NCBI GenBank assembly: GCA_020152595.1 | Contig: JAIGNY010002032.1 | Location: 124,001-188,000, forward strand | DNA length: 64,000 nucleotides | Source: Chiridota heheva | Lineage: Eukaryota > Echinodermata > Holothuroidea > Apodida > Chiridotidae | Direction: 5' to 3' | Shown here: piece after piece, positions 1-64,000 of the stretch | Layout: each line of letters opens with the position of its first letter | How positions within the stretch are numbered: position 1 is the stretch's first letter | Notes under the pieces: model-generated | Database searches by the model: none | Told to the model about the DNA's origin: nothing | The model's input: only the letters and a program-made list of their open reading frames with translations | Translations under genes and position numbers: made by a program

Positions 1-1399
1 TAAGGCTCTGTATAGGGAACATTAACACTAGGCTGGAAAATTGTCAAAAGTGGGGTTTCAGAACTCGGATAAACTTTCAGTTTTTGTCATCTTAATATTT
101 TTGCTGGAAAGTAAATTGGATTTGACAGAAAAATGGAGGGCCCAAAACTGAAATTCCTGAAAAGTGAAGGGCCCATGGCCCCTTGCTGTCCCCATCCCTG
201 CTTCCGGCACCATGGATATATATTAAAGCGAGATTTAAATTTTAGTGTACGATTTTCACAGTTTTTAGCATAGAAAGACTCTAACATGCATGCTGCTGGC
301 AATGAACTGATCATCGATTTAAAAGTTTTTCTTGCAAAGAACTTACATAAATTAATAGAAGGAGATTAAGATGTATCAGATTTCATTTGTATTTCATACT
401 TGAAAAATGATATCCGTTAATCCTTTTTAAATTAGGAATGTTTATTGTACCCTTTAAACAATATTGTATTTTTTGTAGTCAGTAGTTGTTGTATTTTCTT
501 GCGGAAACTAACAGGATACTGTTCAAATAGAAACAACTGTAGTAGGAAGTAAAATCTCACAGAAGAAAAAAAAAAATCACTTTTTTGGCATTTTTGAATT
601 TGATTAAGAAAATATTTTTTTTTATTCTGACGTAAACTGTTCTTGATGGGACGATTTCTAAGGGTGGATAAGATTCTCCCTATGGGCCTCTTTAGTGTTT
701 TCGATGATAGGTTGTGTTCATGTCCCAACATGTTTGTCTTTTTATGTTTAATGCATGATAAAAAGAAGAAGTGAAATCAGAAAGACAAAAGTTGAAATGA
801 AATCAATGTCAATCAGCGTCCCGTAACTTTGTTATTAGTTTTATTTTTGATGTAATCGCCAAATGACCTGGGTGTTTTAAGCGTCATATTTCGTTGAGAA
901 TTTTTAAACTTTTCTTTCTAAAAAGTCAACGTTTTTCTTTTCTTCTTGTTTCACTTTGTTTGGAAGGATACAAAGTCAGGTCCCATACATGTAACGATTA
1001 AAATTTATCAGTCTTCGGGAGAGGTATATAATTTCAATTACGATTCATTTATGAAAAGGATTTTCTTATCGTGGGAGAAATATATACTAATATATGAACT
1101 TTACTATGTTTTGCTATAAATCATGTGTTTTCATTAGCGAGCTATATTGACATGTAAGCACTGTTATAATGTCTGTAAAGTGTCGTTCATTTACAGTCTG
1201 TGAACATAAACCGTGGCAAATGGTACATATTTTGATGTGTTGAGTCACCGGAGTCAATTATTAGTGAAACTTATCTTTCATTACATAAACTTGTGATTTA
1301 CTGACAAACAAGGAGTAATGAAGATTTATAAAATGAGTAAAGAATTAAAGAAGAAGTTATTTCTAGTTATTTAAAGGTAAATGAAAATCTGTGAAGGCA
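1..1399. other. AT-rich non-coding stretch
   Basis: I see no supported gene, RNA or repeat here. The short minus-strand open frames (87-314 and 432-731) have no recognisable domain, no splice context and low-complexity composition, so I treat them as chance. Confidence 0.5.
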
Positions 1400-1765
1400 G
1401 AGTTGGAATTAATTAAAAAAGATTCCCACGGTTCTGAATAAAGGTGTCAAAAATCTTCCACGAAAAATTGTGACAAATAATATTAATGTAGTAAATACAT
1501 CTTTATGTGCATGCTTTTTTATGCACTATTCATAACACAATTACATGAGGTATGTTTTTAGAGCACAAATTTGCAATATATAGAGAGACATATACATATA
1601 CATATGCATATATGTACATACATGCATACATACATATACTGTTGCTTACTCAAGAAATTTTTTTAAAGATTTTTTTTTAATGAAAAAAAATCTTCTTCCG
1701 AGGAATTCCTGTTTTTCCCGCAGTTATAACCACTGGAACCAAACATTTTTTTCACGTATGTGTCA
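1400..1765 (+). repeat. dispersed repeat, copy 1 (partner at 46,802)
   Basis: This segment aligns by eye with 46,802-47,105 in the same orientation. Shared landmarks in order are 'gttctgaataaaggt', 'agcacaaatttg'/'agcacatattta', 'ctgttg(c/t)ttactcaagaaattt' and 'gcggttataac(c/t)'. The copies differ by substitutions and by an ATAC-rich microsatellite insertion near 1,585-1,640. No coding capacity is evident. It could be a non-autonomous transposon or the non-coding part of a larger element. Its termini are not defined. Confidence 0.7.
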
Positions 1766-1877
1766 GGGTATGTTACAAAAAATTCTTCCAATTCAAAATT
1801 TGACAGAGACTCACCCCATCTTTCTGAGTTTCTGCACCTCTGTGTGGTTTCCGCTATTCTCTGGATTCATTGCACAC

Positions 1878-3187
1878 TTCTGGGTTCCCTCACCTCTTGC
1901 TGATTCCTTCACCTCTTGCTGGTTCCCTCACCTCTTGCTGGTTCCCTCACCTCTTGCTGGTTCCCTCACTTCTTGCTGGTTCCCTCACCTCTTGCTGGTT
2001 CCCTCACCTCTTGCTGGTTCCCTCACCTCTTGCTGGTTCCCTTACCTCTTGCTGGTTCCCTCACTTTTTGCTGGATCCCTCACTTCCAGCTGGTTCCCTC
2101 ACCTCTTGGTGGTTCCCTCACCTCTTGGTGGTTCCCTCACTTCTTACTGGTTCCCTCACCTCTTGGTGGTTCCCTCACCTCTTGGTGGTTCCCTCACCTC
2201 TCGCTGGTTTCCTCACCTCTTGCTATATCCCTACTTATCCCTCACTTCCCAGCTGGTTCCCTCACCTCTTGGTTCCTCACCTCTTGGTTCCCTCACCTCT
2301 TGGTGGTTCCCTCACCTCTCGCTGGTTTCCTCACCTCTTGCTATATCCCTCACTTCCAGCTGGTTCCCTCACCTCTTGGTGGTTCCCTCACCTCTTACTG
2401 GTTCCCTCACTTCTTGCTGGTTCCCTCACCTCTTGGTGGTTCCCTCACCTCTTGGTGGTTCCCTCACCTCTCGCTGGTTTCCTCACCTCTTGCTATATCC
2501 CTCACTTCCAGCTGGTTCCCTCACCTCTTGGTGGTTCCCTCACCTCTTCCTGGTTCCCTCACCTCTTGCTGGTTCCCTCACCTCTAGTTTGTTCCCTCAC
2601 CTCTAGTTGGTTCCCTCACCTCTTGGTGGTTCCCTCACCTCTAGTTGATTCCTTCACCCCTAGTTGGTTCCCTCACCTCTAGTTGGTTCCCTCACATCTT
2701 GCTGGTTCCCTCACCTCTTGCTGGTTCCCTCACCTTTTCCTGGTTCCCTCACCTCTTGGTGATTCCCTCACCTCTTGCTGGTTCCCTCACCTCTTACTGG
2801 GTCCCTCACCTCTTGCTGGTTTCCCTCACCTCTTGCTGGTTCCCTCACCTCTTGCTGGTTCCCTCACCTCTTGCTGGTTCCCTCACCTCTTTCTGGCTCC
2901 CTCACCTCTTGCTGGTTCCCTCATCTCTTGCTGGTTCCCTCACCTCTTGCTATTTCCCTCACCTCTTGCTATTTCCCTCACCTCTTGCTGGTTCCCTCAC
3001 CTCTTGCTGGTTCCCTCACCTCTTGCTGGTTCCCTCACCTCTTGCTGGTTCGCTCACCTCTTGCTGGTTCCCTCACCTCTTGCAGGTTCCCTCACCTCTT
3101 GCTGGTTCCCTCACCTCTTGCTGGTTCCCTCGCCTCTTGCTGGTTCGTTCACCTCTTGCTGGTTCCCTCACCTCTTGCAGGTTCCCT
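1878..3187. repeat. 19-bp minisatellite (about 69 units)
   Basis: The unit is ttccctcacctcttgctgg with many single-base variants. Because 19 is not a multiple of three and the unit has no stop on this strand, all three plus frames stay open for 140-300 codons with a 19-residue peptide period. These are repeat artefacts, not genes. A higher-order period is visible: the block containing gctggtttcctcac followed by the ctatatccctcacttccagc variant recurs at 2,321 and 2,473, which is 152 bp or eight units. The right edge runs directly into the end of a MITE. Confidence 0.97.
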
Positions 3188-3189
3188 GC

Positions 3190-3306
3190 TTTAATATCTC
3201 CTTAACGGAGTAAGATTTTGTTATGCTTTCTTTGCCATTTTGTTCTTGTGAAGTCCTCTTTCATAGAAGATAAACTTGCTTGACCACTGAATTAATTCTT
3301 TAAAGG
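3190..3306 (+). mobile_element. right-hand end of the TTAAAGG foldback MITE
   Basis: From 'taatatctccttaac' through 'gaagtcctctttcat' to 'ttctttaa' the sequence matches the right terminus of the intact foldback element at 61,005-61,121. The left part of the element is missing and its place is taken by the 19-bp minisatellite. The same terminus is followed by the same downstream sequence at 60,109, so the two loci share a composite ancestor. Confidence 0.75.
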
Positions 3307-3447
3307 ATAGGTCATTTCAAGCTACCCTGGAGTAAAAGTTTCTCAAACATTTTTAATAGACTCCAAACAATCACTTTTAACAGTTTTAAGACGAACCACC
3401 AAGGGCAGGAAGCATTAGAAATGTTGCCATGGTAAGTCTTTTACTTA
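3307..3447 (+). repeat. 140-bp segment shared with 60,109-60,258
   Basis: It starts 'aggataggtcatttcaagc', continues through 'caagggcaggaagcatt' and ends 'acttagggcc', and is found nearly unchanged at 60,109-60,258. In both places it lies between a MITE end and the endonuclease region of an I-like retrotransposon. It has no clear inverted termini of its own and its nature is unknown. Confidence 0.75.
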
Positions 3448-3448
3448 G

Positions 3449-5223
3449 GGCCTGTGGGGGCATCTCCATTCTCATTGGACACAATATCCCACACAGCCCT
3501 ATTCATGTGAACACCGACCTTTAGGCCATCTGTATCTGTATCTCCCTCCACAAAATCTTCACTTGTTGCAATATCTATCTCCCCCAATGCCAACGTTCAG
3601 CCAAGCAGCCTTAACAACCTCATCTCTTAGCTCCCCTCCCCCTTTCATCCTTCTCGGTGATTTCAATGCCCACAATCCCCTGTGGGGCTCCAATACCACC
3701 ACTCCCAGAGGCAAACTCCCATATCTCCTGAGATCTTAATCTTCTCACCGGGAAAAAGGATATTGCTAACCGCCTTGCCACCTCTTTCAGCAACATCTTG
3801 TCCTCAGCCAACTACTCCAATGCTTCAAAGCCAAAAAAGCTCGCGATGAAACCTGGAGTGTTACCTTTCCTTCCAACAACGCCGAGAGCTACAACACCCC
3901 TCTCACCCTATCTGAATTCAAAGCAAGCCATCCATGATGCTGGCTGCACCTCCAAGGGCCCAGATAACATCCCCTACCAGTTCCTGAAACACCTTCCCAA
4001 CAAGGCTACTGCTACCCTTCTCGCCATCCTCAACCACAGTTGGTCCTCACACTCCTTTCCCCTATCTGGAGGACAGCTATCATCACAAACCACCCTCATG
4101 TGCTGTCTTTGTAAAATTATGGAAAGAATCATTAACCAGAGACTTACAGTAACTGGTTTCTTGAGACCAACAGAATCTTCTCCCCTCACCAAAGTGGCTT
4201 CTGGAAATGTCGCAATACCTTGGACCAGTTAATCATGATCGACACCATCATCCGGGAATCCTTTGCAAAAAAAGAACACCTCATTGCCATCTTTTTCGAC
4301 CTCGAGAAAGCTTTCGACACTACTTGGAAATACGGTATTACCCGCAAGCTTCACATCATTGGCCTCGGAGGCCACCTCAACATCTTTATTCAAAACTTCC
4401 TCTCACCCAGGCAGTTCCAATTTCTTTTTGGCCACACCCTCCCCAACCCCTACCCCCAAGAAGAGGGCGTCCTCCAAGGCAGCAATCTGAGCATTAACAA
4501 CATCGCAGACCCAACATCAATTGTGCTCTCTACCTAGACGACTTCACCATCTTCTACTCCTCTCCTAGCTTTTCTCTCCTCGAAAATAGGCTCCAACTTA
4601 ACCTCAACCAGCTGCAAGACTGCTGTAACAATAATGGTTTTAAATTCTCCAAAGATAAGACAGCTTGCATGCACTTCTGTCATTCAACAACCTCCACCCC
4701 AACCTGAACCTCATGATCAATGGCAATCCCATCCATAAAGTTGACCACACTAAGTTCCTGGGTCTAACCCTAGACCCCAAGCTCTCATACAAGCAAGAAA
4801 TCACCAACCTGAAACAGAAATGCAACAGTTTCCTCAACCTTCTCCGCCTCCTCTCCAACACCACTTGGGGCGCGGACCCCCATGCTCTTCTTAAAATCTT
4901 CAAGCTCACAATTCGTGCCAAGCTTGACTGCAGCAATACTGTCTACGTTCCACTCACAACTCTTACCTTAACCACATCAACACCATCCAAAATAAAGCCC
5001 TCAGGCTTTCCCCTGGTGCCTACAGGACCACCCCCATCACCAGCCTTCACATTGAAGCCAACGAACCCCCTTTCTGCTAGGGTGTAGAAAGCGTAGCCTT
5101 TCCTACGCGTTTAGAGCTCTCACCAACACCCAAAACCTTTTCTACAACCTAATTAGGTATTCCAATTTCTCCACCCTATCCTTCCTTCAGTTTACGCATC
5201 AAACCCAACCCCCACCATCTCGG
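3449..5223 (+). mobile_element. I-like non-LTR retrotransposon, copy A: endonuclease and reverse transcriptase (broken)
   Basis: Conceptual translation in shifting plus frames gives a partial ORF2. The endonuclease region (ACGGISILIGHN at 3,450, then GDFNAHNPLWGS at 3,656-3,691) is followed by the RT with GPDNIPYQFLKHL (about 3,957), FFDLEKAFDTTWKYGI (about 4,293) and the catalytic-type YLDDF box at 4,531-4,545. The thumb region FLGLTLDPKLSY lies near 4,757. At least four frameshifts and several stops make it dead. The RNase H segment present in copies B and C is absent: the sequence jumps from the 'cagtttacgcatcaaaccc' region (about 5,190) straight to the 23-bp array. RNase H in the sister copies argues for the I group rather than CR1/L2. 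The exact clade is uncertain. Confidence 0.85.
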
Positions 5224-5225
5224 CA

Positions 5226-5733
5226 AACCTCATAGAACTCCCATGGCAAACCTCATGGGACTCCCATGGCAAACCTCATGGGACTCCCATGGCAAACCTC
5301 ATGGGACTCCCATGGCAAACTTTATGGGACTGCCAAACCCATGGGACTCCCATGGCAAACCTCATGGGACTCCCATGGCAAACCTCATGGGACTCCCATG
5401 GCAAACCTCATGGGACTCCCATGGCAAACCTCATGGGACTCCCATGGCAAACCTCATGGGACTCCCATGGCAAACCTCATGGGACTGGCAAACCTCATGG
5501 GACTGGCAAACCTCATGGGACTCCCATGGCAAACTTCATGGGACTCCATGGCAAATTCATGGGACTCCATGGCAAACCTCATGAGACTTCCATGGCAAAC
5601 CTCATGGGACTTCCCATGGCAAACCTCATGGGACTCCCATGGCAAACCTCATGGGACTCCCATGGCAAACCTCATGGGACTCCCATGGCAAACCTCATGG
5701 GACTCCCATGGCAAACCTCATGGGACTCCCAAA
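5226..5733 (+). repeat. 23-bp minisatellite inside I-like copy A (about 22 units)
   Basis: The unit starts tggcaaacctcatggg and ends ctccca. In I-like copy C (about 32,380-32,402) and copy B (about 20,896) the same stretch occurs once, inside ORF2 codons for WQTSWDS/WQTLWNF. After the last unit the retrotransposon sequence resumes with aaattgttaacaaactcc, as in the other copies. The array is therefore a local amplification of transposon coding sequence. A few units are truncated ('gggactggcaaacc' at 5,480-5,515). A 23-bp period opens all plus frames, so the 113-231 codon ORFs here are artefacts. Confidence 0.95.
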
Positions 5734-6276
5734 TTGTTAACAAACTCCATGACATCCAGCCCACTATTCTGACTAAACCCACCATCCACAATCTCTCCCA
5801 TATCAATAACATCCACATTACCCGCCTTAGAATAGGTCACATCCACCTCACTCACTCCCACCTCCTTGCTGGCTCCCCCACCCCTCTGCAACCATTGCCA
5901 TATCCCCCTCACAGTCCACCATGTCCTCCTTGCCCGCCCCCTTTACAACCCCCCAGAGCTTCCCTCACCCTGGCAACTCCATAGCTGAGCTTTTCCAGAA
6001 AAAAACCCAGATAAAGTTATCTCCTTTCTTCATCATGCCTCCCTCTATAACCATATTTAGTCCTCCTCTCCCACCCTCCTCTACTTACTTTTACCTCTTT
6101 TTTTACACTCCTGCACTTCCTCCTTCGATCCCAGCTTCCTGGCTCTTAGCCCCCATACTTCTCTCAGACTCCTCCTATTTTCTGTTCTTCCTACCTCTGG
6201 AATGATCTTACTTCTCAGGCACAATTTGACCCATTGCTGTTGTGGTGCTGTTAAGCCCTCATTAAGCAAACAAACT
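5734..6276 (+). mobile_element. I-like copy A, C-terminal and 3' end
   Basis: This continues the element after the minisatellite. Codons for TRLRIGH and LTHSHLLAGSP lead into a cysteine-rich C-terminal segment, then a pyrimidine-rich 3' region. It ends in the family's 3' signature 'ttaagccctcattaagcaaacaaac', a short (CAAA)n-type tail. The same region is seen in copies B (20,950-21,461) and C (32,430-32,943). Confidence 0.85.
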
Positions 6277-6909
6277 AGTACTTATTTTCAGATGTGTAGT
6301 GTTTAATTTAAATGAGATCAAAGATTATAGTGGTATTGAAGTAAACATTTGATAGATTATTCTGAAAACTCTTAAACAAGTAAGCAGAGGAAATAATAAA
6401 TCCTTGACAGATTTTAATACAACTTACGCCAACATGTGTCTTTATTTTAAAGAAGTATATGGTGATGAAGTATGCACAGGTTAGCCTGAAACCATCTCTT
6501 TTCATAATTTTTTTGTAATGACAATCATGGGCAAAGGTCTTTACCCTTTCCCCCCTCCCATCCCCTATGCCCCCCACCCCTACCCCCCTTTTCCCCGCCA
6601 TTTTACTCCACTTCACTGTTGGGAGTAAAAATTTGCCTGCAGCAGTGACTTTCAACATTGAGATGTGGTTGAATGGGTAAAGTAAAAGGGCTGAGAACTT
6701 TTGTCCATGATTGTGGTTGAATGAAAGGAGTATAATGTACCTCACTGAAGGCAGACAACCTCCATGTTTGCTGAAAAGTCTTCACCTTCAATCCATCCCT
6801 TTTGGAGAAGTTCTAACTCAACATAAACAAACTGTATTTAAGGAACTTAAAGTGATGCAGAAGCTGCTAATGTTGTTTTTCACATAATTCTTCGCAATAT
6901 TATATTTTG
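6277..6909. other. non-coding spacer
   Basis: No supported gene. There is a C-rich patch at about 6,545-6,600. The minus-strand open frame of 145 codons (6,308-6,745) crosses that patch, has no domain I recognise and no splice context, and is not annotated. Confidence 0.4.
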
Positions 6910-7490
6910 GGGTTATTCATTGATATTTGAGGGTTATTTATTGAAATTTGATAGTTATTTATTTAAATTGAGGGGTTATTCAAATTTGAGGGTTATTCAT
7001 TGAAATTTGAGGGTTATTCATTGAAATTTGAGGGTCATTTATTGAAATTTGATAGGTATTTATTGAAATTTGATAGGTATTCATTGAAATTTGAGGGTTA
7101 TTCATTCAAATTTGAGGGTAATTCATTCAAATTTGAGGGTAAATCATTCAAACTTGAGGTTATTCATTCAAATATGAAGGTAATTTATTCAAATGTGAGG
7201 GTTATTAATTCAAATTTGAGGGTTATTCATTCAAATTTGAGGGTTTATTCAAATTTGAGGTTATTCATTAAAATTTGAGGGTTATTTATTCAAATTTGAG
7301 GGTTATCTATTATAATTTGAGGGTTACTCATTAAAAAAATAAGGGTTATTCATTCAAGTTTAAAGGTTATTCATTGAAATTTGAGGGTTATTGATTTAAA
7401 TTTGAGGGTTATTCATTGAAATTTGAGGGTTATTTATTCAAATTAAAGGGTTTTTCATTTCAAATTTGAGGGTTATTCATTTCAAATTTG
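6910..7490. repeat. 21-bp minisatellite, AT-rich (about 28 degenerate units)
   Basis: The unit is close to gggttattcattcaaattt plus ga, with frequent variants (caaattt/gaaattt, cattga/tattga). The plus ORF at 7,000-7,278 is a seven-residue KFEGYSL-type repeat produced by the 21-bp period and is not a gene. Confidence 0.95.
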
Positions 7491-7494
7491 AAAC

Positions 7495-7730
7495 CAACCT
7501 AGAAAAGATATCTTTCCGATGGCATAAATCTTTTTTTTAAATTGTGTCAAAATAGTGGTCTTTAAACAGTTTGGAAGCTAAATTTTACTGAAGAGAAAAA
7601 TAAAAAAATGGTCATTGCCTTAAAAATGGACTTTTAAGCAAACTTTCTGCACCTCTCAGCAATATTTCTGGACATTTTTGCAAAATTGCTGGACCTTTTG
7701 GGGAGTCCTCAGGCAGGAGCGGATGGGAGG
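7495..7730 (+). repeat. dispersed repeat family member ('ctttaaacagtttgg')
   Basis: The order of motifs (aattgtgtcaaaatag, ctttaaacagtttggaagc, tttactgaagag, ggactttt.agcaaa, ctggacc, then a G-rich end) matches 33,060-33,260 and 54,415-54,650. All three lie in the same orientation. They are highly diverged and non-coding, so they are probably old transposon remnants. Confidence 0.6.
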
Positions 7731-8427
7731 GGAAATAAGTTGGTATTTAAGAGCGGAAGTCTGTCGATCTTTCTTTAATTCAAAAATCAAACCCCGCCTC
7801 TCCCCTATTAATTATGGTTCTGTATTATGCCTATCCTAGACGATCTGTAGTTAGGGCTAGCAAGTAGGCTTTACTCTTCGTGTCGGTTTGGTCATTATAT
7901 GAGTACATGTTTGCTACAATTCATAATTCTTTTTTCCTTTATATATAACTTTAACCTTTCACTGATCAGTACTACGGAATGAGGTTAAGAGAAACAAGAA
8001 AAACGTTTGGGTACTGTAGCAATTCTGATTTTGAATACCTCCACTGCAAAACTAGCAGCAACAAGTGCAACCAGGGAGTATGTTACAGATGTATGAACGT
8101 GTTCTAGTGCGATTTTGAATTGATGGTATTTATTTCTGAATATGATTACCTCAAGAGTGAAAATTCACAAGGGCCAACTAGTATTCTTATTCTATGATAT
8201 ACTTTAAGCATAGAGCAGGTGTAAAAAACCGAAAAAAACCTGTAGAAGTAGATTGCCCCTGCTGACATGAACATCCAATCATGATTTAATAAGTTTAGAC
8301 TGGGTTGAAAGCCCAGTAGGTCTGGGGGTAAAGCCCTGTGGGGGTTGGTTTAGGAAAACCCTCCCCCTGATGTTCTTTATGCTTTAACCAACTTACACAT
8401 CCTCAGTCCAGGCCCATAGGGTGCAAC
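7731..8427. other. non-coding stretch
   Basis: No gene, RNA or clear repeat seen. Confidence 0.4.
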
Positions 8428-8632
8428 AGGTGCGTTCGCAACCCCCACAGACCGCGACTCCCCACAGACCATGACTCCCCACAGACCACGACCCCTACAG
8501 ACCACAAACCCCCACAGACCGCGACCCCCCACAGACCACAAACCCCCACAGACCGCGAACCCCCACAGACTGCGAACCCTCACAGACCGCGAACCCCCAC
8601 AGACCGCGAACCCCCACAGACTGCGAACGTAC
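8428..8632. repeat. 17-bp minisatellite (about 12 units)
   Basis: The unit is close to ccgcgaacccccacaga, with ccacgacc and ctgcgaac variants. Both strands stay open across the array (8,377-8,884 minus, 8,471-8,713 plus) only because of the repeat. The array is GC-rich relative to its flanks. Confidence 0.93.
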
Positions 8633-10142
8633 ACAAATCTCATATACCTCCTTACAATTCATGTGAGATTGAATTATTTTTACTTTAGAAGCCCCTATAT
8701 CCACAGCGAATGATACCCATAGAGAAAGGACACATAAATGTTCCAAAGCCAGTGTCTTCAGTTTTTCAGCAGTGCTTTGATGAAACAAATTTATGACTGA
8801 GCAAATAAAATTTTGACCCTTTTCTACTTTGAAAGCCGGCCTGAACTTCTGCACTAAGAAGTTGAATTGAAACTGGCCCCTCATCCATATTCATTTACTT
8901 GATGTGGTTGTTAAGAAAAAAGTGGTGCAGAACGTTGCATGTCCGTTGAATTCCACAAGTGTTTCCAAGACAACGAGGATACCACTCCAGAAGTCAAGAA
9001 CATGTAAGAAGTTTTTTCTGTCTTATTCTATCATTTTCAAAAAGTTCATTGTATCAAAGTTTTGAAGTTTTTACACAAAAACAAGAACTTGATGGGATAA
9101 ATAGGAGATAAATACGACTTAAGTGGTCAATTATATATCAATAAATTTGATAGAGGACATTTAAAGAATCAAAATGGGGGGAAGAAAGTGTTTTTAAAAT
9201 CTTGTTTTTAAAAAATTATTCAACTTGAAGAATTTCATGTCTCCATGTTATGACTGACGTGAGAGATATCAGGGGGTGTCATATCCTCATAAGGTCACAC
9301 ATGACAAATTAACCTGATAATAAGTAGATTGTCTTCTATATTAAGAAATTTTTGTTTACATTTAAGAATGTCCAATTGTATCCTTCACACAGTGGAGAGG
9401 GGGGGATGGGAGGTGGCATGTGGCCATACTTCCTGCATAAAGTAGGGGACTGTTTTTTCACAACCTTATGTATTAAAAAACCATTTTGCTAAAAAGTGTG
9501 GGGGTGGGGATGTCCCCCCTGGAATTATGGCCCTGTTGATGTTCATAGACTTTAAAAATTCCTCTCCCTATCTCCTTCTCACCTCGTTCTGATTTTAAAC
9601 TTCATTCCTATCTTACTTTCTAACAACATCTCTATCAGCTTAATTCTTATACTTTAAATACAGTTTTCTTCCATTTATTAATACACTATGCTACTCTTTG
9701 TATTCTCTCCGTAACCCTTGTCAGAGCATGCCCGGAAAGGAGACCTGCGCTTATCTCCAGGTGTCACTCAATTTCTGTTGGAATGGGCTATAATAGTAGC
9801 TCGTGTTGGACCACACCCGATAAGGGGGCGTGCGCTTCACTCAATTTCAGTGTGAAAAGGGGTACAAATCTTGCAGGAACAACAAGAACTAGATTTCTTT
9901 AGAAATCAGTTAATAAAAGTAATCACGAAGATTCCTGTCAAAACTGATCAAAATTGTTCAGTTTACAACATATCAAGAAAATTTGCAAGACTGGAAATTA
10001 CTGCTTCTATAATCTAAAGAAAATCAGGAAACATATGTCCCAGACACACCCATACATACATTAATTCATGCATTCATTTATAGCCATTTAGTGACTATAA
10101 CAGTTTATATCACAATATTCTAAAAGGCTCCAATGTATCAAG
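8633..10142. other. non-coding stretch
   Basis: No supported gene. One segment (8,931-9,003) has a usable donor (AACAT|gtaaga) and an open reading phase, but its acceptor is purine-rich and a second frame is also open, so I do not call an exon. G-rich patches occur at about 9,393-9,412 and 9,499-9,520. Confidence 0.4.
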
Positions 10143-11055
10143 ACTCTCTCTCCAGGTGCCGAGTCTGGAACAGATATTGGCGATCATGGCCTTCCAGTCA
10201 CTTCTGTTGAGAACTAAGCGCATAAACGTGTTGTTACTTAGGCTGCTGTTGGTTGCCCAATTGTTGAAGCTTTGGACATATTTAACTCGCTGCCTTATGC
10301 TGCTTCTTTTGCCTTAAATGTACCCACATACTGCAAGCTGTTCCAACACACCTTCGATAAACATGCCCAAAAATTCCATGTTTCCTTATGTGGCATTCAG
10401 TATGGACCTGTCCATGCCTGCAGCTTTCAGGACATCATCATTTGTTTTCCTTTCTGTCCAAGATATTTTCAACATCCTTCTTATGAACCACATTTCTGTT
10501 GCTTCTAATCTTTTCTTGATGTCACTGGTAATTGTCCAGCATTCACAGCCATAGAGAAGAGTAGACCATACATATGCCTTTCAAGACACAGACTTTTGTG
10601 TCCATTCCAATATTTCTATTCTTTAGAATTGGATTCATTTTTGTAAACATGTCTTTGCCCATTGGATTGCGTTTTCCAACTTCGTTAATGCACCGACTAT
10701 CTGATGTTAATGTGTAACCCAAGTAAACTGTTGTGCTTGTTTAAATATTTCTCCTTTGCTTTGTATACTACATAATGGGTTTATGGCTTTTTTTTTTAAA
10801 CCACCATACATTCTGTTTTTTTTTTTTAACATTTAGAGACAGCCCTCTCTTTTACTTTCCTCTGCAACTTCATCGAGGAGAGACTGCAGTTTTTCTTCTG
10901 ACTCTGTTATAAGCACTGTGTCATCTGCATAGCATAGGTTATTCATATTATAGCCTCTAACTTTCAGCCCCTCAAGACTGTCGATCTTATGAAGTATTGT
11001 TTCACCAAAGAGCTTCCACATATGATGAGCGGACGATTGTAAAACGTTTATCAAT
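10143..11055 (-). mobile_element. RTE-like non-LTR retrotransposon fragment (RT palm to 3' end)
   Basis: Minus-strand translation gives SLEGLKVRGYNMNNLCYADDTVLITESEEKLQ (read in parts) at about 11,000-10,880: the YADD catalytic box of reverse transcriptase, then the thumb. Lower coordinates match 16,484-17,292 base for base over most of the length. The 3' end on this strand is a TCTC-rich microsatellite (10,146-10,153), as in the sister copy. Many stops and frameshifts show it is inactive. The cysteine-tryptophan thumb pattern (YGCECWTI in the sister copy) fits the RTE clade. The exact family is not assigned. Confidence 0.85.
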
Positions 11056-12826
11056 GAGTGTCCCCCTCAAATTCAGCCTATAGGGGCCCCAGGCCCCTAA
11101 AAGCTCTATTTGTTTGGTGGTCTTGGGAAAGTGACTGTATGGAATTCAGGATTCTGTAAAAATATTGCCTTACAGGCGTTACCTCATTACCTTAAAGGAC
11201 AACAGTATATACCAGCTAGGTATAGATTTACAAGTCATCATCAATTCCCACCCCCTACCAACACCAAAATGGACAATAGAAAGCAAATTCAGTGGTCAAA
11301 ACAAGATTCATTAAAATATGATCAACTTCTGAAAAAAATATGAAGAATACTCAAGTATCAAGATTGATCGCCATAAATGCAAAATAAAAGATTAGGAATT
11401 TTGCAGCACTTCTTACCAGAAAAAATATAAACGAATCATTCCAAAGGTATCCAATTATGTTATGCATTTCACCCACAAACCAATCATGTTAAGTGTTACA
11501 AAGAAAGTCTAAACATAAGCAGAGTAAAATGTGTGAATACATTTTCAAATACATTTTCAAATACATCATATTGACATACTACTAAATTCTCTTATAAATG
11601 AAACTGACATTTTCTCATTAATATCTTTCCAATTTTGTACAGTGAACAGAAGAAAATAGGTGAAAGAAAAATTACTGTTGAACCTGTTAGCTAAATTCTA
11701 AGTTGTTGAAGACCTTGAATACCTACTTCTTTCCTGGGATATAGTGCATGCAACTTGTATTTTACCTGACAAATAAATCAAACAGTACATGTAAGTTGTT
11801 GCCCACGTATAATACAACTCTTCCTGTCTCTCTTCGAAGCTTCTCAACCTCAACCTCATAATATCATACTTGAAACAATGAAATTGTGGACTCTTATTTA
11901 TTTATAGCAGTATAGCATTTATACAGTACTAGTTGCTCTGCAAATGTTAATGAAACCTTTAGTGTTTACATTTCCAAAGGCACCTACTAGCATCACCAAC
12001 CAAATTAAATCAAGTTCTGTTGTGTGCCTTTGTTGTGCGTAATCGGATTTCCCTTTTGATTTACCTTGAGTTTATCTGTTAATATTCATCTTTTTCTACA
12101 TTACATTTTCTAACATTTGCTGTAAAATCTGAACATCTTAAGACTAATAGCCAAATTAAATATTTTATGTGAAATCAGTTGAAGTAAGTTTCCATAAAAC
12201 TTCCCTATCAAATTAAGAACATACAAGTATAAAGATTCGAGTCACAATTTACCCTTCTAAAATGGTGAAAGCCAATAAACTTATAAATAAACCTTACATT
12301 ACACTCTTGCATTTATCATTTAACTTTCTTTTTTCTATAAGAATCAACAAGATACACATAGGTTAACTATTTAGGTGCAGTAAATATTAAGCACAAGACC
12401 CTGCATAATACTTAATAAAACTGCCTTACAACTGAAAAATAACATAACCAAAAGCAAGGAAAGCAAAAGCCATACCATCAATATGTAGTTTTTTTTTTTC
12501 TTTTGCTCATTTAGTCAAACTTTTGTGAATGCAATAATTCAACACTTTCAGTGATTTACATACAGAACGGGGCTGATCTTGTCTCATTTTGTGAACCCCA
12601 AGATATTTGCACATAGACTACTAATCCAATCAATAATCGCTGAGGAAGTGGCGTTATAAGCATGAAGCACAATAAGCATCAGGATGTCAAGCAACTTTCT
12701 CAAAACCAGATTCCCTCTGTAATTGTTGATAGCCTACTAGTATGATAACAAAATTAGTCAAATTTGTATAAACATCAGATCTATAATGATATTGGGAAAA
12801 TAATCTATAGATTTCTGATATTAGGC
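11056..12826. other. AT-rich stretch downstream of the minus-strand gene
   Basis: This would contain the 3' untranslated region of the gene whose stop lies at 12,827-12,829. Candidate minus-strand AATAAA signals exist (for example near 11,897), but I cannot choose among them. A 77-codon plus frame at 11,110-11,343 has no domain and is not annotated. Confidence 0.35.
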
Positions 12827-12939
12827 CTATCTGATATTTGACCGCCTTTTCCTGTTTGGCAGAGGCTCATCACTTATTTCTGCCTCACTTGGTTGATTGG
12901 CAGTTACATTGCCTTTTAATGTCCCAAATGAACTTCTAC
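12827..12939 (-). CDS. terminal coding exon of the minus-strand gene
   Basis: The acceptor is 'atgttgttgcag' at 12,940-12,951. Two nucleotides complete a glycine codon, then 36 sense codons follow to TAG at 12,829-12,827. The peptide is acidic then basic (SEAEISDEPLPNRKRRSNIR). The higher GC and lack of stops contrast with the surrounding AT-rich DNA. Confidence 0.7.
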
Positions 12940-15374
12940 CTGCAACAACATTTGTTTAGCATGTAATGTCAAAACTGCTCTATTGTTGGGTTGTCATGGG
13001 AACCTCTTAGCACATGTCTCACCTACTTGCAGCAATTCCTTTGTAATTTCAACAAATGAGTTCACTATGAAAGAAAAAGAGAACAAAAACTGTTGTAAGT
13101 TGGGTTTCTAATACTAATTTCTTCAAAAAACCTCAGTATATGAAACCTGTGACATTGATGTGAAAAAAAAACAATGAGTTTTTTCCTTTATTTATTCATT
13201 TATGTACTTATTTTTTTACATAATTATTATTATTTTTGGGGGGGAGAGGAGGGGGAGGGAGGTGGAGGGGAGGGAGGTGGAGGGGGAGGGGAAGGAAGAA
13301 TGGGATATTTTAAAATTTGAATGATTTTTGAATTTTCTTCATTTTCATACAACTCAACATTGTAAATGATAAAAAAGGTCCAAGTTAGTAAATTACTTGT
13401 GATCCAAAGAAGGTCGAAGGAGCAATCAGATGTTGAATAGAACACAACATGGTAGAGTGTGTGGTTCAGTCTATATCACACACAGAGCCTTTTCTATGGC
13501 ACACTCTAAAACTGAGGTATCATGCTTATCAAAGGTGTCCAAACCTTAGAAGGCATCCAAACCTTAGAAGGCATCCAAACCTTAGAAGGCATCTAAACCT
13601 TAGAAGGCATCCAAACAGCAGAAGGCATCCAAACAGCAGAAGGCATCCAAACAGCAGAAGGCATCCAAACAGCTGAAGGCATCCAAACAGCAGAAGGCAT
13701 CCAAACAGCAGAGGGCATCCTAACAGCAGAGGGCATCCTAATAGCAGAAGGCATCCAAACAGCAAAAGGCATCCAAACAGCAGAAGGCATCCAAACAGCA
13801 GAAGGCATCCAAACAGCAGAAGGCATCCAAACAGCAGAAGGCATCCAAACAGCAAACGGCATCCAAACAGCAAAAGGCATCCAAACAGCAGAAGGCATCC
13901 AAACAGCAGAAGGCATCCAAACAGCAGAAGGCATCCAAACAGCAGAAGGCATCCAAACAGCAGAGGGCATCCTAACAGCAGAGGGCATCCTAATAGCAGA
14001 AGGCATCCAAACAGCAGAAGGCATCCAAACAGCAGAAGGCATCCAAACAGCAGAAGGCATCCAAACAGCAGAAGGCATCCAAACAGCAGAAGGCATCCAA
14101 ACAGCAAAAGGCATCCAAACAGCAAAAGGCATCCAAACAGCAGAAGGCATCCAAACAGCAGAAGGCATCCAAACAGCAGAAGGCATCCAAACAGCAAAAG
14201 GCATCCAAAGAAAAAGGCATCCAAACAGCAGAAGGCGTCCAAACAGCTGAAGGCATCCAAACAGCTGAAGGCATCTAAACAGCAGAAGGCATCCAACAGC
14301 AGAAATCATAAAGACAGCAGAAGGTTTCCAAACAGCAGAAAGCATGCAAACAGCAGAAGGCATCCAAACAGCAGAAGGCATCCAAACAGCAGAAGGCATC
14401 CAAACAGCAGAAGGCATCCAAACCGCAAAAGGCATCCAAACAGCAGAAAGCATCTAAACGGCAGAAAGCATCCAAACGGCAGAAGGCATTCAAACAGCAG
14501 AAGGCATCCAAACAGCAGAAGGCATCCAAACAGCAGAAGGCATCCAAATAGCAGAAGACATCCAAACAGCAGAAGGCATCCAAACAGCAGAAAGCATCCA
14601 AACAGCAGAAGGCATCCAAACAGCAGACGGCATCCAAACAGCAGAAAGCATCCATAAGAATTCATTTTTTGAAACAAAATAATCTTTAACATACCTGTTA
14701 TGTGAAATCCTTCTGAGGTGACACGGCCTATGTACCTCTGCTTCTCCTTCTTACTGATACCAACAGCGCCTGATCTCTGCTTGCCATTCTGACAAAAAGC
14801 TGAGGAAGTCCTTTACCAATCACTGAAATTAAAACAAAAGGGAGTCATATATCAAAATATGTCATTCTAAATGCTATAGAAATTGTTTATAACAAGTACC
14901 TGTAGATGTAAGTATTGTCTACACATATTCAAATCCATTATCAGTCTGAAGCAAACCCTGCAAGCATAGCACAGAAAATGCTTTCTAGCACTTATTTTTT
15001 CACCTGGATCCCCTCTGAGACATAGCACTTTGTTAGTTTCAAGAAAATGCATTTAAATTAAAGACTTCCAGGAATTGAAAATCCTTTTTTAAGGAAACTA
15101 TCAATTTTCCAAATAATGTATGTAATGATATGCCACCAATCCTACAAAAGAGTGTTAATACACTCAAGGGGTGATCTTTAAATCCCCCTGCCCAAGTTGC
15201 AACCAACAAATGTCCTGAAAGCTGATGATGGATATCATTTTCGTAAACATACACATGAAAGTGAAGATAAAGCTAAAAAAAAAATGCTTACCTTAAGCCT
15301 TCCAGGTTATACTCTTTAAATTTTGTTTCGCAGAAATGACGAAGAGACCTCAAAATGAGGTGATACATCTCCAA
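12827..15374 (-). CDS. 3' part of an unrecognised spliced protein-coding gene (four exons)
   Basis: Exons read on the minus strand are 15,374-15,292, 14,957-14,900, 14,788-14,695 and 12,939-12,827. Each acceptor is ..cag and each donor is gta..(gtaagc, gtactt, gtatgt). Exon phases fit: 83 bp leaves 2 nt, 58 bp restores frame, 94 bp leaves 1 nt, and the last exon supplies the remaining 2 nt and ends in TAG. No stop occurs in the joined frame, while other frames of the exons contain stops. The peptide starts LEMYHLILRSLRHFC, passes SGAVGISKKEKQRYIGRVTS and ends LPNRKRRSNIR, a basic tail that could be a nuclear localisation signal. Upstream exons are probably missing from this call (see 17,748). 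I do not recognise the family. The last intron holds an 18-bp minisatellite. Confidence 0.72.
13230..13292. repeat. G-rich, C-poor tract (GGGAGG repeats)
   Basis: A run of ggggagggaggtggagg-type repeats lies inside the last intron of the minus-strand gene. On the plus strand it has several G4-like runs within 60 bp and could form G-quadruplexes. On the sense strand of the gene it is a CT-rich tract. Confidence 0.7.
13530..14655. repeat. 18-bp minisatellite in the last intron (about 62 units)
   Basis: The unit is gcagaaggcatccaaaca. The left edge has cttagaag variants and the interior has gagggcatccta, gcaaaagg and aacggcat variants. A 252-bp (14-unit) segmental duplication is visible: the gagggcatcctaac pair at 13,711 recurs at 13,963, and variants at 13,854 and 13,872 recur at 14,106 and 14,124. 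The minus-strand ORFs of 94-286 codons are six-residue repeats created by the 18-bp period. The array sits between gene exons at 14,695 and 12,939. Confidence 0.97.
14695..14788 (-). CDS. internal exon, GISKKEKQRYIG segment
   Basis: The acceptor 'ctttttgtcag' precedes AAT GGC AAG. The donor is ACAG|gtatgttaaag. It has 94 bp, phase 0 to phase 1. The other two frames carry stops. It encodes a lysine/arginine-rich segment (SGAVGISKKEKQRYIGRVTS). An alternative acceptor 11 bp upstream (14,799) would break the frame with the preceding exon. Confidence 0.7.
14900..14957 (-). CDS. internal exon, 58 bp
   Basis: The acceptor is 'tgctatgcttgcag' and the donor is CTACAG|gtacttg. It encodes VCFRLIMDLNMCRQYLHLQ after a split arginine codon. 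Its length (58 bp) is exactly what links the phase-2 end of the upstream exon to the phase-0 start of the next one, which is the main support for it. Confidence 0.65.
15292..15374 (-). CDS. internal exon, LEMYHLILRSLRHF segment
   Basis: The acceptor 'ctttatttcag' is followed by 83 bp, with donor CTTAAG|gtaagc. Only one frame is open. The peptide LEMYHLILRSLRHFCETKFK looks like an amphipathic helix. Phase 0 at the start fits the candidate exon at 17,748-17,814. Confidence 0.7.
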
Positions 15375-16483
15375 CTGAAATAAAGAAAATAATGAGGCAA
15401 AATACTGAATGATTTATCATCTTTACAGTATGTACAAATTCTGTGCTCACAGAGTGGTAAGAGTTTAGTAATGGCCAGAAACTTAGCCTATTTATCATAT
15501 GATTTACTAAAATGAAAACTACTGCAAAATCTTTTGTACAAATGATTACACAGATGAAATGATCACAAATGATTATAGAGTATCTCTGAGCAAATGCTGT
15601 ACAAACATGAAAATTGATAACTTGTAAATGGCTTTTGCAGTTAAAATGCATTGCTAGCTTACAGTAATAACAGTTAATATTGACAATTTAAACACAATAA
15701 GATGGCCAGGGATTCAAATGCACAAGTTCACACAAGAGAGCCTTCCTTCGAATGATAAATCTGAAATGCAACAGCATTTTAATAAAGTGCTTTTTAATTA
15801 TACACTTTTTTTTCCAATTCACTGCTATTTTCCCACACTTTTTTGTAAATATGATTAAGACCCACATGATAAAATTTAAACAAATTATCCTGGTGGGAAA
15901 AATTGGGAGGAGCTTTAGAAGCAGGTTCACTCACGAAAAATAATCAGGCTCATGAACTTCCTAGGGGAATGATGTAATCTTATAAATTATTAAAGAATCT
16001 TTAGTGTAATCTTATGGCTCCCATGCAGTATTCCCGGCTACAGAAACATTAAAGTCGCATGCGGTTCAGCATTGTACTAATCTTAATAAAAGAACGATGC
16101 ATATTCATGTTGAAAGAACTTATTATGTATGTCCAAACTATGGCATATGCTTGCCGGCTGGGCAGCAAAGTTGCAAGGCCACCAGCTGTACTAAACTAGC
16201 TTAAATATAAAACGATGTATATTTTTTATGTATTATGATAAGAGTAAATGGAGCATGACACAAAAAGTACAGCCTGATACTATTTAACTACGCCTCTCTA
16301 TCATTTTGAACCTAAAGTGATTATTCTTATGCCATGAAGTGCAGTGACACATCATAGAAAGATGATATGCAAATTCTTTCAACAATTTTAAAATGAGAGC
16401 CAAAATATTGCATGCAAAAAAAAAATGCGTAGCAAAAAAAAAAGGGTAGGCCAGGCCTACATCTATTTCCTATTGTGTATTAA
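15375..16483. other. intron-like AT-rich DNA
   Basis: No further exon could be placed confidently. An open segment near 15,680-15,760 (minus; FIIRRKALLCELVHLNPW) has a good acceptor but a poor donor and the wrong phase for its neighbours. Confidence 0.4.
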
Positions 16484-17292
16484 ATCTCTCTCTCTCTCTT
16501 GGTGCCAAGTCTGGAACAGACATTGGCGATCATGGCCCTCCAGTCACTTCTGTTTTGCGCTAAATGCATAAACTCATTGTTACTTAGGCTCTTGTTGGCT
16601 GCCCAGTTGTTTAAGCTTTGGACATATTTAACTCTCTGCCTTTCTCTGCTTCTTTTGCCCTCAATTTGCCCACATACTGCAAGCTGTTCCAACCCACTCT
16701 CCCGATAAACATGCCTGAAAAATTCCATCTTTCTCCTTCTGATGGCATTGTGTAGGGACCTGTCCATGCCTGAAGCTATCAGGACATCATTTGTTTTCTT
16801 TTCTGTCCAAGATATTTTCAACATTTTCCTAATGAACCACATTCCCTGTAGCTTCTAATCTTTTCTTGATGTCACTGGTAATTGTCCAGCATTCACAGCC
16901 ATAGAGAAGAGTAGACCATACATATGCCTTCAAGACACAAACTTTTGTGTCCATTCCAATATTTCTATTCTTCAGATTTGGATTAGTTTTTGTAAACATG
17001 TCTTTGGCAATTGCAATGCATTTTCTAACTTTGTTAATATACCGACTATCTGATGTTAGTGTGTAGCCCAAGTACCCAAACTGTTGTACTTGTTTAATTA
17101 TTTCTCTTTTGCTTCGTATACTACATAATGGGTTTATGGCTTTTTTTTAAACCACCATACATTCTGTTTTCTTTACATTTAGAGACAGCCCTCTCTTTTC
17201 ACTTTCCTCTACAACTTTATCCAGAAGAGGCTGCAGTTTTTCTTCTGACTCTACTATAAGTACCATTTCATCTGCATAGCATATTGAATTAA
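16484..17292 (-). mobile_element. RTE-like fragment, second copy (RT palm to 3' end)
   Basis: Minus translation gives ICYADEMVLIVESEEKLQ (17,285-17,230; the second catalytic aspartate is replaced by glutamate), NVKKTECMVV, VLKAYVWSTLLYGCECWTI (about 16,940) and the C-terminal SDWRAMIANVCSRLGTK. It is nearly colinear with 10,143-11,055. The 3' end is a (TC)n/(GA)n microsatellite at 16,484-16,499. It may be the 3' part of the element whose 5' part lies at 18,190-22,060, with about 0.9 kb of other DNA between. Confidence 0.85.
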
Positions 17293-18189
17293 TGTAGGCT
17301 AAATGAAAATAAATTAGGGGAAATTTCTTTTGCCTTAGCCTGCACAAACTTCTGAGCCACATTACATGTACTACCGTGCATCACAACTGTAGTAATTTTT
17401 AAAAGAATCTTGCATTTGATCACTTCAATTATTTTAGGCCTAGGCCTAGAATGGGTCCAAATTTGTTTTTTTCCCTAGTTAGGCCCAAGGCCTATACTAG
17501 CACACTAACTTGACGAAGTTAGCACTGCATTATTAACATCAGTAGGGCCTTTCATTAGTATCACTTTCTTGGCCTTCAATTTTGAATCTTATTTCTACTA
17601 TTTTAAGACTCAATTATTCAACAATATCCAAACGTTTTTCAATATAACGCTGGGTAAAAAGTAGTTGCCATGGAAACAACCTGAAAAACTGACCAAAAAG
17701 TGCCCCAAAAGAGTGATTTTCTTGATTGGACAACATTGCACACATACAAGCGCTGTCAGAAGTGCATAAAGAAAGGTAGACAAGTCAACTTGACCCAGCG
17801 TCATTTGCAGGAATCTGCAGAAAATAACCCAAAAAATACAATTTAGGCAAGCTATTTTCCCAAATTGGCTTAAGTTAGTAACCATAAATGTCACCAATAA
17901 TATCAAGATAACTTTCAGTACTTTTGTAACGACTTGCTCTACAACTGCACATGACTTTTATTGAGAAACTACGGCAAAATACACACTGCGCAGCGTATAA
18001 CCTAAGGCACAGGTCACTTTAAAATAACCAGAGTATAGTAATAACGTCATTTGCTGGCTTGCTCTAGTGCTCTCAGCGGCTACACACATTGTTGGAAAGG
18101 GACTTTTATGGGGCCCATGGGATGTGGGTGTTGAGTGAATCTGCAGAGGAATAAGTTAGAGCTGTGTAGGGTTTTTTTGTTGGTGTTTC
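17293..18189. other. non-RTE DNA between two RTE pieces
   Basis: This separates two minus-strand RTE segments that are in the correct order to be one element. It contains a candidate host exon (17,748-17,814), so the two RTE pieces may instead be independent insertions. I see no terminal repeats. Confidence 0.4.
17748..17814 (-). CDS. possible upstream exon of the minus-strand gene
   Basis: A strong acceptor ('gggttattttctgcag') precedes A + 22 codons, with donor GCGCTT|gtatgtg. The 67-bp exon ends in phase 0, which fits the exon at 15,374. It encodes FLQMTLGQVDLSTFLYALLTAL and contains an ATG that could be the start. Against it: one phase agreement is weak evidence, the intron would be 2.4 kb with an RTE piece in it, and the exon lies between RTE fragments. 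Confidence 0.35.
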
Positions 18190-18652
18190 TTTCCTGGAGG
18201 CTACGCTTTACGACTGTCAGCTCTCCATGTGTGGAAGCTCTTTGGTTTCACTGTTAATGTTGAAAAGATCTGGTGACAAAACACACCCCTGCCTGACCTC
18301 ATCGAATTACCTTAAATTCACTGTAATCTCCTTCAAGTCTTATTGCTGCTTCCTGGTCCCATTATAGGTTTCTTATCACTCTTAGGTCTTTCCCGTCAAT
18401 GTTCAAATTGCTGAGTATTTTAAAGAGATCTTCACGTTGACTTTGTCAAAGGCTTTGGAGTAATCAATGAAACATAAATATAAATCTTTCTGTACTTCTA
18501 TGCACCTTTACATGATCATTGATAATGTAAATATTGCATTCCTACTAGGCATTCCTTGCCTTTGTCTACAACCAAACCAAGTTGTGTTTCTGAAATTTCT
18601 GGTCAGATACTATTTTTCATCCTATTGTTCATTAGAACATGAAGCAAGACCG
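18190..18652 (-). mobile_element. RTE-like element, middle RT domain
   Basis: On the minus strand, from the edge of the minisatellite down, codons read SHITTVLLHVLMNN, then (with frameshifts) a GLVVDKG-type segment, LYLCFIDYSKAFDKV (about 18,475-18,430) and VRQGCVLSPDLFNINSE (about 18,300-18,250). These are successive RT blocks. The reading continues from the right side of the array at 19,773, so the array interrupts one RT domain. Confidence 0.85.
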
Positions 18653-19772
18653 TGGTGATATGGCTCATCAAGCTAATGGTCCTCCCTGGTGATATGGCTC
18701 ATCAAGCTAATGGTCCTCCTTGGTGATATGGCTCATCAAGGTAATGGTCCTCCTTGGTGATATGGCTCATCAAGCTAATGGTCCTCCTTGGTGATATGGC
18801 TCATCAAGCTAATGGTCCTCCTTGGTGATATGGCTTATCAAGCTAATGGTCCTCCTTGGTGATATGGCTCATCAAGGTAATGGTCCTCCTTGGTGATATG
18901 GCTCATCAAGCTAATGGTCCTCCTTGGTGATATGGCTCATCAAGCTAATGGTCCTCCTTGGTGATATGGCTTATCAAGCTAATGGTCCTCCTTGGTGATA
19001 TGGCTCATCAAGCTAATGGTCCTCCTTGGTGATATGGCTCATCAAGCTAATGGTCCTCTTCGGTGATATGGCTCATCAAGCTAATGGTCCTCCCTGGTGA
19101 TATGGCTCATCAAGCTAATGGTCCTCCTTGGTGATATGGCTCATCAAGCTAATGGTCCTCTTCGGTGATATGGCTCATCAAGCTAATGGTCCTCCTTGGT
19201 GATATGGCTCATCAAGCTAATGGTCCTCTTTGGTGATATGACTCATCAAGCTAATGGTCCTCCTTGGTGATATGGCTCATCAAGCCAATGGTCTTTCCTG
19301 GTGATATGGCTCATCAAGCCAATGGTCCTCCTTGGTGATATGGCTCATCAAGCCAATGGTCCTCCTTGGTGATATGGCTCATCAAGTCAATGGTCCTCCT
19401 TGGTGATATGGCTCATCAAGCTAATGGTCCTCCTTGGTGATATGTCTCATCAAGCTAATGGTCCTCCTTGGTGATATGGCTCATCAAGCTAATGGTCCTC
19501 CTTGGTGATATGGCTCATCAAGCTAATGGTCCTCCTTGGTGGTATGGCTCATCAAGCTAATGGTCCTCCTTGGTGATATGGCTCATCAAGCTAATGGTCC
19601 TCCTTGGTGATATGGCTCATTAAGCTAATGGTCCTCCTTGGTGATATGGCTCATCAAGCTAATGATCCTCCTTGGTGATATGGCTCATCAAGCTAATGGT
19701 CCTCCTTGGTGATATGGCTCATCAAGCTAATGGTCCTTCTTGGTGATATGGCTCATCAAGCTAATAGTCCTG
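18653..19772 (-). repeat. 34-bp minisatellite inside an RTE reverse-transcriptase domain (33 units)
   Basis: The unit starts tggtgatatggctcatcaag and ends ctaatggtcctcct. 18,653 and 19,741 are exactly 32 periods apart. On the minus strand one unit reads RTISLMSHITK. RT codons ending ECKPHRTISLMSHIT enter the array from 19,773 upwards and RT codons SHITTVLLHVL leave it below 18,653. The array is thus an expansion of a conserved RT block, not an insertion of foreign sequence. 34 is not a multiple of three, so the frame is lost inside. Unit variation is low (mainly ctcctt/ctcttc/ctccct), which suggests recent or homogenised growth. Confidence 0.96.
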
Positions 19773-19855
19773 TGTGGTTTGCATTCTGCTACACCTGTTT
19801 TCTTGGGTAAGGTTATGAAGATAGATTTGCTTATGGCTGGTGGTATAGCACTTCC
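19773..19855 (-). mobile_element. RTE-like element, RT block before the minisatellite
   Basis: Minus translation gives AIPPAISKSIFITLPKKTG then VAECKPHRTISLMSHIT, a conserved RTE RT block. Upstream on the minus strand it is cut by the I-like insertion whose 5' truncation point lies near 19,856. Confidence 0.85.
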
Positions 19856-21461
19856 TGGAAACTAAAATGCAATAGCTCCCTCAACATCCTCCGACTGCTC
19901 TCCAACACTACTTGGGGAGCGAACCGCTATGCTCTCCTCAAAATTTTCAGGCTCACCATTCGTGCCAAGCTTGACTATGGCAATATTGTTTACTGTGTCG
20001 CTCACAACTCATACCTCAACCACATTAACACCATCCAAAATAAGCCCTCAGGCTTTGTCTAGGAGCCTACAGGACCTCCCCAATCACTAGCCTTCATGTT
20101 GAAGCCAACGAACCCCCCTTTCTACTTAGATGTAAAAAGCTTAGCCTCTCCTATGCTTTTAGAGTCCTCACCAACACCCAGAACCCTGTTTACAACCTCA
20201 TTAGGTACCCCAATTTCTCCTCCCTCTTTGATAGGACTAAAACCCTATCGCCCCCTTCAGCTTACGCATTAAATCAGACCTCTTTCAACTTGGCATCAAC
20301 CCGCCCACTCGGCACCTATTCCTGGCCCACTTTTCCGCCTTGGGCCACCCCTTCCTTCTGTCCACCTAGACCTCCACTTATATCAAAACTCAAACTCACC
20401 CTAATCTCTTCATCAATCTCCACAACCAAATCAAAGACCAACTCTCAAATTACACCTCCATCTATACTGATGGCTCCAAGGAAGGCAACAAGACAGCTGC
20501 TGCTGCCATCATCCAAGACATCACCCTCAGTAGCAGACTTCCTGACCACTCATCCATCTTTTCAGCCGAGGCTAAGGCCATTCTCCTCGCCCTCAACTTT
20601 ATTGAGTACTCTCCTCTTAGTCACTTTGCCATTTTCTCTGACTCAAAGGCTGTTCTTACTTCATTACTCAATCTTAAATGGGATAACCTCACCTGCCACC
20701 TCCTCCTCCGAAACTCTTTTCTCCCACCCTCTGCAGGAAAAGTGTTCTTTTCTTCTGGATACCCAGCCATGTTGGCATCCCTGGCAATGACAGGGCTGAT
20801 ACAGCCGCTAAGCTTGCCCTTAACCTCCTCCCTTCCCCTTTCCCAAAACCTCTCTGACATCAAACCGCTTATCGCTTCTCTTGTTCGTGACCGCTGGCAA
20901 ACCTTATGGAACTTCCAAATTGATAACAAACTCCATGTTATCCAGCCCACAATCCCGATCAAATCCACCATCAACAACCTTTCTCGATCGACAACGCTCA
21001 TATTACCCGCCTTAGAATTGGTCACACCCACCTCACTCACTCCCACCTCCTTATTGGTTCCCCCAACCCCTCTGTAACAATTGCCACTGCATCCTTACAA
21101 TCCAACACGTTCTCCTTGCTTGCCCCTGTACAACCTTCCCAGAGCTTCTCTCGCTCCCCACAACTCAATTGCTGAGTTCTTCCAAAAATCCTCCAGATAA
21201 AATAGTCTCCTTCCTTCAGCATGCATCCTCTACAACCATATTTAATCCTCCTCTTCCACCCCCTCTCTACTTTGTTTTTAGTTTTACCCATGCACCTCCT
21301 CTCTCGATCACAGCTTTCTGGCTTTTGTTCTTGAATTTCTCTCATTCTTCCCCTGGTCTCTCTCCTTACTACCTCTAAAATGATCTGACCTCTCAGGCAC
21401 AATTTGACCTTCGTTGTCGTGGTGCCGTTAAGACCTCATCAAACAAACAAACAAACATATA
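19856..21461 (+). mobile_element. I-like non-LTR retrotransposon, copy B (5'-truncated: RT thumb, RNase H, C-terminus)
   Basis: It begins in the RT thumb (KCNSSLNILRLLSNTTWG), continues to an RNase H domain with TDGSKEGNKTAAAAIIQD (20,466), FSAEAKAILLAL (about 20,560), FSDSKAVLTSLL (about 20,635) and IPSHVGIPGNDRADTAAK (about 20,760). The D-E-D-D residues are all present. The C-terminal region has TRLRIGHTHLTHSHLLIGS and a cysteine motif. The 3' end is 'gttaagacctcatcaaacaaa' with a (CAAA)n tail at 21,437-21,459. Frameshifts and stops inactivate it. It is inserted in the minus-strand RTE element: RTE codons stop at GIETI on one side and resume at SGSAIPPAISKS on the other. Confidence 0.88.
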
Positions 21462-22060
21462 GTTTCAATGCCTACATCATCAAGAGCCTCAAAAACTTCA
21501 ATTGGCATTTTGTCAGGTCCTGATGCTGTGCCATGTTTCATGTTACTGGTGGCTCTTTGCACTTCCTCCTTTAGTATTGGTGGGCTCTCCATCTTCTTTT
21601 TTATGGTAGATTTTTCTCGTCTGTTATCATCAAAGAGTGTTTTGATGTATTCTGACCATTGGTGTAGGATGTCCTCTTTGTCCAGGAGGATGGTACCACC
21701 TTTTGATTTAATGCAACCTGTATGTGTACATGTGCGTTTTCCTGTTAGTTCTCTGACTTTATCATGCATGTATTTACTGTTTATGTTACGTGCATTCTCA
21801 ATTTCTTTGCACTCTTGATTGATCCAGGTTTCTTTGGACTCATTACATTTTGTTCTTTATTACTCTGTTTGTTTCATGATATCTTTCATCATCATCCTTT
21901 GCTAACCTTCTTGTTTCCATTAAGTCCAGGAGGGTCATCTACTTTTTGTGATCCTTCTTTGCCTATTTTGGAATCTGCTCACGCATTGCTTCTGTAGCTG
22001 GATCTTTCATTTTTTGCCACATTTCATCAGCCTCAGAATAATGCTGCCAATTTGGTTGTT
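21462..22060 (-). mobile_element. RTE-like element, region between endonuclease and RT
   Basis: Minus translation gives YSEADEMWQKMKDPATEAM (about 22,045), MTLLDLMETRRLAKDDDERY (about 21,930), MHDKVRELTGKRTCTHTGC (21,769), ILHQWSEYIKTLFDDNR and MKHGTASGPDKMPIEVFEAL, then GIETI next to the I-like tail. These are the linker and first RT block of the same RTE element as 18,190-19,855. No endonuclease domain remains. Confidence 0.85.
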
Positions 22061-22074
22061 AATTGTTACGATAT

Positions 22075-22500
22075 CCCCCCAAAAGAAGTCTTTCCCTTCA
22101 CTGGCTCCCAATTGAATTTGTATTAAATTTAAACTACTAGTTTTTGTTTTAAATCCCTACATAAAGTCGCTATCTTTCTAATCACATTCGCCCGTTCACA
22201 GTAGTAGGTATTTGATAAGTATTTGTTACGCTCCAATGATTATTTCGTTGTTTTTGTTCCCAGGACAAATGTAAAACATTAGGTGACTGTGGCTTTTATT
22301 ATGCAGGCCCAGCCCTCTGAATGAACTGCCTGCCTCTAATCAGTTAGTTACATGTAACAATCTTAGTTTGTTTAAGTCTTAAGTTAAAAACATACTTTTT
22401 TCGTATTGCCTTTGCTTAGATTGATCTTATTGTGATCTTATTGTGAAGCTCATTTGAATGCTTAGCAGATTTGTGCACTATATTAAATGTATTATTATTA
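22075..22500 (+). mobile_element. CR1-like LINE 3' end
   Basis: Plus-strand frames with shifts give CIKFKLLVFVLNPYIKS and RTNVKTLGDCGFYYAGPAL...NELP-like codons, which resemble the conserved C-terminal region of CR1/L2-type ORF2. The end 'gtgcactatattaaatgtatt' followed by (ATT)n fits the short ATT-repeat tail of such elements. It abuts the 5' limit of the RTE piece and is followed by the 12-bp array. Confidence 0.6.
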
Positions 22501-22550
22501 TTAAGATTAAGATGATGATGAGGAGGATTAGGAGGCAGCAGTGGCTGTGC

Positions 22551-22744
22551 CATAATTGCCATCATAATTGCCATCATAATTGCCATCATAATTGCCATCA
22601 TAATTGCCATCATAATTGCCATCATAATTGCCATCATAATTGCCATCATAATTGCCATCATAATTGCCATCATAATTGCCATCATAATTGCCATCATAGT
22701 TGCCATCATAATTGCCATCATAATTGCCATCATAATTGCCATCA
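22551..22744. repeat. 12-bp minisatellite (about 16 units)
   Basis: The unit is taattgccatca, nearly perfect, with one substitution (tagttgcc at 22,696-22,703). It lies 50 bp after the ATT-rich tail of the CR1-like element. Both strands remain open through it (NCHH repeats on plus, MMAI repeats on minus), an artefact of the 12-bp period. Confidence 0.97.
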
Positions 22745-23876
22745 TGTTAATAAAAGCAGTACAAATTTTCAGGAAGTGTTCCAAGGAGGTTTGTCCAAGA
22801 TCATCCCTCTTCTCTCCCGTTTGCCGCGATGATGCAAGATTTTCATGTCCCCACATGATTTCTCTGCCTCTCAACGTCACATCGCTAATCATTGCATTCT
22901 GTTGTGACATTTCATCGCCTTCCGTGACTGACTATTTCATATTTCCCTTTGTATGTAACATCAATTTATGAAATTATTTGGGAAAGTACGTTTGTCATAT
23001 TTTAGAAGAGCATCATTATTCCGGGATAAATATGCAGATGACTTCATGCTTTGATATCACAACGAGTGTCTTTATGACGTTTCATCGTGACATCGATTGT
23101 CAAAGCCAGATCTGTTTTCAACTCAACATTTGCATCCTGTCATATCTGTACATGATACCTGTCCCAATATCCATATTTCCTCTTAATTCAGCAATTTTTT
23201 TGGAGAGGAAATTAAAGAATTGTTAAGAGAGGTAATTTTGTTCTCTCTCTATTTTTGTTGTAGTTTTTCACCACTCGTGTATCGCATTTCATCCAAAATA
23301 CTCCTCTTCCCTAGCTATATTAGAGAAGTGATCTTTTTTAATTTCAATTTTTTTTGGACGTGATGGACCACTTTGCATTCGCTTAAATGAGGAAGAAAGC
23401 TTCTCCATACATTGTCAAAACATGATATGTCCTTGAATGAAGACTAAGATTGAAATATGAATATTGACGAGAACTTATTAGATGACTTCCTAAAGCCCCA
23501 CCCTGGAATCATTCCACAAGGAAACTAGTGAATATTCAGCATGATTGAAATGAATATTTCTGTGGGTATTTATTTGTATGCTCTTTTCTTTTTACCAAGC
23601 CACATTGTGTGGCTCCACCTCATTGTAAATGGATGCGATCTACTTTTCCTGAAAGTTTTTAGAAATGAATATCACACTGAACCAGTAGTTAATATGAGAA
23701 AAGGCTCATGAATTTCCCAGCCGCTTGCTTAAAAAGCTTTAAAAAAATGAAACTGCATGACCCTGAAAGATATACGAACAGGTAACCTGCACAAACTTTA
23801 ATTGGTAGAAATTAAGCTTAATTGGTAGAAGAGAAGTTTTGAATTATTGTTGAAAAATTATCATCTACAAAATAAA
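22745..23876. other. single-copy DNA, no supported gene
   Basis: A minus-strand frame running out of the 12-bp array (22,745-22,910, MSQQNAMISDVTLRGREIMW...) and a plus frame with a good acceptor at 22,774 both look weakly coding. They exclude one another and neither has a partner exon. I leave both out. Confidence 0.35.
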
Positions 23877-24512
23877 AAGCAGCAAATAATATTTTTTGTG
23901 AAAAAAAAACATTAAAAACCATTTTTGTTTGCATTCAAACAAATCTTTTCAAATTTGCCTTCTAACAAGCCAGTACACCAACCCTGCCCAGAAGGGGAAG
24001 GGTTGACAATCTTTAACATGTTTGTATCACAACTACAATTACATCACAACTTTTGCATTTATCACAAAGTCAAAAGCCAAACTGTAATCAGTCAAGAAAA
24101 TTCCAAATTTTGAACATTTTTTCATACAGTGAATAGCAAAAAAAAAAATGTTATTTGATTTCAGGGGAACACATGCAATAAGGAAAATTGTTTTTATTTT
24201 CCTACGTCTCCATCAAAGCCTTTGAGAAAAGGCCAGATTTAAGCCAAATAAGATATTTTACAGCCAAACAAGTCTCTAAAAGAGCCAAAAACCCCAACAA
24301 AAAAGCCAAATTATTATCTGCAATATCAAAAGCAGCAAATAATATTTTTTTGTGGCTTTTAAAAAAAAGTCACAAAAACATCAAATAATCATTTTTATTT
24401 GCATTCAAACAAGTCTAATAAAACCCTTATTTTAAATTTATCTTCTAACAAGCCAGTACACCAACCCTGCCCAGAAGGGAAGGGTTGACAATTTGTAACA
24501 TGTTTGTATCAC
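23877..24512. repeat. local duplication of about 150-180 bp
   Basis: 23,880-24,031 and 24,331-24,512 share 'agcaaataatattttt', 'ttgcattcaaacaa', 'cttctaacaagccagtacac', 'caaccctgcccagaaggg' and 'aacatgtttgtatcac' in order. The copies are about 480 bp apart in direct orientation, with diverged A-rich sequence between them. Non-coding. Confidence 0.85.
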
Positions 24513-25560
24513 TTTGACAGTTGTTGTTGAAAATGCTTTATCTTTTGCTCCTATTTTTGCACTCTTACCTTTGGTTAATTTCCCAGTGTGCTTGATTACA
24601 TACTTTTGCCATTTACAGATTAATTTATTTTGCCAGAAGATAACCTACAAATTGCTATAGATCATAGAATTATAAGAAACACAGAATACTGTAGGTCGTA
24701 ACTCTTGTCTTTTTCACTCCTGGGGGTTTGTAACCATAAACTTTTCTTCTTAAGTAAACGAAAATAGTAATCATCAAAATTACAAACAGTTGAAAACTGC
24801 ATTTTCTATCAAAAGCTTTTTTTACGCAGAAAATATGAAAGGTTGTCTGTATAGTCGACATTTAAGTAAGTTTCCATTTTTCAATGACAGTCAATTAGGA
24901 ATGTCCTTGGTTTTTGAAACCTTTTTGAGAGAGAGATTTGAAATACTGCCCTCTCAAAGGCATTTTAGCCTCTATTGAGCTCTGATCCAGATATGCTTGT
25001 GAGCTTGTAATCTGCTGAATTGTCAGTTTTTGTTGTTGTAAATTTTAAGGGAAACTTTAAAAGTAATGAAAAATATTATTCGATTTTGTTCTAGAAAATG
25101 GCTTTTCCAACCTGATTTGTCAGAAAAGGTAAGTTGATATATGGAATATTTGGCAGTGTGGTTTTTGCCAAGAAGTTTTTTTGCTCTAATTGGGGAAGCT
25201 GAGAAAGAGAGATGTCAATGTGGTGTTAGAGTGTATGATTAAACTCCCGTTATGTTTGATACTTAAAAGTCAGACATTGTGTTAACATGGGACAGTAATA
25301 CAATAAAAGTCATACACAAATACCGGCAATATAACATTCCCCCGGAACTTGTGGGAAGTGACTACACACAATGCGTACAGTACATACTTAATTAGAAACT
25401 ATCCACAACCCGATGTGAAGTGAAAAATATGAACATCGCAATTTGACAAATTTGACTTTTTAAAAGTTGTACCGCTATAGTAGGATTTTGCCTAAATGAC
25501 ACCTCAGTGAAGGAACCATTATGGTCCCTGAGCGCAGTTGTGAAACTTGTTTAGCTCTTT
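24513..25560. other. AT-rich stretch
   Basis: No gene found. Two very short segments with good splice consensus (near 24,827-24,862 and 25,095-25,128, plus) are too small to support on their own. Confidence 0.35.
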
Positions 25561-25619
25561 CCTTCCTACCTCTAAAATGAACCTTGATTAAAGACCTCAT
25601 CAAACAAACAAACAAACAT
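25561..25619 (+). mobile_element. I-like retrotransposon 3' tail remnant
   Basis: 'cttcctacctctaaaatga' followed by 'gacctcatcaaacaaacaaa' matches the last 80-100 bp of copies A-C, with an internal deletion. Only the tail remains. Confidence 0.75.
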
Positions 25620-25689
25620 AGATTGATTAAATATTTTGTTTCCGGGTTCATTTTATTATTCACATCAATCTAATTTCTCACTTCTAGAA

Positions 25690-25870
25690 GGACAAGGACA
25701 ATTTAACTTGACAACTCCCCCTCCCGGCCCCAGTTGAGGAACTGATTATATATTCTAGCCACACCTGTTGAGGAATTGACTTTCGAGACACACCCCCTCC
25801 CCGGTTAAGGAACTGATCTTTGAGACCCCCCCTCACACCGGTTGAATTGATTTTCTAGACACCTCATCCC
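25690..25870. repeat. degenerate tandem repeat, about 45-50 bp unit
   Basis: Three to four imperfect units of the form 'ggttgaggaactgat'...'tctagacacaccccctcccc' are visible. It is C-rich compared with its flanks. Confidence 0.55.
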
Positions 25871-26933
25871 ACTTTCAGAGCTCTCCCCTCCAATCCAGGA
25901 ATTCCTACCCTCGGATCCCACTCCCAGGAATTGCCAGTTTCTCAATTGTGATGGGGTGGATGGGGGGGGGGGGTAATTGATATTTTCTGTAATTGCCCAT
26001 TTGCACATGTGGACCTCAAAAGTGGATTACCTTTCTTTTGAGTGCAAAATGAAACGAAAATCATGTCTGAAGATTATTGGCAAAGACCTCAAACGTTTAA
26101 TGTAGAGAGCCAATTTGCCATTGCTCTTAAGTTCTATTAAAGGGGTACAGACTTCTTTTTTGTTAAAGGTGTAGGGACTCAGGTTTTATGATTGGGACAT
26201 AGTCTTAAAGGTATATAGACAGGTAAAGGCAATCTTAGCTAAATTGATTTAAAATCCACTAAGAAACATGAAGAAAGCAAACAATTCATCAAAATCGGTT
26301 AACAATTGGCCATTTACAGCTTTTTGAAGAATTTGGTGCACATATGCAATTATGAACTGGACATACTGTAGTCTCTATTTGATGTAAATCCATTGTATTT
26401 TTACCCTCTGCCATTTTGCTTGAAAAAGGACAGATAATTCTAATGAAAGGTTTTGATCTTTACCACACTTCCAACCATCCTCAAGCTGGAGAAGGAACAT
26501 TTTGATGGTCTGAAATTAAGAGAAGAAATAAAAAGAAAAAGCTTTTTGAGTTGTTTTTCTGTTCATACATCACATTTTTTAATTATAACCAAATTTTCAA
26601 AATTTGATTACTCATTATTTGAAAACTACACATGCTTTCTTCAAAATTCAAACATTATTAAACTCACAATTGCTCTTTTTGGTGTGTGGTTGATTAGAAA
26701 ACATTTCCTGTACATATACAATTAATGTTTATGCATAGGAGAGGAACATTCAAACATTGGGCATTTTTTAGTTTTAGAAAAAAGGGAATCATTATTTTAT
26801 ACACAACTTTTGTAGTCTTTAGTCCTGGACCATTCAAGGTAGGCTTAACTAATCTTTTTACATGAAATGATGGCTGATTTCTCCCATGCAGAAATAAGAG
26901 GAAGGGCACAATGTCAGCAAACATGCTGATGAA
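25871..26933. other. AT-rich stretch
   Basis: No supported gene. It contains a G-run at 25,964-25,972. Confidence 0.35.
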
Positions 26934-27018
26934 GGCAGATGACCAATCTGTGAGGGCAGGTGACCAATCTGTGAGGGCAGGTGACCAATCTGTGAGGGCA
27001 GATGACCAATCTGTGAGA
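26934..27018. repeat. 21-bp tandem repeat (4 units)
   Basis: Four units of ggtgaccaatctgtgagggca, the first and last with gatgacc. It lies 100 bp before the 42-bp array. Confidence 0.93.
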
Positions 27019-27117
27019 AGAAACCTTCTTGCACTTTGAGCAGAAAAGGGCCTGGTTTGGTAGTCTCTGGGAGGTCTTAAGTCAATTTTCTTTGTCTCAA
27101 AACTATAACCTTTAATC

Positions 27118-27880
27118 TTCTTGATTCAGACCCACCTTCTGAATAAATGTGCACCATCTTGCTTGATTCAGACCCACCTTCTGAATCAATGTGCACCATA
27201 TTGCTTGATTCAGACCCACCTTCTGAATCAATGTGCACCATCTTGCTTGATTCAGACCCACCTTCTGAATCAATGTGCACCATCTTGCTTGATTCAGACC
27301 CACCGTCTGAATCAATGTGCCCCATCTTGCTTGATTCAGACCCACCTTCTGAATCAATGTGCACCATATTGCTTGATTCAGACCCACCTTCTGAATCAAT
27401 GTGCACCATCTTGCTTGATTCAGACCCACCTTCTGAATCAATGTACCATCTTGCTTGATTCAGACCCACCTTCTAAATCAATGTGCACCATCTTGCTTGA
27501 TTCAGACCACCTTTTGAATCAATGTGTACCATATTGCTTGATTCAGACCCACCTTCTGAATCAATGTGCACCATCTTGCTTGATTCAGACCCACCTTCTG
27601 AATCAATGTGTACCATCTTGCTTGATTCAGACCCACCTTCTAAATCAATGTGCACCATCTTGCTTGATTCAGACCACCTTTTGAATCAATGTGTACCATC
27701 TTGCTTGATTCAGACCCACCTTCTGAATCAATGTGCACCATCTTGCTTGATTCAGACCCACCTTCTGAATCAATGTGTACATCTTGCTTGATTCAGACCC
27801 ACCTTCTAAATCAATGTGCACCATCTTGCTTGATTCAGACCACCTTTTGAATCAATGTGTACCATTTGCTTGATTCAGAA
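27118..27880. repeat. 42-bp minisatellite whose unit contains a perfect hairpin (about 18 units)
   Basis: The unit is ttgattcaga + cccacct + tctgaatcaa + about 15 bp ending in the 'accatcttgc' motif. The 10-bp arms are exact reverse complements. Some units are 41 bp ('gaccaccttttgaatc'), breaking the frame. A higher-order period of about 167 bp is visible: ttctaaatca variants at 27,471, 27,638 and 27,804. The 14-residue peptide repeats on both strands (IQTHLLNQCAPSCL on plus) are artefacts of the 42-bp period. Confidence 0.97.
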
Positions 27881-27884
27881 ATAT

Positions 27885-30800
27885 GGAATAGCTGAATGGT
27901 TGCAGAATATGATGGCTCTCAAATTAAACCAGAGTAATATCGTTTCCTTAAGTGAAACAGCCCCACCATCATCTCGGCTCTGATCACATTTGACTGCTCA
28001 TAGATGAGGACAACTGGACAAAGGCCATCCTTAAAAAGTTTTGACAAGAAACAACTGGTAGAGCGTTGACAAAATTAACTTGTACTGTCACCTCACAGTT
28101 CGTCCCGATTGTCATAAACAAAGTTTGTGTCATGGGCAAATCAAATCTAACATTTGTCACATGACATTGCCCTTTTGGCGTTAGAGCAGACCTAATAGAT
28201 GATTTGCTAATCATTATTGATAGAGTAAAATTAATTGGATTCGCCAAACACTAGCGGCAGTGGAACAGAGACTCATCTTTAAGTGGTCTGTAGTTTTTAG
28301 GAAAGAAAGTTCTCAGGAGGACACATCAAGTGTTATTTTGAATTTGAGAAAATAAAGTTGATAAGCAACTATAAGTGGACAAAATTCTCTATTTTGGATT
28401 AACAAACACAAGGGTAGTTTAAAAAAGAAACTTACATCCCAGTAAATGAAATGACAACTCAGTTGATTAGGAAACATATCTTAAAAATCATAGTTCTCAA
28501 CACTCTTTCATATTTTATCAAATCTTTATGACTTTTGAGAAGAAGATCGCTTTTTCATATTTTATCAAATCTTTATGACTTTTGAGAAGAAGGTCGCTTG
28601 GTCACAGAACTGTAATTCTCCTTTCAAAAGTTGGGATTAAGAGTGGGAGGAAAAGGGGAGGGGGGCATAAATTTGCCATTAAATTCACCAACTGGGAATA
28701 TTTCTTTATAGTTCCCAATTTTGAGATTGTTTCAAACTATTTAACCAAGCAGTGAGTTGAAACAATTTTGTCATTTCTTTAACTGTCTTGCTCCCAAATA
28801 AAAGTTTGCTCTCTTTAAAAGGTATATGGACAGGTAGCAACAACATGAGCCTTAAATGATTTGAAATATACCATGGAAAACAGCAAAAAGATTATGAAAA
28901 CTTTGTAAGATAATAGTGTTGTGCTGGATCCCGGTACTCACATAAGTCCTGGTATCCCGATCCCGGTATTGTGCAATCTTGACAACATAAGGATTCGTAA
29001 CTACAAGCGGGAATTCTGGGAGTGATAAAAGTTGAAAAAACTATCTTTCCTTGGTTTTTTTTATAGCAGTATTGAGTAAATAAATGTCAAAAAATTATTT
29101 TTTTTGTCTTCTTTTCTTAATATTTCATACTAAAAACAACTTATTCTTAAATTTCAGTATTTGGCAAGCACACAAGCTGGTTATATTCATAAACTAACTC
29201 TGAACTCACGATGTATACACTAGTTTTAACAATAGGTCCTAGGTCCAAGTTCATTGATTCACACAGAATAAAAAATCTTTCAAGATGCTTTAAAAATACC
29301 TCCAATCAATAACAATTGGTAAAAATGGAGTTCCATTTTCATTTTGTTACAACAAAATTGCCTAGAAAATGGCTGAAAGGGCTGTGTAGAACTGCAAGTT
29401 TAAGTTTTAAAACTTCCGCGATCGATTAAACATGGCAAATTTTTCAAGCTCTGAACATGTGCGCATGAATGGTAGGCCTTAATAATGCAATGTTTAACTC
29501 AACGTTACGTGATGTACACTGTATATTTAGTACACTGTGCAGTGGGACCAGTCATTAGAGTGAGAGCAGTGTGTTAGCCTTGTACAGTTAAATCGGGTGT
29601 GACTGAAATAAGTTTTATTGAGAAAAACTTTTTTTGTGACGGGTTGCCATATTGCAAAATAATGGACTTACTAACACAGTATGTAATTTGCGTAGGAAAT
29701 TCAGAATTGTTGAGTATGAGTATGAGTGAGATACGTGCAAGGTGGGATTTTTAAAGGTTCTTTTATTTTTGGGCCTTTTAAAAAAATTAAATTTCCAAAT
29801 AGAGCGCATTTTTTATTTGTGATCCATTTTGTGTGTTAGGTTTGACTTTGTGTGTGAAGTACATTACAGCCACATACTTTAAACCATAGACAAAATGTTG
29901 AGAGAATCCCTGGTAGTAGTTATGCTACCGTGATTCTTCTAGCAACAATATCGGTTGTGTGAAATATGCACTACCGAACAACACTATAACATAATTAACA
30001 TAAATTGCACAATATTTTGTGACCTCAACATGGAATAGTAGAACATTTCTTTAGTAACTTTATTGTTTTTTGGTCCATCCCGGAAGCTTTTGTGAATGGG
30101 AGAGGTTGGCTATAGTGAACCAAAAATCGGAATTGAAAAACTTTAGATGTTTGATGTTCATACCTCATCTCTTTTGCACATGCTGACAAATTTGACAAAC
30201 TTTGATTTATCATTACTTAATAAATAATAATTGCTATGTGGACCATTTAAATACAGTTCTGCTCAGATTTTTATGGTCGTTTATATGGTCTCTACCTGAC
30301 CATATGCCTGTCTAATAGAAGATATTATGCTTCTTGGTTTTCTACCTCCTCCCACACACTTGTTTCTCTCCATGACTAATTTGTAATTCTTCTATACAGG
30401 ACCAATAGCCTCCCATTTTTTCACTTCTTTACGGGACCGTTCGCCATTTTCCAGAAAATTGAATTTTATAGATCAACTTTTGTTTGAATTTTTTCTTCAG
30501 TTTCTTCTATTGGTAGATTATAGTTCCTTTGCAAGAATTTTGTACTACTTTCCTGATATCCATTGTTAGGCCACAAAATGCATGAAAACTTCTCAGTGAT
30601 GTGAGGAGATGATGTCATAACTAATCTGATATCTGTCATAAATTTCAACACAAAAGAGAATTACACTTGGCCTTAACCTGTGAGCCTTTCTATTGGTGTA
30701 CAATCTTTGCAAAAGTGTGTGTGTGTAAGTGAGTGTGTGTGGTAGTGGTGGGGTGGAGGTTGGGTGGGGTGCCTGAAAGTATTAATAAACTCTTCTACAA

Positions 30801-30965
30801 AATTAAGAAATTAGTGGATGTATTCGGGCAACAAAGGCAGTGATAAGGGTTCAAAAGCATGAAAAGTAAAGAACAGCATAATCTATGTGGTGAGTTGCAA
30901 TTTTTGTACTCAAATGTAAATTTAAAGGAATTTGGAAGTTTTAATTTGGGGGAAAAATCTCTTTC
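27885..30965. other. single-copy AT-rich DNA with a 47-bp tandem duplication
   Basis: 28,505-28,551 is repeated at 28,552-28,598 ('tttcatattttatcaaatc' ... 'gagaagaagatcgct'). The 87-codon minus frame at 27,984-28,247 starts with ATG but has no known domain. A TG-rich patch lies at 30,715-30,745. No gene is supported. Confidence 0.4.
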
Positions 30966-31068
30966 CTATCGCAAATGCTGCATCTTATGCCTGTGATACT
31001 TCACAAATGCTGCATTGTTTGCCTGTGATACCTCGCAAATGCTGCATCTTATGTCTGTGATACTTTCC
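30966..31068. repeat. 32-34 bp tandem repeat (3 units)
   Basis: Three units of 'cgcaaatgctgcatcttatg' + 'cctgtgatact', the middle one with 'cattgtttg'. Confidence 0.9.
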
Positions 31069-31566
31069 AATAAACTGATATGAAATGGTGACAGGTAACC
31101 TTTATCAGCTCATATCCCTTTCCAGTGCTTACTAATTCGAGGGATCTTCACAATACTACTAAATCAGGGAGATGGCACGTACTGAAGGCGTCAACAAATG
31201 GAGATCTGGGCCCAAATCCCATGAAAACAAGAGAAGGGGCTCAAAACAACAATAGTCCTGAAACCACTTTAATGTTTGCAAAGGTTGATATTTGTTTTGA
31301 AAAACTGACATTGTATCTTATAAGAAATGCATAACTTTTAGGTAAAAGAAGGAAACTTCTGTAATTTAACCAATACTAAATTTTGCATCACTTTATTTCT
31401 TGTTTTTAAGAACACAGTTTGGATTTGCAAGACCAGTGCACACTAAAGTAGGCCCTATCTGTCCCTTTCTACTTACAGGCTGAAAATCAACTTTTTCATA
31501 TTGGGAGCTAGGGTGGAGAAATAGTCATGGTCTACTAAATGTTCTTCAGAACTGGTGTGCCTCACC

Positions 31567-31624
31567 CACAGAAATATTAGCTTGCTGCATGCTTGCAACA
31601 AGCTAACATTCAAACATTAATCAA
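31567..31624. repeat. AGCTTG-type palindromic repeat, left flank of I-like copy C
   Basis: 'ttagcttgctgcatgcttgc' and 'aacaagctaac' match the palindromic family seen at 36,835-37,080 and 52,596-52,990. The other half of the block is at 32,945-32,985, so the retrotransposon appears to have landed inside it. Confidence 0.65.
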
Positions 31625-32943
31625 AGCTTAGCCTCTCCTATGCTTTTAGAGTCCTCACCAACCTGTTTACAACCTCATAAGGTACTCAAATTTTCCACCC
31701 TCTTTGATAGGACTAAAACCCCATCCCCTCCCTTCAGCTTACGCATTAAATCAGACCTCTTCCATTTCAGCATCAACCCCGCCACTCTTGGCACCATCTC
31801 CTGGCCCACTTTTCCTCCCTGGGCCACCCCTTCCCTTCTATCAACCTGGGCCTCTCCACTCATCACAAAAGCAAAACCCACCCTAACCTCTTTATCAACC
31901 TCCACAACCAAATCAAAGACCAACTCTCAAACTACACCTGCATCAATACTGATGGCTCCATGGAAGGCGACAAGACAGCTGCTGCTGCCATCATCCAAGA
32001 CATCACCCTCAGTAGCAAGCTTCCTGACTACTCGTCCATCTTCTCGGCTGAGGCCAGGACCATTCTCCTCACCCTTAAATTTATGAAGTACTCCCCGCTC
32101 AGCCACTTTGCCATCTTCTCCGACTCTAAGGCTGTCCTTACTTCTTTACTCATTCTTAAATGGGAGAACCCCACATCTCACCTCCTCCTCCGTAATCTCC
32201 TTTTGGCCAACTTCTGCAGGAAAGTATTCTTTTCTTCTGGATAGCCAGCCATGTTGGCATTCCTGGCAATGATAGGGCTGATGCAGCTGCTAAGCTTACC
32301 CTCAACCTCCCTCTACCCCATTTCCCAAAACCCTTTCTGACATCAAACCGCTTATCGCTTCCCTTGTTTGTGACCGCTGGCAAACCTCATGGGACTCCCA
32401 AATTGGTAAGAAACTCCACGTCATCCAGCCCACCATTCCGATCAAACCCACCTTCCAAAACCTCTCCCGTGTTGACAACATTACTGTATAAGAATAGGTC
32501 ACACCCACCTCACTCACTCCCACCTCCTTATTGGCTCCCCCCAACCCCTCTGCAACAATTGCCATTGCACCCTCACAGTCCATCACGTTCTTCTTGCTTG
32601 CCCCCTGTACATCCTTCCCAGAGCTTCCCTCACTCCCCACAACTCAATAGCCGGCTCTTCCAGAAAAACCCTCGGGATAAAATGATCTCCTTCCTTCATC
32701 ATGCTTTCCTCTACAACCATATTTAGTCCTTCTCTCCCACCCCCTCTCTCTACTTTTTTTTTCTTTTTCCCATCGCCGCACCTCTATCGATCCCAGCTTT
32801 CTGGCTTTTAGTTCTCGTATTTCTCTCAATCTCCCCCTGTTTTCTTTCCTCCTTACCTCTGTAATGATCTTACCTCTCAGGCACAATTTGACCCTTGCTG
32901 TTGTTGTGCCATTAAGCCCTCATCAAACAAACAAACAAACAAA
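31625..32943 (+). mobile_element. I-like non-LTR retrotransposon, copy C (5'-truncated: RNase H to 3' end)
   Basis: It starts 'aagcttagcctctcctatgc', equal to about 20,139 in copy B. The RNase H domain shows TDGSMEGDKTAAAAIIQD (31,948), FSAEARTILLTLKF and FSDSKAVLTSLL (about 32,118), then the IPSHVGIPGNDRAD region with a frameshift (about 32,240). It contains a single copy of the sequence that is amplified 22 times in copy A ('tggcaaacctcatggg' at about 32,380). The C-terminal region and 3' end match copies A and B, ending in 'cctcatcaaacaaacaaac' and a (CAAA)n tail to 32,943. Confidence 0.88.
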
Positions 32944-33059
32944 CTTCAATGCTGCGAGCTTGCAGTAATCTTGCGCAAGCTAAAAATAAAAATCCTGTAT
33001 TGCTTCTTGGGGAATGTATACCATCCTATTGGATTTGGTGGTCATAGAATGAATAAAAT
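32944..33059. repeat. AGCTTGC palindromic repeat, right flank of I-like copy C
   Basis: 'gcgagcttgcagtaatcttg' followed by 'cgcaagctaaaa' (to about 32,987) continues the block seen at 31,567. The rest of the interval is unremarkable. Confidence 0.6.
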
Positions 33060-33260
33060 GCTGATTTTTTTCCAAAATTGTGTCAATAATAATGTCTTTA
33101 AACTGTTTGGAGGCTAAATTTGACTGAAGAGCAAAAAAAAAAGGTCATAAATCTGGACTTTTTAACAAAAAATTGGATCTTAGAAGGGAGGTGGGGGGGA
33201 GGGGGTAGGGAGGGTCTAATGACCTGATCAACCTCCCCTTGCTGTGCCATAGACGGCGAA
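33060..33260 (+). repeat. dispersed repeat family member ('ctttaaactgtttgg')
   Basis: Same motif order as 7,495-7,730 and 54,415-54,650: aattgtgtcaataat, ctttaaactgtttggagg, tttgactgaagagc, ctggactttttaac, then a G-rich block and 'aatgacctgatcaacctccc'. Non-coding and diverged. Confidence 0.6.
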
Positions 33261-35249
33261 TATGGGGGGGACATGTCCCCCTAATAATTTTGTTGGGGAG
33301 GACGAATATGCTTGTCTCTTTCTAAAAAATGAAACCCTATATGAAGCCTATATGGCTGGCAACAACACTCTTTGAGTTTGTCCCCCAATGTTGAAAGAAA
33401 AAAAATAGCTGCCACTGGGCTATGCCCATGACCATTTCATGACCTCAAAACAACAGCAACAAAGAAGTTTGAAACAAATATCAAATCAAGATACATTTTT
33501 TTTTGATATTTCAAGAAGTATAAAATTTGTCAGATAAGATTTCATGGAAATTAATACACTCAAAACGCTTGCTTTTCTTTCAAGTTTGACTATGGCATAT
33601 TGTCATAAAAAGCATTTATTTCACTTGTTAAGCTTTTTGATATCCAATTGCAAGTTGCCCTTCACTGATGTCACGTCAAAATATGACAACTGCGGGTTTT
33701 TTAACGATCATTATATACCACCAAAAATGTTTATTAAAAATACAGAAGCACCGGTTGTTATTTCGATCATCTTCGATTGCAATTCATTCTTGGTCTATGA
33801 TGATCGTACCCTTATCGAACGCTCGTTCGTTTCTTCTTCAGACGAAACCTCTTCACCTGCCTATCATATGCTCATCTCGTAATAATCATGCTCTCTTCCC
33901 GAGCGTAATTGGATCTGGCTGGTGAACCAGCTTCTCTCCCTATTTTTAAGTGAACTCCTCCCGCTCACAGCTTTTACTTTGAACTAAATCACGAGGGTCG
34001 CGGCGCCGCATTGTCTGTGTGGAATTATATCTCTGCCTTTTTCTCCTTTTGCTTTACCTTTTCAGTTTGATCCGAGTACGCTCATAATACCGACACTAAT
34101 GTTTCCACCAGAGTATAACGGAAGAGGAGAGAGAACAAAATGCAAAAAAGCGATATTTCATACCCCTCTAGGCCATCACAGAGTCATAAGCGGTCACTAA
34201 CCTCTGATAAGAAACAATAAACAGACAGAAAATAGAGCCTTGTTTGTATGCAACCTTGAAGAGGCAAACCAGGCCTGTAGCCGTACGTACCAATTGATCG
34301 ATTCTCTACATTGTGAAATCCCCACTCTTTTTAGAATTACCATGTTGTTTTTTTTGTACCTGTTTTTCAGTGATGAGAAAGATTATAGTCCCATATGGCT
34401 CAAAGGAAAGCTGACCCCGCATTTAATACAGTTACCTGTAGGAGGCGGAGCTTAAACACCTTTACTGGTGATTGACTCCTGCCAGTCAAGTATTGCATCT
34501 GTGTATGATATTCTACGAGAGAAGTGCTACCTCATTGATTCTATACTCTCCTACCGTTTAAGGACTACTTTAGTGTGTGGAGGTATAAGATGGTCTTGTT
34601 TTTACTATAGCTCAAGGTTTTTTTTAGTAAGAAACCTTAGTATTTGGGTCAGGTAGAGCGGTCTGAGAAAATTATGAATTGAAAGAAGGACACATCTCTA
34701 TTTATATTGTCTGCATTGAAGAAGATCTGCTCCAAAAGGAAATCAAAGTAAAGTGGGTTAACATTGAAAAAAGAGGTAAAATTATGCCTTTAGGTGACTA
34801 ATATCTTTTGTAACAGCAAGAGCACATGAGAGCTATTGTCTATTTTCTTAGGACCTTTTGTGCTAATTTAGTTTTGGAGTGTTGCTTTCTGGCAATACTT
34901 AAGTTTTTAAATCTTTCTAAGTCTTTGAAGATGTTTGTTGTGAACCCTTCGAGCAAAACATGGATTATTTTGATGTATTTTGCTGTTTTGAAGATAAAGA
35001 TTCTGTACAGCTTAGATGTATGGTATGAAGAGAATCATGTCTAAAAACACATCAGTGCTTGTCTGTTTGCATTAGTACGTGGTGCCTGGCAGGATCCCCT
35101 CCCAGTCCAGGACGTCCCATTAGGAAATTCTGTTTAATCTGTGCTGAAGCAATGATCAAAATATTGGATGTGATTAAAAAAAAATTAGACCTCATTACTA
35201 AGGAAAGATATCCCTTCCCAACTGATAAAACCCTAGCACCGTGCCACCA
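33261..35249. other. single-copy DNA, higher complexity near 33,540-34,100
   Basis: Part of this region (33,540-34,100) is less AT-rich and has more CpG than its surroundings. It contains the longest ORF here not explained by repeats or transposons (33,544-33,882, 112 codons from ATG, plus). I recognise no domain and see no partner exon. A segment at 34,371-34,455 has a strong acceptor ('tttttgtacctgtttttcag') and ends in a stop, but it stands alone. Confidence 0.35.
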
Positions 35250-35520
35250 CCCATTTTATTGGTACTAGCAGAGGTTTTGGGAGAGGGGTAGTGAACTGTA
35301 TTCTTTGATTTTCTATTTTTGATTTTCTATTTTTGATTTTCTATTTTTGATTTTCTATTTTTCTATTTTATTGGTACTAGCAGAGGTTTGGGGAGAGAGG
35401 TAGTGAACTGTATTCTTTGATTTTCTATTTTTGATTTTCTATTTTTCCATTCTATTGGTACTAGCAGAGGTTTTGGTAGTGAACTGTATTCTTTGATTTT
35501 CTATTTTTCTTTGATAGGGG
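35250..35520. repeat. nested tandem repeat (14-bp inside a larger unit)
   Basis: The larger unit ('tattggtactagcagaggtt' to 'tagtgaactgtattctttg') occurs three times. It is followed by variable numbers of the 14-bp tttgattttctatt. Copy spacing shrinks because the 14-bp count differs (about 5, 2 and 1). Confidence 0.9.
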
Positions 35521-35774
35521 CAAACTTTAATTTACTTGATGATATGGAGTTTTCTTAAAAGAAATTGCTTGACATATGAAGAAATTTTGATTTGGGAGTA
35601 TGTACATATAGCCCTCTGCCCCACCCCAACTACCGAGAGCTCCAAAAGTGGAATTTGAAAAAAAAGTTTTTAACCTGCACAAAACAAAAAGTGTATAAAG
35701 AATGGGCTTTTTAGATTAAAATATAAAAGATAAACTGAAAGTACTGGCAAAAATAACAAACCTAACTTAAGTTA

Positions 35775-36113
35775 TGAATAGTGTACATTCATGTAACTTG
35801 GTATAGGGGTACTGTTCAAGTGAGCGTAATTAGGTGTTGTGTGTGCATACTAATTAGCTTATTTGCATAACAATGAAAGTATTTGTATCTATGATATCTC
35901 TTAAATTATAGTGGATGTGGGGATTTTGTTTGCACATTGTCTACACTTAATGATTGGGTAAAGTGTGCATATTAATTAGGTTATTTGCATAACAATAGAT
36001 TTTCGTACAAAATGTTTAACATTCATGAGCACATAACTGAAGTTATGAATGGTGTACATTTATATAACTTGGCATAGGGGTAGAGGACATGGGTACTGAT
36101 CAAATAAGCGTGA
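35775..36113. repeat. imperfect local duplication
   Basis: 'ttatgaatagtgtacattca' to 'taacttggtataggggta' near 35,775 recurs near 36,032, and 'ttatttgcataacaat' occurs at about 35,858 and 35,979. A G-run of 13 or more follows at 36,115. Non-coding. Confidence 0.75.
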
Positions 36114-36834
36114 TGGGGGGGGGGGGGTTGTTTATGGTATTAAGATATAACCATAGTTTTTTTACCACTTTGTTTCTATACATTTTCTATATCATTTATG
36201 AGAAAATGAAAATTCATGGGAATATTCCTTTAACATAAGCAATTTCCAAGTTGTCCCATTCTGAGGTCAACAATATTGTGCAATTTATGCTAATAAAATA
36301 TCAATATTTGTTTAAATGCTGACATGTAAAATGGTCAATTTTGAACCAATTTTAATGGGCCTTTTTGCTGCTTCATGGTATATTGTAAACCACTTGAGCT
36401 CATGTTGATGCTACTGTCCATATACCTTTATCATATGTTGATTTCTGGAATGGAAATCAGATAAGGAAGTGATTATCTTTATATTGTAATTTATTCTAAT
36501 GATTCTAGGAACTCTTGTAAAAGGTGTTTCTTTGTGAAGTGGCTGGAATATGAATCTGACAGTGGAATACAGTTTAAAAGGGGTAAAAATGAGAGCGGAA
36601 AGCATGATTTCTGCCGCATAAAATCAAAAAATTGTAGATCAACACCTCTTAAACTTGTTCAAAATGCCAAAGTATGAAATTCTGAAATGCCTTCCAGATC
36701 TGCAATTGTACTGTTGTTTGTTGTTATCTATTAAGATATCAGGGTTGCAAATAAATGCTCAATTTTAGATCAGTTTTGAAAGGGGTATGCATATATCATT
36801 AGTCTTAGAAATTACATGTGTGGTAAATTACATA
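36114..36834. other. AT-rich stretch
   Basis: No gene or repeat recognised apart from the G-run at its start. Confidence 0.35.
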
Positions 36835-37080
36835 CAAATCTAGCTTGCCACATGCTTGCGATAAGCTTGCGCAAGCTTACACTGTAACCTTGCAGCGTGT
36901 AGTAGGCTGGAACTAGGAACAAATACAAGCTTGCTAGCTTGTGCAAACTAGCAAAAACTTCTACAAGCTTGCGCAAGCTAACAAGAAATGTTAGTACCAG
37001 CTTGACACAATGTTGCAGCAAGCTTGTGCAAGCTGAAAATGTTAGCTTGTCACAAGCTTGCTGTAAGCTGGAATTAAAAC
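36835..37080 (-). repeat. array of AGCTTGCGCAAGCT palindromes
   Basis: The core 'agcttgcgcaagct' is self-complementary and recurs with variants (gcttgtgcaagc, gcttgacacaatg). Read on the minus strand it aligns with 52,596-52,990, including 'gctagcaagcttgtatttg' against 'gctggcaagcttgtatttg'. The ORFs here (36,812-37,021 minus, 36,939-37,124 plus) are repeat artefacts. Confidence 0.8.
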
Positions 37081-38295
37081 CTCCTGGTCATATTCAAGTA
37101 CTTCCATTCACAGAACATTGGTGAAGGATTGAAAAGCAATAGATTACTATAAGGAAAGTCACAGGTTTTTCCTCTTAAAGGAACTGGCGGCCCAAAAGTC
37201 AGGACGTTATTTTTGGTAGATTTTAACCAGTAGAAATTGCATCACGTGGTTTGCTTTTACAGAAAATTTCATCCACTGAGTGCTAGCGAACAAATTCCAA
37301 AAAGTCAATGGGAAAACAAGTACAAATTTTGAGTGACTCAGGTCGGGATTTAGGAATGTTTATGATATTCCGTACCGCTGGGTGTCAGAAAGGCATTTGA
37401 TTTATTATAAGAATCAACTTAAGTTCGCCCTCATTTTTTAGTCGCTAGCTCTTTTACATAATAATTTTTGTAACTTGTAATAAAAAGGACTTAAAAATTC
37501 AAAATTTTATAAGAATTTTCACGGATATTTTTGTGAAATTTGTAACTTTTGTCTGTAGCATACTTTCTTCACATTAAGCTGTTTTACATGCATGTCCACC
37601 ATAGATCTTTACAAATATTTTGGATCCATTATTAAGAATATATTTTGTGTTAGCTTAACCCTTTTGGGACTGCATACAATGTTGATATTTTCTTGTTGTG
37701 AATTGGACACTTTTGGAGAAAAAGTGAAATTTGAAAACTATATATATATATATATATTCAAAATAAAATTACAGCAAGTTGGAAGTACTTTATGAAAAAT
37801 TGTTGCACATCAATTATGTTCAGAAAAAGAGCTCTTTCAATTGATACATGATATAACTCAATATAATTTCAATGATACATGTCCATAGTAAGGATAATTT
37901 AATTAAGAAATGTAATTTATGCAAATTTTTCCAATATTTGATAATTTTACAATTTTGTCCAACCTTTTGTAAAAACTTAGTTGTTCATATAACTTAATAA
38001 CTTTCTGCATAAACATTAGACAGAAATAAATTCTCATCACAATGGTATAACATTTGAGTACTTTTATAATTGCCATTGTTGATGTTATTAATATACATAA
38101 CAAGATACTCATTAGTACTCAGTTACACAAATATACATAGTACTGTGCATGTACAGTACATGTGTATACTGTATCATTACATAGTTTGTGAAACACTACC
38201 TGTACCTCCAGGCTTTACTGTTGTTTCCCTTCAGGTTATGTAGGCTTAAGTCTAACTTTATGTGCAGGCCTAAGCCTAGTGTTAGTTTCACTTAC
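37081..38295. other. AT-rich stretch
   Basis: No gene. A short (TA)n lies at 37,739-37,757. Confidence 0.35.
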
Positions 38296-38405
38296 TGAAT
38301 CACTATCACTTTTCCGATGATTCTGATTAGAATATCTCCCCGAAAATCCCCATCACTATCTCGATCCGCAAAAATTGATGCTAATGTTTCCTCAGCACTA
38401 CACAT
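38296..38405 (-). CDS. possible first coding exon of an unrecognised gene
   Basis: On the minus strand ATG at 38,405-38,403 (purine at -3: GGAAGATG) opens 36 codons, MCSAEETLASIFADRDSDGD... then hydrophobic IGKVIVI. It ends at a consensus donor ATTCA|gtaagtg. The other two frames have stops within ten codons. The acidic start could belong to a host gene or to a transposase N-terminus. No downstream exon is recognised in the AT-rich DNA below, so this is tentative. Confidence 0.3.
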
Positions 38406-38647
38406 CTTCCTTTTTTCATTTCAAAATGTTTCAAAATGATTCAATGTAACTCCCCAGCGTTGCAATTTGATATCAATGTTCGCAGAATCAGTTCATTAAA
38501 CGATTTAGCTTTTTGCATGTTCGTAGAAAGTGAGGGGGTAGTTTAGTAATAGCTTAAAGTCAACAAGTCAAATTGGCGGATATATTTGCCCGCAGTCTGT
38601 AGTGCATGATTGCGCTGGGCAGATTTATCACCGCAGTCCGCAGAAGA

Positions 38648-38855
38648 TTAAAGGGGCACTAGATCAAAAATTAAGGGCACAATTTTCTAAAGACTTTGAA
38701 ATATTCAGCAAAGCTTTTGACCCACACAGAGCGCTACTCTTACATCAATACTCATACAAAGTAGTTATGTATGTAGGATTCATAGACCCAACTTTTATCA
38801 CCTTAGGTGGCAAAACAGGCCAAGACTGTCATTTATTGGCCTACTTCTCCTTTAA
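38648..38855. mobile_element. short MITE-like element with TTAAAGG ends
   Basis: The left end 'ttaaaggggcactag' pairs imperfectly with the reverse complement of the right end ('ctacttctcctttaa'). The length is 208 bp. The TTAAAGG start is shared with the foldback MITE at 60,546, but the interior differs. The 91-codon ORF across it (38,602-38,877) is probably chance. Confidence 0.45.
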
Positions 38856-40473
38856 TTTTATTAAGACAATCAGTTAAAGAGCAAACTGTCAAAAAAAAAT
38901 GCAGATTTGAAGAAACAAAAATGTTGGTTTGATGTGAAATGTATATTGCTGATAATAACAAGTGTAGGATTAATCGTCTTCACAATTAAAATTCATTCCC
39001 TCGTAGCTGTTATTCCTATCCGGCAACTGCTTCGGTGTTTGTTGCCAGGTTAAAAATTGATTAATCCTTTCTTCAAATTAGAGCATGCACTCCAATGTTT
39101 ATTTTTGACAACATGCGGCCGTATTAGCAACAATTCAAATCCCTCTTTTGAGCGCTGCGCTGCGTACGCACTGATCCCCCGAGGGCAATTCTATGCCTCA
39201 TTCAACTCGAACAACTTAATAGCCGGTTTCAAAAATATATATATATATTTTTGTGCATGCCTGCTTATTTCCCCTTTTGCTCCTAAAAAGAAAATTGTTT
39301 TTCTTACGCACAAAAGAATCAGCCAGCCGAAATCTGATTAGATTAAGATTACATGCTCAGTAGAGTCAAGGAGTTGACTCTCGGTCAAAGTTGGAAGCGG
39401 ATTCTCGGATACTGCAGATGAATGCAACAATGATTGTCTGTCGCTCTTAGCAATCCTCACCATTAGCCTGTCAAAGGTGCTTAGCCCATTTTGTTATTTT
39501 TTTTTCTCTCTTCTATAGCTCTTTTGTTTGCAAAATATATTTTATTCGACTCTTAAAAAAATGTTCCATTTCTAAACTATTTTTTTTTATATTAGTTTGA
39601 AGGAGAAGTAAAATGATTTAAATGAGGTCGTTGATAGGAATGGATTGAGGTTTGTGTTGACCTTCCTGGGGCCTTCAAAGCAGTTTAGAAATGTGGAGAA
39701 TAATGCTATCTGAGGATGATATCTAAGTCATTTGTTATATCAGTATACTGAACCTATTTGTCATGCACAACTAGAACAGCAAGAGTTATATATCCACAGA
39801 TTTTTCTTTCTAGAAAAAAAATAAATAAAGGTCAGAAAGAAAGATATATTTTTAAAATTCAAGAGGTTGTCAGTGAATGAGTACTATTTAAGATATCATC
39901 TTTTAAAGATGTTCGAACTTCAGCGAGATCAGCAGTAAGAATTTTCACTTGGAAATTGTTAAGTCAGTACAAGGAAATTTTAATGGATATATTACATATA
40001 GGTCTTTTGAATGATGGTGGAAGGTTTTTAGCGCAACATCCCTTTAAGGGATTTGAGCTTATGCGATGACTAACTTAAGAACCAGGCTCTCGCCTGGATA
40101 CCTTAAGATATTTGCAGTGTCTTATCATGTCCTAAGCGTTTTTGGATAATTTTCTGTGTTGATGTGTTTGCCTTAAATAGATCAATATGTTGATGCAATA
40201 ACAGTTCATATTGTTGCGTAGTTTTAACGAATTCTACATTCCAAAATTCACTAAAATGTTTCAAACACTCGGATTTCACTCGGTGCAATCCAAAGGAATT
40301 TAGCAAATATAACAACATTGGCTCGGGAAATACCACCTTATATCTCCGATTGAAATAAAGCTATATTTTCATTGGCTGGAGCTTCAAAATACTGTCTGGC
40401 ACATATGCTAATCAAGCTTGATATCCCATTTGGGATTTCTCCCAATGTATAGTCCAATTGGGGTATCACTTTT
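38856..40473. other. single-copy DNA, possible regulatory block near 39,000-39,420
   Basis: 39,000-39,420 has higher complexity and several CpG dinucleotides. The 77-codon minus frame at 40,103-40,336 (ends IQKRLGHDKTLQIS) lacks partner exons and I do not call it. Confidence 0.35.
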
Positions 40474-40618
40474 GTAGTTGATAGTTCATTTGGGCTATAA
40501 ATTGGGTTTAAAAAACCTATTAAAAGCTAAAGAATAGCTAAATAGCTTAAATAGGTTTTTTCAACCATTTAATACAATTGAATCTCCGGCTGTTAAATCA
40601 CCAGTGTTAATAAGTAAC
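40474..40618 (+). repeat. dispersed repeat, inverted partner at 58,023-58,168
   Basis: 'gtagttgatagttcatttgg' and the end 'aaatcaccagtgttaataa' match the reverse complement of 58,168-58,023. It lies upstream of the MITE-related segment at 41,353 in the same relative order as in the 57.6-58.2 kb copy. Confidence 0.7.
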
Positions 40619-40956
40619 TGATAAAAAGAAAAAAAATCAGCACGAGTCCCCTGCCGCATAAGACGCATGACCTGGATTGTTGCAGTAACCTTATCCACAA
40701 TAACTTGTTTTTTGTTTGCAAGGCTACATACATGTATTACTGTAACTTATGCATAAATCCAGTGCCTTTTAAAAAAAAAATTTAGTGGTAGGGTGATGGG
40801 AGGGGGGGGAGGGAAGGGTGCCAATACACAAAATGGACCTTTCTGATAAATTTTTAGACTTGTTATGCCCCCCTCTCCCCCAACCCCCCTTCCCCTTCCC
40901 TCTTCCTTCTGTACATTTTGGTTTCTTTTAAAAATGTTCTCTTTTTTTTTTTCTCT

Positions 40957-41345
40957 GGACAATTTTCAGAATATTTTCGTGAAATTTTTTGGTAGTTTTC
41001 TTTAATTTTAGGGAAATTTTGCTCATTTTTGGAAAATGTTGCTTATTTTCGGGAATATTTTGACCAATTTTGGGGTAATTTCCTTCAGTTCAATTTTCTT
41101 TGATTTTTATAACATTTTTGTGAAAATTTCTTTCATTTTTGGATAGGCCTACTATTTCTTAATTTCCAGATAATTTTGTTTAAATTATTGCTCATTTTCT
41201 GAACATTTTGCCTATTTTCGAAAAAATTTGCTCACATTTGGGAATTTTTGGCCAATTTTGGGGTTATATTTTTCATTTCTGGACAAATTCCTTCGATTAT
41301 AGGAAAATTTTGTTCCATTTTTGGGAAAATCACCGTTTTTTATAA
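40957..41345 (+). repeat. degenerate tandem repeat, about 25-30 bp ('ttttggggaaattttgctc')
   Basis: Repeated imperfect units contain ttttc/ggaaattttg and tttgctcattttt. The same sequence type appears in the opposite orientation at 43,240-43,650 and briefly at 49,130-49,190. Confidence 0.7.
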
Positions 41346-41352
41346 TGGGTAC

Positions 41353-41706
41353 CTTAAAGGACTCAGGGGTCAAGTAAATCCATCTTCTATTAAAGAGGAC
41401 TTCAAAAGAAAGTTTAAAGATTGTTTTAGTTGTATTTTGTTGTAATGATTGCCACTTGGAAGTGTATTTGTGGGATGCTATTAGGCCTAGATGCTTATAT
41501 TGATTAATTGTGATTCATTAATTGTGATAATTAATCATTTGCTCAGAATGGCTAATACATTAGCAATAGTTAAAACCATTTCTTGTTGCAAGGACGTAAA
41601 AATCCATCTTGATTTTTTTGTTGATTTTGTTGTTGGTATGTCTGTTTATGATTTTTATTTCACTTAAAAGCAAACATTGTTAATAAAATTTGCATCACAC
41701 TGAAAC
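41353..41706 (+). mobile_element. MITE-related repeat with the TTAAAGG terminus
   Basis: It begins 'ttaaaggactcaggggtcaa' ... 'aaagaggacttcaaaag', the same terminus as the foldback MITE at 60,546. It continues with 'aatgattgccacttggaagt' and ends near 'attgttaataaaatttgc'. The whole 350 bp matches the reverse complement of 57,895-57,566. No second inverted end is visible. Confidence 0.75.
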
Positions 41707-43239
41707 TGAGACTTAGTTATTTTAGGTTTACTTGAAAAACAGTTTTTACATATTCAAATGATATTAAATCTCCCATACACAGTGGGGCAACTAGATTAAT
41801 GGGGGCCTGTAGGAATGTTGGCCTCTGCAGGGATGTCAGAAACATGGAGGCAAAGCGGGGAAGGGGGGCATTTTCCTAGGCCCAAGAGCATGGGGACAGA
41901 AGGTGCCCTTTTGAAATTGTGCGGGTTGGGGCAGATGGTGCCCTTGTGTCAGTTGTGGGTGGACCTGTCTGGAGCCTGGAGGCACCCTTTTGAAACTTAT
42001 TTGAAATTTTTCTAGATCATTCTTGAAGCTTGAAAACAAATAGATATCCACTCACTTACAAATACTACATAATACATAGAGGTTGTCACATACATTTAGT
42101 ATTCATTTGACATTAATAAAGCATAACATTTTACCAGGGGTACCGACACCGAGGGCCGTGGTGGGAGGAGATATGCCCATAATAATAATGAGCAGCAATT
42201 TTCAAAATAGGTTTTTTACTTGTTCGCCCGATGAATAATTGTCAACATTGGTCCTGGCTCCCCAATCTTTAAACCCATAGGTGAAATTTGCCTACCGGAC
42301 CGAAAGTGGGAAAGTCAAAAGCGACAAGCAAAATCTGTCAGCTGACAAGAGTATTCCTTTTTTAAATGAAAAGTGCTCCCCAATTACTGTCAAAAAACAC
42401 TGATTTTCTGCTCGCTCTGCATCCCCGAATTCCTTTCAACACCTCTGGCACTTTGAGTCCCATAACAAAGGTTTATGTCATTGTTCAGGGCTAGACCCAA
42501 ATCGATATTGCCCAGAGCCAGTGGGGTTTACCCACCCTTTCAGGCATTCCCAACCTTTTGTTATGCCACTGCTAATCAAACTTGTATTCTTTTCTAACAA
42601 TGACAACCTAAGCCTACCCAACATAACTCCCCTCCAACAAAAAGAGTCTTATACCCATTCCCAAAACATATATTGAGCTACTAATACATCTTTTATGTTC
42701 TAGCATCACAATAATATTAAAGTTCCCTCTTGCATTTCCCCCCAAAATCAAACATGTATTTCTTTTCTAACAACCCCAGCCTACTGGAATTAACAACCAT
42801 TACCAACAAAAAATAGGCTTGAAACCACCTCCAAAAATATGTTGAGCTACTACATCATTGATGGTCTAATTCTTTAAGCTGATGGAATCAGACAAATAAA
42901 GCAATAAATTTAACCTCAATATGACAAAATATTCATCATTTGCATATCCAATACAATGACAGTACATATCATGATGAATAAATAGGGCTATAATTTCATT
43001 ATAACTTAACAGAAATAATGACTCACGAATTTAAACATTCTTTTAAAATCTAATCCTCTGCCAATCACATGCGATTTGGCCATGTAGTCGAATTCTAGAT
43101 TCAAAGCACATAGATTTACAATAAGCTTCAACAGAGCTCAGAAGTGGCGGGGCGGGGAGGGGGATGGGAAAAACCACCCCCTTGAGAAGATTTCACTTTT
43201 CAAGTTGTATGCTTCATACCTGGTTGGGAGGTAAAATTG
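41707..43239. other. single-copy DNA with a 170-bp duplication
   Basis: 42,577-42,690 and 42,745-42,870 share 'tattcttttctaacaa', 'ccaacaaaaa' and 'atgttgagctac' in order. A GC-richer patch at 41,810-42,000 is open on both strands but shows no domain. No gene is supported. Confidence 0.4.
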
Positions 43240-43650
43240 AAGGGAAATTATTAAAATAAGATTGAAGGAAAATTTTGTAAAATCATTAGGAATTTTGGTA
43301 AAAATTTGGCAACATTTCTCAAAAGTTGAAGAAAATTTCCTGAAAATTTAAGAAACCGTTCCGAAAAAAGGACAAAAGAAATTTCTCGTAAATCGAAAAA
43401 ATTGCCTGAAAAGGAAGAAAATTTTTCCAACATGTTCTGACAATAGAAGAAAATGATATGGAAATGAGGGGAAAATTCCTGAAAATTTGCCACAAAATTC
43501 CTGAAAATTTGTAATAAAATTCCCGAAAAATGAGCATAAATTTCCAGAAAACAAAGAAAAATGAAAGAAATTTCCAAATAAATGAAGAAAATTTCTAAAA
43601 TTAAAGGATTACTTCCGGAAAATCAAAGGATATTTCCCGAATATTGGAGG
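43240..43650 (-). repeat. degenerate tandem repeat in opposite orientation to 40,957
   Basis: Units such as 'aaaattcctgaaaatttg' and 'gaaaaatgagcataaatttc' are the complement of the 40,957-41,345 type. The minus ORFs here (68-108 codons, FSGNF/FQEF repeats) follow from the unit and are not genes. Confidence 0.7.
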
Positions 43651-44059
43651 TTTCTCGATTAAGAGCATACTTTAACATTGATAGAAACTTAATTTAGCAG
43701 TGCCATTTTTCTGTTTGTAACTGGTAAAAAAAATTGGTCTTGCCCCTCCCCCCCCCCCTTCCCCACCACCCAGAGAGGAGACCCATCCTATGCCCCTGAG
43801 CTCTCATTGTTTGTTTATAGGTAAAAAGTACACTACCTCTGTGATGCATTAAATCACTGAATTTTCTGTAGTTGGGTTACTTAGTTGCTCCTTGCAGAAT
43901 CTAAAAGTTGTCCCACAGAAATGGAGGGGGATCTTGTAGTCTTGTGGGGAAAATAAAAAAGCACTGAAAATTTGAAACAAGATTTAGATGTAATGATGGA
44001 CAATATTACAAGTTATAAACTATGATATAGCAGAGGGTCATGATTTGAAGAAGAATTGC
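43651..44059. other. non-coding spacer
   Basis: It contains a C-run at about 43,747-43,759. Nothing else seen. Confidence 0.35.
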
Positions 44060-44575
44060 TGAGCACTTTTGGGTGGAAGATGACATGTGTATAAGAAGTG
44101 GAATGTTGGGTAGAAGATGACATGATGATAAGAAGTGGAATGTTGGGTAGAAGATGACATGATGATAAAAAGTGGAATGTTGGGTAGAAGATGACATGAT
44201 GATAAGAAGTGGAATGTTGGGTAGAAGATGACATGATGATAAAAAGTGGAATGTTGGGTAGAAGATGACATGTTGATAAGAAGTGGAATGTTGGGTAGAA
44301 GATGACATGATGATAAGAAGTGGAATGTTGGGTAGAAGATGACATGATGATAAGAAGTGGAATGTTGTGTAGAAGATGACATGTTGACAAGAAGTGGAAT
44401 GTTGGGTAGAAGATGACATGATGATAAGAAGTGGAATGTTGGATAGAAGATGACATGATGATAAAAAGTGGAATGTTGGGTAGAAGATGACATGATTATA
44501 AGAAGTGGAATGTTGGGTAGAAGATGATGTGATGATAAGAAGTGGAATGTTGGGTAGAAGATGACATGATGATAA
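44060..44575 (-). repeat. 37-bp minisatellite (about 14 units)
   Basis: The unit is gaagtggaatgttgggta + gaagatgacatgatgataa. It alternates aagaag/aaaaag and has a few ttgata or gttgtg variants. On the minus strand all frames are open with a 37-residue peptide period. It is separated by only 35-45 bp from the 23-bp array. Confidence 0.97.
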
Positions 44576-44609
44576 GGAGATGCTGGAATTAGAATGAGGC
44601 TGGGATTGC

Positions 44610-45345
44610 ATGTGAGACAGGATGTTGTGCTGAAGCAGGTCAGGATGATGTACTGGAGCAGGCCAGGATGATGTGGTGAAGCAGGCCAGGATAATGTACT
44701 GGAGCAGGCCAGGATGATGTGCTGAAGCAGGCCAGAATGATGTATTGAAACAGGCCAGGATGATGTACTGAAGCAGGCCAGGATGATGTGCTGAAGCAGG
44801 CCAGGATGATGTGCTGAAGCAGGTCAGGATGATGTACTGAAGCAGGTCAGGATGGTGTACTGAAGCAGGCCAGGATGATGTATTGAAGCAGGCCAGGATG
44901 ATGTGCTGAAGCAGGCGAGGATGATGTACTTGAAGCAGGTCAGGATGATGTACTGAAGCAGGCCAGGATGATGTACTGAAGCAGGCCTGGATGATGTACT
45001 GAAGCAGGCCAGGATGATGTATTGAAGTAGGCCAGGATGATGTTTTAAAGCAGGCCAGGATGATGTTTTGAAGCAGGCCAGGATGATGTACTGAAGCAGG
45101 CCAGGATGATGTTTTGAAGCAGGCCTGGATGATGTACTGAAGCAGGCCAAGATGATGTATTGAAGCAGGCAAGGATGATGTACTGAAGCAGGCCAGGATG
45201 ATGTATTGAAGCAGGCCAGGATGATGTATTGAAGCAGGCCAGGATGATGTGCTGAAGCAGGCCAGGATGATGCACTGAAGCAGGCCAGGATGATGTACTG
45301 AAGCAGACCAGGATGATGTACTGAAGCAGAATAGGATGATGTACT
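44610..45345 (-). repeat. 23-bp minisatellite (about 32 units)
   Basis: The unit is ccaggatgatgtactgaagc + agg, with gtgctg, gtattg and gttttg variants. With the neighbouring 37-bp array it forms a 496-codon minus open frame (45,496-44,006). The lack of stops follows from the two unit sequences, so I do not call a protein. Confidence 0.97.
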
Positions 45346-45409
45346 GAAGCCAGGCAAACTTGAGTAAACCTGTTTCCAAATTACAGCCTCCCTCAGCACT
45401 TGCTTTATA

Positions 45410-45868
45410 GGCTGTGTTCTTACTTAAAGCCGGATCATGATCCCGGACAATAAGTTTGCTAGATGATTGTAGAAGAGCAATGTTTTGTGTTCTCACGTGA
45501 GTGTGAGCCCGTGATCCATCAGACCCACTGCAGGTGATCTGATTGTGGGCATAAGAACCTCAAGTCAATAAGTGAGTCATTGAAAAACCTGTGGCAAAAA
45601 AACAGAATGCTAACTGTTCACACAAACATGTCATAACAGGATATTGCACAACTAAGATGAACACAGGTCACTAATCTACATCCACACAGATTAGCTCATC
45701 GATGGCACTGATCACCTGTTCCTGATCATGATCCTACCCTCTACTACGATATATATTAAGTGACTGTGATCAGAACTGGTTGAGCATTTTCACAGTAAAT
45801 AATTGGCGGATCTAATCTTCTGCATGCAAGATCTGATTGCGAGCTCGTATTTAAGTGAGAATACACCT
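45410..45868. mobile_element. MITE-like element with GTGTTCT(T/C)AC ends, copy 1
   Basis: The left end 'ggctgtgttcttacttaaa' mirrors the right end 'tttaagtgagaatacacc' (reverse complement ggtgtattctcacttaaa). Both are flanked by TA, which would fit a TA target duplication. Internal blocks 'ggatcatgatcccg', 'gatgattgtag' and 'gatcatgatcctaccctc' recur at 46,470-46,795. No ORF of note. Confidence 0.65.
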
Positions 45869-46469
45869 AAATCTTAGACTTGTTGCATCATGAACAGACA
45901 AGTTCAAGGGAGGCTTCTGGCCTGTGGAACAGGTACAATTACATGTGGTCAGTCTGTTTTCAACCTTCCCATTAGAAAGGCCAGACAAAATAAACAAGAG
46001 TTCCTTGGGGAATTATAGAAGAAAAAGAAGAAAGGATCCATCAACTTGACCTCATGTCAGGACAAGGTGTTTTGTTAAAGGAGAATGGGCTGGTTTATGG
46101 ACAGTTGTGTTTATATTAATTTACCCTTAGGGTAGGAACAGTGTGGTGGGAATGGAGGAAGAAGCTGGGAAAGCATGGTTAAAATGTGTTGCATGAGTCA
46201 GTGTAGAGAATTTGCTTGGTCTGGGCAGGGAGAAACTATCATCTCCCTAGGCCAGGAGATGTCTCCAGGTCAGACAGTCTGACACAAACAAACAGAATTA
46301 TGAAGAAACATTGACAGGAAAAGAAGACTTAAACATATATTGGTCACAGAAATGAATTGTGTAAGCTAGTAGACAACTTTTTGTAAATGTTGCATATTTG
46401 AATTTAGATCAAAATTGTTTGTCAGTTTTAAGATGATTTTCTTGATGGATGTATGCCTGGGTATCAAAT
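45869..46469. other. non-coding spacer
   Basis: No gene or repeat recognised. Confidence 0.35.
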
Positions 46470-46795
46470 ACATCCCTGAGCACTGGATCATGATCCCCTG
46501 AAGATAACCTTCATCGATGATTGTAGGAAAAGTAATGTCGTGGGTTCTCATTTGAGCGCGAGCAAGCTGGAAATCATGTACTAAATATTTTAAAAGGTTA
46601 CTGATTTGCTTTCACACATGTCAGAAAAAAAATCTCATTGGTGGATCTGATCGCCTTCTCCAGATCATGATCCTACCCTCGCCCAGGATTTGGATTAAAC
46701 AACTGCAATCAGATTCGGGGAGCGTTCTCACAGTAAAAAATTGGTGGATCTGATTGCCTGCAGTAGATCTGATCACGTGAGAACATGCTCTCTGT
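46470..46795. mobile_element. MITE-like element, copy 2
   Basis: Same order of blocks as 45,410-45,868: 'ctggatcatgatcccc', 'cgatgattgtagga', 'gttctcatttgagcg', 'cagatcatgatcctaccctc', 'gttctcacagtaaaaa', 'ggtggatctgat' and 'cacgtgagaaca'. It is about 130 bp shorter and its left end is diverged. It directly abuts the dispersed repeat at 46,802. Confidence 0.65.
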
Positions 46796-46801
46796 TGCGG
46801 G

Positions 46802-47105
46802 GAGTTGAAATGAATTATTTCCCATAGTTCTGAATAAAGGTCAATAATTTTCCCTCAAAAAATCGCAGCAGAAATAATATTTATGGAGTGAATACATCTT
46901 GATATAATTCCCCTTTACAATTTAATGTACCTTTCATAGCACTCATATATGGAGAGTGGGGGGGGTTAGAGCACATATTTACTACATAAACTGTTGTTTA
47001 CTCAAGAAATTTAGAAAGAGAAAAAAATCATTTCATCTTCACACAAATTCCCGATTTTCCTGCGGTTATAACTGCTTGGACCATAGATTACGTATGTGTT
47101 ACGTA
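46802..47105 (+). repeat. dispersed repeat, copy 2 (partner at 1,400-1,765)
   Basis: It matches 1,400-1,765 from 'gttctgaataaagg' to 'gcggttataactg'. Non-coding. Confidence 0.7.
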
Positions 47106-47769
47106 TTTGTGTCTGAACTTACACTGATCAGGAGAGATTTAGCTTAAGATGTGCCAAACGTCATCTTAAAGACAGCTGATATGAAAAATCTTTCCAAACA
47201 ATTGTAGACAAAAGCTGTCTTGCACAAATACTATGAAGTTAAATGTTGTTGAAAATTGATTACATTTTTTTTTCCCTTCAGGTTTACTGTATCTGTATCT
47301 TTTATCAGAATTGGTTCATTTGAGTAAAAGTGCAGGGGAAGGGGGAATCATAAAATCACCCTAAGGTACACAAGATCACCATATGAAATATATAAATATA
47401 GAAAAAAACATTTCCAGGATATTTCCAGATTTTTGATGATTGAGTCTATGAGTCAGATTGCAGTCAATTCTACATAAATCTGTGTAAATTTTAACTTGAA
47501 TATCTGCTTCTTAGAGGAATTTTGTTATTTTTTATTTGCATATTATATTGTTATTGTTCTCTGTGAAGCTGGACATGCCTGAACACTATGCTATTCTCTT
47601 ATTGATTGGTTGGATAGTGATCAGCAGGGTAGTTCCCTAAGGGACATGTTCCCCCTCCCCATCCTTTTTAGGAGAAGTTTACAATTCTTTTTCAATCGTT
47701 TAGAGAAAGAAAGAAAACAAATATATATATTTTATCATTCTAAATTAGGATGTCCACATTAGTAAGATT
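47106..47769. other. AT-rich stretch
   Basis: No gene or repeat recognised. Confidence 0.35.
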
Positions 47770-47945
47770 ATTTATATCCATAAGGGTGTTGGGAAGTGGT
47801 GATGTTCATAAGTGTGTGAGGAAGGATGATGGTCACAAGGGTGTGAGGAGGGGTGATGTTCATAAGGATGTGGGGAGGGGGTGATGTCTATAAGGGTATG
47901 GAAAGGGGATATGTCCGTAAGGGTGTGGGGAAGGGGTGATGTTCC
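47770..47945. repeat. degenerate tandem repeat, about 30 bp (5-6 units)
   Basis: Units resemble 'cataagggtgtggggagggg' + 'gtgatgt', with high divergence and length changes. Confidence 0.75.
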
Positions 47946-50099
47946 ATCTCAACCTCCTACATTTTTTTAATTACTTTAATTAAAAAAACGCCATGACTTA
48001 GCACCCATCCCCACCCCTGGCCCCAATTGTTGTTATATAGACACCGCCATCCGTACCCCTAACCTCAATTTTACCATACTTTTGGATACTTGGTGCATTG
48101 GATCAAAATAATGTAAATTTTGTTTTTTCTCTGTGATTGGGAGAAAACAAAGATACATTCCAGAATATTTTATTGGTCATAATCTAAACTTCGAAATAAT
48201 CTAGAGGACTTATGACAAAATGAATAAATACTGAAAAAAAGTGAATGAATAATTAGTAGCACATTGGTTTTGATTGGTCAAGTATTGCATAATGAGAGTT
48301 ACTGGTTTTTCTTATGGACGGCAAAATCTTCCGGTGAAATAATTAAAGAATAGAGCAGTATGAAATAACATTGACCCAGGGATGGCAGAGTATTCAAAAT
48401 ATTAAGGGGGGAAGCCCCCCCCCCCTCCCCGTCCCCGCTTTGCCGCCCCTGACAATGACAATTTTTTGGTCAGGTTTGCACTCTCCAAAACATTTGCTCA
48501 ATCCCACTTTTAATGAAAAGTCCTAGGCTTAATACCGAGAAAAAAAAAAATATTCAAACATACATAGATCATTGTCAGAGTGCCAACATTGTCCTGTATT
48601 TTATCAGGTCCCTGTAAAAAAAAAAAAAAAAAAAAAAATCTGTCCATAATTGATTGAATATGAAAATAAATGCTATTGGTATCATATATTGGTATACTTT
48701 TTCTATACATATTTCTTTTGCATTTGATATTCATTCCCACATGGCTAAGCTGTTTAACAAGTTTACCTGGATCCATGCTAACTTCAGCTGGTGTTGATGG
48801 TGAAAATTCCCTTGAAATTACCACAAAGGGCAGAGGTCATTACCCAAGGCAATATGGTTCTTACTTCATTTGGAGATACTCCCCATTTCTGTTATACGAC
48901 GACGCAACATGGGAGTGAGCTTTTCTGTGCAGATACCTGGTCTGTGCAACAATTTCAGAAGGACACCTGGACAGGCTCAGTTTGCTACATTGATCTTGTG
49001 ACTTCTGGCAGAGGCGCAAGTATAAACGGGGGTTGGTGGGTGGGGCTGATCGGGAGCAGAGAGGCTATCATCTGCCTTGTTGCATGCTAAATTTCCATTT
49101 GGAAGGTTAAACTTGGGAAATTATTGACAACTAATTTTAAAATTTTTGGTAAGATTTGGCAACATTTCCTAAAATGTTCCCCATTTTGGGGATCCTTCTT
49201 ATATGCCAGTGCTTCTTGGTAAACCAAAATGTTGAGAGGAGGGTTCACATAAAGATGTGAATTGCTGCAAAAACTTTAAATACCCCCACCTAGTGACATG
49301 TATAGCTTTTAGTCTTTTTTGGGGTAGAGTAGGGGTGGGGGGACCTTCTCACCTAAAACACATCTTATTAAGATGTTCACATTCATTTCTTGGTCCAAAA
49401 GTAAAGGTTTTAGTTGTAAGTTATAGATTTTGGTCCAAATTTTCAGTAAAAGCAACCAAGCTAACAATTCACAACATTATTTTTTAATGTATATATGGAA
49501 CAATCGTTATGTTGTGAAATTGTTCCCCCCCCCCCTTCCCCCCTATCCTCCCTTTCCAGTGTGTATCAATGGTCCTAACTGGTATGGTGACACAGTAGAC
49601 TCAACGAACAATAATATAATAAAATAGAATATCAATAAAGCACTACACATTTTTTTCCAGCAGCAATTATCAGTGTGCAGTGGGTCAGGTCTGGTTTCAA
49701 GTTGGAAAAATTAAAGACTGCCATCACACAAAACTTTGTTCTGTATGAGATCATGATTGGGTAATGTTTGGCACAGAAACCAATGCTGTAAAACCTGCTG
49801 GTTGAAAGGCTTTGAAAAAGGGGACAAATTACAACTTTTATAGAAATCTTTTAGAGTTTACACTTTGTCTATGTAATGTTTACGCATTTTGGTCAACCTG
49901 AAGTAGTGTATCACCTTTGTTTCAGACGTGGATATTTGGAAGAGCAATTAGTGTCGATACAGCATAGGGGGAGTGATTTTTCAACAGTTATTCAATAATT
50001 TCTAGATAAAGCGATGGTCGCATAATGAATGGGATGGTTGTCCTGAAAAACTTGGCACTATAGATTTTAGACATAAAATTCTTCAAAGGATATTTTCAA
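47946..50099. other. single-copy DNA with a possible exon block at 48,790-49,090
   Basis: 48,790-49,090 is visibly GC-richer than its flanks. Two overlapping plus frames are open: one after a good acceptor 'atgctaacttcag' (AGVDGENSLEITTKG...), the other to a stop at 49,090 (...GSVCYIDLVTSGRGASINGG). I cannot choose between them or name a family. A (A)n run lies at 48,616-48,638 and C-runs at 48,415-48,425 and 49,526-49,535. Confidence 0.35.
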
Positions 50100-50895
50100 T
50101 TGAAGATTTACCTTGTCATTTTTCCAGAAGATTGCAGCTACTGAAGGTAGATGTGCGGTCATCCGTTTCCAGTAGAGGCGATCATCTGCATGTCTCACAC
50201 ACTCCTTAAGGTTGAGACCCGTCCAATTTCTTATGTCAGTCAGCCAGGTCCTCAGTGATCTGCCTCGAGCCCGTCTGCCATTCACCTTCCCCGTAATGAG
50301 TAGCTTCTGTAGTTTGTCTCCCCTTATAGCATGTCCAAAATACTTGAGTTTCCTTTGGGCTATCAGGTTATTAAGGTTTAAGCATTTCCCCTGTACTTTG
50401 ATTAAAACATCTTTGTTACTCATATGTGTTGTGTGTGGGACTTTATGCATTTTCCTATGAAGCCACATTTCAAAAGTATCTTCTTCATGATATGTAGATT
50501 TAAAGTCCAGGTTTTACTAGAATATAGAAAAGTTGACAAAACAGCATCTAGTGAGCAGCTTTCTAGTTGCTATTTTTACTGATTTAGAAGTTAAAATGTC
50601 TTTCATGTTGAAGAATCTTTGCCTGGCTATTTTGATTCTTTTTGTTATCTCTGTGTCTGTTGTTTCATCCTCTGTAATTGATTGACCTAAGTACTTGAAC
50701 GTCTTAATCTGTTCTAAGCACATTTCCTCTACCACAATGTTAACCTTCGCTTCCACCACTGATGTACTGACCACCATTGTTTTTGTCTTCTGCACATTCA
50801 TCTTCAAGCCTCTGTTTTTACTTTCTTCATCTACTGTACTATGTTGACAAACTTTTGTAGCGATGCTTCTGACTCGGCAACAACCTTGTCATTAC
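50100..50895 (-). mobile_element. second RTE-like family fragment (RT thumb to C-terminus)
   Basis: Minus translation gives VVAESEASLQKFVNIV (about 50,880), NVQKTKTMVVSTSVV (50,800), FKYLGQSITEDETTDTEI, a degraded thumb, then NLIAQRKLKYFGHAIRGDK (about 50,375), KVNGRRARGRSLRTWLTDI and DRLYWKRMTAHLPSVAAI. This follows the RTE C-terminal pattern but is clearly different in sequence from the 10.1-22.1 kb copies. Stops and frameshifts are present. Confidence 0.8.
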
Positions 50896-51315
50896 TGAAT
50901 AGTTATTAATAGGAGCACCACAGTGTCTTGAAATATACCCCTACTCCTTTCCTTTCCTCACGATCTGGCCCAAAACCCAGTTTTCACCCTCTCCCCTCCA
51001 CCCCCTCCCCCCCTCCCCACCTTAAGTTTGCCGGGTGGTTGGGACACTTTCAAGAATTGAAAGCACCTGCAGCTATTGACAGTAGAGAAGCAAACGGTAA
51101 AGAGCACTGGAGAAAGGGGTAGGGTGTCACTGACCAAAAAGGGGTATTCATCAAGGACAATTTGAGCGCAGGTTTGAGGGCACTTGAAAATGTAGATAAG
51201 GGAGTAATCATAAAACTGCTTTTTACATTAGGGAACTGTACTCGGCATGAAAAGAAGGCAAAATAGTTATCAAAAGTATTTTTTTGTAAACAAAATGTGG
51301 AGTACTTAGTGAAAA
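50896..51315. other. non-coding spacer
   Basis: A pyrimidine-rich patch lies at 50,985-51,020. No gene. Confidence 0.35.
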
Positions 51316-51662
51316 GGGGCAGGGTGTAGGCAATGAGGGGCAGGGTGGAGACAATGATGGGAAGGCTGGAGACAATGAGGGACAGGGTGGAGGCAATGAG
51401 GGGCAGGGTGGAGACAATAAGTGGCAGGGTGGAGACAATGAGGGGCAGGGTGGAGACAATGAGGGCCAGGGTGGAGACAATGATGGGAAGGCTGTAGACA
51501 ATGAGGGGCAGGGTGGAGGCAATGAGGGGCAGGGTGGAGACAATGAGGGGCAGGGTGGAGACAATGAGGGGCAGGGTGGAGACATTGAGGGGCAGGTTGG
51601 AGACAATAAGGGGCAGGGTGGAGACAATGAGGGGCAGGGTGGAGACAATGAGGGGCAGGATG
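51316..51662. repeat. 21-bp minisatellite (about 17 units)
   Basis: The unit is gaggggcagggtggagaca + at, with gatgggaaggctgg and ataagtggc variants. The 'gatgggaaggct' variant recurs at 51,356 and 51,482 (126 bp or six units), so a higher-order duplication is likely. It is open on both strands because of the 21-bp period. Confidence 0.96.
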
Positions 51663-52595
51663 GAGCACCCCTGTGAAAACCGAAGTTATGGGCCTGCCAG
51701 CCAAGTACATTTCAATATTAACGTTATACTGCCATCATGACCTCAAAGCAAGAAGTATTCAAACAATTGATACTTGAGGTCAAAAGGTGATGATGAATAT
51801 TCATGTCACTAAGATTTATGTGCAAGAGAAGCTTTCTGTTACTCCAGAGTATCACGCCATGATATTCTTTTGACATTAGAAGGCTATGGACATACCAATT
51901 GCTCACTACATATGTTAAAAGAATTATAAAATCTCAACAGATCAGTTTTTGAATTTTCAAAAATAGCACTTATTATTTTTTTAGCTATGGCTGATCAATT
52001 AGTTCAATTAATTAAATTTGTGATGTGTGATAGAGTGGACAGCTCAAAATCTTTATGTAATTCTTTCAATTTCTTTCAGTCGCTAAAACTGATGAGAAAG
52101 TCTATTCCTGCCAATAAGTTGAGGTTCAAAACATTTTGGTTAGAAATTGCTGCACCACAATTATGATCAACAATTAAAAAACAGTGTTGCATATTTTCAT
52201 ATTATGGTCGCCTTGTAATACATTACAAATTTGCTTATTGATGTTTGAGATTTTCAAACGCTGTAAAATGATGAATTGTAACTGATTTTAATGATATTTT
52301 TTGCTACTCTTATAGTTTTTGATAGATTTGAGATCAATTCAGCTAATGTGTTGCCCCTACAAACCTTTGAAGAAAAGAAAATCAATTTGTTTCATGGTTT
52401 AAAAGAAAAAATGAATGTAAATCTGATTTGAAAGGAAATCAAAATAATATGTTGTTGAATATGAAAAAAGGTTTAATAGGTTTTCAATGCAATACATTAG
52501 CAAGTGGGTTTGTGATGTCACTCTTCTCCATTAGACTTTACACATCAGTCATTTTCAAACAAACGTGTGTCATCTTCCGAGACCTGCCCTTACAG
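51663..52595. other. AT-rich stretch
   Basis: No gene or repeat recognised. Confidence 0.35.
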
Positions 52596-52990
52596 AAAAT
52601 CAAGCTTGCAGCAAGCTTGTGACAAGCTAACAATTTTTAACTTGTGCCATCTTGCTATAACATATTGCAGCAAGCTAGTACTAGCTTGCGCAAGCTCAGT
52701 TGCAGCAAGCTAGTATTAGCTTGCTAGTACTCTAGCTTGCACGTACTCTAGCTTGCACAAGCTCAATTGCAGCAAGCTTGTATAGCAGGATAGTACTAGC
52801 TTGCTGCAAGTTAGCATTTGGAGAAAAAAATGCTTACGCAAACAAACATTAGTTTTTGCAACCTAGAAAAAAGAAAAAAAATTGTTAGCTTGCAGAAAGA
52901 TTTTGCTAGCTTGCGCAAGCTGGCAAGCTTGTATTTGTTCCAAATACAGCGAGCTAAAAATGTTGGCTTATCACAAAATTTTCTGTTAGA
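52596..52990 (+). repeat. array of AGCTTGC-type palindromes
   Basis: Repeated gcttgcgcaagc, gctagtactagc and gcttgcagcaagc motifs, each wholly or partly self-complementary, occur through 395 bp. It is homologous to 36,835-37,080 in inverted orientation and to the flanks of I-like copy C. The ORFs at 52,811-53,072 are by-products. Confidence 0.8.
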
Positions 52991-54410
52991 AAAGGAGGAC
53001 ATGACAAATGTGAGATTTCTGCCTTTTTCTGATGTCATGAATTTGGAAATAAAAACTTACCAGAAATGTTAAAAAGCATGCACCTTATATTTTAAGATTT
53101 CTTTAAAAATTCTTATTCTTTGCACTTTTTATTGGTCTGATAAAGATCAGTATAAACAGATTTTGCGAATATTGCCCCTACTGTAGGCCACCAACTTTTA
53201 ATATGCATCTTGTAAGTTTGTTCAATTCGTGTACTTGTAAATACAACATTTATGCACTTCAAACTTCAAATTGAATTTATTCATTCAAATTGAATTTATT
53301 CATTCAAATTTCATCATCCCTCATTATCATTCGCATTCTCAAAAGTATGCCAATAAGTGATTTACAATGACACTCTTTTATTGAATAGTTTTCAGAAATA
53401 AAGAAGTGAAGAAAAATATAATTTGCAATTCCTTTCAACCTTTCACAAATAGAAATTCATATTGGAAGAAAAAAAAATCACACGCATATGTTCGATCCCG
53501 TCCTGCTCGACTGTTTGCGATACGATCACGACAAAGCGAAGTTACATGAAGGTTAAGTAAGGTCATGTGAGTCTCGTGGATGCCAATTGGCAGTCGCATG
53601 CCTAATTGTCATTTAAGCATTAGCATGAAGGTTGTCAGCAGCCTCCAGCTAAATGAAATGAGGAAGGATCATTAATGACAAGTTCATCTTCTCAAAGAAT
53701 TATCGTCTTCCAGAAATTGTTCATTTGGGCAAAGGAAATATTTTCCAACAACGATCGGTTCAAGCGAAATGTTCCCGAGTGAACATTAAAAAAATTGGGA
53801 TGCGAGAAGGTTCAGAATTAACATTAAGTAATTCCTTTTTCATTGTGACAAGGTAATTGATTAGGTCTCCTTCAGGGGTGGTTGTCATGGCGACATGTAC
53901 AAAATATGATATGAATTTTCTAAATTAGCAAGATGTCATAAAGATGATTAAAATGGAGAAAAGTGCCTAACTAAAAGTGACTTGAATCATTTATCAAATG
54001 ACTTGACAGGGTTGTAAAGAGAGGTATATAGCAAATTAAGGTGGATTCAGAAGCAGTTTCTCGCAAAGATTTGCATTCCGCTAAATTGTTTTCTTTAGTA
54101 TTGTTTTCGCAGGCCTTTGACCTACGGGGAAAGGTAATGTGCATTGCATGGAAAGTGAGTGATTTTTTTAGTCAATATTTTTTTCTGTAGGGAGAATGAT
54201 TGAACTTGGGAAATTTTGTGAAGATTAGATTAAACATTTGTCGCAAGATAAAATGCTCAGTTTTATTTTGAAATGTCAAGAAACTGGAATGGTTTTATGA
54301 GGATGGCTATAAATGTTTGCAATCTTCTTCGGTGCAATGGATTGTGCAGATTGTATCCAGCCTTTTGGATGGGAGGGAGGGGTCATAGGACAAAAAATGC
54401 TGGTGATGTA
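52991..54410. other. single-copy DNA, possible conserved block at 53,480-53,900
   Basis: A 20-bp direct repeat ('caaattgaatttattcatt') lies at 53,270-53,308. 53,480-53,900 has balanced base composition and many homeodomain-like ATTA/TAAT sites (for example cctaattgtcatttaagc, cattaatgaca). It is not open over any long frame, so regulatory rather than coding function is the guess. Unproven. Confidence 0.35.
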
Positions 54411-54414
54411 AAAT

Positions 54415-54650
54415 GTTTTCCAAATTCGTGTTAAAATAGCAGTCTTTTAAATGTTCAGGAACTGTTTTACTGAACCGTGCAACAAAAATCTGGACCTTTT
54501 AGCAAAATTTCTGGACTATTTAGGAAGAAATGTGTACCTTTTAGCAAATTTTTTGGACTTTTTTGCAAATTTTCTGGAATTTTTCACAAAATATTTGGAC
54601 CTTTTAACCTTCTAGGGAGGGACAGGGGTGTCGAATGACCCGGGTGACTT
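54415..54650 (+). repeat. dispersed repeat family member ('ggacctttta gcaaa' type)
   Basis: Third copy of the 7,495/33,060 family: attcgtgttaaaatagc, agtcttttaaatgttcagg, tttactgaacc, then several 'ctggaccttttagcaaa' units, a G-rich stretch and 'cgaatgacccgggtgac'. Confidence 0.55.
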
Positions 54651-54959
54651 CCATTGGCTACACCCATGGTGTCTTCCATTCTTCTTTAGTAATATACACT
54701 GGATTGTGATTTAAGTAAAAGCTGCTATTTCATCATATTGCCTTAATTCCCAAGGCCAGCCAATATATTGCATGTTTTTGTGTGTTTGGGGGAGGGGGTG
54801 GGCATATTGAGATAATTGGTACACATTTGTTTTTCTACAAATTTCACAATCTAAGACATTGTTAGTCATCAGATTTTAGTTTGAAAGAAATTTTTCGAAG
54901 AGGTTGAAAATTATTCCCCCTCTGGATATGCGGTTATTAGATACTGATGCTTTGGAGGT

Positions 54960-55420
54960 AGGGGTTATATAAATGATGCTATGGAGGTAGGGTTATATAA
55001 ATGATGCTATGGAGGTAGGAGTTATATAAATGATGCTATGGAGGTAGCGGTTATATAAATGATGCTATGGAGGTAGGGGTTATATAAATGATGCTATGGA
55101 GGTAGGGGTTATATAAATGATGCTATGGAGGTAGGGGCTATATAATGATAATAATAATAAATGATGCTATGGAGGTAGGGGTTATATAAATGATGCTATG
55201 GAGGTAGGGGTTATATAAATGATAATAATAGGTAGGGGGTTATATAAATGATAATAGGGGTTATATAAATGATGCTATGGAGGTAGGGGTTATATAAATG
55301 ATGCTATGGAGGTAGGGGTTATATAAATGATGCTATGGAGGTAGAGGTTATATAAATGATGCTATGGAGGTAGGGGTTATATAAATGATGCTATGGAGGT
55401 AGGAGTTATACAATAATGAT
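54960..55420. repeat. 29-bp minisatellite, first block (about 14 units)
   Basis: The unit is gatgctatggaggtaggg + gttatataaat. (AAT)n-like bursts (gataataataataaatgatg) interrupt it at 55,145-55,160 and 55,220-55,255. It continues at 55,606-55,694 after an insertion. Confidence 0.96.
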
Positions 55421-55605
55421 AATAATAAATAAGATTTATAATGCGCACGTATCCACCCAGAAGGTGCTCAAGGCGCCGTACAATGTGAAAAACATAAATG
55501 AATAACAATTTAAAAAAAAATAACAAAAACATACATAGGGGCCTACACAAGCACATACATCCACATATGTATACACAAAAACAATATGAAATAATGAATG
55601 CACAA
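55421..55605 (-). mobile_element. LINE- or SINE-like 3' end inserted in the 29-bp minisatellite
   Basis: The insertion starts with an (ATA/AAT)n run and 'agatttataatgcgcacg' ... 'ggtgctcaaggcgccgtac'. Read on the minus strand this ends in gcgcattataaat followed by ATT repeats, the form of many CR1-like LINE and derived SINE 3' ends. No coding sequence remains. Minisatellite units flank it on both sides. Confidence 0.6.
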
Positions 55606-55694
55606 AATGATGCTATGGAGGTAGGGGCTATATAAATGATGCTATGGAGGTAGGGGTTATATAAATGATGCTATGGAGGTAGGGGTTATATAAA
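55606..55694. repeat. 29-bp minisatellite, second block (3 units)
   Basis: Three units identical in type to 54,960-55,420, resuming after the insertion. Confidence 0.95.
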
Positions 55695-55885
55695 CTAACT
55701 CTTCCCTCATTTATATTGTGGTGGTATTATAATTAGCATATATTATGGTGGTGGAAAACATATTCATGTACTCTGTTTCAGTTTGTATGATTTACTGGTC
55801 AAGCTGTCAGAAGTGACGCCATTCTAAAATGGTGTCATAAATGTATGTACATAGCATATGGGGCCAGCACTAGTGGCAAGGTCTG

Positions 55886-56248
<363 letters not shown>

Positions 56249-56629
56249 TATAGGGCCCCTGTTGGGGTCAATTCATGGCAGAAGCCCTGGTAGGTGTCCA
56301 GTAGAAAAGCCATACAAAAGATGTGATAAGCATGCCACCCCTCCCGAGGGTGTAAAATCAAGTTGTTGTTTTTTTTTAAATAAAAATCAATAGGTTCCTG
56401 TCATCACTCTTTTTGTGCATGTGATGGTACTACCTTTGGTACAATGTTCAAATTAAACACAATTATTTTGTAAGAATTGTACTTAAATAATGTTCATGGG
56501 CAGGAGTATAAAAAGATAAGACCTGCGTGAATTTCAAAATTCCCTAGACTTTGCAAATTTATTTTTATTTCTTAGAAATATAATTGAGTCTCAAGAAAAT
56601 ATGATCGCTCTTTTTACCTCCGCCAATAA

Positions 56630-57140
56630 AGTTGGACGGAGGTTATGTTTTTGCCTTTGTCAATTTGTTTGTTTATCCTTCATCAAGATATCTCCTGAAC
56701 TGATGACTGGATTTGTATCAAATTTGGTGTTTGGTTTTGTTACTGCTTAAGGAAGATGTGATAACAATTTGAGACATTATAACAGAGGAAGGGTGCAAAT
56801 GGGAGGGGGGGGGGGGGTACATGTTTTGTCGTCTTTGTCTATCATCAAGATATCTCCAGAACTGATGATTGGATTTGGATTAAGTTTGGTGTGTGGTTTT
56901 CTTATTGCTTAAGGAAGAAGTGATTAGAATTTAAGACATTAGAACAGGAGAAGGGTGAAAATGGGGGTGGGGACATGTTTTTGCTCCGTTTGTCTGTCAT
57001 CATGATATCTCAAGAAGTGATGATTGAATTTGGATTAAATTTGGTGTGTGGTTTTTTTACTGCTTAAGGAAGAAGTGATTAAAATTTAAGACACTGGAAC
57101 AGGGGAAGGGCAGAAATTGAGGATTGGGGATGTTTTAGGA
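56630..57140 (+). repeat. about 165-bp tandem repeat (3 units) of a CCTCCGCC... GGAGGTTATG repeat family
   Basis: Each unit has 'tcatcaagatatctcc', 'ctgatgattggatttg', 'aatttggtgtgtggtttt', 'gcttaaggaagaagtgat', 'gacattagaacag' and a G-rich end. The first is preceded by 'cctccgccaataaagttgg' and 'cggaggttatgtttttgcc', a start I associate with dispersed repeats in several marine animals. That link is from memory and unverified. Confidence 0.75.
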
Positions 57141-57565
57141 TGAATTCTGGCAAGATTAAGTTGAAACTTTCCAATGGAATGTGCTGAACAATGACTTTGT
57201 GCTCTGAATGAAGATCCAAGCAATTAATTTTTTGGATTCAAAGAGACTTACATCAAGTGTTTTCTGGAATCAATGAAAATGATACAATTGGTTTCTGCCA
57301 CAAATGGAAAATGATGAAATGTGAATCCTGGCTGAATCTAGAGCTCAAACAATGATGCTTCACTTGAATAAGACTGAAAAGAATAGTATGGCCTTGGAAG
57401 AAATCCAGTCAAAAGATAATCTTTAAGTGTTCATATTGCAAATGTTCATTACAGATCAAAACTTGGAATCAATCTTGATGGGCCTAGGATTTCTGAGGTA
57501 GATTAAATTGGGTATGGGGGTCAAATGAAGTCAAACGAAAAAACACAAACTTGAGCCTCAACAGT

Positions 57566-57895
57566 AATATGAAGCAAATTTTATTAACAATGTTTCCTTT
57601 TGAGGGAAATTGAAATCATAAACAGACATTCTTATAGCAAAATACTGTATGTATAAAATCAAGATGGATTTTACATGATCCTTGCAACAAGATATGCTTT
57701 TAAATATGGCATATTTTCCTCATTTTTTGAGCAAATGATTATCGCAATGAATGAATCACAAATAAACAGTAATAGCATCACACAAATACACTTCCAAGTG
57801 GCAATCATTATACGAAATATAGCTAAGAAGATTTTATAAATTTCTCTTTAAGTTCTCTTTCATATAAGATGGACTTACTTGACCCCTAAAGAAAC
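57566..57895 (-). mobile_element. MITE-related repeat, inverted copy of 41,353-41,706
   Basis: Reverse complement matches 41,353-41,706 end to end, including the terminus 'gaactt...aaagagaa' form of the TTAAAGG family, 'aatgattgccacttggaagt' and 'attgttaataaaatttgc'. Confidence 0.75.
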
Positions 57896-58022
57896 TCACT
57901 GCAAATAAGTGATTTTACGCATCAGTTGTTAGACTTTTTTTTTTTGTACACAAATATAAAGATGTTCTAATTGTGAAGAGCCAGAAAACGTTGCTGCAGG
58001 AAGCTGTTACTCTAAGCTCCCT

Positions 58023-58168
58023 GATTATTAACACTCTGGTGATTTTAAAATTCATAGCGTGAGTTATTCAATTGCGCTATATTAATATATAGCCCATTCA
58101 GGCTATCTTAGTTTTAAAGCTTTAGTTTTTAAGTGCAAGTTACAGCCCAAACAAGCTATCAACTACGA
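58023..58168 (-). repeat. dispersed repeat, inverted copy of 40,474-40,618
   Basis: Reverse complement 'gtagttgatagcttgtttgg' ... 'aaatcaccagagtgttaat' matches 40,474-40,618. It keeps the same order relative to the MITE-related segment as in the 40-42 kb copy. Confidence 0.7.
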
Positions 58169-58439
58169 GTGAGCTTTACGACATGTTGAGAACAACGTGA
58201 TTTCCCATCTGTTCTCTCAAACTTTATGTCCTGAATATACTCTACCATGCACTTTTCCACCTAAACTTTTGCACCTTTTTCATTTTCTGGGATTTTCCCT
58301 ATGTAGATGGGTGACTGATTTTGACAAGATAGTTCCTTTTTATTTCTTCCCTCCCATTGTGACCAGGCCCTACACGCCCTTTTTGGTACTTGTACAGTGG
58401 TTCTTGTATAGTAGTTCCATGACTTTTTTCTAGTTGCCT

Positions 58440-60040
58440 CGGGTCTCCAGACCCTTGGCATTTTTTTCTTCCAACATGACCAAATGCTTTTGTCTTGACC
58501 TTGACCCTCCCTCCCCCTCCGTGTGACCCACTTGCTACCTCCATTGACCATTCCTCAGTCCCAGTTCCCAAAATTTTAATAATTCAGGCCACCAACAAAC
58601 AAGACAATTTTAAAAGAGTTTCCCCTTCCTCATCCACACAGGCGCTCCACGGCCTTGCCGGTATCCTCCCCCAAGGTTTCTACCCTCAGATCCGACAATC
58701 TGCACCAGGGACACTCAAGCCACCACCCTCCTCACCACCAAAACCCTAGCTAATGCTGGTATCGATATAATAGTCACTCCCCATTGTTCCCTGAACTCCA
58801 GCAAGTCTTCATAACCAGGGACTTTGCTTACTTGACCAATGAAGACCTCGTTAAGGAACTTGCCAGCCAACACGTAACTGAGGCCCGTCATCTCGTCTTC
58901 AAGAAAGACGGTGCTGAAACACCCACCAATACCATCTTCCTGACTTTTGCCACGCCAGCTCTCCCTTCCCACATCACTGCCGGTTATCTGAACATCCCAG
59001 TTAGCCCCTACATTCCCAACCCTCTGTGCTGTATTAAGTGTCAGAGGTATGGCCATGGAAAAAACTCCTGCCACAGCCAAGCAAACTGTGGAGCCTCGGA
59101 CCATGACAGTGCCTCTTGCACCAACACCCCACGCTGCACCAATTGCGATGGTACTCAACCAGCCAACCATCCTTCCTTATCAAAAGACTGCCCCACCTAG
59201 TTTCAGGAAAAACATAACTAAACTAAAAACCCAGCACCACTTACCCAGAGGCCAGGAAGCAATTCCTAGCTTCCCTCCACTCCAAACCTCCTACTCGAGC
59301 ACAGTCTACTCAAACACCAACACCACACACCTTATAACACAAATAAAACACAACTAAAACCTCACCTAGCTCTTCTTACCCAGTCCTAAGCCCATCACCT
59401 TTGCCAACAACCCAACCACACCCATTACACAAACTACCTCCACCACCACCTCTCTCCTCAACCTTCCTCCTTCTTTAAGACCTCCCCTGTCCCCTACCCC
59501 AACACCTCAAATGCCATCAGACATCAAACTCACGCCAACCTGGCCAACAAACAACAAATCAACAAACAGCCCACCATCCAAACCCACATGTATGACACTA
59601 AATAGAACATGGATTGTTCGATTACGGAACCCACCTAACATACTTCTTGTCCAAATCAAAAAAACAATCGCTCGCAAAGAAACAGGGACAGATGCAAAGA
59701 AAAAACAAGTCAACCCAGACACAACAGATTTTCTTCCAGATAATCCCCCCTACCTCCTCCCCCAACCCTTTTCCTCTTCTTATGGCATACAACAGAAAAA
59801 TTACAATAAAACTCACAGCATCCAATGGAACATCAGGAGCCTTAAGGACAACTCAGAAGAAATTGACCTTCTGGCCACCACCTTACCACCTTCAACATGG
59901 TCATCTTCTGCCTACAAGAAATCTTTTTGAAAACAACTGACCATTATTCTCTCAATAAGTTCTCGTGCTACCATAACTATCAAGAGGACACAGACAGGGC
60001 CTGTGGGGGGCGACTCCATTCCCCTTAGATAAGACACAGA
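58440..60040 (+). mobile_element. I-like non-LTR retrotransposon, copy D: ORF1 and start of endonuclease
   Basis: ORF1 is spread over shifted frames from about 58,470 (NMTKCFCLDLDPPSPSV) through FITRDFAYLTNEDLVKELAS (58,812) to a stop at 59,198. It ends in a Gag-type zinc-knuckle region: CIKCQRYGHGKNSC (59,030-59,071, CX2CX4HX4C), a second knuckle missing its first cysteine (QANCGASDHDSASC) and CTNCDGTQPANHPSLSKDC (59,134-59,190). A proline/threonine-rich segment follows. ORF2 then begins near 59,818 with IQWNIRSLKDNSEEIDLL, the APE-type endonuclease start, and a frameshifted CLQEIF block (about 59,912). The copy breaks at a repeated 'ggcctgtggggg' near 60,000. Confidence 0.82.
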
Positions 60041-60258
60041 TTTAAACTTGAGTTCTAGCTCTTTCATATAAGGTAAACTTGCTTGACCACTGAACTAATT
60101 CTTTAAAGGATAGGTCATTTCAAGCTACCCTGGAATAAAAGAGAACAGGTTTCTCAAACATTTTGAATAGACTGCAAACAATCACTGTTAACAGTTTCAA
60201 AACAAACCAACAAGGGCAGGAAGCATTCAAAATGTTGCAATGGTAACACTTGTACTTA
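60041..60258 (+). mobile_element. MITE end plus 140-bp segment inserted in the endonuclease region
   Basis: 'ctctttcatataaggtaaac' to 'aattctttaa' (60,058-60,108) is the right end of the foldback MITE. It is followed by the 140-bp segment also found at 3,307-3,447. The endonuclease sequence 'ggcctgtggggg...ctccatt' occurs on both sides (about 60,000 and 60,260), so the insert is flanked by a duplication of roughly 35-40 bp. Confidence 0.7.
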
Positions 60259-60350
60259 GGGCCTGTGGGGGTGTCTCCATTCTCATTAGACACGATATCC
60301 TACACAGCCCCATTCATGTGAACACGGACCTTTCGGTCTAGTGCTCCGTT
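60259..60350 (+). mobile_element. I-like copy D, endonuclease sequence resumed
   Basis: Codons read ACGGVSILIRHDILHSPIH, matching copy A from 3,450. Homology ends near 'cacggacctttcgg' (60,335), after which unrelated DNA follows. Confidence 0.75.
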
Positions 60351-60545
60351 AAAGAGTATCAAACATTAGACCTGCATACTTCCCTTGACCTCGCCAAAAA
60401 CAAAAAAAAGCCCTCATTTTTCGACCTAGAGCAACTGCTTGATTTTTAAGATACATACCCAAGTCACGACACAGTGAGATGTGTTCACCACCTTAATAAA
60501 AGACAACATTTTCCATGGATTACATTCTTAATTTTTTCACAGAAA
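60351..60545. other. non-coding spacer
   Basis: Nothing recognised. Confidence 0.3.
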
Positions 60546-61121
60546 TTAAAGGATAAGTTCAGTGGTCAAGCATGTCCATCTTACACGAAAGAGGACTTCA
60601 AAAGAAACAAAAGGGTGAAGAAAGCATTGAAAAATCATATTCCATAAAGGAGATATTCAAGTTTAAGCTCTTGTCTGTGTAGAAATGACTGGTGTAGTAA
60701 GTCTACTATGGAAAGTTGGTGTCTTCCTCACATTCTTAATAATTGTTAATGTATTTTGAAGAAAATTTAGTTAACTTTTTTAGTATTTGAAATGGTTTTT
60801 CCTCAAACTTTCTTCAAATGTTATATTATAATTACTCTTACTAGATTGTTTTTCTACTTTCATGACAATTTGAATGGTTTTTAAGCCACAAAATTGCAGG
60901 GTAGAAATGACAGGAATTCATTAAAAATTTGAGGAATCTGAGGCTGTGACGTCACAATTAGCATGGCTAGTCTGATTTCTATGGAAATTATACCAAGCTT
61001 TCAACTTGAATATCTCCTTAACTTTATAAGATTTTTGAATGTTTTTGTTCACTATTTTGTTTCTTTTGAAGTCCTCTTTCATATAAGATGAACTTGCTTG
61101 ACTCCTGAACTAATCCTTTAA
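60546..61121. mobile_element. foldback MITE with long inverted termini
   Basis: The left end 'ttaaaggataagttcagtgg' through 'gaggacttcaaaagaaac' (60,546-60,608) is the inverse of the right end (61,059-61,121) with about eight mismatches over 63 bp. A second inverted block, 'aaggagatattcaagtt' near 60,648 against 'cttgaatatctcctta' near 61,005, extends the arms to about 115-120 bp. The total is 576 bp with no ORF. The ends sit in TTAA, so a TTAA or TA target duplication is possible. The same terminus recurs at 3,190, 41,353, 57,895 and 60,058. Confidence 0.82.
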
Positions 61122-64000
61122 TGTTGCTCAATTGGTTTGATACACACCCAATGAATGTATGCATAAAGTGACACACATGGTCCCCTTCTGTGTCACCAAG
61201 ATTTATAGTTCATTTCTTACTTCTTCTCATCCTCATCAACAAAAGATGTGTCAGAAGCTTTATAAAAACCTGAAATAACAATATTTGTAGCATTCAGTAT
61301 TTATGATGCTATTGAATTGCCATCAATCGCATACGCTGGCAGCCAAGTCCCATGGGTTCTTCATGGTAATCGATCATACTTTGTGGCATGTATATTTATT
61401 TCTCTGCGTAGATGTCTTCTTTTTCCTTGTATGAATTTGTCAAATTTTCCACCAAGGTTACGAAAGAACCGAAACATCGGAATTGATGAGGAAAAAAAAC
61501 CAATTCCTAGGAGACAGGTGTTTTCTTTTTCGCGCTCATTTGCGGAATCTGTGAGAAGAACAAGGGATCACGATATCAAATGGAAATTGTAACGGATGGT
61601 TAAAGGTCAATATTTTCTTTGTGCGTAGAAGTCGCAAAAAAAAAGGATTAAAATCATAACTCTTTGCATAAATTTGTTCAAAATATCAATAAATGGATTA
61701 AGTCATTTTGGAATTAAAATTATCTTGGCCATAATATAATTGAAGACTCAGTTGTCAGATTTATGATTTCGAGAGATTTCACGAAAAATGATTGTTCTAG
61801 CTGGGGCTGGTTCTCTGTTTTGAAATTGCTGCTTACTCTGTCATCTAAGTTGTAATATTTAGGCTACATAGCTATGCACATGTCAAAATGAAATTTTTAA
61901 GACTTGAAAAATGTATTTTCAATATCAGAAAAGCTTAGAGATTTGAGAATTCTTGATATGGCTGTTAGACAGGTCTGATTAAGCTTATAAATTGAGTATC
62001 TCCAATACTGAAGGTCTTTTCTCCTATCCCTCACCCAACCTTCCTCTTTCTCAATGTGTATCCACTCCATCCCAACCCCACCCTACCTTAATTACCTCAT
62101 CCAAAACAATGATAAGATAAAAAACAAAAAATAAAAACTATTTGCTGAACTTGAGGTTTGTTGGAAGCTCCTAATAAGCTTTAATCAAACATGTCTTCTT
62201 TTATTTTTGATAAAGTAAAGGACCATCACAATTTCATTGGGGCTCAGATGTCAATTGGCTCTGGGCAGTGCTTAAATCTTCCCATGTCATATATCTAACC
62301 TGATTTAAATTTATGGCATATTAAGTTATAAAAGGTGAAAACTTGGCAGTAACCGTACATTGAGCAACATTGGCTCTGGGTTTTGGGTAATTCTTCCCAT
62401 GTTGTATTGCTAACCTAAATTTACGGCACAATAAGTTGTAAAAAAGTTTGGAAAAAAAACTTTCATAAAAGGTGAAAGCTTCACAGTAACCGTACTTTGA
62501 ACAACATGTACGAAAGGAAATAAAAGTACAATTAAGTACCGAGCTAAACAAGCGAGAAAAACATTTTTTATTTTTTTAGTCGTTGCACCTGAAGATTTTC
62601 ATTATTTGATAATTTGGTAAGTCCCCATGCACCTGCTTAATCATTTCTGCATGTGCGTAAATAGGGAACGATGCTCATGAAATTGATCACGGCCGGTAAA
62701 TGTGGTATGCTCAGATGAATCAGGTTGTGGCGCTGATGAATCCAGCAGATGAAAAAATGGTATCTATGAGATTTGGGTAAATATATTTATTGGTTTATTT
62801 AATGTTAGTTTGTTTAATGTTACAAATCTAGGACAAGGTTACTGGAGCATTTAACTGAGATTGGAAGAATGAATGGCAGGACTGGAATTCTCATTTAGGA
62901 ATGAGGGATGGAAGTTGTAGGGTGGGTCTAGGGGAAGAGACCCCTAAAGTAAATGTTTTAACTAATATATACTTCCTAAACACCAGAACCTCGGAGCATT
63001 TTATGTAAATATTTACTTTTTGTTATACTCTATCTGCAAATGGGGGTACAGTTTCCACCCCACCCCTCCCCCACATCTCCCCCACCCATCCCCTACCCCA
63101 CCCCTCCCCCACCCTCTCCCTACCCCTCCCCCACCCTCTACCCTGCCATCCCTTGGAATTGTGGCCCTGAGAAGGGTAACTATTTGAAAAGTAGCAATGA
63201 CATCATTTGATAAACTCCATATAAATCCATAATTCTTAGATTTCCAAGAAAGTTTTATTTTTAAATCTATTGAAAACAATAAAAATGGCAGGTCCTCTCA
63301 AAATAAAGGGTCAATTGACCTAAGTTTAAAGGCATGATGGAAGTGGTGTGAGGGTTTTTGTACCTTTGCAGCACCGTACCATTTTGTAAATCACTGCTAT
63401 GGATCTGTGAGATGTAGATGTCAGATACAAGGGTAGAAAGGCATGAGGGCATACAATCCCTCCCTAATCTTAGGTCTGCCACTGCACGATGTCACTGTAA
63501 AGGACCACATATTCTAAGCTCAGTAAGTGACCTTTTAAATATATTTTTAAAAGGACCAGACGTTTTTAAGTTTTCATATACATTCTACAGAATAAAATCT
63601 ACTTTGTTTTCTTTTGAAAAATCATCTCATTGTCAACTGCAAAACTGGAAGACTCATTTATAAAAGAAAATATATGCCGAAAACCAAAAAAAAAAACCTG
63701 AAATGTTTTAGTTTGGATAGATTTTTTAACAAGTTTGATGTCACTTTCTTTAAAGAGTCTGAAACAAATGTCCTGATGCAAAGATAATTCCTGACAGATG
63801 TTTTTTCCTTAAACAAGTTCCCACATGAAAATATTGAAAGTGATTTGCATAAAGTTGATCCATCACTCCAGCATGCCATCCAAAATACATGAAAATAAGA
63901 AAGAAGACACCAGGAGCATTATTCCAACCCCTAACCCCCTTCCCCCTCCCCCCAAAAAATGAGATGACAATATCAAGAGTTCAAGTTTAATTACAAAAAT
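61122..64000. other. single-copy DNA, no supported gene
   Basis: A 91-codon plus ORF at 61,317-61,592 lies in a higher-complexity, CpG-containing block, but I recognise no domain. A near-duplicate of about 120 bp is visible at 62,320-62,400 and 62,437-62,510 ('aaaggtgaaa.ctt.gcagtaaccgtac'). C-rich tracts occur at 63,055-63,145 and 63,926-63,953. Confidence 0.35.

Follow-up and report, generated by a model that had tools for sequence, protein, structure and literature searches.

A 34-bp minisatellite that appears to have arisen in place within a decayed LINE reverse transcriptase copy

The window analysed here, which is the whole stretch of DNA of 64 kb, carries on its minus strand, from 19771 to 18650, an array of 33 complete 34-bp units (unit AGGACCATTAGCTTGATGAGCCATATCACCAAGG). 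We conclude from comparison with related sequences in the same 1.1-Gb assembly, with a probability of roughly 0.93, that this minisatellite originated on the spot, within a single dead copy of a non-LTR (LINE) element. The birth of a minisatellite from a known starting sequence is seldom seen. In this case many sister copies still show the block in its ancestral single state, which reveals the exact duplicated segment and its boundaries, and some of the later growth is legible too.

The array and the LINE copy that carries it

When phased on its flanks, the array spans 1,122 bp of head-to-tail units with no indels, and it begins and ends with full units, leaving no partial terminal unit. The original prediction had placed 33 units at 18653..19772; the number of units stood, and the ends were corrected to 18650 and 19771. 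Tandem Repeats Finder delimited the array at 18653-19771, with a period of 34, 32.9 copies, 96% matches and 0% indels. We observed 16 distinct unit types with a mean pairwise identity of 95.4%, in keeping with the earlier remark that the units are still very alike. Compared with the commonest unit, the array shows 27 mismatches in 1,122 bases (2.4%), comprising 23 transitions and 4 transversions. A chance model for the whole array was judged needless, given that all 33 units keep register and are 95% identical. Mis-assembly is frequent in tandem arrays, but a collapsed or falsely stitched repeat is very unlikely here in view of the 16 unit variants and of family sequence on both flanks, even if the unit count could still be off.

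Stops close each of the three minus-strand frames within three units of the commonest type, and a period of 34 is not divisible by three. Protein selection was therefore not the cause of the array, as had been argued from the period. We see no function of the array itself. Its unit has an ordinary predicted fold (z = -0.43), as have the dimers of both strands (z = 0.23 and -0.86), with no sign of an unusual DNA structure, and expansion driven by hairpins finds no support in these values. A degenerate pattern of the block gave no match in viral contigs, and nothing was found in an Rfam scan and a tRNA scan of the 64-kb window.

The array lies in one decayed copy of a LINE reverse transcriptase (RT). 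We aligned eight 3-kb family copies and a longer one, L090, all from the same 1.1-Gb assembly, with the minus strand of the window. Matches run in pieces from 22036 to 16482, at approximately 77-95% identity outside the array, with each family copy covering parts only. The 5' part of the array-bearing copy occupies 21458..22036 on the minus strand. It is separated from the rest by a fragment of another LINE nested on the plus strand (19847..21457), in which we detected an RNase H domain (Pfam RNase_H, E = 3.2e-5, 24.5 bits, just below the 25.8-bit cut-off). Only 75 bp of RT coding DNA are left between this fragment and the array (minus strand, 19772..19846; translation SKSIFITLPKKTG...H, supported by the family alignment). 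Directly downstream of the array, the minus strand continues as RT coding DNA that has decayed through stops and frame changes (18245..18649, from translation and family alignment). A stretch of approximately 960 bp (17284..18244) then follows, which found no match in the eight 3-kb copies or in L090. The 3' part of the LINE copy lies beyond it on the minus strand, at 16482..17283 by family alignment, and the piece 17150-17380 matches RVT_1 with E = 6.2e-8. The RT copy is thus interrupted three times, by the nested plus-strand LINE, by the array and by the ~960-bp stretch.

The family retains an open version of the coding sequence that is broken in the window. An ORF of 276 aa in L090 (L090:1327-2154) matches RVT_1 with E = 2e-31. 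It aligns with LINE-1 ORF2p at residues 52-273 (E = 6e-21) and with an R2 protein over 38-251 (E = 6e-14), the structures being PDB 8sxt and 9nl3 (LINE-1 ORF2p and R2 RTs). With an RVT_1 domain related to LINE RTs in both the L090 ORF and the window piece 17150-17380, we assign the family as a non-LTR RT, LINE-1 ORF2p and R2 being its nearest relatives of solved structure only. The original prediction put it more narrowly in a putative RTE clade, whose members group together in RT trees and have an APE endonuclease upstream. Translation of the flanks gave SKSIFITLPKKTGVAECKPHRTISLMSHITK before the array, and SHITTVLLHVLMNNRMKNSI followed by FIDYSKAFDKV after it. These protein pieces align to the single 276-aa ORF with 27/36, 21/26 and 21/23 identities, confirming the proposal that the two flanks belong to one RT domain. 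Within this ORF, HRTISLMSHITKVLLRVL is ordinary RT sequence, and the block is included in the alignment to LINE-1 ORF2p.

One block in the sister copies

We searched the assembly for the 34-bp unit and found it at 288 places with no more than 3 mismatches, of which 33 come from the array; counts for large families are lower bounds. Among 100 listed matches, 14 fall in the array and 86 outside it, and we read 69 of these 86 places (67 loci), while 17 were not fetched. Two rows of locus L083 were left out of the 69 because they repeat locus L004. The two loci together (G000:C231:1260900-1262600) hold two RT blocks 599 bp apart with similar flanks, and may represent a partial duplication or a nested pair of the same LINE. 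In another region (L090 and L091, G000:C2539:204000-219900), three LINE places are spaced approximately 5,847 bp apart and have a 180-bp context in common, a pattern suggestive of tandem repetition of a 5.8-kb segment that would hold this RT together with another ORF, LINE-like as judged by eye.

In all 69 places read outside the array, the block is non-tandem and always occupies one position within the family sequence, although these places were found through the block itself and the sample favours copies that keep it. ACAC stands immediately before the block in 61 of the 69 places and TCTTG immediately after it in 60, and both are exact in 54, in accordance with the expectation that other copies would show the 34-bp block once at this point. 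The commonest unit of the array is identical to the family block, and each of the 33 units differs from the block by at most 3 mismatches. We also searched for the junction between units (36 nt, no more than 3 mismatches). This gave at least 31 matches, all of which lie within the array and its 32 junctions, and no tandem junction was found at a second locus of the 1.1-Gb assembly at that threshold.

The presence of one block elsewhere and of the junction only in the array shows that LINE coding DNA was amplified where it stood, at this one locus, with the reservation that the counts are lower bounds. The claim of the original prediction to this effect held up. The array has the properties of a minisatellite derived from a transposable element (TE), since tandem units of minisatellite length lie in a TE and resemble it over at least one period, 31 of 31 junction matches belong to one locus, and the relatives (69 of 69 places read, chosen by the block) have one block each. 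Satellite DNA, in contrast, forms long arrays at several or many loci, and we found one locus of 1,122 bp.

Internal tandem repeats do occur in some TE families, and the array could have been present in a mobile element and spread with it by transposition, as proposed for the internal repeats of human LTR12 (PMC3389668). The lack of a second tandem-junction locus in this assembly at up to 3 mismatches and the 69 of 69 places with no tandem block make such an origin highly improbable. The chance that the array moved from another locus and happened to land in the RT gene is practically negligible. No evidence in its favour was found, the unit is just what the RT sequence of the family has at that point, the flanks continue the RT sequence, and the comparison with empty sites contradicts such a landing.

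Founder duplication and later growth

The single-block copies give the ancestral order as ACAC/AGGACC...CCAAGG/TCTTG, where slashes mark the ends of the duplicated segment of 34 bp. At the founder boundaries (AC/AGGACC...CCAAGG/TC), exact microhomology is 0 bp on both sides, as expected if a staggered break had been filled in and end-joined. Staggered-break fill-in is linked with tandem duplication. We therefore propose, as a first step, that a single 34-bp stretch of the RT would have been duplicated head to tail after the LINE had inserted, and that this founder duplication may have formed by staggered-break fill-in and end-joining.

Alternatively, the founder could stem from short direct repeats that flank the block, through recombination or slipped-strand mispairing between them (the model of Haber and Louis, as given in PMC3389668). 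Family copies with a single block do have the trinucleotide AGG at each end of these 34 bp, and 34 can be read as 31 plus a second AGG. However, the two AGG are offset, slippage on them alone would produce a period of 31, and the microhomology at the actual boundary is 0 bp. Direct repeats of 5 bp or more were not seen at the block ends in single-copy relatives, while PMC3389668 gives a size of 5-20 bp for the model. We consider a founder of this kind unlikely. An origin in two steps, with 31-bp slippage on AGG followed by a gain of 3 bp, is possible.

Following the founder duplication, growth from two units may have proceeded by slippage, unequal exchange or gene conversion, sometimes with several units added together, and part of this second step can be seen in the order of the units. 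Units 24-27 and units 28-31 are identical as 4-unit blocks, including two variants, an arrangement matched by 90 of 20,000 shuffles of unit order; this test was picked after the variants had been seen, and lag 4 is not below other lags in mean distance. Units 12-15 have in common a G at position 10 that is absent from all other units. Both observations are compatible with local duplications that involved from one to several units, and growth of the array probably included duplication of a 4-unit block. A check for higher-order periodicity showed no prominent lag in the mean distance between units (lag 4, 1.52; lag 1, 1.38; lag 22, 1.09), and only the repeated 4-unit block stood out by eye.

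The units are less diverged than the sequence around them. Relative to the commonest unit, which is the family block, divergence is 2.4% (27/1122), compared with 6.0% (28/466) for the window flanks relative to the local majority; other family copies differ from the local majority by a median of 4.7% (range 0.6-48.5%). This suggests that growth or homogenisation of the array took place after much of the decay of the LINE copy, and the comparison fits either process. As a third step, continued turnover or late growth may thus have kept the units more alike than their flanks.

Known tandem repeats and a second array in the window

TE-derived minisatellites are well known, and the array is a well-documented addition to that kind. 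Ahmed and Liang (2012; PMC3389668) counted 7,276 TE-derived minisatellites among 31,472 in the human genome. They use a truncated terminal unit and a flanking direct repeat as the two signs of known mechanisms, and report that 6,817 of the 7,276 lack both an incomplete last unit and direct repeats of 5-20 bp at the flanks. The array resembles the human TE-derived minisatellites described there in its TE-derived units of more than 20 bp, in the single locus that most of them occupy and in local growth, and it resembles most of them in lacking both an incomplete terminal unit and 5-20-bp flanking repeats. Most unexplained human arrays in that study have only two units, whereas the array has 33 and lies in RT-encoding sequence of a LINE, in a genome of 1.1 Gb. 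Satellite DNAs with monomers derived from LINEs have also been described, including HinfI and CR1, PROsat and L1 ORF2, and Pvc20 and L1 ORF2 (PMC9659126). The monomer of the array likewise comes from LINE coding sequence but, unlike those LINE ORF2 satellites as presented in that source, the array occupies one locus and 1.1 kb. No earlier description of it was met in the literature surveyed by subject. The array is a clean example of a known route of tandem-repeat birth, and is of mild interest for how the first duplication started.

The window also contains, on the plus strand, a 23-bp array of approximately 23 copies (5222..5731; unit TGGCAAACCTCATGGGACTCCCA, a piece of the RNase H LINE), which lies inside another copy of that LINE (4811-6275). 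The 23-bp block has 7,541 matches in the assembly at no more than 2 mismatches, counting those inside the array. It is single in the nested copy of the window (19847-21457), in the copy at 31623-32952, and in all 30 loci fetched for the RNase H LINE family. On its 3' side, the array-bearing copy continues as in the family, while its 5' side lacks approximately 600-670 bp of the element, which makes the founder of this array less clear. On the assumption that the block was duplicated as such, microhomology at its boundary would again be zero.

In both TE-derived arrays recognised in the window, the ends of the repeated block have zero microhomology with the family flanks, with the caveat that the 23-bp copy has lost its own 5' flank. 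This leads us to a broader suggestion, offered tentatively and with the odds against it, that minisatellites in this genome commonly start as short end-joining duplications at staggered breaks, without microhomology, and that dead high-copy LINEs preserve the sequence as it was before duplication. If the end-joining reading is true, a genome-wide comparison of arrays with their single-block paralogues could settle how minisatellites are initiated, and the present case suggests LINE families as a natural assay for this. Ahmed and Liang left initiation open for most human TE-derived arrays (PMC3389668), and the 34-bp array fits that class.

Sixteen listed tandem arrays, with periods of 4 to 155 bp, fill 9,187 bases (14.4%) of the 64-kb window, indicating that array growth is general here and not special to the RT LINE. 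When arrays of the window were compared with the fetched loci, matches to fetched LINE copies came from the 34-bp and 23-bp units alone. The flanks to the right of the arrays at 1883-3187 and 6906-7491 recur elsewhere in the window, which marks them as dispersed repeats. One fetched locus of the RNase H LINE (L114) contains a 33/66-bp array at 638-950, whose unit matched no other fetched locus. The same locus carries a 15-bp array of 2.9 copies (1353-1395) with a unit that matches 23 other fetched loci, and this may be a third case, on a small scale, of tandem growth in the RNase H LINE.
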